Part shown: positions 1-64,000 of the stretch, one piece after another | Position numbering within the stretch: the stretch's first letter is position 1 | Layout: every line of letters starts with the position of its first letter | NCBI RefSeq assembly: GCF_901686465.1 | Contig: NZ_LR594487.1 | Location: forward strand, 2,105,650-2,169,649 | Source of the DNA: Halorubrum sp. DM2 | Lineage (GTDB): Archaea > Halobacteriota > Halobacteria > Halobacteriales > Haloferacaceae | Reading direction: 5' to 3' | DNA: 64,000 nucleotides | Notes under the pieces: model-generated | Seen by the model: the letters and a program-made list of their open reading frames with translations, nothing else | What the model was told of the DNA's origin: nothing | Databases searched by the model: none | Made by a program: the position numbers and the translations under genes

Positions 1-1474
1 CGAACCGGTCTTCCAACAGGTTGATCGTCTCCGTGACGGTGTAGGTCCCGGGCGCGAACGGCTCGGGCAGCGACGTGATGTACTCGGGCTGTTCGGCCGG
101 CGGGAGGAAGTCCTCCTGCTCGAAGGAGGTGTCGACGCCGCTCCCGTAGGCGGCCGCGACGCCGCCGGTCAGGAGTAGCACCACGACGAACGCGATCGGC
201 GCGTACCGACTGGCGCGCGCGGGGAACGCGAGCAGGCGTCCGAGCGTCGAGTCCTCCGAGGAGATCGGTTTCGAGTTGAACTCGGGGACGCCGTAGCGCT
301 CGCGCAGGCGATCGACCTCCAGCTTCGCCGCGGGCAGGAACAGCCCGAAGATCAGGAAGGTGAACACGATACCGATCGCCGACGCGAGCCCGAGATCGCG
401 GATCGGCGTGAGATCGGAGATGACGTTCGCGCCGAACCCGAACACGGTGGTCACCGTGACGATGACGAACGCGACCATCAGCTGGTTGTTCGCGGTTCGC
501 ATCGCCTCGACGGGTTCGAACCCCTCGACGGTCTCCTCGCGGTAGCGGTTGATGATGTGGATGCCGAAGTCGACGCCGACCGCGAGCAGGAGTACCGGAA
601 CGGCGATCATCTGCTGGTTGAACGGGATCCCCGAGTAGCCGAGGAACCCGAACGTCCACAACACCGTCATCAGAAGCGACAGCAGCCCGAGCGAGAGGTC
701 GATCGGATCGCGGTAGGCGACGACGAGGAACAGCAACAGCAACAGCACCACGACGGGCATCACGATCGTCAGCGAGTCGCCGATCACCTGTCCGGTCTCG
801 GCGTTGGTGATCCCGGTGCCGAACGCTCGGATGTCCGCCGGCTCGTCTTCAGCGATCGAGGCGACCTCCGTCTGGAGGCCCGCGAGATCGTCGAACCCGC
901 TCGGGACGTCGTGCGAGACGACCGTGATCGAGGCGGACGCCGAGGCGCTCGTCGGGTTGAAATCGGTCGCGAGGCTGCGCGAGAACGCCGGGTTCTCGGC
1001 GGCGAGCTGGCGGACGGTCCGGCGCACCTCGGTCTCGGTCGCGCCCTCCAGCGCCCGCCGCTGTTCGGTCACCGTGGTCGCCGAGGGGTCGATCGCCTGC
1101 GCGACGGTCGTGGCCGCCCCGTTCGCGTCCGCCATCCGCAGCGACTCCCGCGACTCGACGCGTTCCAGTACTCGGAGGTTCCTGACGAGCGCCTCCTTCG
1201 AGAGGGCGTTCCCGCTGACGTGGATCAGCTGGGTCGACTCGCCGTTAGCCGCGAACGGGTCCTCGAACTCCTCGTTGACCGCGTCGAGCGCCTCCTGTTC
1301 GTCGAGCCCTTCGGTGAACCCCTCCGTGGGTTCGGTCTCGGTGGAGACGAGCCCGATCCCCCCCGCGAACACGGCGGTCAACAGGAGGAACGCGACGACG
1401 ACCGCGCGCGGGCGGTCGACGATGACGTCGTTGAGGCGTCGTATTCCCGCCTCGATCCGCTCGCCGAGTCGCAT
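1..1474 (-). CDS. RND/MMPL-family transporter, C-terminus beyond window
   Basis: Large inner-membrane exporter of the RND superfamily; about 491 residues are visible and the C-terminal half lies outside the left edge. The ATG at 1474 gives MRLGERIEAGIRRLND followed by a first membrane helix (about residues 22-42), a long extracellular loop (about 43-225) and a cluster of five helices (about 225-390). One of these contains GVDFGIHIINRYREE, the acidic helix typical of haloarchaeal RND/MMPL proteins. It starts three bases after the stop of the NEW3-like gene, so the two form one operon. A divergent TetR gene at 3398 is the likely local regulator. The substrate cannot be told from the sequence. 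Confidence 0.9.
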   Translation of the reverse strand, partial: MRLGERIEAGIRRLNDVIVDRPRAVVVAFLLLTAVFAGGIGLVSTETEPTEGFTEGLDEQEALDAVNEEFEDPFAANGESTQLIHVSGNALSKEALVRNLRVLERVESRESLRMADANGAATTVAQAIDPSATTVTEQRRALEGATETEVRRTVRQLAAENPAFSRSLATDFNPTSASASASITVVSHDVPSGFDDLAGLQTEVASIAEDEPADIRAFGTGITNAETGQVIGDSLTIVMPVVVLLLLLFLVVAYRDPIDLSLGLLSLLMTVLWTFGFLGYSGIPFNQQMIAVPVLLLAVGVDFGIHIINRYREETVEGFEPVEAMRTANNQLMVAFVIVTVTTVFGFGANVISDLTPIRDLGLASAIGIVFTFLIFGLFLPAAKLEVDRLRERYGVPEFNSKPISSEDSTLGRLLAFPARASRYAPIAFVVVLLLTGGVAAAYGSGVDTSFEQEDFLPPAEQPEYITSLPEPFAPGTYTVTETINLLEDRF

Positions 1475-1477
1475 CGC

Positions 1478-3112
1478 TTACCGCCTCCGGTACCAGACGG
1501 CCGCGCCACCGGCCGCGAGGACGACGAGCACGACGACGATCGGACCGATCGGCAGCCCGCCGCCCTCGCTCTCCGTCACGTCGATCGGCACCCGGACCGT
1601 GTCGGACAGCTGGCTGTCGCCGTTGGCGTCGTCGTACCGGAAGTCGAACGAGATCGGGTACGTGCTCCCGGGCGTGGCCGACCCGGTCGCGCTCAGGTCG
1701 AAGGTCATCGTCACGGTCTCGCCCGGTTCGATCGTCTGCGCGTACCCCGTGTCCGTGTCGCCGGTCGCGATCGGATCGTCGGTGAACAGCCGGGCCTCGA
1801 CGTCGCCGACCGTCTCGTTGAGGTTGTTCGTCACCTCGACCGAGAGGGTGCGCTCGCCGCCCGTCTCGAGCGTTCGGTCGGCGACCGCGACGTCGAACCG
1901 GTCGCGCTCGGGCGCGACGTCGAAGAGGAGCTCCAGGTCCTGATAGGCCCGCCGTTCGAGGTCGGCGGTGCGGTACTGGACCGCGACGTCAGCGGTGCGA
2001 GCGACCGCCTCGGCCTCGCCGCCCACCTCGATCGGCAGCCGGAAGTCGGCGGACTCGCCCGGGTCGAGCGTGCCGACGGCGACCGAGCGTTCGACGGGGA
2101 CGACGTTCGGCGACTCCTCGGCGTACTGGACGACGACGTTGCGCGCGGTCGCGGGGCCGTCGTTGGTGACCGTGCCCCGGAGGTCGCCCTGTTCGCCGAC
2201 GTAGAGGTCGGAGTCGACGTCGTCGATCGAGAACCGCTGTTCGGCACCGGGACGGACGCTCGCGGACGGACTCTCGTCGACGCGCTGGTACCCCTCGCTC
2301 GTGTCGAAGGTCACCGTGCCGTCGAGCGCGTACTCGCGGACGGGAGCGCCGGCCGCGAAGGCGACGTCGTAGGTCACGGCCGTTGCCTCGCCGGGCTCCA
2401 ACTGGCCGATCCGGGCGGAGTCACGGGGACTCTGCCCGAAGGTGAGTCCGGCGCTCGCCGACTCCAGCGTGACCGTCGCGCCGCTGGCGGCGTCGGCACC
2501 GACGTTCTCGACCTCGGCTTCGAGCGTCCCCCGGTCGCCGACCCGCGCGTCGGTCGTCACGTTCGTGATCTCGAAGCGGGCGTCGTCGCTCACCTCGACG
2601 GTGACCTCGCGGTCGACGGTCTCCTGCCGGTCGTAGACGACGTTGCCCGACTGCTGGTAGGTATGCGAGTACCGCACCTCGACGTCGATATCGTAGGTGC
2701 CCGGTTCGACGTCGCTCGGGACGCCGACCGCGATCGGTGCCGAGCCGGGTTGATTCTCGGTGACAGCGCCGATCGCCACGGTTCCGGTCTCGACGGTGAG
2801 CGGGGTGCCACCGGCGTCGGCCTCGACGCGAACGTTCCGCGCCGTGGTGACCACCGCACGCGAACTCGACGGCCCCAGGTCGAGGTCGCCGTCGTTCGTC
2901 ACTTGGAGCGTGACGGAGTTGGTCTCGCCGACGTTGACCGTCGGCTGTGCGACGGAGACGGCCAGCTCCGGCGTCCCACGGATCGTCGCGCCGGCCTGCT
3001 GTTGGACGGCGTCGCCGGACTGCCCCGCGACCGAGGCCCCCGCGACCACCACGGTCCCGGAGACGAACAGGGAGACGACGAGGAGCGCGGTGAGCGCGCG
3101 ACGCCCCCTCAC
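1478..3112 (-). CDS. Secreted, membrane-anchored NEW3/S-layer-like domain protein
   Basis: About 544 residues. The GTG at 3112 is chosen because it gives a clean signal sequence (VRGRRALTALLVVSLFVSG); the frame stays open farther upstream but reads as arginine-rich noncoding sequence. The body is a series of beta-rich repeats with phrases such as NVGETNSVTLQVTNDGDLDL, typical of COG1361/NPCBM-associated NEW3 domains. The C-terminus is a single membrane helix followed by arginines (VVVLVVLAAGGAAVWYRRR). In haloarchaea such proteins often sit next to RND transporters and may act as an extracellular partner; that role is inferred from the three-base spacing to the transporter. Confidence 0.85.
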   Translation of the reverse strand: MRGRRALTALLVVSLFVSGTVVVAGASVAGQSGDAVQQQAGATIRGTPELAVSVAQPTVNVGETNSVTLQVTNDGDLDLGPSSSRAVVTTARNVRVEADAGGTPLTVETGTVAIGAVTENQPGSAPIAVGVPSDVEPGTYDIDVEVRYSHTYQQSGNVVYDRQETVDREVTVEVSDDARFEITNVTTDARVGDRGTLEAEVENVGADAASGATVTLESASAGLTFGQSPRDSARIGQLEPGEATAVTYDVAFAAGAPVREYALDGTVTFDTSEGYQRVDESPSASVRPGAEQRFSIDDVDSDLYVGEQGDLRGTVTNDGPATARNVVVQYAEESPNVVPVERSVAVGTLDPGESADFRLPIEVGGEAEAVARTADVAVQYRTADLERRAYQDLELLFDVAPERDRFDVAVADRTLETGGERTLSVEVTNNLNETVGDVEARLFTDDPIATGDTDTGYAQTIEPGETVTMTFDLSATGSATPGSTYPISFDFRYDDANGDSQLSDTVRVPIDVTESEGGGLPIGPIVVVLVVLAAGGAAVWYRRR

Positions 3113-3306
3113 GCCGCCACCTCCTCGCGCCGCGTCGGATCCACGGGCCCGGTGAGACTCGCGTGAGCGCGATCGACCGCATCGTCGGCGGCGTCGCCCT
3201 CGTCTCCGCCACCCGAGCGACGGAGATCTGTTCGGACCGAAGTCACCCGGTCGGTAGTCGGAACGCACAAGGGAGAACGGAGTCGTTTCACACTCTCTGA
3301 AAAACC

Positions 3307-3335
3307 CACGAATCAATAATGTTTTCGTTCGTGGA
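3307..3335. promoter_or_regulatory. Palindromic candidate TetR operator
   Basis: CCACGAA at 3307-3313 is matched exactly by TTCGTGG at 3329-3335, around an AT-rich 15-base centre. It lies between the divergent starts of the NEW3/RND operon (3112) and the TetR gene (3398). A dyad of this size in a divergent intergenic region is the usual arrangement for a TetR-family self-regulator. Its function is inferred from position only. Confidence 0.5.
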
Positions 3336-3397
3336 ATCGTACGCCGGTGTATGTCGATTCAGAACCGTTACCCCGAACCGACGCGTCGGCCGATCCG

Positions 3398-4033
3398 ATG
3401 ACTCGGTTCAGCGACGAGGACCGCGAGCGGATCCGCGGGGAGTTGGTCGAGGCGGGCCGCGAGCTGTTCACCAGACACGGCTTCGAGCGGACGCGGATCA
3501 AGGACGTGACCGAGGCCGTCGACATCGGGACGAGCACGTTCTACCAGTTCTTCGACTCGAAGGAGACGCTGTACGTCGCCGTGCTGAAACGGGAGCGCGA
3601 CCGGCTCATCGAGCAGGTCGACGCCGCGGTCGCGGACGCCGCGACACCGCGCGAGGAGGTTCGGACGATGCTCGAGACGCTGTTCGACGAGGTTCGCTCC
3701 GACCCGCTCATCTCGCGGATGATCGTCGACAACGAGCTCCAAGCGCTGCTCGATCAGCTCTCCGAGTCCGAGCGGGAGTCGCTCGCGGCCGACACGCCGG
3801 GCGAGCCGCTGGGCTACGCCGACCGATGGGTCGAGGACCCGTCGTTCCGGTTCGACGACCCCGACCTCGTCCGGGACGCGGTCACCTCGCTGGTCTTCAC
3901 CACGCGCTCACAGGAGCTGGTGCGCGAGCCCGGCACCACGACCGACCCCACCCGCGTCGACCGAGCGCTGATCGACACCATCGTCGACGGGCTGTTCGTC
4001 GACGGCGCGGGCGAGGCGGCCGACGGCGAGTGA
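3398..4033 (+). CDS. TetR/AcrR-family transcriptional regulator
   Basis: 211 residues. The N-terminal helix-turn-helix runs from about residue 5 to 55 (RIRGELVEAGRELFTRHGFE, then RIKDVTEAVDIGTSTFYQFF), the standard TetR_N pattern; the remainder is an alpha-helical ligand-binding domain. The ATG at 3398 puts the HTH near the N-terminus; an upstream in-frame ATG at 3347 would add 17 residues and is less likely. It is transcribed away from the RND/NEW3 operon and probably represses it in response to an exported compound, a common TetR-pump pairing. Ligand unknown. Confidence 0.9.
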   Translation: MTRFSDEDRERIRGELVEAGRELFTRHGFERTRIKDVTEAVDIGTSTFYQFFDSKETLYVAVLKRERDRLIEQVDAAVADAATPREEVRTMLETLFDEVRSDPLISRMIVDNELQALLDQLSESERESLAADTPGEPLGYADRWVEDPSFRFDDPDLVRDAVTSLVFTTRSQELVREPGTTTDPTRVDRALIDTIVDGLFVDGAGEAADGE

Positions 4034-4276
4034 GACGGTCTGTGTTGAAAAGCAGCGCCGCGTGGCGACGACCGCAGTCGGGACGTACCGAATCGGTGTG
4101 ACTCCCGAGCGCAACGATCCGCAAAAAACGGCCGAAACGACCCGGCGAACTCCCCTCCCGCACTCGCTCGCTCGTGACGGGCGCGAAGGTGACCGTCCTC
4201 ACGCACGCACGGAAGGTGTCCCCCTCGCGACGAGTGGTTCGCGCTGATCGCCCGCGCTCCGACGCCGACGAACCGG

Positions 4277-4396
4277 TCAGCGGTCGGCGACGCAGACGGC
4301 GCACGCGATCGTCACGCCGAGGGCGAGCGCGGTGCTCACGGCGAGAACGACCGTCGGTGAGGTGTTCGCGGCCACGCTGAACGCCATCGCAGACAT
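4277..4396 (-). CDS. 39-residue single-helix membrane protein
   Basis: A short frame from the ATG at 4396 encodes MSAMAFSVAANTSPTVVLAV and continues as one hydrophobic helix ending in CVADR. A TATA-like stretch (CTTAAATAG on the minus strand, about 4421-4429) sits about 28 bases before the ATG, the spacing of a leaderless haloarchaeal transcript, and is the only AT-rich patch nearby. No family recognised. It could be a regulatory microprotein; that is speculation. Confidence 0.55.
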   Translation of the reverse strand: MSAMAFSVAANTSPTVVLAVSTALALGVTIACAVCVADR

Positions 4397-4792
4397 ACTC
4401 TAATTCCGGCCGAGCGCTATTTAAGACAAACTCTCTCGTCTCGCGAGTGGTCCCGATCGCTCGGGCGTCAGCACGGCGCTCGTGAGGGCGAGGTGGTCGC
4501 CGCCGCGTCCGCGCCGTCACGCTCGATGACGAGCCGGACGCACAGGCATCGCTCCGCGGGAGCGACGGATCGGGCGGGAACGCGGACGACCGAGCAAAAT
4601 TCCCTCCCGTGCCCGGTCGCCCGCGAGGGCACTCTCGCGCCCGTCCTCGCGTACGCACGCAAAGGAACAACGCGCCGAATCGCTCGGACGGACGCCAGCC
4701 GCACACCGGTTCCGACGGTCGACCGCGTTCGATCCGGGTTCGCGGCCGCATCGAACCGAACCGCTCAAGCGACCGATCGATCGTCTCCCGGC
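4397..4792. other. Intergenic stretch
   Basis: No convincing gene. It holds the TATA-like box of the small gene at 4277-4396 and one copy (4568-4596) of a 29-base direct repeat whose partner lies at 5006-5034. The rest shows no clear structure to me. Confidence 0.5.
4568..4596 (+). repeat. Direct repeat, left copy
   Basis: Begins GATCGGGCGGGAACGCGGAC and matches 5006-5034 at 26 of 29 positions. The two copies are 438 bases apart and bracket the HNH-associated repeat gene at 4793-4984. Confidence 0.6.
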
Positions 4793-4984
4793 ATGCCCTC
4801 GTACAGCGACGAGGACCTCCTCGACGAGATCCGCCGCGTCGCCCACGTCGCCGACGCCGACAACGCCCCGACGCTCCAGCGGTTCGACGAGCACGGCGAG
4901 ATCGCGGACACGACGGTCGTGCGACGGTTCGGCTCGTGGGGCGAGGCGGCTGCCGCAGCGTTCGATGACGACACGGACGCGTAG
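4793..4984 (+). CDS. Homing-endonuclease-associated repeat (HNH_repeat) protein
   Basis: 63 residues forming one complete homing-endonuclease-associated repeat: YSDEDLLDEIRRVA, a middle segment TLQRFDEHGEIADTTVVRRF, and FGSWGEAAAAAF. In haloarchaea this fold usually occurs in several copies beside an HNH nuclease, where it binds DNA; here it stands alone with no nuclease. The ATG at 4793 places the repeat at the very N-terminus. It is bracketed by a near-identical 29-base direct repeat, which hints at past mobility. Probably a small DNA-binding protein. Confidence 0.7.
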   Translation: MPSYSDEDLLDEIRRVAHVADADNAPTLQRFDEHGEIADTTVVRRFGSWGEAAAAAFDDDTDA

Positions 4985-5005
4985 CCACCGCTCTACGAGC
5001 GAGTC

Positions 5006-5034
5006 GATCGGGCGGGAACGCAGACGACTGGGCA
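5006..5034 (+). repeat. Direct repeat, right copy
   Basis: Partner of 4568-4596 with three mismatches, located 21 bases after the stop of the HNH-associated repeat gene. Confidence 0.6.
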
Positions 5035-5060
5035 GGTCCCTACCCTGAAAACAGCACCCA

Positions 5061-5146
5061 GTCGCCTGAGAGGGTCCGAACCCAGTCTCACCTACGCCGC
5101 AGCGCCCATGTAGGTGTTCCGGTCCAACGCTCTGCTCAGGCGCGAC
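5061..5146. ncRNA. Candidate three-helix structured RNA, strand unknown
   Basis: CGCCTGAG (5063-5070) pairs exactly with CTCAGGCG (5135-5142). Inside it, GGGT/ACCC (5072-5083) and CACCTAC/GTAGGTG (5089-5095, 5110-5116) form two more hairpins, giving a multi-branched fold. On the minus strand it contains GGGTTCGGACCC, which recalls a tRNA T-arm, but no proper tRNA can be drawn. No promoter is obvious on either strand. It lies between the HNH-associated gene and the S-layer promoter. It could also be a DNA structure or a decayed tRNA-derived integration site. Confidence 0.35.
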
Positions 5147-5262
5147 CACGATCCACCGCGAACCAGCCGTATGCCTCCATTACTCTCAATCTTGAAAACG
5201 GTCGTCTGACGCCCGCTACGGGCCATGAGGGGCGTTCACACACGCCGGGAGGCCACACAAAG

Positions 5263-5272
5263 CATTTATACC
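5263..5272 (+). promoter_or_regulatory. TATA box of the S-layer gene
   Basis: CATTTATACC preceded by CACAAAG, a good archaeal TATA/BRE pair. Transcription would begin near 5293-5298, leaving a leader of about 145-150 bases before the ATG at 5443. A long leader is known for the Haloferax S-layer gene. The leader also contains an in-frame ATG at 5314. Confidence 0.65.
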
Positions 5273-5442
5273 CGACGATAGTTGTTACGGACGCAGACCC
5301 TACCCGGTGCAGAATGCGACGCCGATTGCGAGTAATCCCGGTCGAGTCCGGTCGCGCCCTCGATGCGATGTTGGTCGATGACGAACGGGCGACTAAGATT
5401 GGGGCAAAGCAGGGTGTCGCGACGCAGAACACAACAACAACA

Positions 5443-8427
5443 ATGACAAACGATACAAACTATCGCGGGAAGGCCAACGCGGTCTTCTTCGCGGCGGTCA
5501 TGGTCATCTCCATGGTTGCGGTCGGATTTGCTGCCGCCCCCGCGGCTGCGGCAGGATCCACCAATGTGGACATTTCGTACAATGTCCCGACAGATGGACA
5601 GACCATTACAACCGGTACCGAAGTAGCACCGAACGCCACCGTCTCAGTTACTGGTGGTTCGGATAACCTCAATGAGAGTAACGTTGGAGATGGTGACGTA
5701 CTCGCGTTCCAGGTAGACTCTGGTAGCGGGTTCGAGACCATCGACTCCGTTGACTTCTCGACAATCAACATCGCTCCGAGTGAGAGCGAAGACATAGTCT
5801 TCGACGGTGCCGAATCCGCTATCGGTGATCTTGAAGCGGGTTCCTACACCCACCGTGTCGCTCTGCTCGATTCGAGTGATGCTGTTGTTAGTGACACTGA
5901 TGGCGACTACGCCTCCAGTGATCAGACGCTGAACGTTGAGGATCCGGATGTTGCCTACGAAGTCAACGGCAACACCCAGTCCATCTACTACCAGGGTCAG
6001 GACATCAACGCGACGGGGCTCGCACCGAATACGGACTACACGCTCCGTTTCGTTGATGACTTCGAGAGTGACGGCACGATCTCGTCCAGCTCGTTCGAAG
6101 CCGAGTACGAGGCAGACGCTGACGGTATCGTCGAGATCGATTCGAGCAGCCTCGAATCGGGCGATTACTTCCTCCGCGGCCCCGGTATTGCGGAGAACCG
6201 CGACAATAGCTTCGAGCTGACTGTTCAGGACTTCAGCGCAGAGTGGGCTGAGGACTCCTACAACACTGGTGACGAGGCAGCTGAGCTGGAAGTCGATTCC
6301 CAGCGGAACAGCTACAACGTCATCATCAGCTCGGACAGCCTTGATTACGACGAACTCTCGAACCTGTTCGCTGACGCCGACGGCCCGATCGCCGGTGTCA
6401 GTGCTAACGAGAACGAGGACGATGACGAATACATCGTCCGCGGGTTCCGCGATGACTCGATTATCGCGAACTTCAGCAACACTGACCTCAGTGCCGGTGA
6501 CTACGAGTTTGACCTCGAGGTCTACGACACCGAGGCTTCGGACTCTGCCGCCGTGACCCTCGAAGAAGAGGACGCAAACGCAGGCTTCGCTAACAGTGTT
6601 ACCACCAGCGCATCTGGTGACGTCGTCGAGTTCACCGTCGAACTCGAAGACACTGACAGTACCTTCGTCAGCATCGGCGGAGACAGTGTCGGCTACTTCG
6701 ATGTCGTGTACGTCGAAGACGACAACGATGACGATGAAGTGACCTTCCAGGTCAACACGCGTACGCTCGGCACCGACGAAGCCGACAGCGCGTACTCCAC
6801 AGAAGAGGATATCGTCGAGCCTGACGCGGCAGGCGAGGGCGCTACCTTCGAAGACGATAACGGAAACACCTACAGCGACGCTGAAGCTTTCCGCACCAGC
6901 CAGGACGGTCTTGATCAGGGCGACCTGATCCGTCCGATCCAGCCCGGTGAGTACGACCTCATCGCTAGTGACGGTGAGTTCGTTGCCGACAGCGACAACG
7001 AACTCGTTATTGACAACGAACTCGACATCGCGACGCTCGACCTCACGACGCCGACAATTGACGGCGTCACGACGCACGTCGCGCCGTCTGCGTCGACTGA
7101 CGACGCCGACAATGTCGAGCAACTTCTCGAAGAGGTGAACGTGAGCGAAAACGTTGCCCTGAACGACCGGATGGTCATTCAGGTCGAAGCTGACGGTGTC
7201 GAAGGCGACATCGCGCAGCGCAGCGGTGCGAACCTCTACGAGCTTGATGAGGGCGTTGATGGGCAGTACCTCAATCAGCTCATCGACGCTGACGAGCAGG
7301 CTGTGACCTTCGATGTTGAAGCAACGTCGGCGACTGCGAACCAGGACCCGGCCCAGCTCAACTTCGACCAGACAACCGTCTACTTCGGTGACGGCCAGTT
7401 CTTCGTCGTGGTCGACACGCGCCAGAGTAACGCGTTCGACCGCTCGGTCTCCGACGGTGACTCCTTCGATGTCACCTACGAGTACGAGACCGACGAAGAC
7501 GAGCGTTACCGCTTCGTGTCCGGATCGCCGCCGGTGTGGGACAGCAACGACAACGCTGACTCCTTCCCGTACTTCGGGTCTGATGAGGGGGCGTCCGCTG
7601 AGACTTCCTTCACGCTCGAAGACCGCGAGGCAACCTTCGACAACGAGAACGCTGACGGCGACATTGAAGTCGAAGTCGCTGAAGACGCGACCCTGTCGGG
7701 TACGACGAATGTCGCCCCCGGCACGGAGATCAGCGTCCGCCTGCGCTCGGCTTCGGGTGTCTCCCCGCAGTTCATCCAGACAGATGACGACATAGAGGTT
7801 GCCGAGGACGGAACGTTCGAGGCAACGGTCGACTCGACTGAAGGTGAAGTCGGTACCGAAGCGACGGCTCGCTTCCGCGTCGGCAGCACCAACGTTGAGG
7901 AGGCTGACGCCATCCTCGTCGAATCGGTCGAGCAGTCCGCGACCTTCGAGGTCTCGGACCTGAACCCTGAGGAAGCCACCGCGACGGCTGGCGACTCGGT
8001 CGACGTTTCGGCGACGATCGAGAACACCGGCAACGCGGAAGGCACCCAGACTGTCGCGCTCACGCTTGACGGCGACGAGCTGGACACGACGGAAGTGACG
8101 CTCGCCGATGGTAACAGTACCACCGTCGAGTTCACGGCCGACACGTCCGGTCTCGAAGCCGGCGACTACGAGCACGGCGTTGCCACCGACAACGATGAGG
8201 CAACCGGCACGCTGACCATCGAGGCCAGCGGCGACGGCTCCGGTGACGACTCCTCTGGTGACGACTCCAGCGGAGACGACTCCTCTGGTGACGACTCCAG
8301 CGGAGACGACTCCTCTGGTGACTCCAGCGGCGACTCCACCGACGACGGTGCGCCCGGCTTCGGCGCGCTCGTCGCGCTCGTCGCCCTCATCGCTGCTGCG
8401 CTGATCGCGACCCGCCGCAACGACTAA
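5443..8427 (+). CDS. S-layer glycoprotein
   Basis: 994 residues; the main cell-wall protein. The ATG at 5443 gives a Sec signal peptide with a hydrophobic core (about residues 13-37) ending AAPAAAAG. The body is acidic and beta-rich with N-glycosylation sequons (for example NATV, NESN, NATG, NFSN, NVSE, NSTT). A C-terminal Ser/Gly/Asp linker of repeated SSGDD units precedes the PGF motif, a hydrophobic helix and RRND, the signal for archaeosortase A processing and lipid anchoring. Unlike its neighbours the gene uses many T-ending codons (GAT, GTT, ACT), consistent with very high expression or a separate history. An in-frame ATG at 5314 would add 43 residues ahead of the signal and is not favoured. 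Confidence 0.93.
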   Translation: MTNDTNYRGKANAVFFAAVMVISMVAVGFAAAPAAAAGSTNVDISYNVPTDGQTITTGTEVAPNATVSVTGGSDNLNESNVGDGDVLAFQVDSGSGFETIDSVDFSTINIAPSESEDIVFDGAESAIGDLEAGSYTHRVALLDSSDAVVSDTDGDYASSDQTLNVEDPDVAYEVNGNTQSIYYQGQDINATGLAPNTDYTLRFVDDFESDGTISSSSFEAEYEADADGIVEIDSSSLESGDYFLRGPGIAENRDNSFELTVQDFSAEWAEDSYNTGDEAAELEVDSQRNSYNVIISSDSLDYDELSNLFADADGPIAGVSANENEDDDEYIVRGFRDDSIIANFSNTDLSAGDYEFDLEVYDTEASDSAAVTLEEEDANAGFANSVTTSASGDVVEFTVELEDTDSTFVSIGGDSVGYFDVVYVEDDNDDDEVTFQVNTRTLGTDEADSAYSTEEDIVEPDAAGEGATFEDDNGNTYSDAEAFRTSQDGLDQGDLIRPIQPGEYDLIASDGEFVADSDNELVIDNELDIATLDLTTPTIDGVTTHVAPSASTDDADNVEQLLEEVNVSENVALNDRMVIQVEADGVEGDIAQRSGANLYELDEGVDGQYLNQLIDADEQAVTFDVEATSATANQDPAQLNFDQTTVYFGDGQFFVVVDTRQSNAFDRSVSDGDSFDVTYEYETDEDERYRFVSGSPPVWDSNDNADSFPYFGSDEGASAETSFTLEDREATFDNENADGDIEVEVAEDATLSGTTNVAPGTEISVRLRSASGVSPQFIQTDDDIEVAEDGTFEATVDSTEGEVGTEATARFRVGSTNVEEADAILVESVEQSATFEVSDLNPEEATATAGDSVDVSATIENTGNAEGTQTVALTLDGDELDTTEVTLADGNSTTVEFTADTSGLEAGDYEHGVATDNDEATGTLTIEASGDGSGDDSSGDDSSGDDSSGDDSSGDDSSGDSSGDSTDDGAPGFGALVALVALIAAALIATRRND
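8241..8325 (+). repeat. In-frame 30-bp repeats in the S-layer linker
   Basis: The 30-base unit beginning TCCTCTGGTGACGACTCCAG recurs head to tail and encodes (SSGDD)2. It forms the low-complexity linker before the PGF anchor. Many S-layer proteins carry a threonine-rich, O-glycosylated linker here; this one has serine but almost no threonine. Copy number is likely variable between strains. Confidence 0.8.
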
Positions 8428-8466
8428 CCTCGTTGCCTGACGGTCGCGACTCGTAGCTTCCGAACC

Positions 8467-8486
8467 ATCGGCCCTCGCGGGCCGAT
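8467..8486 (+). terminator. Hairpin terminator after the S-layer gene
   Basis: ATCGGCCC (8467-8474), loop TCGC, GGGCCGAT (8479-8486): a perfect 8-bp stem 39 bases after the stop codon, followed within 20 bases by a T-rich run (TCTTTCTTTA, 8499-8508). The remaining gap up to 8859 shows no gene. Confidence 0.6.
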
Positions 8487-8859
8487 CCACACGCGGTCTT
8501 TCTTTATCGCGCCTCGCTCCGAACAGCGGCGCTGACCGGTCGAGATATTGCCCGAACGGACAGCTACTTTCCTCAGACCGGTGATCCGCAGGGTGCCGAC
8601 GACACCGCTCCGAGACAGACTGCGGATCGGATCCCGACTTGGCATCGCTCCGATTTTCGGACGTGTCGTCGGCTACACCTCCCGAAGCGGGAGCGCGTTG
8701 ACTGACTCACCGAGACGCTCGGTTACGTGGCAACTGAATGAGATGCGGAGCCGGTCGCGACGCTCGACGACGGCAGTCGATGTCCAGAAGGAACTCGTCG
8801 CCGAGAGAAGCGACGACCGAGACGGTCTGGAAAAACAGGCCGGACGACCGAAGGGGCTC

Positions 8860-9315
8860 CTACTCGTCGTCGCGTTCGACGACGACGGTCCGCCCGGTCA
8901 GCGTCTCGGGGGCGAAACGGTAGAGTTCGATGTCCAAGTCCGGCTTGTCGTCCGCCCAGATCTCGAAGAGGGGGCGTCGGGCCTCGCCGTACTGCGCGAT
9001 CGTCTCGGGAGTCAGTTCGTCGAGGTCGACCCGTTCGAGGGGACCGACGCCGACGACGCTCGCGTACTCGCCGTCGTCGTCCTCGTAGACGACGACGCGG
9101 GCCTGCGGCGTCGACGCGAGGAACTCGCGCTTCTCGCTGTCGGGCGTCGACACCAGCCGGAGGTACAGCGCGCGGTCGTCCGCGTCGTACCCGTACGAGA
9201 TCGGGATCGCGTACGGCGCGTCGTCGCGCGCGAGCGCGAGCACTCCCGTCTCGTGGCGGGACAAGAGCGCGTCCACCTCCGCCGGAGACATCTCGACCTC
9301 GCTGTTCGTCGGCAT
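8860..9315 (-). CDS. Pyridoxamine 5'-phosphate oxidase-like (PPOX) protein
   Basis: 151 residues of the split-barrel flavin-binding fold. The pattern VDALLSRHETGVLALARDD, then PYAIPISYGYD and LYLRLVSTPDSEKREFLAST, is typical of haloarchaeal PPOX/HugZ-type proteins. The ATG at 9315 is chosen over an upstream in-frame start because a TATA-like CTTTATG lies about 25 bases before it. The family binds FMN or F420, but the substrate is not predictable. Confidence 0.8.
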   Translation of the reverse strand: MPTNSEVEMSPAEVDALLSRHETGVLALARDDAPYAIPISYGYDADDRALYLRLVSTPDSEKREFLASTPQARVVVYEDDDGEYASVVGVGPLERVDLDELTPETIAQYGEARRPLFEIWADDKPDLDIELYRFAPETLTGRTVVVERDDE

Positions 9316-9423
9316 ACCCGAATTTCTTCGCACGGCGGCATAAAGGACACGAGACGACGCGAGATCGGGGTCGGACCGAGAACCCGGGACCGGACGCGAA
9401 AGACGAGACGCGACGGCGGTCCG

Positions 9424-9582
9424 TCACCTCATCGCCGGCGCTTCGCCGATGTCCTCCTCGGTGACCGGGGCCCCGCAGACGACACAGCCCGCTTCGAGCA
9501 GCGTCGCCCGCATCGCGTCGTCCACCTCGATCGAGCGCCGACACTCCGGGCAGACGAAGGTGTGCGTCGGTGAGGGCGTCAT
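9424..9582 (-). CDS. Small zinc-ribbon protein
   Basis: 51 residues with two knuckles, CPEC (about residues 10-13) and CVVC (about 32-35), separated by an acidic helix (EVDDAMRATLLEAG). The layout matches a common haloarchaeal zinc-ribbon family (DUF7560-like; name from memory). The ATG at 9582 gives the usual short N-terminus. Role unknown; such proteins may bind nucleic acid or a partner. Confidence 0.7.
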   Translation of the reverse strand: MTPSPTHTFVCPECRRSIEVDDAMRATLLEAGCVVCGAPVTEEDIGEAPAMR

Positions 9583-9646
9583 AGTCGTGGGTACGACACC
9601 CATGCCCATCAAACGGGCAACGGATTCTCGCGGCTTCGGAACGCGG

Positions 9647-10282
9647 TCAATCGAGCAGCGCCCCGAACAGCTTCCGCTGGGCGGCCGCGAGGTGTTCCGT
9701 GAACGTCGACCGGCCGATGCCCAGCGACGCCGCCACCTCCCCGGCGTTGGCCCCCTTCGGGTGGTCGAAGTAGCCCGCCTCGTAGGCGGCCGCGAGCACC
9801 TCGCGCTGGCGCTCCGTCAGTTCGCTCCGATCGACGGTCACCAAGTCCGACTCGGTCGGGGTCGTCGTCGACTGGAGCAAGCGTAACACCTCCATGTCCG
9901 GGCAACCGTCGCGGAACGCCTCCAACACGGACCGCAGCGTCGGCAAGTCGCTCGCGTGGAAGGTGACGCGGAGCCGCCCGTCGCGGACCACCGCCTCGGA
10001 GACGGGGGTCTCGTGGCGGTCGAGTACGGCGAACGGCGAGTCGGGGTCGACCGCGGCGTCGAACCGGTAGGCCGCTCGCCCCCCGTAATCGAAGACGACG
10101 TCGACCCCCTCGGGGACCGACAGGTCGGCGTCCGCGATGAACTCCACGACGACGCGCTCGCGGTCGTCCGCCGGCGTGCAGCGCGAGACGCCGGTGACCG
10201 GGGTCGTCCCGTCGACGACGCCGTCGAACGGCGAGGGCGCTTCGGTCGGCAGCGAGACCTCCGCCCGGATTCCCGATCCCAT
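9647..10282 (-). CDS. Bat-like HTH-10 transcriptional regulator
   Basis: 211 residues. The C-terminus carries the bacterioopsin-activator HTH_10 signature: LTERQREVLAAAYEAGYFDH, then AGEVAASLGIGRSTFTEHLA and QRKLFGALLD. The N-terminal 150 residues are the beta-rich sensor part common to this family. The ATG at 10282 lies about 55 bases downstream of a TATA box shared with the divergent gene at 10397, so the pair is probably co-regulated. Target genes unknown. Confidence 0.85.
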   Translation of the reverse strand: MGSGIRAEVSLPTEAPSPFDGVVDGTTPVTGVSRCTPADDRERVVVEFIADADLSVPEGVDVVFDYGGRAAYRFDAAVDPDSPFAVLDRHETPVSEAVVRDGRLRVTFHASDLPTLRSVLEAFRDGCPDMEVLRLLQSTTTPTESDLVTVDRSELTERQREVLAAAYEAGYFDHPKGANAGEVAASLGIGRSTFTEHLAAAQRKLFGALLD

Positions 10283-10334
10283 CTCGTTCGTCCGTGCCCG
10301 TCCCGGGCAAAAACGTTGACGGGCGCACGTCGCA

Positions 10335-10344
10335 GTATAAAACC
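10335..10344. promoter_or_regulatory. Shared, bidirectional TATA box
   Basis: GTATAAAACC reads as a TATA box for the gene at 10397 (62 bases before its ATG) and, in reverse as GGTTTTATAC, for the gene starting at 10282. No second AT-rich box is present in the 114-base divergent gap, so one element may serve both directions. Confidence 0.45.
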
Positions 10345-10396
10345 CCCCACATATGATGGGCCACGGTTCGGGGGCGTGGAGCCGGTACGTACATCC

Positions 10397-10780
10397 ATGA
10401 AACGAACCCCGCGAGCGAACGACGCCACGACGACCGACGACGACGCGGCGCTCGACGCGACGTTCGAGGCGCTCGCCGACGGCGACTGCCGCGCGATCCT
10501 CGCGGCCGCGACGACGCCGAAGACGACGAGCGAACTCGCCGAGGCCTGCGATATCGCGCTCTCGACCGCCTACCGGAAGGTCGAACTGCTGAGCGAGACT
10601 CCGCTGCTCGCCGAGGGCGTCCGGTTCGACCCGGACGGCGACCACGCGGCCGAGTACGTCCGCGACGCCGCGGACGCTGCGGTCGAACTCGGCGACGACG
10701 GCGTGACGCTCTCGGTCGACGGCGACGGGGCCGACCCTCTCGCGTCCGCGCTCGACACGCCCGGCGTCTCCGCCGACTGA
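10397..10780 (+). CDS. Winged-helix (ArsR-like) regulator
   Basis: 127 residues. The N-terminal half is a winged helix: LDATFEALADGDCRAILAAA, then TTSELAEACDIALSTAYRKV as the recognition helix. The C-terminal half is short and acidic. The arrangement, an ArsR-type HTH opposite a Bat-like HTH-10 regulator, is common in haloarchaea and suggests mutual control through the shared intergenic TATA. No metal-binding cysteine motif is seen, so it is not a metal sensor of the classic type. Confidence 0.75.
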   Translation: MKRTPRANDATTTDDDAALDATFEALADGDCRAILAAATTPKTTSELAEACDIALSTAYRKVELLSETPLLAEGVRFDPDGDHAAEYVRDAADAAVELGDDGVTLSVDGDGADPLASALDTPGVSAD

Positions 10781-10884
10781 CCGCCTTCCGGCCGCGACGC
10801 TCGGGGTCGCACCGACCGGCGCTACTTTTCGCGCGTGATAATCGAACGGTCAAGGTTTTAGTTCCGTTCGCGGACGTGTCCGGT

Positions 10885-12654
10885 ATGTCTCGCTCGCCGG
10901 AGCCGGAGACGCTCATCGATCTCGCGCAAGACAAGATCGCGGTGATCGACGAGCGGGGCCGGTTCCGGTACCTCAACGCGGCGGCCGGCAACCTCCTCGG
11001 ATTCGACCCCGACGAGCTCGTCGGGCGGAACGCGTTCGATCTGGTCCACCCCGACGACATCGACCGCGTCCGCGCCGGCTTCGACTCCGTCGTCGCTGAC
11101 GGCACGTCGCCGGACTCCCCGCTGGAGTACCGCTACGGCACCGCCGACGGCGACTGGGTGTGGTTCCGAACGCTCGTGTTCCCGCCCGCGGAGACCGGTG
11201 TCGACGGCTACGCGCTCAGCTCCCGCGACATCACCCTCGAAGTCGAGTCCCGGCGGCGTTTGGAGACCATCGCGTCGACCTCGCCCGACGTGTTGTGGAT
11301 GTTCAGCGCCGACTGGACCGAACTGCTGTTCGTCAACGGCGCGGTTGAGCCGGTGTTCGGGATCGACCCCGAGGCGCTCGAACGACAGCCACAGGTGTTC
11401 CTGGAGTCGGTCCACCCCGACGACCGCCCGGCCGTCGAGCGTGCGATGGAACGGCTCTCCGCCGGCGAGTCCACGAACCTCGACTACCGGATCGGCTCTC
11501 CCGACGGGCCGACGAGCTGGGTCCGGGTGCCCAGCCGCCCCGTGACGGAGAACGGCGAGGTCGTCGCAGTCACCGGGTTCGCCCGCGACGTCACCGACGA
11601 GTACCGCCGGGAGCGCCAGCTCACGGTGATGGACAACCTGCTCCGGCACACGATCCGCAACGACATGAACATCGTCGACGGCACCGCGGAACGGATCGCC
11701 GACCGGATCGACGACGCCGTGGAGCCGGCGTCGTCGGTGTCGTCCGACGGGCCCGACGATCGGGCCGATTCCGGCTCCGAAGACTCTAACTTTGCCACTT
11801 CCGATTCCGACGATTCTGATTCAACGACTCCCGACCCTGTCGATCCCGACGTGGACTTCGCGAAACTCGCGGCCGACGTGAGAGACCACGCGGAGACGGT
11901 CCGACGCGTCGCCGCCGACCTGTTGACCACCGCCGAGAAGCAGCGCGGCGTGATCGATCTGCTCCGGCAGCACGAGCCGCCGCAGCCGCTCCGCGTCGCG
12001 CCCCTCGTCGAGAGCGCGGTCGCGGACGCCGTCGGCGACCCAAGTGACTCGCGCGCGTCGGTGACCGTCTCCTGTCCCGAGGAGGCGCGGGCGTTCACCC
12101 ACCCCGAGCTCGACTACGCGATCGCGGAGCTGATCGAGAACGCGATCGAACACGCGGAGGCGATGCCGACGGTCGAGATCGAGGTCACGGCCCCGGCCGA
12201 CCGCGTCGAGATCGCGGTCCGGGACAACGCGCCGCCGATCCCGCCCGCCGAGCGCGACCCCATTACCGACCGCTGGAAGATGGACGACCTCAAACACACC
12301 GGTGGGATGGGGCTGTGGCTCGTCTACTGGATCGCGGACCGCTCCGGCGGGGACCTGCGATTCGACGCCGGGACCGACGGCAACGAGGTGACGATCTGCG
12401 TCCCCGACGCCGACCGCGAGCCGTCCTCGGCGGCGGCCGACGGCCGACCGTCGGCGGTCTCCGGGAACGAACCGACGGTCGAATCGGATGGCGGCGAAGC
12501 CGTGTCGGCCGCCGGACTCGACGGCGTCGCGTCGGCGGTCGCGGCGGACCGAGGGGTAACGTCGGAGACCGGACCGGATCGAGACGCGGCGTCGGAGACC
12601 GCGACGGACGAGGAGGTTGCCCCCGATCCCCCGGCGAGATCGACGGACGGCTGA
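10885..12654 (+). CDS. PAS-domain sensor histidine kinase
   Basis: 589 residues, no membrane helix, so probably cytoplasmic. Two PAS domains (about residues 5-120 and 128-240) are followed by the haloarchaeal H-box LLRHTIRNDMNIV (about 251-263), a poorly conserved Ser/Asp linker, and a HATPase domain with N-box ELIENAIEH (about 415) and G-box GGMGLWLVYW (about 473). A low-complexity Ala/Ser/Asp tail of about 80 residues follows. ATG 10885 is preferred to GTG 10876 because a TATA-like GGTTTTAG lies about 28 bases before it. No response regulator is adjacent. Confidence 0.88.
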   Translation: MSRSPEPETLIDLAQDKIAVIDERGRFRYLNAAAGNLLGFDPDELVGRNAFDLVHPDDIDRVRAGFDSVVADGTSPDSPLEYRYGTADGDWVWFRTLVFPPAETGVDGYALSSRDITLEVESRRRLETIASTSPDVLWMFSADWTELLFVNGAVEPVFGIDPEALERQPQVFLESVHPDDRPAVERAMERLSAGESTNLDYRIGSPDGPTSWVRVPSRPVTENGEVVAVTGFARDVTDEYRRERQLTVMDNLLRHTIRNDMNIVDGTAERIADRIDDAVEPASSVSSDGPDDRADSGSEDSNFATSDSDDSDSTTPDPVDPDVDFAKLAADVRDHAETVRRVAADLLTTAEKQRGVIDLLRQHEPPQPLRVAPLVESAVADAVGDPSDSRASVTVSCPEEARAFTHPELDYAIAELIENAIEHAEAMPTVEIEVTAPADRVEIAVRDNAPPIPPAERDPITDRWKMDDLKHTGGMGLWLVYWIADRSGGDLRFDAGTDGNEVTICVPDADREPSSAAADGRPSAVSGNEPTVESDGGEAVSAAGLDGVASAVAADRGVTSETGPDRDAASETATDEEVAPDPPARSTDG

Positions 12655-12743
12655 GGGAAACCCGATCGATCGTTCACCGTTGACTCCGATTTCGAAGAAC
12701 ATCCCACCGATCTTAAGCCCACGCTTCGCGTACTTCCGCGTTG

Positions 12744-14906
12744 ATGGGTACGCTCAACGAGCTGTTCGACCCGGACCGGGTCGCCGTCGTCGGTGCCACC
12801 GCCCGCGAGGGTGCCGTCGGTCGCGCCGTCACGTCGAATCTCCTCGACGACTTCGACGGCGACACGGTCCCCGTCAACCCGAACTACGACGAGGTCCTCG
12901 GGACGCCCTGCGTCGACGAGGTCGCCGACGCCGACGCCGACGTCGCCGTCGTCGTCGTGCCCCCCTCGATCGTGTTGGACGCGATCGAGGCGTGCGGCGA
13001 GGCCGGCGTCCGGAACGTCGTCGTGATCACCGCCGGGTTCGGCGAGACAGGAGAGGACGGGGCCGCGAGGGAGCAGCGCCTCGCGGAGATAGCCGACGAG
13101 TACGACCTCAACCTCGTCGGCCCCAACAGTCTGGGGATCATGTCGACGCCCTCCGGGATGAACGCGACGTTCGGCCCGGAGAACGCGCTCCCGGGCGGGC
13201 TCTCCTTTATGAGCCAGTCCGGCGCGTTCGTCACGGCGGTCCTCGACTGGGCCAACGACAACGGGATCGGCTTCAAAGACGTCGTCTCGCTCGGCAACAA
13301 GGCGGTCTTAGACGAGACTGACTTCGTCGACCACTGGGGGTCGGACCCGGAGACCGACGTGATAATCGGCTACCTCGAAGGGATCGAGGACGGCCGCGAG
13401 TTCATCGAGACCGCCCGCGAGACGACCGGAGACACCCCGATCGTCGCCGTGAAGTCGGGGCGGACGAGCGCCGGCGCGCAGGCCGCCTCCTCGCACACCG
13501 GCACGCTCGCCGGCTCCGATAAGGCGTACGAGGCCGGGTTAGATCAGGCTGGGGTCATCCGCGCGGAGTCGGTCGACGAGCTGTTCGACGCGGCGGGCAT
13601 CCTCGGGAGCCAGCCGCTGCCCGACACCGACAGCGTCGCCATCGTCACGAACGCCGGCGGTCCGGGGGTGATGGCGACCGACGCGGTCGGCGACGCCGAT
13701 CTCGACATGGCGTCGTTCACGCGCGAGACGACGGACGCCCTCGCCGAGTCGATGCCCGAGGAGGCGAACATCCACAACCCGGTCGACGTGATCGGCGACG
13801 CCGACGTGGCGCGGTTCCGCGAGGCGCTCGAAACCACCGTCGCCGACGACAACGTCGGTGCCGCCCTCGTGTTGGCCGCGCCGACGGCGACGATCGACTT
13901 CGACGAGTTGGCGGGCGCGATCACCGACGTGAGCGCCGAGATGGACGCCCCCGTCGCCGCCTGCCTGATGGGCGGCGACCGGACCCGCGAGCCGAAACAG
14001 CGACTTCAGGCGCAGGGGATCCCCTGTTACTTCGACCCCGCGCGCGCCATCGACAGCCTCGCGACGCTCGCCGAGTACCGCGACATCAAGGGACGCGAGT
14101 ACACTTCCCCGATGTCGTTCGACGTCGACCGCGAGCGCGCCCGCGAGATACTCGAAACGGTGCGCGACCGCGACGACAACCGCCTCGGCGTCGAGGCGAT
14201 GGAGCTGCTCGACGCCTACGGCATCCCCACGCCGGCCGGCGAGATCGTCGACTCGCCCGAGCGCGCCCGCGAGGTCGCCGCCGGCGTCGACGGCGACGTG
14301 GTGATGAAGATCGTCTCGCCGGACATCCTGCATAAGTCCGACATCGGCGGCGTCGCCGTCGGCGTGAGCGACGACGACGTGGCCGACACCTACGAGGACC
14401 TGATCACCCGTGCGCGCAACTACCAGCCGGACGCGACGGTCCTCGGCGTTCAGGTACAGGAGATGGTCGACTTGGAGGACGGCGTCGAGACGATCGTCGG
14501 CATGAACCGCGACCCGCAGTTCGGGCCGCTGTTGATGTTCGGACTGGGGGGTATCTTCGTGGAGGTGATGGAAGACACCACCTTCCGCGTCGCGCCAGTC
14601 TCCGAGCCGGAGGCCCGCGAGATGACCGAGGAGATCCAGTCGGCACCGCTATTGCGCGGTGCCCGCGGCCGCGACCCGGTCGACGTCGACGCCGTGATCG
14701 AGACGATCGGCCGGCTCTCGCAGCTGGTCACCGACTTCCCGGCCATCCTCGAACTCGACATCAACCCCCTCGTCGCACTGCCCGACGACGACGGCGGCAC
14801 GAACGCCGCCGCCGTCGACGTGAGACTCACCGTCGACCCGGAGAAACTCGACGGTCCTGACCCCGACGCGGCTGAACCCGCCCCGGAGGTACTCGACAAT
14901 GACTGA
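12744..14906 (+). CDS. Acetate/acyl-CoA ligase (ADP-forming), fused alpha-beta
   Basis: 720 residues catalysing acyl-CoA + ADP + Pi = acid + CoA + ATP, or the reverse. It has an N-terminal CoA-binding Rossmann domain (DRVAVVGATAREGAVGRAV), a central ligase domain with the phospho-histidine motif ASSHTGTLAGS, and a C-terminal ATP-grasp domain (MELLDAYGIPTPAGE, VVMKIVSPDILHKSDIGGV, GLGGIFVEV). Haloarchaea use the fused form. The ATG at 12744 follows a TTG at 12741; a TATA-like ATCTTAAG lies about 30 bases upstream. It overlaps the next gene by eight bases, implying coupled translation. Confidence 0.93.
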   Translation: MGTLNELFDPDRVAVVGATAREGAVGRAVTSNLLDDFDGDTVPVNPNYDEVLGTPCVDEVADADADVAVVVVPPSIVLDAIEACGEAGVRNVVVITAGFGETGEDGAAREQRLAEIADEYDLNLVGPNSLGIMSTPSGMNATFGPENALPGGLSFMSQSGAFVTAVLDWANDNGIGFKDVVSLGNKAVLDETDFVDHWGSDPETDVIIGYLEGIEDGREFIETARETTGDTPIVAVKSGRTSAGAQAASSHTGTLAGSDKAYEAGLDQAGVIRAESVDELFDAAGILGSQPLPDTDSVAIVTNAGGPGVMATDAVGDADLDMASFTRETTDALAESMPEEANIHNPVDVIGDADVARFREALETTVADDNVGAALVLAAPTATIDFDELAGAITDVSAEMDAPVAACLMGGDRTREPKQRLQAQGIPCYFDPARAIDSLATLAEYRDIKGREYTSPMSFDVDRERAREILETVRDRDDNRLGVEAMELLDAYGIPTPAGEIVDSPERAREVAAGVDGDVVMKIVSPDILHKSDIGGVAVGVSDDDVADTYEDLITRARNYQPDATVLGVQVQEMVDLEDGVETIVGMNRDPQFGPLLMFGLGGIFVEVMEDTTFRVAPVSEPEAREMTEEIQSAPLLRGARGRDPVDVDAVIETIGRLSQLVTDFPAILELDINPLVALPDDDGGTNAAAVDVRLTVDPEKLDGPDPDAAEPAPEVLDND

Positions 14907-15960
14907 TACACCCACCACACTCGTCACCGCGACCGGAGACAGCGCCGGAAAGACAGCGATCACCGTCGCCTTGGCGCGGCTCGCCGCAGAGGGCGACCGC
15001 AGCGTCGGCTACATGAAGCCGAAGGGCACTCGACTCCAGTCGAACGTCGGCAAGACGCTCGATCAGGACCCGATGTTGGCCCGCGAGGTGCTCGGTCTCG
15101 ACGCCGAGATGCACCAGATGGAGCCGGTCGTCTACTCGCCGACGTTCGTCGAGGGCGCGGTCCGCGGCACCGAGGACCCGGACGCGCTCCGCGACCGGAT
15201 CCGCGAGGAGTACGACGCGATCGCGGCCGACCACGACCAGGTGTTCGTCGAGGGCGGTGGCCGCTGGACCACCGGCGGCGTCGTCGACCTCACCGACGTC
15301 GACGTGGCGGAGCTGCTCGATGCGCGCGTCGTCCTCGTCGCCGAGTACGGCTCGCCGAACGACTTGGACGAGGTGCTGGCGGCCGCCGACGCGTTCGGCG
15401 ACCGCCTCGCCGGCGTCGTGTTCAATAAGGTGTCCGACGACGCCTTCGAGTCGCTCGACCAGGACGGTATCCCGTTTCTCGAATCCCGCGGGATCACGGT
15501 GTTCGGCGCGATCCCTCACGAGAAGGAGCTGGCGGGCGTCACGGTCGGCGAACTCGCCGACGAACTCGGTGCCGAGCTGCTCACGGACGCGCCGACCGAC
15601 GGGTTCGTCGAGCGCTTCCTCGTCGGCGCGATGGGCGGCGACGAGGCGCTGCGGTACTTCCGGCGCGCCCGCGACGCCGCCGTTATCACCGGCGGCGACC
15701 GCGCCGACGTCCAGACCGCCGCGCTCGACGCTTCCGGCGTCGCCTGCCTCGTCCTCACCGGGGGCCACCGGCCCTCGGGCGCGGTGTTAGGCAAGGCCGC
15801 GGAGGCCGGAAAGCCCGTGCTGGCGGTGAACACCGACACGGTCACCGCCATCGACCGCGCCGAGGCGGTCGTCCGCGGCGGGCGCACGCGCGACGTGCGG
15901 ACGGTCGACCGGATGGCCGAACTGCTTGCCGACCACGTCGACGTGGACGCGCTGGTCTGA
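14899..15960 (+). CDS. Phosphotransacetylase N-domain-like (BioD/DRTGG) protein
   Basis: 353 residues. The N-terminal P-loop NTPase resembles dethiobiotin synthetase (VTATGDSAGKTAITVALARL). The C-terminal half matches the DRTGG domain found in the regulatory part of long phosphotransacetylases (AAVITGGDRADVQTAALDA, LTGGHRPSGAVLGKAAEAG). The catalytic PTA_PTB domain is absent, so it is probably not an acetyltransferase. The eight-base overlap with the ADP-forming acyl-CoA synthetase suggests it senses or controls acetyl-CoA flux; that is inferred from context. Confidence 0.85.
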   Translation: MTDTPTTLVTATGDSAGKTAITVALARLAAEGDRSVGYMKPKGTRLQSNVGKTLDQDPMLAREVLGLDAEMHQMEPVVYSPTFVEGAVRGTEDPDALRDRIREEYDAIAADHDQVFVEGGGRWTTGGVVDLTDVDVAELLDARVVLVAEYGSPNDLDEVLAAADAFGDRLAGVVFNKVSDDAFESLDQDGIPFLESRGITVFGAIPHEKELAGVTVGELADELGAELLTDAPTDGFVERFLVGAMGGDEALRYFRRARDAAVITGGDRADVQTAALDASGVACLVLTGGHRPSGAVLGKAAEAGKPVLAVNTDTVTAIDRAEAVVRGGRTRDVRTVDRMAELLADHVDVDALV

Positions 15961-16042
15961 GCGCGCCCGCGTCGCCGTCCGTTTCGCTCAGATTCGTGAT
16001 CGTCTGACGTACTGTTTTTACGGTGGACGACGTACCCCGCCT

Positions 16043-17011
16043 ATGACCAGTCTCTCGGAGGCGTACGGCGGGCGAGGGCGCTCCGGGGTCGACCCGCGTC
16101 AGCTCTATCTCGGTGTGGGGTCGTTCGTCGCGGGAACGCTGCTGCTCGTCGTCGGGCTCTTCGTGGCCGCGGAGGTGCTGATACCGAGCGGCTACACCTC
16201 GGCGGACGCCCGGTGGCTCGGTGGAATCCTCGGCGGCGTGGGGCTCCCGCTCGTGTTGCTCGGCGTGATGGCCGTCCTGCCGGCCGAACGCAGCACCTAC
16301 GTCGCTGCGGTCGTCGGTGCGGCCGTCATGTGTCTCGGCGTGGCGCTGTTCGCGTACGCGTACCCCTACCACTGGGTTGGCGGCCCCCGGCCGGAGCTGA
16401 CCGATCTCACGCTGCCGACCACCGGGCTGTACTTCCTCGGTGCCGCGACGACCCTGTGGAGCGTGTTCGTCGGCGTCGCGAACTTCAAGACCCGCAACGA
16501 CCCCGGCGGCACCGTCACGATGGAGGTGACCCACAAGGGGGAGACGAAGGTCGTCGAGGTGCCCCGCGATCAGCTCGGGAGCCGCGGCGGCGTCGGTCTC
16601 CTCGGCGGGACGCCGGACGGCGACGTCGAGACCCAGACGAACCGCCCGGACGACGCCGCGACAGGGCAGCCGGGCGAGACGAGCCGCTCCGGGACGAGCG
16701 GTCAGTCGGGAGCCGACGGCCGCTCCGGTCTCGGTTCGGCGGGCGTGAGCGACGGCGGCAGCGCCGACACCGATATCTCTTCGCCGCTCGACGATACCGG
16801 CCCGACCGACGCCCCGTCGTCGCCGGCGACGCCCGACGCCGCGCCCTCGCCCGGTTCCCCCGCCGCGCGCGACGGACCGGGCGACGCCTACTGCGGCAAC
16901 TGCGCGCAGTTCGACTACGTCCGCACCGACGACGGGATGCGCCCCTACTGCGCGCACTACGACGAGCTCATGGACGACATGGAGGCCTGCGACTCCTGGA
17001 CGCCGCGCTAA
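16043..17011 (+). CDS. Four-helix membrane protein with C-terminal Cys cluster
   Basis: 322 residues. Four membrane helices occupy about residues 22-150. A long Ser/Gly/Asp/Pro-rich linker (about 195-285) leads to a small Cys domain: YCGNCAQFDY, PYCAHY and ACDSW. The Cys spacing suggests a small zinc or iron site on the cytoplasmic side. ATG 16043 follows a TATA-like TGTTTTTACG by about 30 bases. Widespread in haloarchaea (DUF7139-like; name from memory) with no known function. Confidence 0.75.
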   Translation: MTSLSEAYGGRGRSGVDPRQLYLGVGSFVAGTLLLVVGLFVAAEVLIPSGYTSADARWLGGILGGVGLPLVLLGVMAVLPAERSTYVAAVVGAAVMCLGVALFAYAYPYHWVGGPRPELTDLTLPTTGLYFLGAATTLWSVFVGVANFKTRNDPGGTVTMEVTHKGETKVVEVPRDQLGSRGGVGLLGGTPDGDVETQTNRPDDAATGQPGETSRSGTSGQSGADGRSGLGSAGVSDGGSADTDISSPLDDTGPTDAPSSPATPDAAPSPGSPAARDGPGDAYCGNCAQFDYVRTDDGMRPYCAHYDELMDDMEACDSWTPR

Positions 17012-17074
17012 CTGACGGCCCCCGTTTCGCCCTACAGATCGGTCGGCCTCGCTCCGCCTCGCGGACGCCTCTCC

Positions 17075-18184
17075 TCACACTGGGTCCGCCGACGGCAGCT
17101 GCGACTCCGCGACCGCGAACGTGAGCGTGCTCAACACGCCGATGAGCGTCCCCGCCGCGAGCGCCATCGCCAGCTCCGAGAGTCCGAGCGCCGTCACGCC
17201 CGGCGCGTCCGGGAGGAAGAACCCGGAGACCGCGAACAGTACGACGGCGATGGACACCACGTAGAAGGGCGCGTTCAGGTAGCGCCACCGAAACCGCCCG
17301 GCGAGGTACTCGTCGGTTATCTGACCGAGACTGGAGGTGACGCCGGCGACGCTGAGCCACTGGACGAACCCGTGGACGAACGCGGCGAGGGCGGTGCCGC
17401 CGGCGAGCGACCCGCCCTGAACGCCGCGGACGGCGTCGACCGTGTCGATCCCCTGAACCCCGCCGACGACGATCAGCGCGAGCGCGACGACGTACGTGAC
17501 GAGGGTCACGCGGCCCGTGTAGAGGACGTTGCGGACGCTCTCGGCCGCGCCGTCGACGGTCTCTTCGAGTCCCAGCCCGCGGAACAGCGAGTAGAGACCG
17601 ACCGCGCCGGATAAGATTCCGAGCACCGCCGCGCCGGCGACGTCGAAGAGGTTCGCGACGACGACGAGCGGGTAGATCAGTAGGAGGACGCCCAGCGGGA
17701 TGAGGATCGTTCCGCGGGTCTCCGGGTCGGCCAGCACCTGCTTGATCGTGTAGTAGAGCGATTCGAGGTCCTGCGCCTGCCGGACGACGACGCGTCGCAT
17801 CCCGTCGATCGGCATCCGCGAGCGGATCACGGGGAGGACGGACTCGTCTTGCGCCCCGTCGGTGATCACGACCGCCGAGACCTCCTCACCGGTCGACAGC
17901 TCGGCGAGGACGCGGTCGACCTCTTGGCCCACGGCGCGGTTCGCCTTCACGTCGGGACCGTCGACGCCGGTGACGGCCGCGACCTCGACGACCTCGCCCT
18001 CGGCGGCCAGCTCGTCGTGGACGTTCACGCCCTGAAAGAGCACGTTGACGTCGGAGTCCTCGGGGTCGGCGGTCGCGAGCGCGACCGCGGCCTCGGTGAC
18101 GTCCTCGTCGCCGATGACGGGGGTGGGGATCCCCGTCTTCCGGCCGAGGTCGTCGTCGAGGTCGACACAGAGGACGAGCAGCAT
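17075..18184 (-). CDS. DUF373 family membrane protein
   Basis: 369 residues. The N-terminus LLVLCVDLDDDLGRKTGIPTP and the soluble domain ending ARTVVIR-like segments (VVVRQAQDLESLYYTIKQVL) are hallmarks of archaeal DUF373, and about seven membrane helices follow (residues 155-365). Two adjacent ATGs (18187, 18184) are possible; the second gives the usual family N-terminus. A TATA-like AAAACATATCC lies about 25-30 bases upstream. Function unknown; the N-terminal domain looks like a nucleotide- or metal-binding sensor. Confidence 0.88.
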   Translation of the reverse strand: MLLVLCVDLDDDLGRKTGIPTPVIGDEDVTEAAVALATADPEDSDVNVLFQGVNVHDELAAEGEVVEVAAVTGVDGPDVKANRAVGQEVDRVLAELSTGEEVSAVVITDGAQDESVLPVIRSRMPIDGMRRVVVRQAQDLESLYYTIKQVLADPETRGTILIPLGVLLLIYPLVVVANLFDVAGAAVLGILSGAVGLYSLFRGLGLEETVDGAAESVRNVLYTGRVTLVTYVVALALIVVGGVQGIDTVDAVRGVQGGSLAGGTALAAFVHGFVQWLSVAGVTSSLGQITDEYLAGRFRWRYLNAPFYVVSIAVVLFAVSGFFLPDAPGVTALGLSELAMALAAGTLIGVLSTLTFAVAESQLPSADPV

Positions 18185-18289
18185 CATCCCGGGCTACGCG
18201 AGGGGTCGGGATATGTTTTCGGCTCGCGACGGCGCGCCCCTCGCGGGCGCGACCCGGTCGAGCCGAGAGTCGGGGGCGGCGGCGACCCG

Positions 18290-19003
18290 TCAGTCCGACT
18301 CGTGTTCGATCCCGTTCATCATGAGCCGGACGTTCTCGCCGTCGCTGAACGCGGCCGGATACGCCGCGAGCGGGAGGACGAAGTCGTCGTCGACCGAGAC
18401 GGGCTCGCCGATGTGAAGCTCCAGTTCGGTGCTCGCGCCGGTGCCTTCGATCTCGCCTTGCGCCGTGTACACGACCACGTCGGCGTCGCTTTCGAGGACG
18501 GTCGTCGTGTACTCCGACCCGCGCTCTAAGTCGCCGACGTTCTCGAAGCGGTTCAGGATGATCTCGGCCCGCTCACGCGTGCTGAACTCGGCGACGGGGT
18601 TGAGCGCCTGCCCGAGTACCTCGATCCGCGGCGTCGTCACCGCCGCGAAGACGGCGGCCTGATAGCGCTCGCCGAACAGCTCGACCGCCTTGTCGTACTC
18701 GGCGACGGTGTTCGTCACGCGGACCTCCCGGGTCTGTCCGGCGGCCTCGACCTCCCGAGAGAGGGTCTCCTCGCTCACGTCGTTCAGCTCGTAGCCGGTG
18801 TCGGAGAGGGTCCCGTCGGCGACCGTCGCCGTGCCGGCGGTGAACTCGGCCGGCTCGCCGCCGGTCGCCACGTCGAGCGCGGTGCAGCCGGCGAGGCCCG
18901 CGAGGCCGACAGCGCCCGCGAGCCCGAGCGCGCCCCGACGGGTTGTCGCGTCGGTCGTCGAGCGGTTCTCGTCGTCGGAATCGCGCGTCTCACCGGATCT
19001 CAT
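18290..19003 (-). CDS. Lipoprotein of haloarchaeal DUF6517 type
   Basis: 237 residues. An N-terminal signal with an RR pair (TTRRGALGLAGAVGLAGLAG) ends in a lipobox with Cys at about residue 40, so it is probably Tat-exported and lipid-anchored outside the cell. The mature part is an acidic alpha/beta domain (ELNDVSEETLSREVEAAGQT, AVFAAVTTPRIEVLGQALNP). Family assignment to DUF6517 is from memory. The ATG at 19003 puts the signal close to the N-terminus. Confidence 0.78.
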   Translation of the reverse strand: MRSGETRDSDDENRSTTDATTRRGALGLAGAVGLAGLAGCTALDVATGGEPAEFTAGTATVADGTLSDTGYELNDVSEETLSREVEAAGQTREVRVTNTVAEYDKAVELFGERYQAAVFAAVTTPRIEVLGQALNPVAEFSTRERAEIILNRFENVGDLERGSEYTTTVLESDADVVVYTAQGEIEGTGASTELELHIGEPVSVDDDFVLPLAAYPAAFSDGENVRLMMNGIEHESD

Positions 19004-19160
19004 GCTCGTCGGTCCTTCCTGTGGGGGTACATACTTTGTGTTCGGACGGCTCGCCGACTCGGCGCGATTCGGCCGCCGACGGACGGGGCCGTGACAACGG
19101 CTCTCCCGGGAACGCGCGGTTCGGACGCTTTTTGAGGCCGCGGCCGGTAAAGGGAGATAG

Positions 19161-20159
19161 ATGATCTCCAAGGGCTGTGAACAGTGTGCCAAGGGCGGCA
19201 AGATGGTGTTGTTCGTCTACGGCTACTGCGACCAGCGGGACTGCTTCTACTGCCCCCTCGGAGAAAACCGGAAGAACGTCACCGACGTGTACGCCAACGA
19301 GCGGAAGGTGGAGTCCGACGAGGACGTTATCGAAGAGGCCAAGCGCATGAGCGCGCTCGGCACGTCGATCACCGGCGGCGAACCGCAGGAGGCGATGGCG
19401 AAGACGACCCGGTACCTCGAACTGCTGAAAGACGAGTTCGGCGAGGACCACCACACGCACCTCTACACCGGGATCACGGGCGGCCGCGAGAACATGCGCC
19501 GCCTCTCGGAGGCGGGGCTCGACGAGATCCGCTTCCACCCGCCCGTAGAGATGTGGGGAGACATGCACGGCAGCGAGTGGGAGGAGATCCTCCACATCGC
19601 CCGCGAGGAGGGCCTCACGCCCGCCTTCGAGATCCCCGGCATCCGCGCGGAGCCGGAGTTTCTAGAGTTCTTAGACGAGGGCGCGGCCGAGTTCTGTAAC
19701 ATCAACGAGTTCGAGATGTCCGACGGGAACTACCGCCGGATGCAAGAGGAGGGGTTCGAGCTACAGGAGGGCCACATGTCCGCCGTCGAGGGGTCGAAGG
19801 ACGACGCCATCCTCGAAGAGATGGCGAGCCACGAGAAGGTGTACTTCTGTACCTCGGTGTTCAAAGACGCCGCCCAACACCGGAACCGCCTGAAGCGGAT
19901 GGCGAAGAACATCCGCCGCGAGTTCGACGAGGTGACCGACGACGGCACCCTCGTCTACGGGAAGGCGTTCGCCGACGCCGAGCGGTTCGAGGCGCTCGGC
20001 GTTCCCGAGGAGTTCTACACCGCCAAGTCGAACCACGTCGAGGTCGCGTGGTGGCTCCTCGAAGAGATGGTCGAGGACGGCGACTTAGCGGAGGGCGAGA
20101 TCGTCGAGCAGTACCCGACCGTCGACGGCACCGTCGTCGAGCGCACGCCCGTCGCCTGA
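19161..20159 (+). CDS. Radical SAM protein with CX4CX2C cluster
   Basis: 332 residues, related to pyruvate formate-lyase activating enzymes (COG2108-like). The cluster motif is CDQRDCFYC (Cys23, Cys28, Cys31), a CX4CX2C variant of the usual CX3CX2C, preceded by a CEQC pair (Cys6, Cys9). SITGGEPQ (about 71) is the SAM-binding GGE motif. A later Cys-containing helix (VYFCTSVFKDAAQHRNR) could hold a substrate or a second cluster. The ATG at 19161 is the only reasonable start. Substrate unknown. Confidence 0.85.
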   Translation: MISKGCEQCAKGGKMVLFVYGYCDQRDCFYCPLGENRKNVTDVYANERKVESDEDVIEEAKRMSALGTSITGGEPQEAMAKTTRYLELLKDEFGEDHHTHLYTGITGGRENMRRLSEAGLDEIRFHPPVEMWGDMHGSEWEEILHIAREEGLTPAFEIPGIRAEPEFLEFLDEGAAEFCNINEFEMSDGNYRRMQEEGFELQEGHMSAVEGSKDDAILEEMASHEKVYFCTSVFKDAAQHRNRLKRMAKNIRREFDEVTDDGTLVYGKAFADAERFEALGVPEEFYTAKSNHVEVAWWLLEEMVEDGDLAEGEIVEQYPTVDGTVVERTPVA

Positions 20160-20257
20160 CGAATTCGAACCTACCGATCGGCGTCTCGTAACTGCGACCG
20201 TTGTCACCTTCGTCGCCCGCCGATACTTCGCCGACAGTGGGCACACGAACACTCTCG

Positions 20258-20477
20258 AAGCCCTAGTCGCTCGGCTGTACGTAACTGCTTATAAGTCACC
20301 GATCGGGACGAACACCCTCGCGGCTGCCCCTTCGAGTCCCGCCCCGCTCCGCACAGCACCGCACCTCACGCCTCCCCAGCCTCGTCAGTCGCCTCCGCTT
20401 CGCTCCGGCGACTGACTCCCTCGCACCGTCGGTTCGCGGCCCTTCGGGCCGCTCACCGGGGCGCGCCACCGCGACGG
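20258..20477 (+). repeat. Dispersed structured intergenic element, copy 1
   Basis: About 220 bases homologous to the reverse complement of 51341-51602. Shared anchors are CTGCCCC, CGCACAGC, CCTCCCCAGCCTCGTC, ACTCCCTCGC and CTCACCGG. Hairpin A pairs GTCAGTCGCC (20384-20393) with GGCGACTGAC (20407-20416). Hairpin B pairs GCGGCCC (20436-20442) with GGGCCGC (20446-20452). Both stems are kept in the other copy by compensatory changes. An outer stem is weak here. The rest of the 20160-20537 gap shows no gene. Confidence 0.75.
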
Positions 20478-20537
20478 AAGATTGTTCCCTGTCAACGAGG
20501 ATCATGATTTAACTCGGTTCGGCGCGTACTCGCGCGC

Positions 20538-20834
20538 ATGGCCACCGAAGAACCCGAATTCGCCGACGTGAGCATCGGACAGACGGTGTACGACAATTCG
20601 GGCGAGGAGCTGGGGACCGTCCGGGGGGTCGACGACGACGGCTTCTACGTCTCCTCGCCGGCGGGGACGAAGTCGCTGCCGCTCACTCAGGTGCGCGACG
20701 TGTTCGGCACCGCCTACGTGATGTGGCGCTGCTGGAAGTGCGGCGAGATGGGCGAAATTAGCGGGGAGCTTCCCGCGAACTGCCCCAGCTGTGACGCGCC
20801 CCGCGAGGAGTTGTACTACTGGGCGGAGGACTGA
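20538..20834 (+). CDS. Rubredoxin-like zinc-ribbon protein (DUF7130 type)
   Basis: 98 residues. A PRC-barrel-like N-terminus (DVSIGQTVYDNSGEELGTVR) is joined to a C-terminal rubredoxin-like knuckle pair, CWKC (about residues 69-72) and CPSC (about 85-88), ending LYYWAED. Four Cys suit an iron or zinc site. A TATA-like GATTTAAC lies about 30 bases before the ATG. Family name from memory; probable redox or scaffold role not proven. Confidence 0.75.
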   Translation: MATEEPEFADVSIGQTVYDNSGEELGTVRGVDDDGFYVSSPAGTKSLPLTQVRDVFGTAYVMWRCWKCGEMGEISGELPANCPSCDAPREELYYWAED

Positions 20835-20892
20835 CCGGGCCAGAGATAGCGGTCGGTGTCCGGGTCGTCCGGCGGTCCGAAATCCCGCCCGT

Positions 20893-21138
20893 TCACGATC
20901 GGGCGTCGCCGTCGTCCGGCTCGTCGTCCACCTTCTCGCGGAGCCGTTCGACCTCCGCCTCCAACTCCGCGACGCGGTCGGTGTCCACCTCCTCGCCGTC
21001 GGCACGCAGTTTGAGGAACACCACCACTCCCGCGATGACGACGAGGGGTACGCCGAACAGGAGGGCGAAGACCACGAGGAGGATCAGTAGCTCCGGGCCG
21101 CCGGGGACGCCGCCGAACGCGAGGACTGGTGAGACCAT
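20893..21138 (-). CDS. Small membrane protein with coiled-coil tail, TatA-like start
   Basis: 81 residues. PGGPELLILLVVFALLFG (about 12-29) resembles the TatA N-terminal helix, but a second hydrophobic stretch (PLVVIAGVVVFLKLR) follows directly instead of the TatA amphipathic helix. The C-terminal 35 residues are an acidic heptad-like helix (VAELEAEVERLREKVDD). No tat genes are nearby. It may be a membrane scaffold rather than a translocase subunit. Confidence 0.65.
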   Translation of the reverse strand: MVSPVLAFGGVPGGPELLILLVVFALLFGVPLVVIAGVVVFLKLRADGEEVDTDRVAELEAEVERLREKVDDEPDDGDARS

Positions 21139-21201
21139 GGGCTACCCACTCGACAACGTGACAAAAACGATCGGGGCGGTGGCCGCGTCTCCCGCCCCGG
21201 C

Positions 21202-22530
21202 TCACCCCGCATCGACGAAGTCTCCGAGGTTCGCCTGAAGTCCGGCCGCGAGCGTCGACTTCCGGCGGAGGCGCGCCAGCGAGACGGGGAGGTGGTCGGC
21301 GACGCCGCGGACCGCCTCGCCGAACGTCTCCGCGGTCCCGAGTTCGCCGTCGAAGGCGTTTCTGACGGCCTCGCGGACCTGCCAGACCCCGACCGGTCCC
21401 CAGTAGTCGTCGGAGACGTGCCTGAGGACCAAGGCCTTCGCCTGTCGCCCGCGGTCGTCGAGGTGTTCCAAGACGCCGAGCCGGGCCGCGTAGTAGGCCC
21501 CCGCGGTCTCCTCGACGTAGCCGGTGCGCCCCTCGCGGCCCTCGCTCGCGGCCGCGAGGTACACCCCGGCCTCGGGGTCGGGGTTCCAGATCGAGCCGGG
21601 CGATTTCATCTCGACGAGCTCGTACTCCCACTGCCCCGGAACTAAGATCACCCAGAAGGCGTTGCCGAGGTACTCGTTGCGGTGGACCTCGATCCCGTCG
21701 ACCGCCGGATTCGACCGGATGGAGCCGCGGAGGAACTGCCCGACCGTGTCGTCGACGGCCGTGATCGACCAGCGAGTCGGGACGAGCCGCCGGTTCTCTC
21801 CTCGCCCGAGCGCGCCCGCGGAGAGGATCGTGTTGATCTCGTACACGTCGAACCCGCGGCGGTAGAGGAACGTCATCGCGCCCTCCGCGCGCCAGTCGTC
21901 GTCTTCGAGCGTCTTCTTCACCGGTCGGGGGACGTGCGGGTTCTCGCCGAGGTCGGCAGTCCGGGCCGCGGCGCGCGGGCCCGTCGGCGTCTTGATGTCC
22001 TCCGTGCCGACCTCGAAGTCGAGGTCAGGTCGCCCGTCGAGTCCGATTTCCACGTCGACCGGGCGGTCTGCGATCGCGACCTCGCGTTGGACGCCGAGCC
22101 AGCCGTTCCACGCGTCGTGGACGCTCTCGGCGGAACCGCTCCCGCCGCCGACCGATGTTGCTCCGCTCGTCGTGCCCGCGTCCGCCACGTCGACCCCGCG
22201 GGTCGAGTTGAGCAGGCTCGTCCGGCGGTCGAACACGTCAGTGATCGAGACCCCCTCGTCGTACCACGCCGCGGAGGTCTCGAACGCGGCCGCGCGCTCC
22301 TCGCGGCCGACCGGCGAGAGCAGCCCGGTCGAGACGTTCGGGTAGTCTGCGCGGCCGACGAAGATGGAGGGCGAGACGCTGCCGACCACGGCGTCGTCGG
22401 AGACGTGTTCGTCGAAGCGCCGCTCGAAGGAGTCGAGGTGGTCGAGGATGCCGTAGTCCTTCTCGGCGGCGAGTCGCCGTCGCTCGGCGCGCTCGTTCGC
22501 CTCGAACTCGATGAATTCGTCGAGCCGCAT
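21202..22530 (-). CDS. nreA: DNA repair protein NreA
   Basis: 442 residues, matching archaeal NreA/Nre, a protein linked to repair of alkylation damage and binding PCNA. Recognisable segments are MRLDEFIEFEANERAERRRL, SPSIFVGRADYPNVSTGLLS and YELVEMKSPGSIWNPDPEAG. The extreme C-terminus QANLGDF fits a PCNA-interacting (PIP) box. It is transcribed alone; the convergent or divergent neighbours are unrelated. The start at 22530 gives the family-typical N-terminus. Confidence 0.88.
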   Translation of the reverse strand: MRLDEFIEFEANERAERRRLAAEKDYGILDHLDSFERRFDEHVSDDAVVGSVSPSIFVGRADYPNVSTGLLSPVGREERAAAFETSAAWYDEGVSITDVFDRRTSLLNSTRGVDVADAGTTSGATSVGGGSGSAESVHDAWNGWLGVQREVAIADRPVDVEIGLDGRPDLDFEVGTEDIKTPTGPRAAARTADLGENPHVPRPVKKTLEDDDWRAEGAMTFLYRRGFDVYEINTILSAGALGRGENRRLVPTRWSITAVDDTVGQFLRGSIRSNPAVDGIEVHRNEYLGNAFWVILVPGQWEYELVEMKSPGSIWNPDPEAGVYLAAASEGREGRTGYVEETAGAYYAARLGVLEHLDDRGRQAKALVLRHVSDDYWGPVGVWQVREAVRNAFDGELGTAETFGEAVRGVADHLPVSLARLRRKSTLAAGLQANLGDFVDAG

Positions 22531-22677
22531 TCGGATCGGCGTTGGCGGCGCGGCGGCTTGAACGTTGCTGGCGACCGGAGGAAACGGGAAACGCGAACGG
22601 ACCGCGCCGAGCGGAGCGGCGGGACCGGGCCGGAGCCGGAAGGCGGTCGGCGCGGCGAAACGCGGGTCGGCCGACGC

Positions 22678-23673
22678 CTAACTGTGGATGCCCATCGCTT
22701 CGATCTGCTCCTGATACCGGTTTCGGATGGTGACTTCGGTGACTTGGGCCACGTCGGCGACCTCGCGTTGGGTCTTCTTCTCGTTACACAAAAGCGACGC
22801 CGCGTAGATGGCGGCCGCGGCGTATCCCGTCGGCGACTTCCCGGAGAGCAGTCCCTGTTCGGCCGTCGTCTCGATGATCTCGTTGGCCTTCGACTGGACC
22901 TCCTCGCTCAGTTCCAGCTCCGAGGAGAACCGCGGGACGTACTTCTTCGGGTCGACCGGCCGCATCTCTAAGCCGAGTTCTTGGGAGATGTACCGGTACG
23001 TTCGGCCGATCTCCTTGCGGTCGACCCGCGAGACCTCCGAGATCTCTTCGAGGCTGCGGGGGATCCCTTCCTTGCGGCAGGCGGCGTAGAGGGCGGCGGT
23101 GGAGACGCCCTCGATGGAGCGGCCGCGGATCAGGTCCTCGTTCAACGCCCGTCGGTAGATGACGGACGCCACCTCGCGTACCGATCGCGGGACGCCGAGC
23201 GCCGAGGCCATCCGGTCGATCTCGGAGAGCGCGAACTGGAGGTTGCGCTCGCCCGCGTCCTTCGTCCGAATCCGCTCCTGCCACTTCCGCAGGCGATGCA
23301 TCTGCGACCGCTTCTTCGAGGAGATGGAGCGACCGTACGCGTCCTTGTCCTTCCAGTCGATCGTCGTCGTCAGCCCCTTGTCGTGCATCGTCTTCGTCGT
23401 CGGCGCGCCGACGCGCGACTTCTCCTGTCGCTCGTTGTGGTTGAACGCGCGCCACTCCGGGCCGGGATCGATCTGCTCGTCCTCGATGACGAGTCCCGTC
23501 TCCTCGTGTATCAGTTCCCCGTCGGCCGTCCGGGTGAGATCCTCCGGATCGAAGTCCTCGGGGTCCAGCTCATCGACATCTTCGACATCCTCGACGTCGA
23601 ACTCCGCTTCCTCGGCGTCCCCGTCCCCCACGCGCTGCCGGTCGTGATCCCGTTGCCGGGTGGGCCGTGTCAT
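22678..23673 (-). CDS. Transcription initiation factor IIB (TFB) without zinc-ribbon cysteines
   Basis: 331 residues. Two cyclin folds are intact (about 125-215 and 225-315: [60 protein letters not shown]) and the B-reader [20 protein letters not shown] is present. The N-terminal B-ribbon, normally CPEC...CxxCG, reads [20 protein letters not shown] then [12 protein letters not shown], with no cysteine. Such a ribbon cannot bind zinc. No frameshift is apparent. The start at 23673 has a TTTTAAG box about 33 bases upstream. Haloarchaea carry several TFBs; this may be a specialised paralogue. Confidence 0.9.
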
Positions 23674-23750
23674 CGCATTTATATGCTATCGAAACCGTTC
23701 AACTTAAAAGTTCGTTACCATGTGGGTGAGTAACACGCGAATCGCCGCGG

Positions 23751-24751
23751 TCAGTTCGACGGCGGCTCGCTCGGTAGCCCCTCGGACGCCGTGGTCTCGC
23801 CGTCCGCGGCGTCGGCGACGCTCTCCGCGTCCGGATCGGGCGTCTCGTTCGGCGGCTCCGGGGTCGCCGCGCGCTGGCCGGGCGACCCGGCGAAGTCCTC
23901 GCGCCCGGCGGCACCGCAGCCGGTCGCCGCCGGGTGGTCGCTCGGCGCGCCGCCCGGACCGAGCCCCTCCGCGCCGGTCGCGGCGTTCGCTTCCGTCCCG
24001 CCCCCGGACCCGCAACTGAGGTCGAGCCGACCGTCGGCGTTGGTGTCGACGCCGGTCAGGCTCTCGACGGGACCGTCCGGCTGCGCCTCGAACACCGCAG
24101 GAGCGACGCCGAGGCGCTCGCTTTCGGCGTCGACGAACGCCTCCAGCGCGTCCGCGAGCGCCGGGAACGGCCCCCCGTCGGCCGCCTCGCGGACGTCGGC
24201 CGCGAACCGCGGCACCACCGACCGACGTGGTCCTCGACGAACGCGGCCGTCGCGTCGGTGACGCGCTCGACGCCCGTCTCGTCGCCCGTCTCGCGGAGGT
24301 ACGCGCGCTTGGCCGCGAGATGGGAGCGGAACTCCAACTGGACGGAGACCGCGTCGGCGCGGTCGCGCGAGCTGTCGGCGTTCTCCAGCCCGAACGCCCG
24401 GTAGAAGCCGGCCGCGTCGGCCATCCGGTCCGTGTTGACGGTCACGCCGCCGGGCGCGTACGCGACCTCGTACCGGTCGACCTTGCCGTCAGTCTCGACC
24501 CCGAACGTCCGGGCGAAGGTGCGTTCGAGGTCCCTCGGATCGTCCGGGAGCCGGTCGGTGACCGCGACCGCGGCGTCGAGCAGCTCCGACCGGGCGTCGC
24601 CGCCGTCGGCGTCGTCGCCGACGACCGCGGCGGCCGCCTCCGCGATGACTTCGCCCAACACGGTCGGGTCGGGGTCGGGGTCGCGCTCCGCGTCGGCGGC
24701 CGTCCCCCGCGGGCGGTCGAACGCGGTCGCTAACGCCTCGTAGAGCCGCCC
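23751..24751 (-). pseudogene. TorD/DmsD-like chaperone, frameshifted and N-truncated
   Basis: A redox-enzyme chaperone for molybdoenzyme assembly. The N-terminal part (LYEALATAFDRPRG, VAVTDRLPDDPRDLERTFAR, DRYEVAYAPGG, FYRAFGL, HLAAKRAYLRETGDETG) is in one frame. At about 24218, after VEDHVGRW, the reading continues in another frame (VPRFAADVREAADGGPFPAL) to a Gly/Pro-rich tail ending at 23751; one missing base explains this. At the 5' side the frame has no start codon and runs straight into the P-loop fragment at about 24751. Either decay or an assembly error. Confidence 0.65.
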
Positions 24752-25426
24752 GCGCGAGCGCGATCGTCACCGTGCTCTTGCCCGCGCCGCCCTTCGCGCC
24801 GGCGACCGCGAGGACGTGGTCGACGCCCTCCGGGCTGAGCTCCCCCTCGACGCGGCTCCGCTCCGGGCTCTCGATCCTGACGAGGTCGACGCCGTCGATC
24901 GCCAGCCCGGCCCCGCGGACCTGCTCGCCGACCGCGGTCGCGACCGCGGGGTCGAGGCCCCCGGCGTCGAGCGTCGCCGTCACCACGCCGTCGTCGACGG
25001 TGAGATCGGCGAGCACCTCGGCGGAGACGGGGTCGCCCCGCGGCGTGTCAATCGACCGGATCTCCCGGACCATCCGGTCTTGGATCCGCTCGGCGTCCGG
25101 GATGTCGCGCCCGGCGGGGCCGCCCGGCGGCGATCCTCCCTGCGGGGACCCTCCTTGCGGCGATCCCCCCGACGGCGGCCCGCCCGGACCGTCCTCCAGC
25201 GCGGGTGGTTCCGCGGGAGCGCGCCCTTCCCAGTCTCCTCTAAGTCGATCGGCCGGTAGTTCCGACTCGGGTCGTCCGTCGGCGGCCCCTCGCGGGTCTC
25301 GACGCCCGGCGGACCGCCGTCGCCGTCGTGGCCGGCGTCGTCGCCGCCCCGGTCGCCCGCCCGCTGCGACTCCTCGTCTCTCGTCGCGTCCGGTTCCTCC
25401 GTCTCGTCGCGGGTGTCGTCGCTCAT
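24752..25426 (-). pseudogene. Mrp/NBP35-like ATPase fragment, frameshifted
   Basis: Starts at ATG 25426, overlapping the mobB stop by four bases (ATGA). The acidic N-terminus (MSDDTRDETEEPDATRDEES) ends near 25235, where the frame changes. It continues with Gly/Pro repeats, a MIP18/DUF59-like domain (IDTPRGDPVSAEVLADLTVD) and the Walker A motif AGAKGGAGKSTVTIALA, then stops being Mrp at about 24751. The rest of the ATPase is missing. The shared GC-rich string at the junction could have promoted deletion. Carrier of Fe-S clusters in intact relatives. Confidence 0.65.
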
Positions 25427-26028
25427 CTGTGTTGGGTGTCGGTCGCGTTCGGTTCGGTCGGGTCGGCTCGGCCGAGCGATTTCGGCGGGTCGACGGCGCG
25501 GACCGCCTCGCGGACCGCGTCGAACGGCTCGTCACCTTCCGCGATCACCTCGCCGGCGACGCTCTCCGGGTCGGCGTCGCCGCGGAGGACCGTCGGGATC
25601 GGCACCTCGGTGAACCCCTCGACGACCACGAGGTCGTGGCCCGCCGCCGCAAACCGCGCCACCGCGTCTCGGAGGGCGGTCCGCTTCCGGGCGTCGGCGT
25701 CGCCGGTCGCCTCGGTGTCTCCGGTCGACCTGAGGTCGTGCGAGCTGATCTCGAAGGCGTGCCGCGGTGTGATCCCGACCGTCGCCGCCGCGCCGGCGGT
25801 CCGGTGGCGGTGGGTGTCGGTCCCCGGATCGTCCGGTTCGATCGCGTGGTGGATCGACTTCACCGTCGCCACGCGCCGCCCCTCCGCGGCGAACGCGTCG
25901 ACGAGGCGTTCGACCAGCGTCGTCTTCCCCGCACCGCTCGGCCCCGCGACGCCGACGACGGTCGGCAACCGTCCGTCGGTCGACGGCGAGTCGTCCGTCT
26001 CGGATCGATCGTGGCCTGTGAGGTTCAT
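25423..26028 (-). CDS. mobB: Molybdopterin-guanine dinucleotide biosynthesis protein MobB
   Basis: 201 residues. Walker A GVAGPSGAGKTTLVERLVDA (about 26-45), VATVKSIHHAIEPDDPGTDT and the Walker-B-like LVVVEGFTEVPIPTV identify MobB, a GTP-binding helper in guanylating the molybdenum cofactor. ATGA overlaps join it to the genes on both sides (26025-26028 and 25423-25426), so the cluster is translated as an operon. The gene itself is intact although the downstream genes are broken. Confidence 0.9.
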   Translation of the reverse strand: MNLTGHDRSETDDSPSTDGRLPTVVGVAGPSGAGKTTLVERLVDAFAAEGRRVATVKSIHHAIEPDDPGTDTHRHRTAGAAATVGITPRHAFEISSHDLRSTGDTEATGDADARKRTALRDAVARFAAAGHDLVVVEGFTEVPIPTVLRGDADPESVAGEVIAEGDEPFDAVREAVRAVDPPKSLGRADPTEPNATDTQHR

Positions 26029-26537
26029 GGGTCGTTCCCCGCGGGTTCCATCGGTCCGTCGCCGTCGCGGTCGGCCGCGTCTGCCCCCGACCGGTCGTCG
26101 CGGACCGCGGCCGTCTCCGGGTCGGTCCCCGGCGGGAGCGCGACGGGGACGAGCGCGGAGAGGTCTCGCACCGTCCGCGAGCTGTCGAACTCGGGGCCGA
26201 CGAGCCGCGGAAGCCCCTCCCCCGGCCCGTCGAGGCGCTCCGTCGCGACGACCGCGTCCAACGCCTTCCGCACCGCGACGTGTGCCCAGTACCCGTCCGC
26301 AGACTCGGCGCGGAGGTGAGTCGTGTCCGCCGGCGCGGCGTCGAGGAGCGGTGCCACCGGCACGCCGCGCCACTCGCCGCCGAACGCCGTCCCGGTCGCG
26401 CACCGGTAGCGGCAGGTGACGGTGACGGTGCCGCGTCGCTCTCTGACGGCGTCGACGGCCGAAAGCAGGTCTGACCCGGCCCGCTCGGCGGTCGACGCGG
26501 CGCGCTCTCGGATCGGGCCGGCGTTCGACGTAGTCAC
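26025..26537 (-). CDS. Molybdopterin-binding oxidoreductase-like protein (SUOX fold)
   Basis: 170 residues. GTVTVTCRYRCATGTAFGG, EWRGVPVAPLLDAAPADTTH and SADGYWAHVAVRKALDAVVA follow the molybdopterin-binding fold of sulfite-oxidase-type enzymes, including a Cys in the C-R-Y-R-C region; GLPRLVGPEFDSSRTVRDLS continues the fold. It is shorter than full enzymes, with no C-terminal dimerisation domain. First gene of the mobB operon; TATA-like GAATATATGAGG lies about 45 bases upstream. Confidence 0.75.
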   Translation of the reverse strand: MTTSNAGPIRERAASTAERAGSDLLSAVDAVRERRGTVTVTCRYRCATGTAFGGEWRGVPVAPLLDAAPADTTHLRAESADGYWAHVAVRKALDAVVATERLDGPGEGLPRLVGPEFDSSRTVRDLSALVPVALPPGTDPETAAVRDDRSGADAADRDGDGPMEPAGNDP

Positions 26538-26717
26538 TGCGTGTCGACCGAAGCACTGGCCGCCCCTGTCCCCTGTGCCTCATATATTCGGCCTTTTTTT
26601 AGTCCGGCGGTGGTGGTCGTCGATCTCGGTCGAGTCATCCCGGGATACCTCACGATTCTAACTATCTTGGAACTGGCTCCCACGTTTGTATGTTCACGAG
26701 CGAACTTCTGAGTGGAT

Positions 26718-27560
26718 ATGCCCTCCACCAACCGCCGAGCGTTCCTCGGAGCGAGTACCGTCGTCGGCCTCGGTTCTCTGGTCGCTCTCGGGAACCGACA
26801 CACGGCGAACGCTGAGTCCGGCCCCACGACGAACGAGCACGGTACCGACTCGTTGGAGAACTGGCTTGCGACGGCCAACGACCCGCGAACTCCCCAGATG
26901 CGGGACTTTCGGTTCGACGACCCGCCGACGGTGTATCTCGACGTATCGAACTCGAAGTCGTTCTCGCCGCCCGCGATCAAGGTCGCGCCCGGCACGACGG
27001 TGACGTGGGAGTGGACCGGACGCGACGACGAACACAACGTCGTGGCCACGGACGGGACGTTCGACAGCGGCGGACCCGACGGAGGAACGGGGACGACGTT
27101 CGAGTACACTTTCGAGTCGGAGGGCGTGTATCGGTACGTCAGCGAGCCGCAGGCAGACGCGGGAATGAAGGGCGTCGTCGTGGTCGAATCCGCGCCGTCG
27201 AGCGGGTATCCGGCCGTCGACGAGTGGTTGGTCGATACGAACGGGTACGACGGGAGCGTCACGGATCGGACGGGCGAGAACCTCGTCGAGATCACGACCG
27301 GGGCGGAAGGCAACGGCGGGAGCTTCGCGTTCGACCCGCACGCGGTGAAGGTCTCGACCGAAACGACGGTCCGCTGGTCGTGGACCGGCGAGGGCGGAGC
27401 ACACGACGTCGCCTTCGAGGACGCCGATATCGACGGCGCGACGATCAACGCGGAGCCGGGCGTCCACTTCGAGTACACGTTCAACGAGACCGGCGTCTTC
27501 CGGTACGCCTGCGGACCCCACCGGGAGGTCGGTCACCGTGGCGCGATCATCGTCGAGTAG
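26718..27560 (+). CDS. Halocyanin-like protein with two cupredoxin domains
   Basis: 280 residues. A Tat signal (TNRRAFLGASTVVGLGSLVA) precedes two blue-copper domains, probably on the outer membrane face. The second (about 175-280) keeps His of GAHDV and Cys and His of YACGPHREVGH, with His where Met is usual as axial ligand. The first (about 60-155) keeps EHNVV and GMKG but has Ser and Gln in YVSEPQ in place of Cys and His, so it probably cannot hold copper. ATG 26718 is preferred over GTG 26712. Likely electron carrier. Confidence 0.85.
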   Translation: MPSTNRRAFLGASTVVGLGSLVALGNRHTANAESGPTTNEHGTDSLENWLATANDPRTPQMRDFRFDDPPTVYLDVSNSKSFSPPAIKVAPGTTVTWEWTGRDDEHNVVATDGTFDSGGPDGGTGTTFEYTFESEGVYRYVSEPQADAGMKGVVVVESAPSSGYPAVDEWLVDTNGYDGSVTDRTGENLVEITTGAEGNGGSFAFDPHAVKVSTETTVRWSWTGEGGAHDVAFEDADIDGATINAEPGVHFEYTFNETGVFRYACGPHREVGHRGAIIVE

Positions 27561-27773
27561 GCCGAAACGGCTCCCGTCGCGGATCGCGGTGTGCCGTCGG
27601 CATAGGTGACGGACCACCTGAGATTCCGGGCGGATTTTCTCCGTAGTCACCGCATCGAGAGTGTCAAAGCTAGCGGCTGGTACCGTGGTCGGCGGCTTCC
27701 GTCACGCTGAGGTCGACGCCCGTCCGACGGCGGACGGACAGCCCTTTGTCCGCCGGGCGCGGAACCCGGACGA

Positions 27774-28370
27774 ATGCCGACGATCGACTGCGATCCGACC
27801 GCCGCGCGCGACCGACTCGTGGACGCGGGCGTCCGCGTCGACGAGGGGAACACGCCCCACGAGCGGTGGCGCGCCGAGCGCGAGGGGGCCGTCGCGGTCG
27901 CGTACGACGACAAGGTCGTCGTTCAGGGGAGCGACCCGACGCGGCTGACCGCCCTGCTGTCCGACGGCGGCGGCCGCGCGCACGTCTACTTCGACGGGGC
28001 CTCGCGGGGGAACCCGGGTCCCGCCTCTGTCGGCTGGTGTCTGGTCACGTCCGACGGCGTCGTCGCCGAGGGCGGCGAGCGGATCGGCCGCGCGACGAAC
28101 AACCAGGCCGAGTACGCCGCGCTGGTCCGCGCGCTGGAGGCGGCCGACGAGTACGGCTTCGACGCGGTCGACGTCCGCGGCGACTCCGAACTCATCGTCA
28201 AGCAGGTCCGCGGCGAGTGGAACGCCAACGACCCCGAACTCCGCGAGCGGCGGGTCCGCGCCCGGAAGCTGTTGGAGCGGTTCGACCGGTGGTCGATCGC
28301 CCACGTACCGCGGGAGATAAACGAACGCGCCGACGATCTGGCGAACGAGGCACTCGATGACGCGAACTGA
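27774..28370 (+). CDS. rnhA: Ribonuclease HI
   Basis: 198 residues. Cleaves RNA in RNA-DNA hybrids. The catalytic acidic residues are visible: YFDGASRGNPGP (Asp), NNQAEYAAL (Glu), RGDSELIVKQVRG (Asp) and INERADDLANEAL (Asp). An N-terminal 60-residue domain (DCDPTAARDRLVDAGVRVDE) precedes the RNase fold, as in haloarchaeal RNase HI. It overlaps the next gene by 14 bases. Confidence 0.93.
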   Translation: MPTIDCDPTAARDRLVDAGVRVDEGNTPHERWRAEREGAVAVAYDDKVVVQGSDPTRLTALLSDGGGRAHVYFDGASRGNPGPASVGWCLVTSDGVVAEGGERIGRATNNQAEYAALVRALEAADEYGFDAVDVRGDSELIVKQVRGEWNANDPELRERRVRARKLLERFDRWSIAHVPREINERADDLANEALDDAN

Positions 28371-29136
28371 CGACGACCCGCCGGAGTGGGCGAAGGAACG
28401 GGCGCGAGAGATGATGGCGGCGGACGACGACGGGGAGCCGGACGACTCCGATGTCGAGGATCCCCTCGACGACGAGGGCGACGCCGACCGCGCCCCAGAC
28501 ATCCCGGTCGCGGCGGTCGACGAGGCGGAGCGGCTCACGCGGCTCGCCCGCGAGGCGGACTCCGCCGAGCCGACGCCCGAGATCGCGGAGGCGGCCGAGC
28601 AGTACCGGGAGCGACGGGACGCCCTCGCGGTCGAGTACGGCTACACGGCGCGCGTCCGCGACGAGGACGACGCGCTCGTGTTGTACCCCGACGAGTGGAT
28701 GGACGACGGGACGGTCCAACTCGACCGCGTCGAGGACACCGACCGCGCCGTCGAGGTGTCGCTGTCCGGTCCCGGCGACGCCGACCGCTACCGCGAGGTG
28801 GCCGCGTACAACGAGGCGGTCGCCGAGGCGGTCGCCGAACGGAAAGACGAGGTCCACGCGCGGACCGCGGAGACGTTCGCGGCGTTCATGAGCAACCACT
28901 ACGTCCGCCCGGTCGACGACGCCACCCCGGAGATGCGCGCCGAGTTCCGCGAGGAGTACCTCGTCCGGAACGGGTGGCCGACCGACGAGCAACTCGACGC
29001 CGTCGACGAGTCGCTGTCCGTCGTCGAGTCGGTCGCGGTCGACGTCGACGGTCCGGCTGCCGTCGACGATTCTGCCGCCGATTCCGCAGCCGCCGATTCC
29101 GCCGCCGACGACTCTACGGCCGACGATTCGGCGTAG
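28357..29136 (+). CDS. rnhA operon protein (DUF7108 type)
   Basis: 259 residues, acidic and soluble. Overlaps the end of rnhA by 14 bases, so translation is coupled. Conserved-looking parts are DDPPEWAKERAREMMAADDD, EYGYTARVRDEDDALVLYPD and FAAFMSNHYVRPVDDATPEM. The C-terminal 40 residues are Ala/Asp/Ser repeats that probably vary in length. Function unknown beyond its constant position with RNase HI in haloarchaea; family name from memory. Confidence 0.82.
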   Translation: MTRTDDDPPEWAKERAREMMAADDDGEPDDSDVEDPLDDEGDADRAPDIPVAAVDEAERLTRLAREADSAEPTPEIAEAAEQYRERRDALAVEYGYTARVRDEDDALVLYPDEWMDDGTVQLDRVEDTDRAVEVSLSGPGDADRYREVAAYNEAVAEAVAERKDEVHARTAETFAAFMSNHYVRPVDDATPEMRAEFREEYLVRNGWPTDEQLDAVDESLSVVESVAVDVDGPAAVDDSAADSAAADSAADDSTADDSA

Positions 29137-29238
29137 CGACCGCTCGGAATGCGGGAAAACGCGGCTTTCGCCGCGCCGTGTGCCAAAAGGTTGGTCGTTA
29201 GTCGGTTCGTCCGGCCGCGCGGGCGCGCCTCGTTCCGG

Positions 29239-29589
29239 TTACTCGAGCAGCGCGCGGACTTCGTCCGCCCGCGCCTCGTCGGTGACGAAGCGGTCGAGGA
29301 CCCACTCGATCTGGCCGAGGACGACGTCGTGGCCCGCGTCGGTGAGCTCGTACTGGTTCGTCCGCTTGTCGAGTTCGCTCTTCTCGACGAGCCCGAGTTC
29401 GACGAGGTCGTCGAGGTTCGGGTACAGGCGACCGTGGTTCACCTCGGAGCCGTAGTACGACTCCAGTTCCCGCTTGATGGCGAGCCCGTACATCGGCTCC
29501 TCGGCGAGGATGCTGAGGATGTTCTGTTGGAACGCCGTAAGATCGCTTGCGGCCGTCGATTCATCAGTGACTGCTTGTGCCTCTGACAT
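29239..29589 (-). CDS. PadR-family transcriptional regulator
   Basis: 116 residues. The winged helix reads LTAFQQNILSILAEEPMYGL, AIKRELESYYGSEVNHGRLY, PNLDDLVELGLVEKSELDKR, followed by NQYELTDAGHDVV, the PadR signature. The ATG at 29589 has a TATA-like CTATAAG about 27 bases upstream, giving a leaderless mRNA; an upstream in-frame ATG would overrun that promoter. Family members repress efflux or stress genes; the target here is not evident. Confidence 0.9.
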   Translation of the reverse strand: MSEAQAVTDESTAASDLTAFQQNILSILAEEPMYGLAIKRELESYYGSEVNHGRLYPNLDDLVELGLVEKSELDKRTNQYELTDAGHDVVLGQIEWVLDRFVTDEARADEVRALLE

Positions 29590-29934
29590 GCTTACAAGAA
29601 GGGAACCCGAACTTATAGTCTTTCTCAACATTCACGACCGTTGCGATGCCTCATCCCGGACGCTCGTCCGAATATCCGCGTATTCGCGGCCGCGAGGGGG
29701 ACGAGCGCGCGATCCGACCCGGGAACGCGTTTCGACCGATCTGGTCCGTCATCGCCGAATACGCCGACGATCCGTCGGTACGACCCCCGATCCGACTCGC
29801 GATCGAAACCGATCGATCGGTCGGTCGAGGGGGTTCGGAGGGCTGTGAACGGTCCTCTGTGGTCGCAACGCCGACCGCGCCGAACTGCCGGATCCCGAAA
29901 GGACTTTGACCGCCATCGACGCATCACGAGACAC
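29590..29934. other. Intergenic stretch before the pyrophosphatase gene
   Basis: Holds the PadR promoter at its left end. Short open frames exist but lack family resemblance and promoter signals. It is rich in CGATCG-type words; I see no gene or hairpin of note. Confidence 0.4.
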
Positions 29935-30468
29935 ATGGTCAACCTCTGGGAAGATCTCGAGACGGGACCGAACGCGCCGGACGAGATCTACGCCGTCGTG
30001 GAGTGTCTCAAAGGCGAGCGGAACAAGTACGAGTACGACAAGGACATCCCCGGTGTCGTCCTCGACCGAGTCCTTCACTCGAACGTCCACTACCCGTACG
30101 ACTACGGCTTCATCCCGCAGTCGTACTACGACGACGAGGATCCGTTCGACGTGATGGTGCTCGTGGAAGACCAGACGTTCCCCGGCTGCGTGGTCGAGGC
30201 CCGCCCCGTCGCGCTGATGAAGATGGACGACGACGGCGAGCAGGACGACAAGGTGATCGCGGTGCCGACGGAGGACCCCCGGTTCGACCACATCGAGGAC
30301 CTCGAGGACATCCCCCAGCAGATCCTCGACGAGATAGACGAGTTCTTCGCGACCTACAAGAACCTCGAAGCAGGCAAGGAGGTCGAAACGCTCGGCTGGG
30401 AGGACAAACAGGCCGCGAAGGACGCGATTGAGCACGCACAGGACCTGTACGACGAGCAGGTCGCTTGA
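29935..30468 (+). CDS. ppa: Inorganic pyrophosphatase
   Basis: 177 residues of the soluble family I enzyme that hydrolyses pyrophosphate. NLWEDLETGPNAPDEIYAVV, NVHYPYDYGFIPQSYYDDED and DPFDVMVLVE include the DxDPxD-type metal-binding acids. The ATG at 29935 gives the conserved N-terminus; farther upstream the frame is open but not protein-like. Monocistronic. Confidence 0.95.
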   Translation: MVNLWEDLETGPNAPDEIYAVVECLKGERNKYEYDKDIPGVVLDRVLHSNVHYPYDYGFIPQSYYDDEDPFDVMVLVEDQTFPGCVVEARPVALMKMDDDGEQDDKVIAVPTEDPRFDHIEDLEDIPQQILDEIDEFFATYKNLEAGKEVETLGWEDKQAAKDAIEHAQDLYDEQVA

Positions 30469-30990
30469 TATCCTCCCCGCCCTGAAGAGCGTCACCAGAA
30501 CGCGCAGCGTTCTGGTTGCCCGCCAGACGTAGTCTGGCGACGAGGATTCCCCGAAGGGGAGTCCAAGGTTGCGCGTGTCCTCGGTGGTGAGGTACGCTTT
30601 CGCCTCTCACGTCAATGGTCGCCGCCCACGTCAATGGTCGCCTCCAAATTACGACCGAGGGAGTGCTTTCCAGCGCGTGTAGCCCCGTCAACGGGGCCTT
30701 CCGTCCGACTCGCGGTCGACGCTTCGTCGAGACGAATATCGTTCGTCCCTCCACAGCGGGGTATTCAGCCCGCACGGTACCACGATTCGCGTCGGCCAAA
30801 CCGTTACGTCGTGGAGTGGTTCGGTCGGATTTGTTACCCCGTGGGACGTAGACGCAAAGCGTTCGTCCCGGCAAAGCCGGTGTATCCCAGCGAGGGAACT
30901 CCGGTGGGCCATCGCAGAAGATCAAATGACATGGACGTGTCGGATTCATCCCCGCGCTGAAGCGCGGGGCTTTCCCCTCGTACACGCGTA
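30469..30990 (-). mobile_element. IS200/IS605 (IS1341-type) non-autonomous relic
   Basis: About 520 bases without a transposase. At the right end, CCCCGCGCT/AGCGCGGGG (30950-30958, 30961-30969) next to GGATTCATC resembles the entry hairpin of haloarchaeal TnpB elements. At the left end, minus-strand CTTCAGGGCGGGGAGGATAT resembles their exit end. Between them are hairpins ACCAGAACG/CGTTCTGGT (30494-30516) and CGCCAGAC/GTCTGGCG (30521-30539), plus a tandem CACGTCAATGGTCGCC (30608, 30627). It starts right at the pyrophosphatase stop. Assignment rests on recalled family ends. The stretch from 30991 to about 31380 shows nothing recognisable. Confidence 0.5.
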
Positions 30991-31415
30991 ACGGGGAAGC
31001 GGCAGGTTCGTGAGAATCGAAGGGAACCGGAGGGCGTCACCGCCGCGGGCGACGGGGACCGGACGCGACGCCCCGCGACGGCCGAGCCGGCCGACGGTCG
31101 TGTGCGCGGTGACGGACCCGGATCGCTGCGGGTGCGGGTGCCGGCGATCGGTCACATCGGTCGGCCGGGGAGGGGTACCGGGGGCAGGGGAGGGAGTGCG
31201 AATCCGATCTGCCGGCGTGTCGGCCGGCGGTTCGAGCGTTTGAGGGCCGAAGCGGGGGTCGCACCAGTACGTACCACGGGTGACAACATATACGTGGCCG
31301 AGACACAAGCGGGCGTTTTAGTCACCGATCGCCTCGTCCGGACATCCGAGGCGACGGGGAGTCCGGCGACCGTCCGGCTCGAAAATTATAACCGCGTCCC
31401 GACGGATTCGAGGGT

Positions 31416-31544
31416 ATGCTTCCGGTCCAACCGCTGTTCGTCCTGCTTTTGGTGGGTCTTCTCGGGCTGTTCTTCTTCGGGTTCCTCCTCGTCCGTCGCA
31501 CGGTGACGGGGCTGAACGAGGGGTACAACGACGGGCGAAACTGA
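31416..31544 (+). CDS. 42-residue membrane protein upstream of PiT transporter
   Basis: MLPVQPLFVLLLVGLLGLFF opens a single membrane helix followed by LVRRTVTGLNEGYNDGRN. Its stop codon overlaps the transporter ATG by one base (TGATG). TATA-like AAATTATA at 31384-31391 lies about 28 bases before the ATG, so this small gene, not the transporter, is the first of the operon. It may be an accessory subunit; short helices of this type (DUF7859-like, from memory) precede other haloarchaeal PiT genes. Confidence 0.75.
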   Translation: MLPVQPLFVLLLVGLLGLFFFGFLLVRRTVTGLNEGYNDGRN

Positions 31545-32719
31545 TGGTCGTCGTCACTGCCGCGACACTCATCGTCGCCGCCGCCGCCAGCCTCTTCATG
31601 GCGTGGTCGATCGGTGCCGGCTCCTCCGGGTCGACCCCGTTCGCGCCCGCGGTCGGCGCGAACGCCATCTCCGTGATGCGTGCGGGGCTGATCGTCGGCG
31701 TCCTCGGGCTGCTCGGGGCGATACTCCAAGGCGCGAACGTGACGGAAGCGGTCGGGACCGAGCTGATCGGGGGGGTGACGCTCACGGCGGTAGCGGCCAT
31801 CGTCGCCCTCGTCACGGCCGCCGCGCTGGTCGCGATCGGCGTCTTCGCCGGCTACCCGATCGCGACGGCGTTCACCGTCACCGGGGCGGTCGTCGGCGTC
31901 GGCCTCGCGATGGGCGGCGACCCGGCGTGGCCGAAGTACGCCGAGATCATGACGCTGTGGGTTCTCACCCCGTTCGTCGGCGGCGGCGTCGCCTACGGCG
32001 TCGCCCGGATGCTCATCGGTGAGTCGCTGCCCCAGCGACCGCTCACGGCCGCCCTCGCCGGACTCGTGGGGGCGATCCTGGCGAACGTCGGGTTCGCGCT
32101 GCTCGGTCCCGCCGGCGAGCAGGCGTCCGTGGCCGCGGTACTCGGTCCGGGCCTCGGAGTCGGGACGGCGGGGACCGCGGTCGTGAGCCTCGCGATCGCC
32201 GCGCTCGTCGCGGTCGCGGTGTACGCGGACCTCGGCCGCGACCGCGAGGGTGCCCAACGCCGGTTCCTGCTCGCGATGGGCGGGCTCGTCGCGTTCTCGG
32301 CGGGCGGGTCGCAGGTGGGGCTCGCGATCGGCCCGCTCGTCCCGATCTTCAGCGACGTCGGCGTCCCGCTGTGGGCGCTTCTCGTCGGCGGCGGGGTCGG
32401 GCTGCTGGTCGGGTCGTGGACCGGCGCGCCGCGGATGATCAAGGCCATCTCGCAGGACTACGCCTCGATGGGACCGCGGCGGTCCATCTCCGCGCTCATC
32501 CCGTCGTTCGCGATCGCGCAGACCGCCGTCGCCTTCGGGATCCCCGTCTCGTTCAACGAGATCATCGTCTCCGCGATCGTCGGCGCTGGGTACGCCGCGG
32601 GCGACGCCGGCGTGAGCCGCAAGAAGATGGGGTACACCGTCCTCGCGTGGATCGGCTCGCTCGTCGGCGCGTTCACGCTCGGGTTCGGCGTCTACTCGGC
32701 GGTCAGCTTCGTCCTGTAA
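31544..32719 (+). CDS. PiT-family inorganic phosphate transporter
   Basis: 391 residues with about ten membrane helices. The two PiT signatures are present as SGSTPFAPAVGANAISVMRA near the N-terminus and SFNEIIVSAIVGAGYAAGDA near the C-terminus, the inverted repeats that form the transport path. Imports phosphate with a cation, in the cytoplasmic membrane. Translationally coupled to the 42-residue gene before it. No PhoU-like gene is adjacent. Confidence 0.9.
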   Translation: MVVVTAATLIVAAAASLFMAWSIGAGSSGSTPFAPAVGANAISVMRAGLIVGVLGLLGAILQGANVTEAVGTELIGGVTLTAVAAIVALVTAAALVAIGVFAGYPIATAFTVTGAVVGVGLAMGGDPAWPKYAEIMTLWVLTPFVGGGVAYGVARMLIGESLPQRPLTAALAGLVGAILANVGFALLGPAGEQASVAAVLGPGLGVGTAGTAVVSLAIAALVAVAVYADLGRDREGAQRRFLLAMGGLVAFSAGGSQVGLAIGPLVPIFSDVGVPLWALLVGGGVGLLVGSWTGAPRMIKAISQDYASMGPRRSISALIPSFAIAQTAVAFGIPVSFNEIIVSAIVGAGYAAGDAGVSRKKMGYTVLAWIGSLVGAFTLGFGVYSAVSFVL

Positions 32720-32749
32720 GGGACGCCACCGGCTGGATTTTTTAGAGTC

Positions 32750-33907
32750 TCAGGCGCGCAGCCCCGGGTACGACGGGAGCCGTGCGGACCGGGCACTCCC
32801 GTCGACGAACGGGAGGTCGACCGCGCTCGCGGCCGCCTCATCGCCGTCGACGCGGACGGCGACTCCGTCGAGGTCGGCGTCGAACGCGACGAGCGCCAGC
32901 GCGATCGGCACGTCCGTCGCGGGACCGACCGCGGCGCGGGTGACCTCGCCGACCGCCTCGTCGCCGTCGAAGACGGCCGCGCCGGCAGTGGGGAGCGCGG
33001 CGTCTACCCCTTCCGGGTCGGCGTCCGCGTCGACGTCGCCGACCGCCTCGGCGAGACCGTCGAGTTCGAGCCCGACGAGCCGCCGGCTCGGTCGGCCCTG
33101 ATTCTCCACGCGGGAGACGACCTCCTGACCGACGTAACACCCCTTGTCGAAGTCGAGCGCGTTCCGGAGGCCGAGGACGTTCGGGACCGTCCCCGCCAGT
33201 TCGTACTCGAAGAGGGGCGTTCCCGCCTCCGTCGCGAGCGCGTCCCACGTCCGGTAGCCGAAGGGCGTGGCGTTGAGTCCGCGGTTGATCAGGGTGTCGA
33301 ACACGTCGGCCGCGTCGGCGGCGGCACAGACGATCTCGTACCCCTCCTCGCCCAAGGGGGCGTCCGTCGCGATCACCGTGACGCCGGCGTCGACCATCGA
33401 TCCGCGGACGAAGGATAGCGGCTCCTCCGGCGCGCCGGGGCCGCCGAGGACGGACGCGACCTTCTCCGTCGACTTGGGGCCGTGAACGCCGAACACCCCG
33501 AACTCCTCGGAGACGTCGTCGATCTCGACGTCCTGGATGAATACCTTCTCCGCCCAGTCGGCGGCGACCGCCTCCGTCCGCTCCGGCGGGAGGAACACCA
33601 GCAGCCGCTCGTCGGCGTTGTACACGTACATGTCCGTCTCGATCCCGCCCTGCGGGTCGAGTAGGAGGGCGTAGGTCCCCTCGGCGTCCTCGGTCGGGAC
33701 GCGGTTCGAGACGGCGTTGTCGACGAACTCGACGCGGTCGCTCCCCCGGACTGCGAGGACGCCGTACCCCATCTCGATCACGCCGGCGACCTTGCGGACC
33801 GCTTTCCCGACGCGGACGGGTTTGCCGTAGTGGTCGACCACCTCGCGGCCGCCGCGGTCGCGGTACGCCGCGCCGTGCGCGTCGTGGGTGCCGGAGACGA
33901 GTGTCAT
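32750..33907 (-). CDS. YgfZ/GcvT-like folate-binding protein
   Basis: 385 residues. The GcvT-type fold with the YgfZ signature KGCYVGQEVVSRVENQGRPS (Cys within KGCYxGQE) indicates a folate-dependent protein acting in Fe-S cluster assembly or repair rather than glycine cleavage. The N-terminus at 33907 reads MTLVSGTHDAHGAAYRDRGG. No other glycine-cleavage genes are near. Codon use matches the neighbours. Confidence 0.88.
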   Translation of the reverse strand: MTLVSGTHDAHGAAYRDRGGREVVDHYGKPVRVGKAVRKVAGVIEMGYGVLAVRGSDRVEFVDNAVSNRVPTEDAEGTYALLLDPQGGIETDMYVYNADERLLVFLPPERTEAVAADWAEKVFIQDVEIDDVSEEFGVFGVHGPKSTEKVASVLGGPGAPEEPLSFVRGSMVDAGVTVIATDAPLGEEGYEIVCAAADAADVFDTLINRGLNATPFGYRTWDALATEAGTPLFEYELAGTVPNVLGLRNALDFDKGCYVGQEVVSRVENQGRPSRRLVGLELDGLAEAVGDVDADADPEGVDAALPTAGAAVFDGDEAVGEVTRAAVGPATDVPIALALVAFDADLDGVAVRVDGDEAAASAVDLPFVDGSARSARLPSYPGLRA

Positions 33908-33960
33908 GGTCGCAGGGACGCGATCGAGCGCCAAAAGGCCGCCGTCTCCGGCGGCATGGG

Positions 33961-34032
33961 GCGAGACGGCGGCGTAAGGCGAGACGCTGGCGTAGGGTGA
34001 GACGGCGGCGTAAGGCGAGACGGTGGCGCGGG
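33961..34032. repeat. Tandem 18-bp repeat, four units
   Basis: Unit GCGAGACGGCGGCGTAAG in four imperfect copies (33961, 33979, 33997, 34015) between the YgfZ-like gene and its upstream neighbour. The period is a multiple of three, and the minus-strand frame of the YgfZ-like gene reads VSPYAA-type hexapeptides through it, but no start codon lies there. A likely strain-variable minisatellite. Confidence 0.8.
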
Positions 34033-34046
34033 AGGGGAGACGACGG

Positions 34047-34346
34047 CTACAGTCCGATCCGGTCGCGGATCGCGTCGACGAGGCTCTCCGAGGCGTCGTC
34101 GGTCGCCGCGTCCGGGTCGGGTATCACCCGGTCGTGGGCGTACACCCGGACGCGCTCCTCGGTCTCGACGGTGATCAGCGAATCGTCTTTCAGCGCTGAG
34201 AGCGCCTCCTCGACGGCGTCGATGTCGGCGTCGACGGCCGCGCGAAGTTCGAGAACCGTCATCCCCTCGTCGCCGCGGTCGACGAGCGCGTCGAGCAGCG
34301 CGACCTCGACGTCCGGCCGGTCGCGGTATTCCGGCTTTGCGGCCAT
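34047..34346 (-). CDS. Small winged-helix protein (DUF6432 type)
   Basis: 99 residues. RDRPDVEVALLDALVDRGDE, GMTVLELRAAVDADIDAVEE and ALSALKDDSLITVETEERVR form a winged helix with a beta-hairpin wing; an acidic linker ends in VDAIRDRIGL. The likely role is DNA binding. Family name from memory. Same strand as the metzincin gene, 96 bases downstream of it. Confidence 0.72.
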   Translation of the reverse strand: MAAKPEYRDRPDVEVALLDALVDRGDEGMTVLELRAAVDADIDAVEEALSALKDDSLITVETEERVRVYAHDRVIPDPDAATDDASESLVDAIRDRIGL

Positions 34347-34442
34347 ACGCGTCCCTTGTACGGGGCGGACTTTACGTCTACCGGCGGTGAGCAGGAAGAC
34401 GGACGCCGAGGAGAAAGTGAACCGGGTGCTGCGGGAGCGCCG

Positions 34443-34964
34443 TCAGCGAACGAGCCGAGAGCAGGTGCCACAGAGGTTCTCCTCTTTCACGTCGACCTCG
34501 CGGACGGTGGGGGAAAACGACATCACGCACTTGCTGTTGTCGCAGTGCTCTAATCCGAGCGTGTGCCCGATCTCGTGGACGACCTCCTTGCGGACGCGGT
34601 CGCCGAAGACGTCGACCGCGGGCTTGGTCGAGACGCCGCCGTCGGAGGAGGTGCGGAGGCGGTGCGTGGAGATGACAGAGCCGCTCCCGTTGAGGTACGC
34701 GAGGCCGAACACGTAGTTCCGGCGGCGGTAGTAGAGGTCCTCGGGCGTAATTCCGATGTTCTTCTCGCCGCCGCCGACCCGCGTGACCGTCTCGATGAGG
34801 TCCTCGGCGCGATACTGGGTGCGGTCGGCGTCGTACGCGGAGTCGGGGATCGGCTGATCGTCGTGGACCGTCACGTCGCAGTCGTACACGGAGCGCAGCG
34901 CGCCGGAGGCCTCCCGTTTCACCTGGGGGGTGACGTCTCCGACGGGGACGATGTCCACGAGCAT
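34443..34964 (-). CDS. amzA: Archaemetzincin family zinc metalloprotease
   Basis: 173 residues. The active site KEVVHEIGHTLGLEHCDNSK carries HExxHxxGxxHC, followed by CVMSFSPTVREVD with the metzincin Met turn, and two late Cys (LCGTCSRLV) that bind a second zinc in this family. ATG 34964 gives the compact family length. TATA-like GCTTTATGATT is about 30 bases upstream, overlapping the promoter of the divergent UPF0146 gene. Cytoplasmic peptidase of unknown substrate. Confidence 0.92.
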   Translation of the reverse strand: MLVDIVPVGDVTPQVKREASGALRSVYDCDVTVHDDQPIPDSAYDADRTQYRAEDLIETVTRVGGGEKNIGITPEDLYYRRRNYVFGLAYLNGSGSVISTHRLRTSSDGGVSTKPAVDVFGDRVRKEVVHEIGHTLGLEHCDNSKCVMSFSPTVREVDVKEENLCGTCSRLVR

Positions 34965-35003
34965 GGAACCGCTTTTGACCGCCGCAATCATAAAGCCCGC
35001 GCC

Positions 35004-35513
35004 GTGGGATCATCACCTCCGTCAGAACGGGCGCTCGCCGACGCCCTCGACCGATACGAGCGACTGATCGAGGTCGGCGTCGGCCGGCGTCCGGGCGTGG
35101 CCCGCGCGCTCGCCGACCGCGGTCGCGAGGTGGTCGCGGTCGACGTCGACGTGAGCGACGTGGCGCGGGACGCGGCCAGCGAGACGCCGGGAACCGGCGG
35201 GGGCTCGCTCCGCGTCGTGGCCGCGGACGTGACGGCGCTGGCGGGCGACGACCGAGCCGTCGGTCGCGCGCTCGGACTCGACGCGGACGCGGACGCGGAC
35301 GGGCGGGACGGCGGCGCAGACTCGTCGGACGCGGCGGCCGTCGACGCCGTGTACGCGCGGAACCTCCCCGCCGAACTCCAGTCGCCGACCGTCGCGCTCG
35401 CCGAGCGGCTCGACGCCGCCTGCCTGTTCACCACGCTCGGGTTCGAGGAGCCGGTCGTCGACGTTCGACGGCGCTCGACGGAGTCGGGACCGGTCGTGTA
35501 CGTCGCGCAGTGA
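35004..35513 (+). CDS. UPF0146 family protein
   Basis: 169 residues from a GTG at 35004. YERLIEVGVGRRPGVARALA resembles a SAM-binding loop and VDAVYARNLPAELQSPTVAL continues the UPF0146 pattern; the fold is methyltransferase-like but lacks a clear active site. An Ala/Asp-rich insert (GLDADADADGRDGGADSSDA) interrupts the middle. ATCATAAAG sits about 15 bases before the GTG and may be part of the shared divergent promoter. Confidence 0.82.
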   Translation: MGSSPPSERALADALDRYERLIEVGVGRRPGVARALADRGREVVAVDVDVSDVARDAASETPGTGGGSLRVVAADVTALAGDDRAVGRALGLDADADADGRDGGADSSDAAAVDAVYARNLPAELQSPTVALAERLDAACLFTTLGFEEPVVDVRRRSTESGPVVYVAQ

Positions 35514-35615
35514 CCGGCGGGTTCCGGCGAGGGCAAGACGGGAAGAGGCGAGACGGAACCGGCGACGGCGGCCGCGAACCCGAACGTTCATTCCGCCGCC
35601 AGCCGGGGTAGCGGT

Positions 35616-36479
35616 ATGCAGGTCGACGCAGTGGTCCTCGACATCGACGGGGTGTTGGTCGACGTGGCGGACTCCTACCGACGGGCGATCCTCGAGTCCG
35701 TCGACCGAGTGTGCGGCAAGCCGATCGACCCCGCGGCGATTCAGGCGTTCAAGGACGCCGGCGGGTTCAACAACGACTGGGAGCTGACGGACGCGGCCGC
35801 CCTGTTCGTGATAGCCCGGCGCGAGGGACTCCGGATGGACATCGACGAGTTCACCGACCGCGTCCGCGAACTCGGCGGCGGCCTCGACGCCGCTAAGGAT
35901 GTCGTCGGCGACCTCCCGCGGGTCGCGCAGGCTCGCGTCCGCGACCAGTGGGACCGGGACGCGCTCCGCGAGACCTTTCAGGCGCTGTACCTCGGTTCGG
36001 AGCTGTACCGCGAGCTGGAGGGCGGCGAGCCACCGGTCGAGACGGAAGGGTACATCCACGACGAGCCGACGCTCGTCGACCCCGAGACCATCGCCGACCT
36101 CACCGCGCGGTTCGACGTGGGCGTCCTCACCGGCCGGCCGGCCGCGGAGGCCGACATCGCCTTGGAGCGCGTCGGCTTCGACGTGCCCGACGACCGCCGG
36201 TTCACGATGGACGACTGGGAAGAGGGGAAGCCCCACCCGCGGGCGCTCGTGGAGCTCGCGGAGCGGTTCGACGCCGAGCGCGTCGCGTTCGCGGGCGACA
36301 CCCTCGACGACGTGCGGACCGCGCGCAACGCCGACGAGAGCGACGCAACGCGCGTCTACTACGGAATCGGCGTGTTGACGGGCGGGCTGACGGGCGAGTC
36401 GGGTCGCGAGAAGTTCGCCGAGAGCGGTGCAGACGCCGTGGTCGAGGACGTGAACGAGCTGACGGAGTTGTTGGAGTAG
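35616..36479 (+). CDS. HAD-superfamily phosphatase (TIGR01548 type)
   Basis: 287 residues. HAD motif I is [20 protein letters not shown] (DxDGVL), motif [19 protein letters not shown] (TGR), motif III lysine in [11 protein letters not shown], and motif [19 protein letters not shown] (GDTxDD). The long helical cap contains [20 protein letters not shown]. The family appears in archaea beside histidine biosynthesis genes in some genomes, but no such gene is here. Start at the only well-placed ATG. Confidence 0.88.
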
Positions 36480-36501
36480 CGGAAGAGAGCGGTGTGATCT
36501 G

Positions 36502-36517
36502 GATGGGCCCTGCCGGA
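36502..36517 (+). repeat. Left attachment site
   Basis: GATGGGCCCTGCCGGA, identical to 41455-41470. It is 23 bases after the HAD phosphatase stop and 70 bases from the recombinase stop. Confidence 0.85.
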
Positions 36518-36586
36518 ACCGCACTCCGAAGGTTGCGCCGGCTCCCGATGGGCGACCGGTCGCGTGTTGATGTGACTCTCGATTCG

Positions 36587-37624
36587 TCATAGGTCAGGGA
36601 GGTAGTCGCGACGCTGTTCAGATTTCTCGCGCGCGCTCCGGCGGTCGTAGTGTTCATCGAGGATGGTGTTGCTCGCGTCGAGCCGGTCAGAAACGACACG
36701 ACGAGGCACGTCCTCGCGCCGATACGCGGTGACCCGTCCGCTCCGAACGTCGTGCGGAGACCGGGACGAGGGACAGGTACTGGCCTTGTTCATGTCCGTC
36801 GCCTCGCAGGTCTCCACGTCGCGATCGTGGGGACACTCGGCACCGCGCCAGCAGGGACGAGTAATCCGATAGAGAGTGTCCCGAATCGTCGAGACAGAGG
36901 CGCGGCCGTACTGGGTCGTGACGAGCGGGTCCCGACCGTAGTCGTCTTTTACCTCGTTACGGGGACCATCGATGAAGTCCTCAAGAACACGGGAGACGTG
37001 CGGACTGACCGCGTTCCATCGCTCTCCCTTCTCCTTGTTTTTGAGCGGCGTCTCGGACTCGGGGCGGTGACGGAACTGGACGCCGGGGCGGTCGGTGTCG
37101 AGGTCGAGATCGCCCAAGTCGAGCGAGCGGACCGCACCGGCCCGCGCGCCCGTGTGCCACATCAGGAGCAGGGTGACGTGTTCGCGGCTCGCGTAGTTGT
37201 AGCGATTCAGGTACTCCAGAATATCACCGACGCGCTCGGGTTCGAGCGTCGTGTTACTCACATTCTGCCCGTTACTGACGGTCGGAAGCGGAACGTCCTC
37301 GCGTAGCCCGCCGCGAACCGCGTCGATCTCTTCAGCGAATCGGAGGAACGAGCGGAGTGTTGCCAGCTGGCCGCGAAGGGTGACCGGGGCGATCGGGTCG
37401 CGGTCGTCGCCGTTTCCCTCTCGACGCCAGACACGGTATCGATAGAGGTCGCGCCCGGCCAGCTCGTTCAGGTTTTCAATACCTTCCTCGGCGCACCACT
37501 GCTGGAACGCATCGAGTCGGTACCGCTGGCTCTTGATGGTCCGCTCGCTCAGCTCGTCACGACGAGCCTCGAAGTACATCGCGATACCCTCGCTCGGGGA
37601 GAGGGGTTCGAGGTCGTCGCTCAT
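36587..37624 (-). CDS. Tyrosine recombinase (integrase)
   Basis: 345 residues. An N-terminal SAM-like core-binding domain (LSERTIKSQRYRLDAFQQWC) precedes the catalytic domain: first Arg in WHTGARAGAVRSLDL, HxxR as SPHDVRSGRVTAYRRE, and nucleophile Tyr in LDEHYDRRS. A Cys-rich insert (PCWRGAECPHDRDVETCEAT) before HxxR is common in haloarchaeal integrases. Its start overlaps the zinc-finger gene stop by four bases. It should recombine the 16-base att repeats. Confidence 0.9.
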   Translation of the reverse strand: MSDDLEPLSPSEGIAMYFEARRDELSERTIKSQRYRLDAFQQWCAEEGIENLNELAGRDLYRYRVWRREGNGDDRDPIAPVTLRGQLATLRSFLRFAEEIDAVRGGLREDVPLPTVSNGQNVSNTTLEPERVGDILEYLNRYNYASREHVTLLLMWHTGARAGAVRSLDLGDLDLDTDRPGVQFRHRPESETPLKNKEKGERWNAVSPHVSRVLEDFIDGPRNEVKDDYGRDPLVTTQYGRASVSTIRDTLYRITRPCWRGAECPHDRDVETCEATDMNKASTCPSSRSPHDVRSGRVTAYRREDVPRRVVSDRLDASNTILDEHYDRRSAREKSEQRRDYLPDL

Positions 37625-37800
37625 TCCTGACCTCCGTCATCGTCGAGAATATTCGCACACCGCTCGCAGACAGGTTCGTCCCGATCAGCATCGTACCCGT
37701 CAGCGAGGTTCTCGCAGTAGGAACAGGTCCCGTCGGAGTTTTTACTCAGCGTTACATCTGACCGTCTGGGGCCTACAAGCCCCGTTATGGTTCCGTTCAT
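37621..37800 (-). CDS. Small zinc-finger protein of the integrated element
   Basis: 59 residues with CSYC (about 29-32) and CERC (about 47-50), a four-Cys knuckle pair, ending ANILDDDGGQE. ATGA overlap with the integrase suggests co-translation and a role as excision or regulatory partner. The start at 37800 is uncertain; an in-frame start at 37830 exists but would fall inside the palindrome at 37824-37847. Confidence 0.6.
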   Translation of the reverse strand: MNGTITGLVGPRRSDVTLSKNSDGTCSYCENLADGYDADRDEPVCERCANILDDDGGQE

Positions 37801-37823
37801 GGCGTGAAACCGGAACCACCTCT

Positions 37824-37847
37824 GGGCCAACGCTGCAACGTTGGCCC
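37824..37847. promoter_or_regulatory. Perfect palindrome in the element control region
   Basis: GGGCCAACG (37824-37832) and CGTTGGCCC (37839-37847) around CTGCAA. It lies between the divergent integrase operon and winged-helix gene, so it may be the operator of the winged-helix regulator. A smaller hairpin GGGGC/GCCCC is nearby at about 37769-37784. Confidence 0.45.
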
Positions 37848-38005
37848 CTCTTCACTACCCGACGATTCATCACTAGCCTACTGGGTAGCTCCGTAGTTCC
37901 CCTTTTGGAGTAGTGGTACTTAGCTGTTGGGTCTAATTAGTAACGTCGAATAGATTACGCCCATATGGCAGCACCTTTTTGGTTAGCTGGGGCATGGACG
38001 CAACC

Positions 38006-38404
38006 ATGAGCGAACCAGAACCCTCTGAATTTGAAAGATACATCGACGAACACGGCTGGAAAGTCAGCACCGGAGAGTATGATTACGAGGAACTCAGCCC
38101 TCCAGAGTGGTTCACCGAACTGGACCGAGAGATCTGCGTCCTTTTGGGACACGGATTCATATTTACTCCATCACTAATCGCAAAGAACATAGAGCGCCCA
38201 CGAAGTTCCGTCTCGCGGCGGCTAAACACATTAGAAGCGGGAGGCATTGTCGAGAAAGTTGAGAGGGGGCACTACAAGCTAACAGAGGAGGGGTACGCAA
38301 GGCTATTACAGAGGGTCACAAGGGAAGGGCCTGAAGGAGAGAGAAATTGGTACACGATAAAAATTCCCTCCCCCGAGGAAATTCAAGAGTCAAACGAGGA
38401 GTAG
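38006..38404 (+). CDS. Winged-helix regulator of the integrated element
   Basis: 132 residues. LDREICVLLGHGFIFTPSLI, AKNIERPRSSVSRRLNTLEA and GGIVEKVERGHYKLTEEGYA form a MarR-like winged helix. An upstream in-frame ATG at 37994 is possible; 38006 fits better with a CTTTTTGG box at about 37974. Codons are AT-rich compared with host genes. Placed opposite the integrase operon, the arrangement of a plasmid or provirus repressor. Confidence 0.75.
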   Translation: MSEPEPSEFERYIDEHGWKVSTGEYDYEELSPPEWFTELDREICVLLGHGFIFTPSLIAKNIERPRSSVSRRLNTLEAGGIVEKVERGHYKLTEEGYARLLQRVTREGPEGERNWYTIKIPSPEEIQESNEE

Positions 38405-38475
38405 CATTTAAAAATATCTACAAACTCTGCCTCCAGCTTGCTCAGTAAAGAAGACTCACGATCGCTCAATACAGG

Positions 38476-38667
38476 TCACCCACCGATCAGGATTAGTAAG
38501 CCGACAGCCGAACAGAGTGCGCCTAATCCACGAAAGAATGTCTTTCCACTATCGGACACGGAATCTTCGTCCACAGCCCCGAAGAACCAAAACCGAAGGG
38601 TTGCTTCGGGCCAAATTGCCCCAGTAATACCCGCTATAAACAAAAGGAATCCTGCGATGCCATTCAT
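38476..38667 (-). CDS. Two-helix membrane protein (DUF6199-like)
   Basis: 63 residues: helix 1 GIAGFLLFIAGITGAIW, a loop with PEATLRFWFFGAVDEDSVSD, helix 2 FFRGLGALCSAVGLLILIGG. The W-P-E...S-D...R-G pattern recalls DUF6199 membrane proteins (from memory). An AT-rich upstream stretch (ACTATTACTTG) could serve as promoter. Role in the element unknown. Confidence 0.6.
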   Translation of the reverse strand: MNGIAGFLLFIAGITGAIWPEATLRFWFFGAVDEDSVSDSGKTFFRGLGALCSAVGLLILIGG

Positions 38668-38787
38668 ACCACAAACTGCTGTCTATCAAGTAATAGTTCT
38701 TCTGGCGACCGATTCGCAGTCTTCATCGACCGGCTGTTTCACCCAGTTTATATCTGAAGAATAAGATTTTAACAGAGCCATTCTAAC

Positions 38788-40725
38788 CTATCTCTCATCG
38801 AGGGGTAGCATACAGGGGCGAGGTTCGTCGCGGTCCATATCCGGGTTCGAGACGTGGTAGTCGTCGACGATCAGTAGCCGATCAGCAACATCCGGGTCGG
38901 TGATACCGTTATTGACGAACCCGCGGGCGATCGTCTCAGGGTCGTGGGTCGCGACACCGGTCCGTCCGTTCCGGAATATCTCCCCTTGTGCGAGGTCGTT
39001 CGCGAGCCGAGTGTTCTCGATGATATACGCGACAGGGAGTTCCAGCTGGACCATGTCGACACCGCCGCCGCCGGGCTGGTGTTCGTTACCGTCGGCGTCG
39101 ACGATCGCTTTCAATTCGTAGCCGAACTGTGGTTCACGTCGGCGTCGATCGATTGACTCGGACTCGGGCTGTTCGGTTCCGTTCAGTACCTCACCGACGA
39201 ATTCCTTGTACGACGGGTCGATGTTCAGATGTGCCAGTATCGAGGGGAGCGACACGTCTTGACCGTGAACGTCGAGATAGCCCTGGACGCGCTCACGAAT
39301 AAGCGCCTTCCGAGGTGATTCTCCGTAGGACCACGCGCTATCTGCGCTCGGCCAGCGTTCAGCGAGCGAACGGTCCGGTTCCGGATTCGGCGGTGGGGCT
39401 GTCGCGCCGGCTGCCCATCGGAGATCGTCGTCGAGCGCGGTCTCCGGCTCAGGCGGACCATCGAGCCGGTCTTGGTCGATAGTCCACGGAGAGCCACAGC
39501 ATGAGCAGACGACATCGGCACCGTGGCCGTCGTCCCATCGAATGCGCTCGCCGTGGGGGTCAACCTGTCCCGTTTCCTCGTTTTCAGCCCGCTGTTCACA
39601 CCGGTCCGCACAGATAGCCTGATTCACGGTTTGCGAGCGGGAGGTCCGTCGACGAGCGGCGGACCAGTAGAGCGCGCCCCACGCGAGGTACTCGATCGGC
39701 TTGTCGAGCAGCTCCTCGGTGTAGCCGCCCATATACGCGGCGAGATACGAACCGAGGTTTTGAACGTCCGCGTTTAGCGAGATACAGCCAGTATCGTCCG
39801 CTAGATAATCGTCGACCGAAGTGTAGTCGTGACCGCCGACACCGGCTGAGTCACACTCTGCTACGTGTTTGTCGATCACGCGCTCGAACTCGGAGCCAAC
39901 CGAACGGAGATCGAGCGAGGTCGCGGCCGCGTCGAAGTAGACGCCGACGTGAAGGTGCGTATAACAGGCGTTCATTCCGGTCCGCTCTCCATCGTCCGCG
40001 GCCGAACCCATCCCGTGCGGTTCAGCTTGGAGCCAGTAGCCCCAGTCGTCCGAGTCGAGTCCGAGATGATACTCCAACGTGTTCCGAAGCGTGTCGCGGA
40101 CGCCACCGTAACTGAACGCGTCGTGAATCGCGTCGAGATGGTCGACAGGGGAGAGTCGGTCACCATCAGGGACGGACGACGCCGTGAGCGTCAGCATCGC
40201 CGTCGCGGGGTCGTCCCACGCGGGGACCGCCTCACCTCCAGTGGGTCGCTCTCCGCCACCCATCTGACGCTGTAGCGCGCGAGCCCGTGCGTACTGTTTC
40301 CGGCTGTAGTCCTCTCCCCACGCGTCGACGAGCGGGACATCGAATTCATCGCCCGACTGTCGGTCAGCGAACCGGGCGACGAGACCTTCGTAGTCGACAT
40401 GTGACCGAAGGAAGGCGTGAAGCGCGTCGACCCACGTCGCGGCTGTACGCCGGTCGAGCGTCCGAATCGAAAACGCGTCTTCGAGCGGGTCGTCGGAGTC
40501 GACCCACTCCTCGGAGAATTCAGGGTCCGTGACGATTCGGCGGAGCTTCCGCCCATGGCTGACCGATAGGGGAAGCTCAGCGAGGTCGGGGTACTGGGCT
40601 GCGAACTCAGCGACCCTTTCGACAACTCGATCGTCGTCCTCCTGAAAAGAAGCGGTAGAGCCGTTTACAGAGTTAGTCTCCTTGGAAGGCCAAGACGCAG
40701 ACCCGGATGAAGACTCGCTACTCAT
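38788..40725 (-). CDS. Rolling-circle replication initiator (HUH Rep)
   Basis: 645 residues. Motif 1 is MLTLTAS (about 177-183), motif 2 is THLHVGVYF with the HUH pair His257/His259, and motif 3 is SYLAAYMGGY with candidate nucleophile tyrosines 327 and 331. A Cys knuckle set (CADRC, CSCCGSPW) follows. Size and layout match Rep proteins of haloarchaeal small plasmids and pleolipovirus-related elements. It would nick one strand at the origin. ATG 40725 overlaps the end of a 55-residue frame by eight bases. Confidence 0.85.
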   Translation of the reverse strand: MSSESSSGSASWPSKETNSVNGSTASFQEDDDRVVERVAEFAAQYPDLAELPLSVSHGRKLRRIVTDPEFSEEWVDSDDPLEDAFSIRTLDRRTAATWVDALHAFLRSHVDYEGLVARFADRQSGDEFDVPLVDAWGEDYSRKQYARARALQRQMGGGERPTGGEAVPAWDDPATAMLTLTASSVPDGDRLSPVDHLDAIHDAFSYGGVRDTLRNTLEYHLGLDSDDWGYWLQAEPHGMGSAADDGERTGMNACYTHLHVGVYFDAAATSLDLRSVGSEFERVIDKHVAECDSAGVGGHDYTSVDDYLADDTGCISLNADVQNLGSYLAAYMGGYTEELLDKPIEYLAWGALYWSAARRRTSRSQTVNQAICADRCEQRAENEETGQVDPHGERIRWDDGHGADVVCSCCGSPWTIDQDRLDGPPEPETALDDDLRWAAGATAPPPNPEPDRSLAERWPSADSAWSYGESPRKALIRERVQGYLDVHGQDVSLPSILAHLNIDPSYKEFVGEVLNGTEQPESESIDRRRREPQFGYELKAIVDADGNEHQPGGGGVDMVQLELPVAYIIENTRLANDLAQGEIFRNGRTGVATHDPETIARGFVNNGITDPDVADRLLIVDDYHVSNPDMDRDEPRPCMLPLDER

Positions 40726-40885
40726 CGCCCGACCTCCGGTGAGTCTCGCCCGCGCCGCCAGTCGTTCGGCTCCCTCCGGTCGCCGTGCGCGGCCGGCGGC
40801 GCTCGGACCGGGTACGCCGGTCCTCGCGCACCACAAGGTCGCCGGCCGCTTGGAGAGACTGACCGGCAGGCGCGGAGCTGCTCAT
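40718..40885 (-). CDS. Small basic protein ahead of Rep
   Basis: 55 residues (MSSSAPAGQSLQAAGDLVVR, then an Arg/Thr-rich tail). Its start overlaps the stop of the zinc-finger frame at 40882-40885 and its end overlaps the Rep start, so three frames are chained. No family recognised. Chaining supports it; the arginine-rich composition weakens it. Confidence 0.4.
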   Translation of the reverse strand: MSSSAPAGQSLQAAGDLVVREDRRTRSERRRPRTATGGSRTTGGAGETHRRSGDE

Positions 40886-41133
40886 TCCTCTCCCTCACGC
40901 CCACCGTCAGCAGCGAGATCGCGGCCGAGGCAGTTTTTCAGCTGGGTGGTCCGGTTAGAAGGTTGGCGTCCACCGAACCGGGGAAGCTCTCGGTTCGGGC
41001 AGTCGACGTGATGCCCGTACTCGGTGGAGCCGTCAGGCGACTCAGTACAGCGAGCGCCGCAGGCAGGGCACCAGAACTCCCCTGGTCCATCTGTGGTCAG
41101 GGTCGTCCCCCCGGACTGATCGGTGAGTCTCAC
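40882..41133 (-). CDS. Zinc-finger protein of the Rep operon
   Basis: 83 residues. FWCPACGARCTESPDGSTEY and HHVDCPNRE give a Cys-rich finger (CPAC...C...C). First clear gene of the rep operon. Small zinc fingers beside rep genes are common on haloarchaeal plasmids. Function unknown. Confidence 0.6.
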   Translation of the reverse strand: MRLTDQSGGTTLTTDGPGEFWCPACGARCTESPDGSTEYGHHVDCPNRELPRFGGRQPSNRTTQLKNCLGRDLAADGGREGEE

Positions 41134-41139
41134 ACCAGA

Positions 41140-41340
41140 TCACCCCTCGCGGGACGATCGCGGCCCGCCTGCCCACCCCGTAAAGGGGTAGGCAGGCCGG
41201 GCAAAGCGAGAGCGACGACGGTACCAATCGCACCACGGACCGGGGGAACACCTACACCAATGGGTGGGTAGGCGGGTGGGTGGATCGACGCAGTAGCGAC
41301 TACAGTATTCGCACGACAGCAACGACCCGGAACCGGGCAC
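41140..41340 (-). CDS. Possible small Cys-rich protein
   Basis: 66 residues beginning MPGSGSLLSCEYCSRYCVDP, with further CRC and WCDWYRR. Cys pairs suggest metal binding, but the frame overlaps the strong hairpin at 41167-41197, and no promoter is visible. It could be a chance frame. Confidence 0.3.
   Translation of the reverse strand: MPGSGSLLSCEYCSRYCVDPPTRLPTHWCRCSPGPWCDWYRRRSRFARPAYPFTGWAGGPRSSREG
41167..41197. other. Strong hairpin upstream of rep, candidate replication origin
   Basis: GCCTGCC, one mismatch, ACCCC, loop GTAAA, then GGGGT, one mismatch, GGCAGGC. Rolling-circle origins are nicked in or beside such hairpins near rep. The link to replication is inferred. The 41341-41454 stretch beyond it holds no gene that I can see. 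Confidence 0.4.
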
Positions 41341-41454
41341 CGGTCGACATACCTCTCAGCGGCCGATTTTCGGGACCCTCTGAAGCGTCGATTTCCGGCG
41401 TAAGAACTACCGAGCGAAGCGTTTCGGAGAACACCCGATGACGGGTGTAAACGC

Positions 41455-41470
41455 GATGGGCCCTGCCGGA
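41455..41470 (+). repeat. Right attachment site, inside tRNA 3' end
   Basis: GATGGGCCCTGCCGGA, identical to 36502-36517, covering the acceptor stem and start of the T-arm of the tRNA on the minus strand. Confidence 0.85.
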
Positions 41471-41531
41471 TTCGAACCGGCGATCAACTCGTTATGAGCG
41501 AGTCGCTTTAACCGGACTAAGCTAAGGGCCC
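41457..41531 (-). tRNA. tRNA with CAU anticodon (Met or Ile2)
   Basis: 75 bases. Acceptor GGGCCCT/AGGGCCC, D-arm beginning GCTTAGTCCGG, anticodon stem ACTCG/CGAGT with loop CTCATAA, T-arm GCCGG TTCGAAT CCGGC, discriminator A. The anticodon is CAU. GGGCCC acceptor stems in archaea often belong to tRNA-Ile2, whose C34 is changed to agmatidine; elongator Met is the alternative. Serves as attachment site for the integrated element. Confidence 0.92.
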
Positions 41532-41621
41532 GCCGTCGTGATTAGCGGTTTTTCTCGATTCCACTTTAGGCTGCCGGGTCGGGAGCGGGTGGCGGTGAGA
41601 CCTGACGAGAGGAAGGAGAGA

Positions 41622-41694
41622 CGCCGAAGCCAGGACTCGAACCTGGGACCGCCTCGTTAACAGCGAGGCGCTCTACCAACTGAGCTACTTCGGC
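41622..41694 (-). tRNA. tRNA-Asn (GTT)
   Basis: 73 bases. Acceptor GCCGAAG/CTTCGGC, D-arm GCTCAGTTGGTAGAGC, anticodon stem CCTCG/CGAGG with loop CTGTTAA (anticodon GUU), T-arm CCAGG TTCGAGT CCTGG, discriminator G. No intron. It lies 90 bases upstream of the CAU tRNA on the same strand and opposite to the CCA-adding enzyme gene. Confidence 0.95.
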
Positions 41695-41854
41695 CCATCT
41701 TCGGGTACTCACGTTGTTTTGATAGGGCTTTCGTTTCCGCCCGACTGAGCGAGGTTCGACGGACCCGAAGGGTGCGAGACGTTAGCGCGGCGGCCGACCG
41801 TCGCGCCACCGATCCGACCGACACGTTTTCGGCCGGACCGCGAGACCGTTCGGT

Positions 41855-43264
41855 ATGGACGACGAGGAGACCGCCGGGGACGAGCTTGCGGCGGTGCTGT
41901 CGCGCGTCCGCGAGCGTGCCCTGCCGGAGCCGGAGGAGCGCGAGCGGCTGCGCGCGGCGAGCGCGGCGTTGACCGAGCGGACCCGCGAGGCGATAGCCGA
42001 TCTTGCCGTCGACGCCGACGTGGTTCAGGTCGGGTCGACCGCGCGCGGCACGTGGGTCGCCGGCGACCGCGACATCGATCTCTTCGTCCGGTTCGACGCA
42101 GAACTCGACCGCGCCGAGTTGGAGGAGTACGGGCTGGCGGTCGGACACGCGGTCCTCCCGGACGGCCACGAGGAGTACGCGGAGCACCCGTACGTGAAGG
42201 GAAGCTACGACGGGTTCGACGTCGACTTGGTCCCCTGTCACGACGTGGAGACGGCGGTCGACCTGGTCTCGGCGGTCGACCGCACCCCGTTCCACGACGC
42301 GTACCTCTCCGCGCGGCTCGACGACGGCCTCGCGGCGGACGTGGTGGTGGCGAAGGCCTTCCTGAAGGGGATCGGCGCGTACGGCAGCGACCTCCGGACG
42401 GAGGGCTTTTCGGGATATCTCACGGAGCTGCTCGTGTTGGAGCTCGGCGGGTTCGTCCCGCTCGTCGAGTCGGCCCGGAGCTGGCACCCGCCCGTGGAGT
42501 TCGACCCCGAGGGGCACGCGGAGCGCACGTTCGAGGACCCGCTGGTCGTCGTCGACCCCACGGACCCGACGCGGAACGTCGCCGCGGTGCTGTCGGCGAC
42601 GAACCTCGCGCGGTTCCAACACTACGCGCGGGAGCTGCTCGCGGCTCCGAGCGAGGCCCTCTTCGAGCCGGACGAGCCGGAGCCGCTCGGATCCGGTGAG
42701 GTCCGCGACCACCTCGGCCGACGCGGGACGACGCCCGTCGCGGTCGTCTTCGACGCCCCCGACCTCGTCGACGACCAGCTGTGGCCGCAGCTCCGGCGGT
42801 CGCTCGACGGGATCGTCCGCGGGCTCGACGATCACGGGTTCGATGTCCTCCGGGCGACCGCGATGACGGACGCGGCGAGCGCGGAGACCGATCCGACTGG
42901 GGCGACGCGAGCGGCGCTGTACGCGGAGTTAGAGGTGACGGAACGGCCGACCGTCGAACGTCACGATGGACCGCCGGTCGCGGTGCGGAAACACGCGGCG
43001 AGCTTCTACGAGTCGTACGTCGACGACGTCGACCCGGACACGTACGGACCGTTCATCGACGGGGACCGCTACGTCGTCGAGCGCGAGCGCGAGTTCGCCA
43101 CCGTCAGGGAGTACCTCGAGAGCGACGCCGCGAGCGACGTGGCGCTCGGCGCGCAGGTGGAGTCGGCGTTTGCCGACCGCGACGTGCTGGTCGGCGACGC
43201 GGTCGCGACGCTCGCGCCCGCGTTCGGCCGGCCGCTCCGGGAGTTCTACGAGCCGCGACCGTGA
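41855..43264 (+). CDS. cca: CCA-adding enzyme (archaeal class I)
   Basis: 469 residues. Adds CCA to tRNA 3' ends. The nucleotidyltransferase motif VQVGSTARGTWVAGDRDIDL (GS...DxD) near residue 55, the helical KAFLKGIGAYGSDLRTEGFS and the tail-domain signature FYESYVDDVDPDTYGPFIDG are typical of archaeal class I enzymes. Fits the context: neither tRNA beside it encodes CCA. Start at ATG 41855. Confidence 0.95.
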   Translation: MDDEETAGDELAAVLSRVRERALPEPEERERLRAASAALTERTREAIADLAVDADVVQVGSTARGTWVAGDRDIDLFVRFDAELDRAELEEYGLAVGHAVLPDGHEEYAEHPYVKGSYDGFDVDLVPCHDVETAVDLVSAVDRTPFHDAYLSARLDDGLAADVVVAKAFLKGIGAYGSDLRTEGFSGYLTELLVLELGGFVPLVESARSWHPPVEFDPEGHAERTFEDPLVVVDPTDPTRNVAAVLSATNLARFQHYARELLAAPSEALFEPDEPEPLGSGEVRDHLGRRGTTPVAVVFDAPDLVDDQLWPQLRRSLDGIVRGLDDHGFDVLRATAMTDAASAETDPTGATRAALYAELEVTERPTVERHDGPPVAVRKHAASFYESYVDDVDPDTYGPFIDGDRYVVEREREFATVREYLESDAASDVALGAQVESAFADRDVLVGDAVATLAPAFGRPLREFYEPRP

Positions 43265-43325
43265 GGGCTTCCGTCGGAACGCGGCCGCGAGGAGCGGGAC
43301 GGAGACGCCGACGTGCGAGCGGGCG

Positions 43326-43640
43326 TCACCGAGAGACGCGGTCGAGAAGCCAGTAGACCAGCACCGCGACGAGGGTGACGACCACCGCAACCGCCGAGAG
43401 GAGCCCGGCGGCGCGGGGGAACGACAGCCAGAACGCGGCGTAGAAGGCGAGCGCGAACGCGAACAGGCCGACGACCAACAGTCCGCGGGAGGGGTTCTGG
43501 ACCGCCGCGACGAACGCGCGCTGGAGGATCGAGAGGTCGCCGAACCCGGGGACATCCTCCGGGTCCGCGTCCTCGGAGGGCGGTCCGGAGTCGCCGGAGC
43601 CTGCCGCCTCGGCGTCGACGGAGCTATCGGTGTCGGTCAC
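43326..43640 (-). CDS. Two-helix membrane protein
   Basis: About 104 residues from a GTG at 43640; start uncertain since the frame is open upstream to 43736. An acidic N-terminus leads to ILQRAFVAAVQNPSRG, then helices GLLVVGLFAFALAFYAAFWL and AAGLLSAVAVVVTLVAVLVY, ending DRVSR. No family recognised. Same strand as the CrcB pair but separated by about 100 bases. Confidence 0.6.
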   Translation of the reverse strand: MTDTDSSVDAEAAGSGDSGPPSEDADPEDVPGFGDLSILQRAFVAAVQNPSRGLLVVGLFAFALAFYAAFWLSFPRAAGLLSAVAVVVTLVAVLVYWLLDRVSR

Positions 43641-43736
43641 GCGCCCGAATACGGGCCGGAGGATGCTGTACCTATCGCTTGGCGGGCCGGTATCGAGCGG
43701 ACGGCGAACGGTCACCGATCGGGAGTCGGCTGTCAC

Positions 43737-44099
43737 TCAGCCGAAGACGCCGGCGACGGCGAACGAACCGAGGAGGAACGCGATCAGCCCGGCCGCGAGG
43801 TTCGACGCCGCGACCCCTGCCGCGGCGCGGCCTCCGGTCTCGCTCGCGGCCCGCACGGTCCCGACGGCGAACGACGAGAACGTCGTGAACGCCCCGCAGA
43901 AGCCGACGCCGAAGAGCAGCGTCGCCGCCGACCCGATCGGTGCGGCGGCCACCGCACCGAGGGCGAAGCTCCCGAGCGCGTTGACGACGAGAACCGACCG
44001 GCCTCCCTCGACGCGGAGGCCGACCGCGTGACGGGAGACCGCGCCGAGGGCCCCGCCGACACCGACGAGCGCCGGCGCGAGGAGCGGACCGGCGGTCAT
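43737..44099 (-). CDS. crcB: CrcB/Fluc fluoride channel subunit
   Basis: 120 residues, four helices. GGALGAVSRHAVGLRV, VNALGSFALGAVAA and GFCGAFTTFSSFAVGT are Fluc signatures (the Asn in the second helix, the FTTFS filter). Its ATG overlaps the stop of the second crcB gene by four bases, so the two subunits are made together and probably form a heterodimer that exports fluoride. Confidence 0.92.
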   Translation of the reverse strand: MTAGPLLAPALVGVGGALGAVSRHAVGLRVEGGRSVLVVNALGSFALGAVAAAPIGSAATLLFGVGFCGAFTTFSSFAVGTVRAASETGGRAAAGVAASNLAAGLIAFLLGSFAVAGVFG

Positions 44100-44500
44100 C
44101 GTCGGTACCGCCTCCCGACGGCGAGTCCGAGCGCGGCCGCGGCGAGTCCGGTGGCGTAGCTGGCGGCGACGTACCACGCGCCCGCCGGGGTTCCGAGCGC
44201 GACCGCGTCCGAGACGAACGTGCTGTACGTCGTGAACGACGAGAGCGCGCCAGTCCCGACGAAGAGCCGGAGCCGCTCGCTGGACGTTCGAGTCAACAGG
44301 ACCCCGAGCGCGAACGAGCCGGCGACGTTCGCGGTCAGGGTGCCGACGCCGGTCGCCGTCCCGCCGAGGACCGCCGGGCCACCGCCGAGAGACGCTAAGG
44401 CGACGAGTCCGCCCGCCGCGGCGTCGGTCGCGTGCCTTGCGACCGCACCGAGGAATCCCCCGACCGCGACGAGGAGGAACCCGTACGGGGTCCGTTCCAT
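44096..44500 (-). CDS. crcB: CrcB/Fluc fluoride channel partner subunit
   Basis: 134 residues, four helices. GGFLGAVARHATDAAAGG, TLTANVAGSFALGVLL and GTGALSSFTTYSTFVSDA match Fluc with FTTYS in the filter. First gene of the pair. No fluoride riboswitch-like hairpin is apparent in the gap upstream (44501-44612). Confidence 0.92.
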   Translation of the reverse strand: MERTPYGFLLVAVGGFLGAVARHATDAAAGGLVALASLGGGPAVLGGTATGVGTLTANVAGSFALGVLLTRTSSERLRLFVGTGALSSFTTYSTFVSDAVALGTPAGAWYVAASYATGLAAAALGLAVGRRYRR

Positions 44501-44612
44501 GCGCGTCGGTGGGTCCGGGGGCGCTTGTACGTTCTGAACCGGAGCACCGCTCCGGTCCCGGCGTCGTTCCCGGCTGGCGGCGTTCTCGGCCGGCGTCACT
44601 CCGTACTCGGTG

Positions 44613-45752
44613 TCACTTCGCGCCCGACAGGCGACTCGCGCGCGGACTCTCTCCCTCGTGTGGCGTTCGTCGTTCCCGGATCTGGACCGTGTGGACCGTC
44701 TCGGTGGCGTCGTCGACGACGAGCGCCTCGCCGACCCCGTCGGGGAGCCGTGCCGCGAGGTCGCCGGCGAGGTACGTCGCCTCCGCCTCCGCCAGTCGGT
44801 CGATGTCGCGCGTGGCCGTGAGCCGGTGGGAGACGAGGAGGTCCGACTGCGAGACGGCGACGCTCGGCAGCGCGGCCGGCCGCTGGGTCGCAGAGACGAG
44901 CGAGACGCCGGGAGCGCGTCCACGGGTCAGGAGGGTTCGGAGCGCCGACTCCGCGACGCCGCCGAAGAAGGCGTGCGCCTCGTCGACGAGCAGCCACGGG
45001 AGCCGGGAGAGGCCTCCGTCGATCCGCGCGTCGTAGAGGCCGCGAGCCACCGCGCGGACGACGGCGGCCGCGGCCGCGTCGGGAACGCCGGCGAGGTCGA
45101 TCACTGTGGGGTCGCCGTCGGCCGCAAGCGAGGCGACCGACGGCGCGTCGGCGTCGAAGACGCCCCACGACGCCGCCAGCCGGAGGTGGTTCGCCGCGGC
45201 GCGCCGCGTCTCTACCGGGGCGTCGGTCGCCCCGACCGCCTCGCGGAGCGCCGCGAGCGACGGGGACCGAGACTCGTCGGCAGCCGTCGACGCGGGGTCG
45301 TCGGCGTCGCCCGATTTGTCTCCCTCGTCGACTGCGTCCGCGACGACGCGCCAGACGAGGCTCCCCGGCCCGCTCGCCGGATCGAGACCGAGCAGGTCCG
45401 GCCACGCCGACGGGGGTATCGAGGCCGGACGGACGGCGGGGTCGACGACGCGGCCGCCGGCCGCTTCCAGACCGCCGAAGACGCCCATCGGGTCGACGAC
45501 GACCGGGACGACGCCGTCGGCCTCGGCCAGTCCCTCGGCGAGGACGCCGAGCGTGTAGGACTTCCCCGTCCCCCGCTTCCCGAAGACGACCCCCGCGTGC
45601 GGGCGGTCGAGGTCGACGCCGACCGGCGCGCCGGCGCTCCCGTCGCGTGCGAGGAAGGTACCGATACGAGCGGTATGCGGCGGGTCGCGGTCGCGTTCCG
45701 TTCCGTCGCCGTCGCGGCCGAGTACGTACACGCAGTCGGGTGGTCTCGGCAT
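44613..45752 (-). CDS. HerA-like ATPase (DUF87 type)
   Basis: 379 residues. Walker A VVFGKRGTGKSYTLGVLAEG (about 55-74), Walker B LPWLLVDEAHAFFGGV (about 255), and SLVSATQRPAALPSVAVSQS, the arginine-finger-side motif, match HerA/FtsK-type ATPases. It lacks the N-terminal HAS barrel of true HerA and has no adjacent nurA, so a role in end resection is not implied. Acidic insertion at about 150-175. Confidence 0.82.
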   Translation of the reverse strand: MPRPPDCVYVLGRDGDGTERDRDPPHTARIGTFLARDGSAGAPVGVDLDRPHAGVVFGKRGTGKSYTLGVLAEGLAEADGVVPVVVDPMGVFGGLEAAGGRVVDPAVRPASIPPSAWPDLLGLDPASGPGSLVWRVVADAVDEGDKSGDADDPASTAADESRSPSLAALREAVGATDAPVETRRAAANHLRLAASWGVFDADAPSVASLAADGDPTVIDLAGVPDAAAAAVVRAVARGLYDARIDGGLSRLPWLLVDEAHAFFGGVAESALRTLLTRGRAPGVSLVSATQRPAALPSVAVSQSDLLVSHRLTATRDIDRLAEAEATYLAGDLAARLPDGVGEALVVDDATETVHTVQIRERRTPHEGESPRASRLSGAK

Positions 45753-45860
45753 CGCGTAAAAGCGGACGGGCCGCGGGGCGGTCGGAGCCGGTCGGCCGGA
45801 CGGACTCGACCGCCCCTGTCGCCCGAGAGTTTATAACTGATACCGCGGCCACCGCGGCGT

Positions 45861-46337
45861 ATGTCCGATCGAACACACGACTCGCGCACCGCGAACCGCC
45901 GGACGTTCAGTACCGACACCCGGGCGATCGAGGGGCTTCCCGTCCGTCTCGTCATCGCTCTGGTCGTCGGGGTCGCCAGTCTCAGCGTGATGATGGGAAT
46001 GATCGGCGACATCGACGGGCTGGCCGCGACGGAGCTCGACGCGCAGCCGCAGCCGGAGGTGACCGCGCCCGGCGATCAGTCGATCGACGTCGCGGTCGTC
46101 GACCCCGACGGCTCCCGCGTCGCGGACGCGACCGTCATCGTGCGCGGCGGCTCCGCGCGGATGGACGGTGTCGCCACCGCACAGACGAACAGCGAGGGCG
46201 TCGCGAGCGTAGACGTCGACCCGGAACTCGGTCCGAACCAGGCGGACGGGACGCTCACGGTCGACATCAAACCGCCGGCGGAGGGCGACTACGTCGACGA
46301 ACGGGGGAACACCGAGGTGCTCGTCGTCGAGGAGTGA
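45861..46337 (+). CDS. Membrane-anchored Ig-like domain protein
   Basis: 158 residues. A basic N-terminus leads to one helix (LPVRLVIALVVGVASLSVMM) of type III pilin-like character. The extracellular part (SIDVAVVDPDGSRVADATVI) resembles a carboxypeptidase-regulatory/Ig-like repeat. TATA-like AGTTTATAAC (45827-45836) lies 25-30 bases before the ATG, giving a leaderless mRNA. Function unknown (DUF7382-like, from memory). Confidence 0.72.
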   Translation: MSDRTHDSRTANRRTFSTDTRAIEGLPVRLVIALVVGVASLSVMMGMIGDIDGLAATELDAQPQPEVTAPGDQSIDVAVVDPDGSRVADATVIVRGGSARMDGVATAQTNSEGVASVDVDPELGPNQADGTLTVDIKPPAEGDYVDERGNTEVLVVEE

Positions 46338-46362
46338 GACGGTCGAAAAGCGGGCGACGCCC

Positions 46363-47163
46363 TCAGATCCGGTCGTCCCAGTCGATCCAGTCCTGTTCCC
46401 AGCCGTGTCGTCGACGACGCCCGCGCTCGGCGTGTTCGGCGTCCTCCCGACGGGTCCGGTTCCGCTCCACCCCGGGCTGTTCGCCCTCGACGAGCATCGG
46501 CTGGAGTCGCGCCGGGCCGTGGGTCTCAACGGTCTCGAACCCGACGGGTGCGGGGTCGTCCGCGTCGTCACCGACCGCACTGACGTCGTCCCCGTCCGAC
46601 CCTTCTGGCGGCGACGGTTCGGCTGCCGTGACCGTCTGGACGCCAGCGCCACGCGGGTAGACGATCCGGCCGTCGGCCGCGAGCTGCTCACGGAGGGCGC
46701 GCGGCGGCTCGATCACGGCCGCTTCGAGGAGGATCCGATCGTACGGCGCGTACGCCGGGAGGCCGTCCGCGCCGTCCGCGCGGTCGACGAGGGCCGCCTC
46801 GTAGCCGGCCGCGTCGAGGTTCGATCGCGCGGTCACGACGGCGGACCGGTCGATGTCGACCGCGTGAACGTGGCGAGCGCCGACGATCTCCGCGATCATC
46901 GCGACCGAGTAGCCGATGCCAGCGCCGACGACGAGGACCGCGTCGCCCTCGTGGGCGTCGAGCGCGGTGACGAGGCGGACCACCGTTTCGAGCGAGAGCG
47001 AGTGGGGGTCGTCGCCGTCGACGGCCCCGCCGCGGGGGGAGTCGTCCACGAAGGGGTCGCGGGGCACCCGCTGGAGCGCGGTCAACACGGACGGCTCGAT
47101 CGGCTCGCCGATCGAGTGTTCGAGCCCTTCGATCATGTCCGCCCTGAGCGACGCTTCGTCCAT
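46363..47163 (-). CDS. PCMT-like methyltransferase, divergent paralogue
   Basis: 266 residues. VLVVGAGIGYSVAMIAEIVG is a SAM-binding loop of protein-isoaspartate methyltransferase type, with VHAVDIDRSAVVTARSNLDA next. The usual PCMT N-terminal substrate segment is reduced (LSLETVVRLVTAL), and a C-terminal extension of about 90 residues ends in Arg-rich GRRRRHGWEQDW. Next to canonical pcm, so probably a duplicated copy with a changed role. Confidence 0.78.
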   Translation of the reverse strand: MDEASLRADMIEGLEHSIGEPIEPSVLTALQRVPRDPFVDDSPRGGAVDGDDPHSLSLETVVRLVTALDAHEGDAVLVVGAGIGYSVAMIAEIVGARHVHAVDIDRSAVVTARSNLDAAGYEAALVDRADGADGLPAYAPYDRILLEAAVIEPPRALREQLAADGRIVYPRGAGVQTVTAAEPSPPEGSDGDDVSAVGDDADDPAPVGFETVETHGPARLQPMLVEGEQPGVERNRTRREDAEHAERGRRRRHGWEQDWIDWDDRI

Positions 47164-47252
47164 GACCGGACTCGGGACTCAGTCCTCTAAAAGCGTGCGT
47201 TCGTCGGGTCGGTGCCGCGCGCCGTCGAGGAGCGCCCGGACGGCAGCGTCGA

Positions 47253-47885
47253 TCATCGCATCGGCACGAACCGCACGCCGCCGTGGTCCTCGCGGTCGAC
47301 GCCGTCCTCGCGGACCGTCAGGCGGACGAGTCGTTGACTACCGTTCTCCCGGACGGGTGCGACGACGCGGCCGCCCGGCCGAACGCGGTCGACGATCGCG
47401 TCCGGGACCGCCTCGGGCGCTGCGCAGGTGAGGTAGGCGGCGTCGAACGGGGCCTCCTCGGCGAACGCCTCGCGCCCGTCGCCGGCGACGACGGTCACGT
47501 CGTAGCCGAGGCGGCGGAGTCGCTCCCGCGCGTCGGCGGCCAACTCCGGGACGCGTTCGGCGGAGAAGACGTTCCCCGGGCCGACGACCTCGGCGACGAC
47601 CGCGGCGTGGTAGCCGCAGCCGGTCCCCACCTCGAAGACGCGGTCGCCGCGCTCGACGCCGAGGAGGTCCGTCATCGTCGCGACCATGTGCGGCGCGCTG
47701 ACCGTCTGGTCGTGACCGATCGGGAGCGGGCGGTCGGCGTACGCCGACCCGCGGTGCGGCTCCGGGACGAACTCGTGACGCGGGACGGCACCGATCGCCG
47801 ACAACGTCCGCTCGCTCGCGTCGAGGCGTCGACGGAGCGCGCTCACCAGCTCGCGTCTGGCGGCCGCGCGGTCGGCGTCGTTCAT
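47253..47885 (-). CDS. pcm: Protein-L-isoaspartate O-methyltransferase
   Basis: 210 residues. GHDQTVSAPHMVATMTDLLG, VFEVGTGCGYHAAVVAEVVG, and DAAYLTCAAPEAVPDAIVDR plus PGGRVVAPV are all PCMT signatures. Repairs isoaspartyl residues using SAM. ATG 47885 gives the standard N-terminus. The paralogue lies 89 bases downstream on the same strand. Confidence 0.94.
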   Translation of the reverse strand: MNDADRAAARRELVSALRRRLDASERTLSAIGAVPRHEFVPEPHRGSAYADRPLPIGHDQTVSAPHMVATMTDLLGVERGDRVFEVGTGCGYHAAVVAEVVGPGNVFSAERVPELAADARERLRRLGYDVTVVAGDGREAFAEEAPFDAAYLTCAAPEAVPDAIVDRVRPGGRVVAPVRENGSQRLVRLTVREDGVDREDHGGVRFVPMR

Positions 47886-47966
47886 GCGAGTAGATAACAC
47901 GGGACGCGTGGAGAAAGCATCGGCCGCAGGGTCGACAGCAGATCCGACCGAACCAGGCGGTCGGCG

Positions 47967-48470
47967 TCAGTTCACGTCGATCGTGTGTCCCCCGTCGTCG
48001 TCCGGCGATCGCTTGGGGAGCGTGACGGTGAGCACGCCGGCGTCGAAGGACGCGGTCGCGGCGTCGGCCTCGACCGGCCGGGGAATCGGGACCCGCCGGG
48101 AGACGGATCGGAGGCGTCGCTCGCGTCGGTGGTAGCGGACGCCGTCGGCGGTCTCGTCCGCGTCGCCCGCGCTGTTCGCCTCGCCCTCGTCGGCGACGCC
48201 GAACTCGCTCGACTCCTTGCGGGAGCCGGAAATCACGAGCGCGTCGTCGCGCAGTTCGACGTCGACGTCGTCGGCGTCGAATCCGGGGAGGTCGGCGACG
48301 ACGGTGATCGACTCGTCGTCTTCGATCACGTCGACATTGACGTCGCGGACGCCGGGGAACTGCGGGACTTCGGGGGCGCTCCCCTCCAGCGTCCCGCCGA
48401 GTTCCTCGAACTCGCGGCCCATCCGTTCGAGCAGTTCCTCGATCTCGTCGAAGGGATCGCGTCGGGTCAT
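47967..48470 (-). CDS. Hsp20/alpha-crystallin small heat-shock protein
   Basis: 167 residues. The crystallin domain runs VNVDVIEDDESITVVADLPG to FDAGVLTVTLPKRSPDD, with A-x-x-x-n-GVL as AATASFDAGVLTVTL. An acidic insert (GVADEGEANSAGDADETADG) lies in the loop. The N-terminus DPFDEIEELLERMGREFEEL is amphipathic. Holds unfolded proteins. No I-x-I tail is visible. Confidence 0.9.
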   Translation of the reverse strand: MTRRDPFDEIEELLERMGREFEELGGTLEGSAPEVPQFPGVRDVNVDVIEDDESITVVADLPGFDADDVDVELRDDALVISGSRKESSEFGVADEGEANSAGDADETADGVRYHRRERRLRSVSRRVPIPRPVEADAATASFDAGVLTVTLPKRSPDDDGGHTIDVN

Positions 48471-48581
48471 ACAGGACAGGATTCGAGACGGAGCGTCTTG
48501 AACGTACTGGCGGGGCGGGGGGCGGAGGCGATCGGAACCGGCGGGCGACAGACACTATCCGCTGGCGGCCCTGTCGATCGC

Positions 48582-49967
48582 ATGGAGCTGTTCTGGCACC
48601 GCGGAGACGCCCGCACGCGAGACAACGCCGGCCTCGCGGCCGCCGCCCGAGAGGGGGAGGTCGTGCCGGTCTTCGTGTACGACGCCGACCTGCTCGCGAC
48701 GGTCGGAGCGCGACAGCGCGCGTTCTTCCTGCGCCACGTGAAGCGATTGGAGGAGCGGTATCAGGCGCTGGGGAGCGACCTGATCGTCCGTGCCGGCGAT
48801 CCCGACGAGGTCCTCGTCGACCTCGCCGCCGAGTACGACGCCGAGACGGTGTTCCACAACGAACACTACCGGGCGGCCCGCCGGAACCGACAGCGGGCGG
48901 TCGAGGAGGCGCTCGCGGCGGCGGGCGTCGAGACGGACTCGCGGACCGACCTGGTGATGGTCGACCCCGGGCGGTTGGAAGCGCGCTACGCGAACCACAG
49001 TCGGTTCCACGACGACTGGGAGACCGTTCCGAAGCGCCGCCCGTACGCGGAGCCGGACCCCGAGGCGCTGGCCGACGTGCGCGACGGCAAGACGGTTCCC
49101 GAGCCGGACGCCGATGTCGACCTCCCCGAGGCGGGGTACGAGGCCGCGCGCGAGCGGTTCGACGAGTTCCTCGATTACGGGATTACGTCGTACAACGACA
49201 CGCGCGACGACCTCGCCCGGGCGGTCGACGCGCCGACGCACGCGGTCTCGCGGATGTCCCCATATCTGGCGACGGGCGCGATCGGGATCCGCGAGCTGTG
49301 GGCGGGCGCGAGCGACGTGTACGACGCCGTGACGGGCGGGGAGCGGCGCAACGTCGACAAGTACCGCTACGAGCTGTCGTGGCGCGAGCAGATGTACCAC
49401 CTGCTGTACTACACCCCCGACCTCGCCGTCTCGAACTACAAGTCGTTCCCGAACGAGATCGCGTGGCGCGACGACGACGCGGGGTTCGAGGCGTGGACGC
49501 GCGGCGAGACGGGCTACCCGCTCGTCGACGCCGGGATGCGTCAGCTGAACGCGGAGGGGTATATTCACAACCGTCCGCGGCAGGTCGTCGCGAGCTTCCT
49601 GACGAAACACCTCCTGATCGACTGGCGGCGCGGGGCGCGCTACTTCACGAAGCAGCTGATCGACCACGACTACGCGTCGAACCACGGCGCGTGGCAGTGG
49701 ACGGCCTCGACCGGGACCGACTCCGTCGACGTCCGTATCTTCGACCCGGTGAGCCAGATGTCGAAGTACGACGCGGACGCCCGCTTCGTGAAGGCGTACG
49801 TCCCGGAGCTTTCGGACGTGCCGGCGGGGAAGGTCGTCGACTGGCCGACGCTCTCGCGGACGGAGCGCGAGGAACTTGCCCCCGACTATCCGCACCCGAT
49901 CGTCGACCGGAACGAGGGGTACGAGCGGGCGCAGCGCGTCTTCGAGGAGGCGCTCGGGAAGCGGTAG
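48582..49967 (+). CDS. Cryptochrome/photolyase family protein
   Basis: 461 residues. The N-terminal alpha/beta domain (ELFWHRGDARTRDNAGLAAA) and the FAD-binding helical domain (YELSWREQMYHLLYY, GYPLVDAGMRQLNAEGYIHN, RPRQVVASFLTKHLLIDWRR, GAWQWTASTGTDSVDVRIFD) match CPD photolyases. ATG 48582 gives the family N-terminus. Repairs UV damage with light. Monocistronic. Confidence 0.92.
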   Translation: MELFWHRGDARTRDNAGLAAAAREGEVVPVFVYDADLLATVGARQRAFFLRHVKRLEERYQALGSDLIVRAGDPDEVLVDLAAEYDAETVFHNEHYRAARRNRQRAVEEALAAAGVETDSRTDLVMVDPGRLEARYANHSRFHDDWETVPKRRPYAEPDPEALADVRDGKTVPEPDADVDLPEAGYEAARERFDEFLDYGITSYNDTRDDLARAVDAPTHAVSRMSPYLATGAIGIRELWAGASDVYDAVTGGERRNVDKYRYELSWREQMYHLLYYTPDLAVSNYKSFPNEIAWRDDDAGFEAWTRGETGYPLVDAGMRQLNAEGYIHNRPRQVVASFLTKHLLIDWRRGARYFTKQLIDHDYASNHGAWQWTASTGTDSVDVRIFDPVSQMSKYDADARFVKAYVPELSDVPAGKVVDWPTLSRTEREELAPDYPHPIVDRNEGYERAQRVFEEALGKR

Positions 49968-50041
49968 GCGGTCGACCGCGGCGTCGGCTACCGCGTTCCG
50001 TATCCGAGTCCTTTTCGGCGGTCCCCGAGAACGCCTCCGCC

Positions 50042-51310
50042 ATGTCCCCTGTCACGGTCGACGACGTCGAGACCGCCGCGGAGCGGGTCGCCGATACCGA
50101 CATCGTCCAGCGCACGCCCGTCGAGCGGAGCCGGTCGCTGAGCGAGCGGTGCGGGGCGGACGTGCGCCTCAAGATGGAACACCTCCAGCGTACCGGCTCG
50201 TTCAAGACGCGCGGCGCGTACAACGCGATCTCTCGGGCAGTGGAGGGGTCCGAGGGGAGAGAAGGATCCGACGAGCCCGCGGTCGAACGCGTCGTGGCCG
50301 CAAGCGCGGGCAACCACGCGCAGGGGGTCGCGCTGGCGGCGGCGGACGCCGGGATCGACGCGACGATCGTGATGCCGGAGGCCGCGCCGGCCGCGAAGAT
50401 CGAGGCGACGCGCGCCTACGGCGCGTCGGTCGTCCTCCGGGGGAACGCCTTCCCCGAGGCGATGGCGCACGCGCAGACGCTCGTCGACGACCCCGGGACG
50501 CGGTTCGTCCACGCGTTCGACGACCCCGACGTGGTCGCCGGACAGGGGACGCTCGGGCTGGAGGTGATAGAGCAGGTGCCCGACGTCGACGCCGTCCTCG
50601 TCCCGGTCGGCGGCGGCGGGCTGGCGGGCGGCGTCGCGACCGCCGTCAAGGCGCGCTCGCCGGAGACGCGCGTGATCGGCGTCCAGACCGAGGGGGCGTC
50701 GACGCTCTCCGAGAGCCTCGCGGCGGGCGAGCTCGTCGCGCGCGAGGAGCCGGACACCATCGCCGACGGGATCGCGACCGGCGGGCTGAGCGACCTCACG
50801 TTCGGCCTCCTCGACGAACACCTCGACGCCGCCGTCGTCGTGAGCGACGACGACGTGGCGAACGCGATCCTGCTACTCCTAGAGCGCGCGAAGCAGATGG
50901 TCGAGGGCGCGGGCGCGACCGCCGCGGCCGCGCTCCTGAACGACGACGCCGTCGACGAACTCGACCTAACCGGCGAGACGGTGGTTCCCCTGCTCTGTGG
51001 CGGGAACATCGACGTGACGACGCTGAAGGAGGTGGTGACCCACGCCCTCGTGGACCGTCACCAGCTGATCGAGCTCGCCGTCCGGATCGACGACACGCCC
51101 GGGACGATGGGAGAGATATCCACGCTGATCGGCGGCGAGCGCGCGAACATCCGGACGGTACGCCACGAGCGCAGCCGACCGGACCTCCCCGTCGGCGACG
51201 CCGACCTCGTGTTCGAGGTGGAGACCAACGGCCCGGCCCACGTCGACCGCGTCCTGAGGGCGGTGCGCGAGGCGGGCTACGAGGTTGAGTGGACGACCCA
51301 GGAGGGGTGA
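50042..51310 (+). CDS. ilvA: Threonine ammonia-lyase
   Basis: 422 residues. PLP lysine in RTGSFKTRGAYNAIS, ASAGNHAQGVALAAADAGID, and VPVGGGGLAGGVATAVKARS identify the fold-type II dehydratase; a C-terminal ACT domain (LIELAVRIDDTPGTMGEIST) suggests feedback control. Makes 2-oxobutanoate for isoleucine. A short acidic insert (EGSEGREGSDEPAVER) follows the lysine motif. ATG 50042. Confidence 0.92.
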   Translation: MSPVTVDDVETAAERVADTDIVQRTPVERSRSLSERCGADVRLKMEHLQRTGSFKTRGAYNAISRAVEGSEGREGSDEPAVERVVAASAGNHAQGVALAAADAGIDATIVMPEAAPAAKIEATRAYGASVVLRGNAFPEAMAHAQTLVDDPGTRFVHAFDDPDVVAGQGTLGLEVIEQVPDVDAVLVPVGGGGLAGGVATAVKARSPETRVIGVQTEGASTLSESLAAGELVAREEPDTIADGIATGGLSDLTFGLLDEHLDAAVVVSDDDVANAILLLLERAKQMVEGAGATAAAALLNDDAVDELDLTGETVVPLLCGGNIDVTTLKEVVTHALVDRHQLIELAVRIDDTPGTMGEISTLIGGERANIRTVRHERSRPDLPVGDADLVFEVETNGPAHVDRVLRAVREAGYEVEWTTQEG

Positions 51311-51340
51311 GGAACCGTGCCGGTTACTTATAAATGGACA

Positions 51341-51602
51341 CGGCGGTGGCGCGCCGGTGAGCGCCGCACCGCGGCGCGAACCGCCCGCGAGGGAGTCGGC
51401 CGCGACGAGGGCGACCGAAGGGAGCCCGACGGACGCGGCCGACGAGGCTGGGGAGGCATGAGGCTGTGCGGTGCGGTCGGGTGGGACTCAAAGGGGCAGT
51501 CGGCGAGGCGGGCGCAGGCGACGCAAGGACCACAGGGAGTGAGCGAAGCGAACGACCGAGGACCGCAGCGAGTGTGCGCCCGCCTCGCCGACTGGGGCTT
51601 TG
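51341..51602 (-). repeat. Dispersed structured intergenic element, copy 2
   Basis: Reverse-oriented homologue of 20258-20477. On the plus strand, hairpin B is GCGCCGC (51361-51367)/GCGGCGC (51371-51377), hairpin A is GTCGGCCGCG (51395-51404)/CGCGGCCGAC (51434-51443), and a further perfect 20-bp inverted repeat (51497-51516 with 51575-51594) encloses a 58-base loop. TATA-like stretches flank it (ACTTATAAATGG at 51326-51337 and ATTTATAAGTGG at 51628-51639). No gene is evident in it. Confidence 0.75.
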
Positions 51603-51723
51603 GAAGTATCTCCGTCTCGCCATTGAAATTTATAAGTGGATCAGCCGATCGATTCCTCTAATTACTATTCATTAGATTCTGTTCCGTAGAAAATACTATC
51701 AGTGAAAGGTAATTATCGAAAAT

Positions 51724-52104
51724 ATGGGTAACAGTTCCAAGACGGATCTACAGCGGGACATCCTCCTCACATGGCGGGACAATCCGAACGCAACAAACCA
51801 GGAGATTGCGGAAGCGTGTGACTGTTCGGCGTCGTACGTCAGCCAGATCAAGAATCGGTTCGACAATTACAACGAGTTCGACGCGATGATGGACAGACAG
51901 GACGCCGAGTTAGAGCAGATGTTCGGAGAAGATATCTTCGGAAACAGCGGAACGACACCGCCGGCAGTGGAGCCGGAAGGACCGGGGATCGCAGAGCAGT
52001 GGGACGAGATCCCGAACAACATTCCGGGGTTGCTGATCAAGCTCATTATCGTGATGGTGCTCGGATACGCAGCGGTCCAAGTCGGGACGATACTCTTCCT
52101 CTGA
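51724..52104 (+). CDS. Membrane-anchored HTH protein
   Basis: 126 residues. LQRDILLTWRDNPNATNQEI and AEACDCSASYVSQIKNRFDN form a helix-turn-helix; an acidic Pro-rich linker leads to a C-terminal membrane helix (GLLIKLIIVMVLGYAAVQVG). A DNA-binding head tethered to the membrane. Codons are AT-rich compared with the neighbours and the upstream 120 bases are strongly AT-rich, so it may be recently acquired. It follows repeat copy 2. Confidence 0.78.
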   Translation: MGNSSKTDLQRDILLTWRDNPNATNQEIAEACDCSASYVSQIKNRFDNYNEFDAMMDRQDAELEQMFGEDIFGNSGTTPPAVEPEGPGIAEQWDEIPNNIPGLLIKLIIVMVLGYAAVQVGTILFL

Positions 52105-52192
52105 GTTTTTGGATAAATAAATCCGGAGAACAGCCGGCTTCAGTCTGCTTGATCCGACGATTTGAAACACTCACCCGAGCTACCACCTCGTA

Positions 52193-53668
52193 ATGAGTCT
52201 CGTCGTTACCGACACCCTGGAAGACGAGCGCGTCGAGTTCACGGCCGACGGCGACGTCACGCTGTACGTCTGTGGGCTGACGGTGTCGGACGACCCCCAT
52301 CTCGGTCACGCCCGGCTGTGGTTCCACGCGGACGTCCTCCACCGGTGGCTCGAACACGTCGGCTACGACGTGCGTCACGTCGAGAACGTCACCGACGTCA
52401 ACGAGAAGATCACGGCCCGCGTCGGCGAGCGCGACGACTGGACCGAAGAGCGCGACGTGGCCGAGACGTTCACCGCGAGCGTCTTCGACGCGATGCGCGG
52501 GCTGAACCTGTTGCGCGCCGAGGTGTACCCCCGCGTCACCGAGCACGTCCCGGAGATACTCGACCTCGTGGAGACGCTGATCGAAAAGGGGTACGCCTAC
52601 GAGTCGAACGGCTCCGTCTACTTCGACGTGACGAGCTTCGACGGGTACGGGAAGCTCTCGAACCAGGAGACCGACGCGCTCGAAGCGCAGGGCGAACCGG
52701 ACGAGCGCTCCGAGAAGCGCAACCCGTCGGACTTCGCGCTCTGGAAGGCGGACGGCGTGAGCGAGACCGCCGCGCGCGAACACGCGAAACACGACCACGG
52801 CGCGGAGACGCCCGCGGGAGAGACGTGGGAGTCGCCGTGGAGCGAGGGCCGGCCGGGGTGGCACGTCGAGTGCTCGGCGATGTCGACGACGCACCTCGGC
52901 GACACGCTCGACATCCACATGGGCGGCCGCGACCTGGTCTTCCCCCATCACGAAAACGAGATCGCGCAGTCGGAGGCGGCCACCGGCGAGACGTTCGCGC
53001 GCCACTGGCTCCACGTCGGCCTCCTGGAGATGGACGGCGAGAAGATGTCCTCCTCGATCGGCAACTTCTGGACGGTCCCGGACGCCCTCGAAGAGCTCGG
53101 CGTCAACGTGGTCCGCACCTTCTACGCCGGGGCCGCCTACCGCTCCGAGCAGGCGCTCACCGAGGAGACGGTCGCCGAGGCCGAGGAGCGCTGGGAGCGC
53201 CTCTCGCGCACCTACGACCGCGCGGTCGACGCGCTCGACTCCGTAGACGCCGGCGCGAAGGCGGAGGACGGAGAGCTTCGCGAGGCGGTTGAAACCGCCC
53301 GCGACGACTTCGCGGCCGCGATGAACGACGACTTGAACCTCCGCGAGGCGACCGCGGCGCTGCTCGATCTCACGGACGCGGTGAATCGCCACGTCGATTC
53401 GGAGCCGCCACACGACTACCGTGCCCTCCGCGAGGCGGTCGAGACGTTCGAGGAGCTCGGCGGCGACGTGTTAGGCCTCCAGTTCGAGTCGCCGAGCGAC
53501 GGCGACGTGGATCTGGCCGGCGAACTAGTCGAACTGATTCTCGACGTGCGCGAGGCCGAACGCGAGGCAGGTAACTACGAGCGCGCCGACGAGCTCCGGG
53601 ACGCGCTCCGGGAGGTCGGCGTCGAGATCGAGGACGGCCCGGACGGGGCGACGTACCGGTTCGAGTGA
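52193..53668 (+). CDS. cysS: Cysteine--tRNA ligase
   Basis: 491 residues. The HIGH-type motif is DDPHLGHARLWFHADVLHRW, the zinc-binding region WHVECSAMSTTHLGDTLDIH with FPHHENEIAQSEA, and KMSSS in LEMDGEKMSSSIGNFWTV. The C-terminal helical domain ends REAGNYERADELRDALREVG. Full length. Start at ATG 52193. Confidence 0.95.
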   Translation: MSLVVTDTLEDERVEFTADGDVTLYVCGLTVSDDPHLGHARLWFHADVLHRWLEHVGYDVRHVENVTDVNEKITARVGERDDWTEERDVAETFTASVFDAMRGLNLLRAEVYPRVTEHVPEILDLVETLIEKGYAYESNGSVYFDVTSFDGYGKLSNQETDALEAQGEPDERSEKRNPSDFALWKADGVSETAAREHAKHDHGAETPAGETWESPWSEGRPGWHVECSAMSTTHLGDTLDIHMGGRDLVFPHHENEIAQSEAATGETFARHWLHVGLLEMDGEKMSSSIGNFWTVPDALEELGVNVVRTFYAGAAYRSEQALTEETVAEAEERWERLSRTYDRAVDALDSVDAGAKAEDGELREAVETARDDFAAAMNDDLNLREATAALLDLTDAVNRHVDSEPPHDYRALREAVETFEELGGDVLGLQFESPSDGDVDLAGELVELILDVREAEREAGNYERADELRDALREVGVEIEDGPDGATYRFE

Positions 53669-53696
53669 CGTGAGGAATCGGCGGGGAAAGTGCGCG

Positions 53697-53909
53697 TCAC
53701 TCGCTTCGCTCCCGTTCCAACTCCTCTTCTAATTCGCTCACGCGCTGTTCGAGTTCGGCCACCTGCTGGCTCTGGTCCGATTTGTCGTCCCAGAAGAACG
53801 CCCCGACGAACAGCCCGGCGATGAGTCCGAAAAGCGCTCCCGGCGGACCGAACAGGGCACCGACCAACAGACCGACCAGACCGCTGACGACGAAGTACGC
53901 ACCGCTCAT
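53697..53909 (-). CDS. Small glycine-rich membrane protein with coiled-coil tail
   Basis: 70 residues. YFVVSGLVGLLVGALFGPPG and ALFGLIAGLFVGAFFWDD form two helices with glycine-zipper spacing; the C-terminal VAELEQRVSELEEELERE is a clear leucine-type coiled coil. No family recognised. Convergent with cysS, and 73 bases from pheA on the same strand. Confidence 0.7.
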   Translation of the reverse strand: MSGAYFVVSGLVGLLVGALFGPPGALFGLIAGLFVGAFFWDDKSDQSQQVAELEQRVSELEEELERERSE

Positions 53910-53982
53910 GCCGGCCCTTTACGAGAGCGAGTTTGTAAATACTGTCCCGTGTCGAACCTCGCCGTTCACGTCGGGGTCACGG

Positions 53983-54789
53983 TCACTCCAACACGTGCTC
54001 GGCGTCGTACGACCCGAGCACCTTCACCCACCCCTTGTCGGCGATCGCCTCGATGTCCTCGACCGCCTTCGCCGTGTGGTCCTCGTAGAGGCCGGCATCG
54101 ACGTCGAAGTGGAACAAGTAGTCACCGAGGCGCTCACCGCTCGGGCGCGACTCGATCCGCGAGAGGTTGAGGTTGCGGTCGGCGAAAGCCTCCAGCAGTT
54201 CGAGGAGGAGGCCGGGGTAGTTCGCGTTCGGATAGACGATCAGGGTCGTCTTCCCGCCGGCGTCGGACTTGGCGGACTCGGGACCGACGACGAGGAAGCG
54301 GGTCGCGTTCGAGGTGCGGTCCTGAATGTCCTCCGCGAGAATTTCGAGGTCGTCGCCGGCGTTGTCCGGGTGGCCGATCCCGGCGACGCGGGCGTCCTCG
54401 CGGGCGCGCTCGACCCCGCGAGCGGTGGAGGCGACCGCTTCGAGGCCCACCGACGGGTAGTTGGTCTCCAGCCAGTTGCGACACTGCGCGAGCGCCTGCG
54501 AGTGGCTCGCGACGACCTCGAACTCGTCGTCCTGCGCGAGGAGGGCGTGGCGGATCGGCGTGACGACCTCGCGAGTGACCGACACGTCGTACTCCGCGAG
54601 CGCGTCGAGACTCTCCGTGACCGAGCCCTCGATGCTGTTCTCGATGGGGACGACCCCGCGCTCGAACTCCCCCTGCGCGACGGCGTCGACGATGGCGGTG
54701 ACCGACTCCCGGAACGACACCTCGGCGGCGACGGCGCGTGCGGCGCGGTGCGAGTACGTGCCGGCGGGACCCAGCGTGACGGCGTTCAT
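53983..54789 (-). CDS. pheA: Prephenate dehydratase
   Basis: 268 residues. MNAVTLGPAGTYSHRAARAV, GVVPIENSIEGSVTESLDAL and the TRFLVVG motif (DRTSNATRFLVVGPE) identify prephenate dehydratase; a C-terminal ACT domain contains the Phe-binding ESRPSGERLGDYLFHFD. Makes phenylpyruvate. ATG 54789. A tandem repeat lies just upstream. Confidence 0.93.
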   Translation of the reverse strand: MNAVTLGPAGTYSHRAARAVAAEVSFRESVTAIVDAVAQGEFERGVVPIENSIEGSVTESLDALAEYDVSVTREVVTPIRHALLAQDDEFEVVASHSQALAQCRNWLETNYPSVGLEAVASTARGVERAREDARVAGIGHPDNAGDDLEILAEDIQDRTSNATRFLVVGPESAKSDAGGKTTLIVYPNANYPGLLLELLEAFADRNLNLSRIESRPSGERLGDYLFHFDVDAGLYEDHTAKAVEDIEAIADKGWVKVLGSYDAEHVLE

Positions 54790-54835
54790 TACCCCACCGT
54801 ACCGGGGGCGGTGAGAAAAGCCTGCGGGGCGCGGC

Positions 54836-54928
54836 GATGTTTCGAGCGGGTGCGTCCCGACGCGGAGGCGGTGATGTTCTGAGCGGGTGCGTCCCGACGC
54901 GGAGGCGATGATGTTCCGAGCGGGCGCG
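54836..54928. repeat. Tandem 37-bp repeat between pheA and the DR2241-like gene
   Basis: Two full copies (54836-54872, 54873-54909) and a partial third (from 54910), each beginning GATGTT and containing GAGCGGGTGCGTCCCGACGC. Not a multiple of three, so noncoding. Confidence 0.82.
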
Positions 54929-54950
54929 CTCGGGCGGAGCCCGGGGGGCC

Positions 54951-56144
54951 TTACTCGTCGTCCGCGTCGGTCGGCACCCCGCCGAGGTTGCCGTCGTCGT
55001 CGAACCGCTTGGCGCGCAGGAAGCGCGCGCGGTAACGGTTCGCGCCCTCCTTCGTGTCCGCCTCGCGGATCTCGTCGGTCCGGCCGTCCGCGACCGCGTC
55101 GATGATGGCCTCCACCTGCTCCTTCTCGCTGGGCGTCAGGTCGAACTCGTAGGTGCGCTCCTGTTCGCTCTCCAGCCGCGTCCACTTGCGGGCGGCCGAC
55201 ACGACCACCGAGCAGGGCTCGCGGCAGGGGAAGACGCCGTCGCCGCCGTCGACGTCGAGGTCTTCGTCCTCGTCGTACTCCCACTCCCGGCGCTTGAGAC
55301 ACTGCGAGTCGTCACAGCACGCCTCCGCGACCCAGTTCACGTGTTCGTGCCCCTCGCCGCGGTCCCACGTCTTCACGACGCCGTAGATGCCGGACTGGCG
55401 CGCCATCGTCTCGCGCCAGTGGGTCACGTCCAAGTTCCCCTCGCGCTCGCGGTGCCAGTTGGCGACGGTCGCGGGGTAGATCGTCTCGATCGTCTCATAG
55501 AGGTCGCGCGGTCCCAGATCGGGGAAGACCCACCCGCCGGCGAGCGACGGCGCGGTCTTGAGGGGGCGGTAGCGTCCCTTCTCGTCGAAGGTGGCCAGCT
55601 CGCGCGCGTCGAGCGGGTCCTCGTGCGTCTCCAGCTCGTCGACGGGGACGCCGGCGTCGTCCGCGTGGCGCACGTCGTAGCGGCGCTCGCCGCGGTCCGT
55701 GACCGTCGCCGTAATCCGCAGTTCGCCCCACGCGCGCTCGACGCCCGCCGCGAGCGCGGCGTACCGAGCCGCCACGGTCTCGCCGTCGGCGTCCTCGATC
55801 CAGCGGACGAAGGCGCGGCGGGGGCCGAACTCGCCGACGACCCGCTCGAAGGCGTACCAGTCCGTGACCGCCGGCGCGCGCTCGTCGAGCGCCTCGTGGA
55901 GGTCGCGCTCGCTCATGCCGGTTCGGGAGTCGCCGTCGGCGGGACCGAGGCGGTATTCGCCCGCGCCGTCGCCCTCCTCGCGCGCGACGCTGAACCCCTC
56001 GAACCGGAGCGGGTCGCCCGCGTCGCGGTCGGCGAGCGCGTCGAGGACCGCGTCGAACGCGTCGCTCGGGAGATCGATCTCGGGGACTGCGGGCTCGTCG
56101 TCGTCCGCCTCGCCCTCGTCGGTCGCGGAGGTGGAGTCGGCCAC
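54951..56144 (-). CDS. DR2241-family Fe-S protein
   Basis: 397 residues. A C-terminal Cys cluster (EACCDDSQCLKRREWEYD, then FPCREPCSVVVSAARKW) fits a 4Fe-4S site; the N-terminal half is acidic alpha/beta. DR2241-type proteins are found next to CbiX in haloarchaea and are thought to act on tetrapyrroles. Starts two bases after the cbiX stop, so they share an operon. Enzyme activity unproven. Confidence 0.8.
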   Translation of the reverse strand: MADSTSATDEGEADDDEPAVPEIDLPSDAFDAVLDALADRDAGDPLRFEGFSVAREEGDGAGEYRLGPADGDSRTGMSERDLHEALDERAPAVTDWYAFERVVGEFGPRRAFVRWIEDADGETVAARYAALAAGVERAWGELRITATVTDRGERRYDVRHADDAGVPVDELETHEDPLDARELATFDEKGRYRPLKTAPSLAGGWVFPDLGPRDLYETIETIYPATVANWHREREGNLDVTHWRETMARQSGIYGVVKTWDRGEGHEHVNWVAEACCDDSQCLKRREWEYDEDEDLDVDGGDGVFPCREPCSVVVSAARKWTRLESEQERTYEFDLTPSEKEQVEAIIDAVADGRTDEIREADTKEGANRYRARFLRAKRFDDDGNLGGVPTDADDE

Positions 56145-56146
56145 GG

Positions 56147-57016
56147 TCAGTCCCCCGTGACGACGCGGGTCGTCTCGCGCACGTCGTCGAGCGCGGTGCC
56201 GAGGGCAGCGCCGGCGTCGGCGGCGCGCTCCAAGACCACGTCGGCCATCAGGGGTTCGGTGCCGACCGCGCCCGCGTACCAGATCAGGGTGCCGTCGACG
56301 CTCTCGGGCACGTCGTACCCCTCGGTGTGGTCCTCGCAGAGGCCGACGTCTTCCGGAATGTCCTCCTGCGTGTGGTAGCCGTCGGCGATGAAAAGCGGAA
56401 CCAAGACGACGTCGTCGCTCTCGAAGTGTTCAGGGAGGTCGTCGACCTCCGGCTCCTCGTCCATGTACAGCGCCTTCACCTCGTCGAAGCGGTCGCGCTC
56501 GGCGATCCGGTCGGCGTGGTACTCGATCGCCTTCGCCGAGTTCTCGTTGCGCTCGGTGCCGTGGCCGACGACCGCCAGCCCGAACCCCTCGCCGACGTCG
56601 GGGTCGTCGGTGACCGACTCGGCGCGGCGGACGATCACGTCGGTCATCGCGCGGTGGGTCCCGACGGGGCCGCAGTAGTGAACCTCGCGGTCGATGTCCT
56701 CGGCGACGAGCGTGGCTTGGTCCGCGGAGAGGCCGTCCGAGTCCCACTGCGAGACGTCCCATCCGTCGAGGCGGAGCTCGCGGGGGATCACCTGCTCGGT
56801 GAAGTACCCCTCCGAGACGAACAGCGGGACGACGTATATCTCGTCGCCCTCGACGGTACGGAGCACCTCCCGGAAGTGCGGCTCCTCCTTCCAGAAGCCG
56901 GTGCGGACCTCGTCGAAGGCACCGGTCGCGCGGATCGTGTCGGCGTGGTCGTACGTCGGCGCGCTCGACCCCGGGTTGAGGTGGGAGCCGTGCGCGACGA
57001 TGACGAGCGATTGCAT
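56147..57016 (-). CDS. cbiX: CbiX-type sirohydrochlorin chelatase
   Basis: 289 residues in two similar halves. The first has VIVAHGSHLNPGS and VVPLFVSEGYFTEQVIPREL, the second LAVVGHGTERNE and VLVPLFIADGYHTQEDIPED. The His at the start of each half and the later Glu/His pairs are chelatase ligands. Inserts Co or Fe into sirohydrochlorin for cobalamin or siroheme. Operon with the DR2241-like gene. Confidence 0.92.
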   Translation of the reverse strand: MQSLVIVAHGSHLNPGSSAPTYDHADTIRATGAFDEVRTGFWKEEPHFREVLRTVEGDEIYVVPLFVSEGYFTEQVIPRELRLDGWDVSQWDSDGLSADQATLVAEDIDREVHYCGPVGTHRAMTDVIVRRAESVTDDPDVGEGFGLAVVGHGTERNENSAKAIEYHADRIAERDRFDEVKALYMDEEPEVDDLPEHFESDDVVLVPLFIADGYHTQEDIPEDVGLCEDHTEGYDVPESVDGTLIWYAGAVGTEPLMADVVLERAADAGAALGTALDDVRETTRVVTGD

Positions 57017-57077
57017 ACCCGTGCTGGGGCCGCGCGGCTCTTAGGGACTTCGGAGGCTGCGGGGGAGCGAGAACCGA

Positions 57078-57599
57078 TCAGGACGCGTCGAACGCGGGCA
57101 CGGCGTCGAGCGCGGCCTCGACGAGACGGACCGCGTCGGGACCGTCGCGGCGACCGACGACGCAGACGAGCGTCTCCCCGGCTACCCCCGCGGCCGCGAC
57201 CGAGATCCCGTGACCGGCGAACCGGCGGACGACCGCCCCGAGCGCCTCGCCATCGACGTCTCCCGTCGCGACGACCGCCGTGTGGTCGCCCTCCGGGACG
57301 ACGCCGGTGTCGCCGACGCGGAGGAGCGGGTCGGTCGGGTCAGCCCGGTCGCCGCCGCCGGCGATCCCCACCCCGCTCCGCATCGAAACGGTGGTCTCGC
57401 GCGGTTCGGTCGCGTACGCCGGGAGGTCCTCGCGGAAGCGACGGAGCGCGGCAGCGATCGCGTCGGGATCGCCGTCGAGGTCGGCGGTCTCGGCGAGCCA
57501 CTCGGCCGCGGCGCTGTGGTTCAGGAGTCCGGCGCGGAGCGCGTCGAGGACGAACGGACGGGCGCGGACGGCGGCGCGAGCGTCGGCTGCCAGCGACAT
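57078..57599 (-). CDS. Haloarchaeal DUF7523-like protein
   Basis: 173 residues. MSLAADARAAVRARPFVLDA, RAGLLNHSAAAEWLAETADL and LRRFREDLPAY form a helical N-domain; VGDTGVVPEGDHTAVVATGD and FAGHGISVAAAGVAGETLVC look like an ACT-like beta-alpha-beta C-domain. Likely a small-molecule sensor. Sixty-one bases after it lies the cbiX start, on the same strand. Family name from memory. Confidence 0.72.
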   Translation of the reverse strand: MSLAADARAAVRARPFVLDALRAGLLNHSAAAEWLAETADLDGDPDAIAAALRRFREDLPAYATEPRETTVSMRSGVGIAGGGDRADPTDPLLRVGDTGVVPEGDHTAVVATGDVDGEALGAVVRRFAGHGISVAAAGVAGETLVCVVGRRDGPDAVRLVEAALDAVPAFDAS

Positions 57600-57712
57600 G
57601 CGTCGACGTGCGCGGCGGGCCCGCAAGCCGGTTTCGGTCGCGGCGAGAACGCGGCGATCGGTCGTGGCACGGCCGCGCCGATCAGTCGCGGCGAGGACGC
57701 GGCCGGGTCGCC

Positions 57713-59320
57713 TCAGTCGTCGTCGACGCCGGGAGTCGCCGGAGACGCTGAACCCGACGCGTTCGAGTCGCTCGCGGGAGCGGGAGTCTCGACCCGCGAC
57801 AGCCACCGGAGGAACCCGCCCATCGCGACGAGACAGACGACGGCGAAGGGTGCGCCGGTGACGATCACCGACGACCGGAGCGCCGTCGCGCCCCCGACGA
57901 CCACGAGAACGGAGGCGATAGCGCCCTGAAGGATCCCCCAGAACACGCGGTTCGCACCGGACGGCTCCCGGCTGCCGCCGGTGGTGAGCATGCCGACGGC
58001 GAGCGTCGAGGAGTCGGCGGAGGTGACGAAAAATGTCGTCACCAACACGAGGAACAGCAGCTGCCACAGCTCCCCGCCGGGGAAGGCCCCGAAGATGACG
58101 TACCCGGAGACGCCGTCGCCGAACTCGCCGACCGCGCCGAGCACGTCGACCGCGCCGGAGTCTTGTAGTCGGATGGACGTGCCGCCGATGACGGTGAACC
58201 ACAGCGCGGAGACGGCGGTCATCGTGCCGAACGCGGTCCCGACGACCGACCGGATCGTCCGGCCGCGGGAGATCCGCGCGAGGAACAGCCCGACGAACGG
58301 GGCCCACGCGATCCACCACGACCAGTAGAAGACGGTCCACGCCGCCGACCATCCGGGACCGTTCTCGACGCCGCTGCCGGTGAACAGGCTCATCTCGAAG
58401 AAGGAGGTCGCGTAGGTGCCGAGCGCCGCCACGCCGACGTTCAACACGTCCGTCGTCGGCCCGGCGACGAGCGCCACGCCGAGCAGCAGCGCCATGACGC
58501 CGACGTTGAAGACGGAGAGCCGTCTAATCCCGCGACCGACGCCCGCGACGAGCGACAGCGTGAACAGCGCGGTGATACCGACGATGACCGCGACGGTCTC
58601 GGCGTCGCCGAAGGCGATTCCGGTCCGGAACGTCACGCCGGTGAGAAGCTGCGTGGCGATGAAGCCGAGGCCGGTCGCGATCCCGCCGATGGTGGCGACG
58701 ACCGCGAGCGTGTCGACCGCCCGGGCGACCACGCCGTCGAGTCCGTCGGGGCCGAGGATCGGGTACAGCGCGGTGGAGACGCGGAACGGCGCGTCGTGGC
58801 GGTACGCGAAGTACGCGACCGGAAGGCCGATCGCGAGGTAGCCGCCCCACGCGCTGATCCCGTAGTGGAAGACGGTGTACGCGACCGCGGGGACCGCTGC
58901 CGCGCTCGACTCGGCGGCGACCTGACCCGCGAACAGCGGCGGAACGGTCTGGTAGTGGAGCAGCGCCTCGACAGGGCCGAAGAACACGATGCCGGCGGAG
59001 AGGCCCGCGGAGAAGAACATCGCGACGTACGAGAGCGTACCGTACTCCGGCTCGCCGTCGCCGAGCCGGACGCGACCGTACTTCCCGACGAGGAGGTAGC
59101 CGGCCGCGAGGACCAGCGCGAGGACCGACCCGAGGTACAGCCACGCGAGCCCCTGACCGAACGTCACGAACGCGGCGTCGATGGCGGCCGCCGCGCCGTC
59201 GGTGTCGATCACGGTGTACGCGAGGAAGGCGAACGTGACGAGCGACCCGACGGCGAACGGGACGGGATCGACCTCGGCGCGGAACGAGCGTATCGACTCG
59301 ACGACGGAGCGTCTACTCAT
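57713..59320 (-). CDS. BCCT-family betaine/choline/carnitine transporter
   Basis: 535 residues with twelve membrane helices. PEYGTLSYVAMFFSAGLSAG, HYGISAWGGYLAIGLPVAYF, WTVFYWSWWIAWAPFVGLFL and FVTSADSSTLAVGMLTTGG are BCCT signatures; the WSWWIAWAP run is the substrate box. Imports a quaternary ammonium osmolyte. The C-terminal cytosolic tail is short and acidic. Start at ATG 59320. Confidence 0.93.
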   Translation of the reverse strand: MSRRSVVESIRSFRAEVDPVPFAVGSLVTFAFLAYTVIDTDGAAAAIDAAFVTFGQGLAWLYLGSVLALVLAAGYLLVGKYGRVRLGDGEPEYGTLSYVAMFFSAGLSAGIVFFGPVEALLHYQTVPPLFAGQVAAESSAAAVPAVAYTVFHYGISAWGGYLAIGLPVAYFAYRHDAPFRVSTALYPILGPDGLDGVVARAVDTLAVVATIGGIATGLGFIATQLLTGVTFRTGIAFGDAETVAVIVGITALFTLSLVAGVGRGIRRLSVFNVGVMALLLGVALVAGPTTDVLNVGVAALGTYATSFFEMSLFTGSGVENGPGWSAAWTVFYWSWWIAWAPFVGLFLARISRGRTIRSVVGTAFGTMTAVSALWFTVIGGTSIRLQDSGAVDVLGAVGEFGDGVSGYVIFGAFPGGELWQLLFLVLVTTFFVTSADSSTLAVGMLTTGGSREPSGANRVFWGILQGAIASVLVVVGGATALRSSVIVTGAPFAVVCLVAMGGFLRWLSRVETPAPASDSNASGSASPATPGVDDD

Positions 59321-59463
59321 AAATGAGAGTCTATCGATTAGTGGAACGCGATCCGCTTAAACCTGTTTCTGGACCCGTTAGATCCGGGTATTTCGCGAGA
59401 TACGGCGGTCGAGTTCGGATTTATAAATCCACCGCTGTTCGGGATGTCCGGGGCAAGTGACTC

Positions 59464-59823
59464 GTGTCGCGGGAACGTATCCCCGGCGTGAACCACGTCC
59501 CGAACGAGGCGCTGGCCGCGGTCGACGCGTTCGGCGAGGGCCACCTCCGCGGTGATCCGCCGGCGGTCCGAGAACGGCTCCGGTCGGATCTCCGGGTCCG
59601 GATAACCGCGAACGCGGACGGCCGGACCGCCCGGTGTTGGTTCGAGACGGAACACACGCGAGCGCCGCCGACTCTCCGCGAGCGAGGGTCGTTCCTCGCC
59701 ACGTACGTCGACGGGGTCGACGAGCGGCTCCGGGAGTGGGGGATCGACCCGCCGGAGACCTACGAGTACCGCGAGACCGTCGAGGGGACGCACCGGTACG
59801 AGGGAACGCTGTCGCTGCCGTGA
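59464..59823 (+). CDS. Small soluble protein of unknown family
   Basis: 119 residues from a GTG at 59464 (another GTG at 59488). ALAAVDAFGEGHLRGDPPAV and DLRVRITANADGRTARCWFE suggest an alpha/beta sandwich. No recognised family. The TATA-like GGATTTATAAATC at about 59417-59429 supports the GTG start. It precedes the CopD-like gene by 29 bases. Confidence 0.6.
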   Translation: MSRERIPGVNHVPNEALAAVDAFGEGHLRGDPPAVRERLRSDLRVRITANADGRTARCWFETEHTRAPPTLRERGSFLATYVDGVDERLREWGIDPPETYEYRETVEGTHRYEGTLSLP

Positions 59824-59852
59824 GCGGGAGCGTCCGTGCGCGTCGGACATTT

Positions 59853-60404
59853 ATGTTCTCGTCGGACCGAGAGACGGACGTGATTCGAACCGTCGCCTAC
59901 GCCGTCCACGTGCTGTCTGGAGCGTTCTGGACCGGTGCGGTCCTGTTCGTCGTCTACGCGGTCCTCCCCCGGGCGACGGACGGAGACCTGTCTCGGGAGT
60001 CGTTCGCCGACGCCGCGCACCGCCTGCTCATGGTCACGCGCTGGACCGGCGTCGCGCTACCGGTCACCGGCGCGTACCTCGTGTGGGTGTTCTACCGGCC
60101 GTTAGAGCTGTTGACCGGCACGTCGCGGGGGTGGGCGGTCCTCGCGATGCTGTCGCTGTGGGGGGTGATGAACGGACTCGTCGAGCTGGGGATCCTCCGA
60201 ATGCGCCGCGAGGTCGACTCCGACGTGGGATGGGGGACGTACATGGCGGAGGGGTTCCCGACCGAGGCGCTCGACGGGGCCGCGGACGCGCCAGGGACCG
60301 CGCGGTTGGCGACCGTCGCGCGCCCCTACCTGCTAGCGAGCGCGGGGCTCGCCGTCCTGTTGCTCGTCGACGCCGCGCTCCTGGCCGGCGGGATACCGGG
60401 GTGA
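59853..60404 (+). CDS. CopD-like four-helix membrane protein
   Basis: 183 residues. Helices near residues 10-32, 57-78, 85-105 and 150-178. VAYAVHVLSGAFWTGAVLFV, HRLLMVTRWTGVALPVTGAY and RPYLLASAGLAVLLLVDAAL are similar to CopD-type copper or heme-linked membrane proteins (His in the first and second helices). Substrate uncertain. ATG 59853 follows a TTTATG string. Confidence 0.7.
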   Translation: MFSSDRETDVIRTVAYAVHVLSGAFWTGAVLFVVYAVLPRATDGDLSRESFADAAHRLLMVTRWTGVALPVTGAYLVWVFYRPLELLTGTSRGWAVLAMLSLWGVMNGLVELGILRMRREVDSDVGWGTYMAEGFPTEALDGAADAPGTARLATVARPYLLASAGLAVLLLVDAALLAGGIPG

Positions 60405-60573
60405 CGCTGGGGCGGGGCATTCATATATAAACGGCCTCGAACCGGCCGTCGCTGCCGAATAAAGTTTAATGCTAACTCTCCACACGGACAGACGACGACA
60501 GCCGCGTTGTAGTGCGGTTTTCGACGTCACCTCTCGGTGACGATCGCTTGCGTCCGTCCGCCGCCCACCGAGA

Positions 60574-60584
60574 GATTTATATAG
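60574..60584 (+). promoter_or_regulatory. TATA box of the thermosome gene
   Basis: GATTTATATAG centred about 29 bases before the ATG, in the position of other haloarchaeal heat-shock promoters. Predicts an mRNA with almost no leader. Confidence 0.65.
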
Positions 60585-60607
60585 AATCACAATCAATCAA
60601 ACACTGT

Positions 60608-62266
60608 ATGAGTCAGCGAATGCAGCAGGGCCAGCCGATGATCATTATGGGCGAGGACGCCCAGCGCGTCCAGGACAAGGACGCACAGGAGTACAACATC
60701 TCCGCGGCGCGCGGCGTCGCCGAATCCGTCCGTTCGACGCTCGGACCGAAGGGGATGGACAAGATGCTCGTCGATTCGATGGGCGACGTGACCATCACCA
60801 ACGACGGCGTCACCATCCTCCAGACGATGGACATCGACAACCCGACCGCCGAGATGGTCGTGGAAGTCGCCGAGACGCAGGAAGACGAGGCCGGCGACGG
60901 CACGACCAGCGCGGTCGCCATCGCGGGCGAGCTGCTGAAAAACGCCGAGGGCCTCCTCGAACAGGACATCCACCCGACAGCGGTGATCAAGGGCTTCAAC
61001 CTCGCGAGCGAGTACGCCCGCGAGCAGGTCGACGAGGTCGCCACCGCCGTCGAGCCCGGCGACACGGAAACCCTCCGGAACGTCGCCGAGACGTCGATGA
61101 CCGGCAAGGGCGCTGAGCTGGACAAGGACACCCTCGCCGACCTCGTCGTCCGCGCGGTACAGGGCGTCACCGTCGAGGCCGACGACGGCTCCCACGTGGT
61201 CGACCTGGCGAACCTCAACATCGAGACGCGCACCGGTCGCGCGGCGGGCGAGTCCCGCCTGCTCACCGGCGCGGCGATCGACAAGGACCCCGTTCACGAG
61301 GACATGCCGACCGACTTCGAGTCGGCCAACGTCCTGCTCCTCAACGACCCGATCGAGGTCGAGGAGGCCGACGTCGACACCTCCGTCAACGTCGACTCCC
61401 CGGACCAGCTCCAGAAGTTCCTCGATCAGGAAGAAGAGCAGCTCCGCGCGAAGGTCGACAAGATCGTCGAGTCCGGCGCGGACGTCGTCTTCTGTCAGAA
61501 GGGGATCGACGACCTCGCGCAGCACTACCTCGCGAAGGAGGGCATTCTGGCGGTCCGCCGCACGAAGAAGTCCGACCTGACCTTCCTGAAGAACGTGCTC
61601 GGCGCGCCGATCGTCACGGACCTCGACTCCCTGTCCGCGGACGACCTCGCGGTCGGCTCGATCGAGCGCGACGACGACGAGGAGCTGTTCTACGTCGAGG
61701 GCGAGGATTCCCACGGCGTCACGCTCCTCCTGTACGGCACCACCGAACACGTCGTCGACGAGCTCGAACGCGGCATTCAGGACGCGATCGACGTGGTCTC
61801 GACGACCGTCTCCGACGGGCGGACCCTGCCCGGCGGCGGCGCGGTCGAGGTCGAACTCGCGCGCCGGCTGCGCGACTACGCCGACTCCGTCGAGGGCCGC
61901 GAGCAGCTCGCGGTCGAGGCGTTCGCGGACTCGCTGGAGCTGATCCCCCGCGTGCTCGCCGAAAACGCGGGTCTCGACGCGATCGACCTGCTGGTCGACC
62001 TGCGCGCGGCCCACGAGGCCGGCGACCAGCACGCCGGACTCGACGTGTTCGCCGGCGAGGTCGTCGACACGGCCGAGGCGGGCGTCGTCGAGACCGCCCA
62101 CGCCAAGGAGCAGGCGATTTCTTCGGCGGCCGAGGCGGCGAACCTCGTCTTGAAAATCGACGACATCATCTCCGCGGGCGACCTCTCGACCGCGGGCGGC
62201 GACGACGAGGGCGGTGCCCCCGCCGGCGGCATGGGCGGCATGGGTGGCATGGGCGGCGCTATGTGA
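60608..62266 (+). CDS. thsA: Thermosome subunit (group II chaperonin)
   Basis: 552 residues. NISAARGVAESVRSTLGPKG, MDKMLVDSMGDVTITNDGVT and EDEAGDGTTSAVAIAGELLK are chaperonin ATP motifs; VVFCQKGIDDLAQHYLAKEG lies in the apical domain, and the C-terminus is the Gly-Met tail AGGMGGMGGMGG. Folds proteins in an ATP-driven double ring. Followed by a stack of hairpins rather than a simple terminator. Confidence 0.95.
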   Translation: MSQRMQQGQPMIIMGEDAQRVQDKDAQEYNISAARGVAESVRSTLGPKGMDKMLVDSMGDVTITNDGVTILQTMDIDNPTAEMVVEVAETQEDEAGDGTTSAVAIAGELLKNAEGLLEQDIHPTAVIKGFNLASEYAREQVDEVATAVEPGDTETLRNVAETSMTGKGAELDKDTLADLVVRAVQGVTVEADDGSHVVDLANLNIETRTGRAAGESRLLTGAAIDKDPVHEDMPTDFESANVLLLNDPIEVEEADVDTSVNVDSPDQLQKFLDQEEEQLRAKVDKIVESGADVVFCQKGIDDLAQHYLAKEGILAVRRTKKSDLTFLKNVLGAPIVTDLDSLSADDLAVGSIERDDDEELFYVEGEDSHGVTLLLYGTTEHVVDELERGIQDAIDVVSTTVSDGRTLPGGGAVEVELARRLRDYADSVEGREQLAVEAFADSLELIPRVLAENAGLDAIDLLVDLRAAHEAGDQHAGLDVFAGEVVDTAEAGVVETAHAKEQAISSAAEAANLVLKIDDIISAGDLSTAGGDDEGGAPAGGMGGMGGMGGAM

Positions 62267-62360
62267 AATCTGTCGGAGACAGATTTCCATAGACCGTCAG
62301 ACGCAGTCTGACGCAGTCGATGTAGGCGAGGTTCTGAAAGAACCAACCTCGACCGCCGCA
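62265..62360 (+). terminator. Stack of three hairpins after the thermosome gene
   Basis: GAAATCTGTC/GACAGATTTC (62265-62287, overlapping the stop codon), CGTCAGAC/GTCTGACG (62295-62313) and GGTTCT/AGAACC (about 62324-62338). No T-run follows, so an RNA-stabilising or processing role is as likely as termination. The second hairpin is like one in the relic at 30521-30539. The stretch to 62564 holds nothing else I can name. Confidence 0.5.
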
Positions 62361-62564
62361 GCGACAACCGCTCGATAACAACCGCCGTTCGCACGCTCCG
62401 TTTTCCCCCGTTTCGCGCGACAGTCGATAGCGGCCGCCGCGCCGGAACGAGACGCTCGGCTCAGGACGACGCGATCCAGCCCGACCGATCCGAGCGTCCG
62501 ACCGTGCGCGACGCACGCATCTGCGGCCGCACCTCTTTACGGATCCGGGCCGTACGTGTCGGCG

Positions 62565-62819
62565 ATGACGAACCTGACACTCTACGAGCTGGAAGGCTGC
62601 CCGTACTGCGCGAAGGTGAAGACGAAGCTCGCCGACCTCGAGTTGGAGTACGACTCGGTGATGGTGCCGCGCTCGCACGGCGAGCGCACCGAGGTCGAGG
62701 AGGTCTCAGGCCAGACGGGCGTCCCGGTCCTCGTTGACGAGGAACACGGCATCGAGGGGATGCCCGAGAGCGACGACATCGTCGAATACCTCGAAGAAAC
62801 GTACGGCAACGCGAGCTAA
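62565..62819 (+). CDS. Glutaredoxin-like protein
   Basis: 84 residues. A CPYC active site at about residues 12-15 (ELEGCPYCAKVKTKLADLEL), TGVPVLVDEEHGIEGMPESD with the cis-Pro, and a C-terminal helix IVEYLEETYGNA match glutaredoxin/GST N-domain proteins. ATG 62565 is preferred to GTG 62556. Thiol-disulfide exchange is likely. Confidence 0.85.
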   Translation: MTNLTLYELEGCPYCAKVKTKLADLELEYDSVMVPRSHGERTEVEEVSGQTGVPVLVDEEHGIEGMPESDDIVEYLEETYGNAS

Positions 62820-62898
62820 GCGCCCGGCGCGACCGAGCGTCGCGCTCGCCGGGAGCGACATCGACCGAACGGGAGGCTATTTATTCGACGGGGGTGAG

Positions 62899-63267
62899 AT
62901 GTCCGGCGTGCGACTCGTTCACCGCCCCGCCGCGTCGACCGACGGATCGGAGACCGTCCTCGCGAGTGACGTCGATGTCGCGCGCTCGACGCTCGAACAG
63001 GCGCGGGGGCTGATGTTCCGCCGGTCGATCCCGGACGATTACGCCCTCGTGTTCCCGTTCGAGGCGGCCGACACGCAGTGGCTTCACATGCTGTTCGTGC
63101 CGTTCGCCATCGACGCGGTATGGCTCGTCGACGGCGAGGTGACGGCGAAAAAGCGGCTCGCGCCGTTCGTCGGTCTGGGCCGCGGTCGCGCCGACACCGT
63201 CGTCGAGCTCCCGGCGGACGTGGCCGAGTCGGTGGCCGTCGGCGACGAACTGCGGCTCGTCGACTGA
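62899..63267 (+). CDS. DUF192 family protein
   Basis: 122 residues. ARGLMFRRSIPDDYALVFPF, TQWLHMLFVPFAIDAVWLVD and VVELPADVAESVAVGDEL follow the DUF192 beta-barrel pattern. The unusual start in a GAT-ATG context follows a TATA-like CTATTTATTC about 25 bases upstream. Function unknown. Confidence 0.88.
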   Translation: MSGVRLVHRPAASTDGSETVLASDVDVARSTLEQARGLMFRRSIPDDYALVFPFEAADTQWLHMLFVPFAIDAVWLVDGEVTAKKRLAPFVGLGRGRADTVVELPADVAESVAVGDELRLVD

Positions 63268-63314
63268 AGCCCGCGACCGGTCGAGTCACCGCTGGGAGCG
63301 AGACGACGCACGTC

Positions 63315-64000
63315 TCAGGCGTCGCGCTCGGCCGGGCTGAACAGGGCCTCGTCGGACGGGGGTCCCTCCGCGGTGCGCAGCGACAGTTCGATCCGGCTGC
63401 CGCCGGCCTTGCTCTCGGCGATATCGAGCGTTCCGCCGCCGGCGGTGACGATCCAGTTCACGTACCAGAGGCCGAGTCCGCTCGCGTGTTCGAGCGACGT
63501 CTCTTCGCCGGTGAGCACGGCGCGCTCGGCCGGCGGGATACCCGGTCCGTCGTCCGCGACGACGAGGGACACCCACGACTCGCTGGGGAGCTCCGCGGCC
63601 GAGATCCGGACCCGCGGGTCGTCGGCGTCGTTGTGCCGGATCGCGTTGTCGACGAGTTCGGTGATCGCCTCTGGGAGGAACGGGACGGCGGAGACGACGA
63701 GCCCCTCGGGGACGTCGACCTCGACGGTCGCTCTGTCGCGGATCGCCGGATCGAGCGATTCGAGCGCGGCGTCGACCGCGGGCACGAGCGAGACGGGCCG
63801 CGGAGAGGGCCGCTGCGAGAGCAGCCGTTCTACCTTCCGGGACGTCTCGCCGAGACGCAACAGCCGCTCGGCGGTATCGATGACCCGTTGGAGTTCGGCG
63901 GTCAGGTCCGGGTCGTCGACCGCCTCGATGGCGCGGCCGGTGAAGCCCGTGATCACGTTGAGGTCGTTCCGGAAGTTGTGGCGCAACACGCGCGTCAGCA
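63315..64000 (-). CDS. Histidine kinase, N-terminus beyond window
   Basis: About 228 residues visible of the kinase core. H-box VLRHNFRNDLNVITGF at the right edge, N-box EAITELVDNAIRHNDADD, G1 VVADDGPGIPP, and G2 SGLGLWYVNWIVTAGGGTLD. The sensor part lies outside the window. The core is like that of the kinase at 10885, one of the haloarchaeal HxxRNDxN families. Ends PSDEALFSPAERDA. Confidence 0.9.
   Translation of the reverse strand, partial: LTRVLRHNFRNDLNVITGFTGRAIEAVDDPDLTAELQRVIDTAERLLRLGETSRKVERLLSQRPSPRPVSLVPAVDAALESLDPAIRDRATVEVDVPEGLVVSAVPFLPEAITELVDNAIRHNDADDPRVRISAAELPSESWVSLVVADDGPGIPPAERAVLTGEETSLEHASGLGLWYVNWIVTAGGGTLDIAESKAGGSRIELSLRTAEGPPSDEALFSPAERDA

Follow-up and report, generated by a model that had tools for sequence, protein, structure and literature searches.

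An old, dispersed palindromic repeat of Halorubrum appears to be an archaeal counterpart of the bacterial interspersed palindromic repeats

BOX elements of streptococci are modular repeats of about a hundred copies with a variable number of units and a stable fold, and the attC sites of integrons, which operate as a single folded strand in cassette arrays together with an integrase, keep their structure despite sequence variation in their stems. The REP/BIME elements of bacteria are associated with TnpA_REP/RAYT (PMC2817692, PMC3116915, PMC6006769). From Archaea, the IS200 subclass alone of TnpA_Y1 has been reported (PMC6006769), and palindrome-associated transposable elements (PATEs), whose defining feature is palindromes near the termini that are related to IS605-type elements, reach about 180 copies per genome in Haloquadratum (PMC3119063). 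Here we describe a repeat of about 215–260 bases with approximately 140 copies in the chromosome of Halorubrum sp. DM2; a literature search of open-licence papers returned no earlier description of this family. The element appears to be old and largely immobile and, instead of being an ordinary folded-RNA gene, to represent an undescribed counterpart in archaea of the interspersed palindromic repeats known from bacteria.

With REP/BIME elements the haloarchaeal repeat shares more than 100 dispersed, intergenic palindromic copies, a preference for gene 3′ ends, a short fixed sequence next to a variable complementary stem and a mosaic build. It differs from them in its size of a few hundred bases instead of 20–40, in its three hairpin slots and long anchors, and in having neither the GTAG/GGAG tag nor a RAYT; the tetranucleotide is not found at the stem feet, which read CCTC-GTC...GAC-TCCC and CCCCAG...CTGCCCC. 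The element thus lies outside REP/BIME in the strict sense, as it also lies outside the known RNA families. The likeness to BOX is one of description, BOX retaining the sequence of its modules whereas the haloarchaeal element exchanges that of its hairpins.

The window, the whole stretch of 64,000 nucleotides that was analysed, comprises positions 2,105,650–2,169,649 of the host chromosome (G000:C1), a single 3.45-Mb contig. A preceding sequence-only reading had proposed that two of its intergenic stretches are inverted copies of each other, and sequence comparison bears this out, the plus strand of copy 1 (about 20256–20472) being homologous to the minus strand of copy 2 (51602–51343). The features of both copies, in window coordinates, are as follows.

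20256–20472, plus strand: complete extent of copy 1, which is damaged towards 5′ and has lost the greater part of the long hairpin A; CGCGCCACCGC at its 3′ end forms the sharp border of the family
20256–20260, plus strand: P1 5′ strand CGAAG, copy 1; the same motif recurs in the upstream units of other copies
20330–20334, plus strand: P1 3′ strand CTTCG, copy 1; in copy 2 and its orthologues the covarying pair reads CAAAG/CTTTG
20324–20340, plus strand: conserved segment CTGCCCCTTCGAGTCCC, copy 1; columns mostly invariant, kept in other genera too
20364–20383, plus strand: anchor CCTCACGCCTCCCCAGCCTC, copy 1; contains the invariant CCTCCCCAGCCTCGTC
20384–20416, plus strand: hairpin slot B, GTCAGTCGCC...GGCGACTGAC, copy 1; hairpin A of the sequence-only reading
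20417–20424, plus strand: anchor TCCCTCGC, copy 1; invariant
20422–20465, plus strand: hairpin slot C/D, copy 1; hairpin B of the sequence-only reading
20462–20472, plus strand: 3′ terminus CGCGCCACCGC, copy 1; conservation ends here, A preferred next
51343–51602, minus strand: copy 2, whole element; antisense, starts 33 nt past position 51310, where the threonine deaminase gene ends
51497–51594, minus strand: hairpin slot A (long 5′ hairpin), copy 2
51598–51602, minus strand: P1 5′ strand CAAAG, copy 2
51489–51493, minus strand: P1 3′ strand CTTTG, copy 2
51395–51443, minus strand: hairpin slot B, copy 2

The slot B hairpin reads GTC-AGTCGCC/GGCGACT-GAC in copy 1 (20384–20416) and GTC-GGCCGCG/CGCGGCC-GAC in copy 2 (51443–51395), and the three compensated pairs claimed for it (A-T to G-C, T-A to C-G and C-G to G-C) can be read directly in the sequence. 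Two further compensated pairs are equally visible in the inner stem of slot C/D, which is CGCGGCC/GGCCGCTC in copy 1 and CGCGCCG/CGGCGCTC in copy 2; both hairpins are contained in the predicted fold of copy 1. The flanking anchors, previously described as conserved and single-stranded, are indeed conserved and flank the covarying hairpins, but CTTCG (20330–20334) pairs with CGAAG (20256–20260) and this pair covaries. Likewise, the two copies exist but are not alone, copy 1 being merely one member of a family of about 140 and a damaged one, in which a TTATAA-bearing stretch has taken the place of most of the long 5′ hairpin that copy 2 keeps (51497–51594). TTTATAA-like motifs flank the copies of the window (e.g. 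20288–20295 and 51325–51333) and may constitute a promoter, a terminator or an old target.

A BLAST search of copy 1 against its own genome retrieved 40 copies besides itself with 79–94% identity, and the 16-base anchor CCTCCCCAGCCTCGTC, allowing up to two mismatches, matched the genome 155 times compared with 10 matches of a reversed control. A covariance model of the element core (R1; 154 positions and 26 pairs, built on 35 copies) yielded 141 hits on the host chromosome, 71 on the plus and 70 on the minus strand, on the basis of which a strand bias along the chromosome was rejected. All 34 other Halorubrum genomes were positive in a first search of relatives, with at least 16 to more than 50 copies each, and over the whole order hits were obtained in 48 of 146 genomes, which amounts to 16 of the 56 genera. 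Outside Halorubrum the hits are much weaker (30–66 bits) and represent diverged relatives in 15 other haloarchaeal genera; carriers include Haloparvum, Haloarchaeobius and Halosimplex and also two Halobaculum plasmids. The anchors are the same in other genera, e.g. CCTCAC-CCTCCCCA(A/G)CCTCG, TCCCTCGCGCG and CGCGCCACCGC.

The analysis drew on sequence stretches surrounding the copies, about 380 kb in total. From 5′ to 3′ the element consists of the P1 strand CGAAG, CCCC, hairpin slot A (about 60–180 nt, sometimes with extra hairpin cassettes), CTGCCCC, the P1 strand CTTCG followed by AGTCCC, a variable A/C-rich linker, CCTCACRCCTCCCCAGCCTC, slot B, TCCCTCGC, slot C/D and the terminal CGCGCCACCGC. 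The anchors amount to about 60 nt in total and are conserved across haloarchaeal families. At the 3′ side the border is sharp, with A as the next base in 57 of 91 copies, and the 5′ side is ragged, 0–4 more degenerate units repeating CGAAGCCCCAGCCG. In many copies (e.g. at 76,800–77,000 of the host chromosome) these upstream units are spaced by 51, 54, 57, 63, 66 or 69 nt, 81 of 85 spacings being multiples of three, and one of their frames, AEAPAARLYDAV...TET, contains hardly any stops (9, compared with 71 and 72 in the remaining two forward frames). A present-day gene was rejected as an identity of the units because the three codon positions vary about equally, a start codon is often missing and the frame enters the hairpins. 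TTATAA-like motifs are over-represented, far above background, 25–34 nt before the 5′ motif and 5–14 nt past the 3′ end. On the bottom strand of all copies (e.g. 51343–51602, plus strand) the hairpins are flanked by G runs (GGGG, GGGA, GGGGAGG), which may give rise to quadruplex-duplex hybrids in a cytoplasm as rich in potassium as that of haloarchaea.

Covariation is strong throughout the family. In the core alignment 95.2% of the cells are paired, one-sided stem changes are few and nearly all changes are double-sided; the 119 double-changed cells compare with a mean of 39 after shuffling (none of 500 shuffles was as high) and with at most 20 in slid controls, whose pairing reached at most 45%. 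When the hairpin B arms were exchanged between copies, pairing dropped from 95.2% to 69.4% (maximum of 73.2% in 1000 shuffles), and among the orthologues of copy 2 it amounts to 85% with the own arm versus 59% with swapped arms (maximum of 72% in 2000). P1 is present as CGAA/TTCG in 124 copies, as CAAA/TTTG in at least 45 and in a mixed form in 4. The argument that five compensated pairs would be unlikely by chance is hence upheld by the pattern matches, the model hits and pair counts above shuffled and all slid controls; many more copies with compensated changes exist, and covariation stands far above the background given by these controls. The accompanying claim of selection on the fold holds in the wider form that selection or some other process acts on it.

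If the functional molecule were an RNA or one folded strand of DNA, G·T mismatches should be tolerated on that strand to a far greater extent than A·C mismatches. In a comparison whose sequences are not independent of each other, hairpin B contains 8 G·T versus 7 A·C mismatches in the host copies and 20 versus 25 in the relatives, and the outer stem of hairpin A contains 11 versus 17 if one leaves out its first position, which belongs to a motif whose conservation has another cause; in hairpin D mismatches are almost lacking. An A·C excess in hairpin A was rejected, as it mostly originates from one position within the repeated CAGCC motif and vanishes once this is removed. A small control of 9 tRNAs gave 105 Watson-Crick pairs, 3 G·T and no A·C. 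Being rare and symmetric, the stem mismatches of the element follow the pattern of double-stranded DNA palindromes and favour neither strand. The one-strand folding, with G·T above A·C, that is expected of PATE and IS200-IS605 elements is therefore not found, and the strand symmetry also departs from the single folded strand of attC sites, whose cassette arrays and integrase were not seen here either.

These data bear directly on the regulatory RNA that the sequence-only reading had named among its possibilities. A family of structured RNAs, be it a free-standing non-coding RNA under a promoter of its own or an element of 3′ UTRs, in which one strand folds and the conserved C-rich unpaired segments are recognised, would be in line with the long conserved unpaired segments alongside covarying stems, the covarying P1 and the strong predicted folds (z of −3.2 and −5.0). 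It would also suit the gene on the 5′ side, which is directed into the element in 73 of 112 copies, and the TATA-like motif found upstream in 21 of 110 copies compared with 3% in the background. However, the gene points away in 38 copies, and a TATA motif precedes 9 of 37 of those; hairpins invert, stem changes are nearly all double-sided, and strand-specific wobble intermediates are not encountered in hairpins A and B. A search of the window against Rfam detected two tRNAs only, the element matching no family at the gathering threshold; matches at relaxed thresholds were chance microRNA hits, which were discarded, and complementarity of the anchors to the rRNA operon never exceeded 9 nt. A resemblance of TTCGAGTCCC to a tRNA T-loop was also dismissed, because a T-arm stem partner is missing, the sequence is TTTCAKTCCC in other genera and the segment pairs with CGAAG. 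Since G·U is not in excess over A·C on either strand, a TATA box at the right distance is missing in most copies and whole hairpins are replaced instead of being compensated stepwise, the RNA reading is unsupported and we regard it as rather doubtful.

The fixed parts of the element are its anchors, the three hairpin slots and the short closing helix P1; the contents of the slots are replaced, inverted, swapped between slots or extended, with self-complementarity kept. Hairpin B occurs in 65 distinct sequences among 98 copies, loops are inverted in 3 cases versus 72 in the usual direction, hairpin A is inverted in one copy, C/D-type hairpins also occupy slot B, and additional hairpin cassettes are found in 22 of 112 copies. 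Multi-hairpin cassettes (CATCAGAACGC..GCGTTCTGAT; GAGAATCGAAGATTCTC; GCCGGCGGC..GCCGCCGGC) recur within the slots at different loci and in different species and look as if they were independently mobile.

The site of copy 2, antisense and about 35 nt past the threonine deaminase gene, carries a recognisable element at the same place and on the same strand in 24 of 30 Halorubrum species; in three further species the copy is partial or cut off by a contig end, and one of these is reduced to a short remnant. Most of these orthologues have the diagnostic CAAAG/CTTTG form of P1 in common and their anchors are near-invariant, but hairpin B takes 17 distinct sequences in 21 of them, each still palindromic. 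Preservation of site, P1 and anchors with differing hairpins implies vertical inheritance with turnover of the hairpins only, and the positions of the element can be as old as the genus. A paralogous threonine deaminase-like gene (2,021,215–2,022,049 of the host chromosome) is, as at copy 2, followed right after its stop by an antisense element. Template switching predicts symmetric mismatches, inverted loops and slot swaps, and element losses do occur, so that the repeat could be conceived as an old, slowly decaying product of mutation without function, whose hairpins are kept self-complementary by palindrome correction and recombination. We consider this very unlikely, because the anchors, in contrast to the hairpins, are nearly invariant over 24 orthologues and are recognisable in other families of the order, which needs purifying selection or continued amplification.

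All but one of 112 examined copies are intergenic, with an enrichment in the gaps of convergent gene pairs (41 of 111 versus 33 of 192; p = 1.7e-4); the gene calls come from a simple script based on codon usage, which makes the exact distances approximate. Where copy 1 lies, the element is common to six near relatives, while other species have an antisense copy elsewhere in the gap or none; these differences indicate gains or losses within the genus. A non-autonomous mobile element of PATE/MITE-like or rolling-circle type, mobilised in trans and now mostly dormant and decaying, would explain this variation, as well as the sharp 3′ end followed by A, the ragged 5′ side, the roughly 140 dispersed copies and the remnants left after deletion. 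PATEs are likewise haloarchaeal, devoid of transposase, terminal inverted repeats and target duplication, and provided with palindromes near their ends (PMC3119063), but are set apart here by description: palindromes fill the present element, their sequence is free and one position is kept across the genus. The element is too short to encode a transposase, and inverted terminal repeats are absent, the 5′ CGAAGCCCCAG not matching the reverse-complemented 3′ end GCGGTGGCGCG. We agree with the earlier observation that neither a transposase nor a target-site duplication is visible; no clean empty site was found, so that a short duplication is only partly excluded. A Y1 transposase gene (PF01797) is missing from 6 of 23 Halorubrum genomes, nearly complete assemblies among them, all six of which carry the element, and an IS200/REP transposase was accordingly rejected as its driver. 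Near-identical recent copies are not present (79–94% identity), phage records contain no element and only three plasmid records carry it. A 356-kb stretch of the host chromosome (1,016,124–1,372,176) is also free of the element (p = 2e-4); its G+C content is 56–62% in three samples versus 68–70% elsewhere, it contains a ParA-like gene and probably represents a genomic island or an integrated replicon. The density of the element could mark the core chromosome. Of the suggested mobility, the variation of sites between lineages over the age of the genus remains, against which stand at least one site fixed across most of the genus and accessory DNA without the element; a mobile element appears unlikely to us.

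The best explanation, to which we attach an even degree of confidence, is an interspersed palindromic repeat of mosaic build that belongs to the haloarchaeal core chromosome, acts at the DNA level and is comparable in kind to bacterial REP/BIME. For its maintenance we infer extrusion and re-templating or exchange of the palindromes, an anchor-binding factor and a role between transcription units. Palindromes might extrude as cruciforms, or as hairpins on separated strands, upon unwinding of the DNA, especially at converging gene 3′ ends. One arm could then template the repair of the other, or a whole hairpin might be cut and repaired from another copy, and such arm- or copy-templated repair would rewrite the sequence and preserve the palindrome. 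A putative haloarchaeal factor would recognise the anchors beside a hairpin of any sequence, for which reason the anchors are proposed to be conserved, and turn the element into a landmark between transcription units, perhaps serving as a supercoil or read-through barrier or as a nucleoid contact. Least certain in this DNA-level explanation are the factor and the function. Moreover, the anchors with their 60 nt or so exceed the usual length of a DNA-binding site and would fit an RNA, and the site differences from species to species leave room for slow mobility.

A more far-reaching version, which we put forward only as a tentative possibility, is a haloarchaea-wide dispersed cruciform system with its own recognition factor, selected for hairpin formation between fixed anchors and not for sequence. 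An active process would re-template or exchange cassettes among the approximately 140 sites, perhaps in chromosome organisation or in the separation of transcription units.

Covariation, which is commonly accepted as proving a functional RNA fold, is strong here without the strand signature of an RNA; the probable cause is that entire palindromes are rewritten at one stroke, and this is a warning for covariation screens. The archaea gain a REP-like family of about 140 sites, of which at least some are as old as the genus, whose hairpin turnover can be traced locus by locus and whose recognition factor can be searched for.
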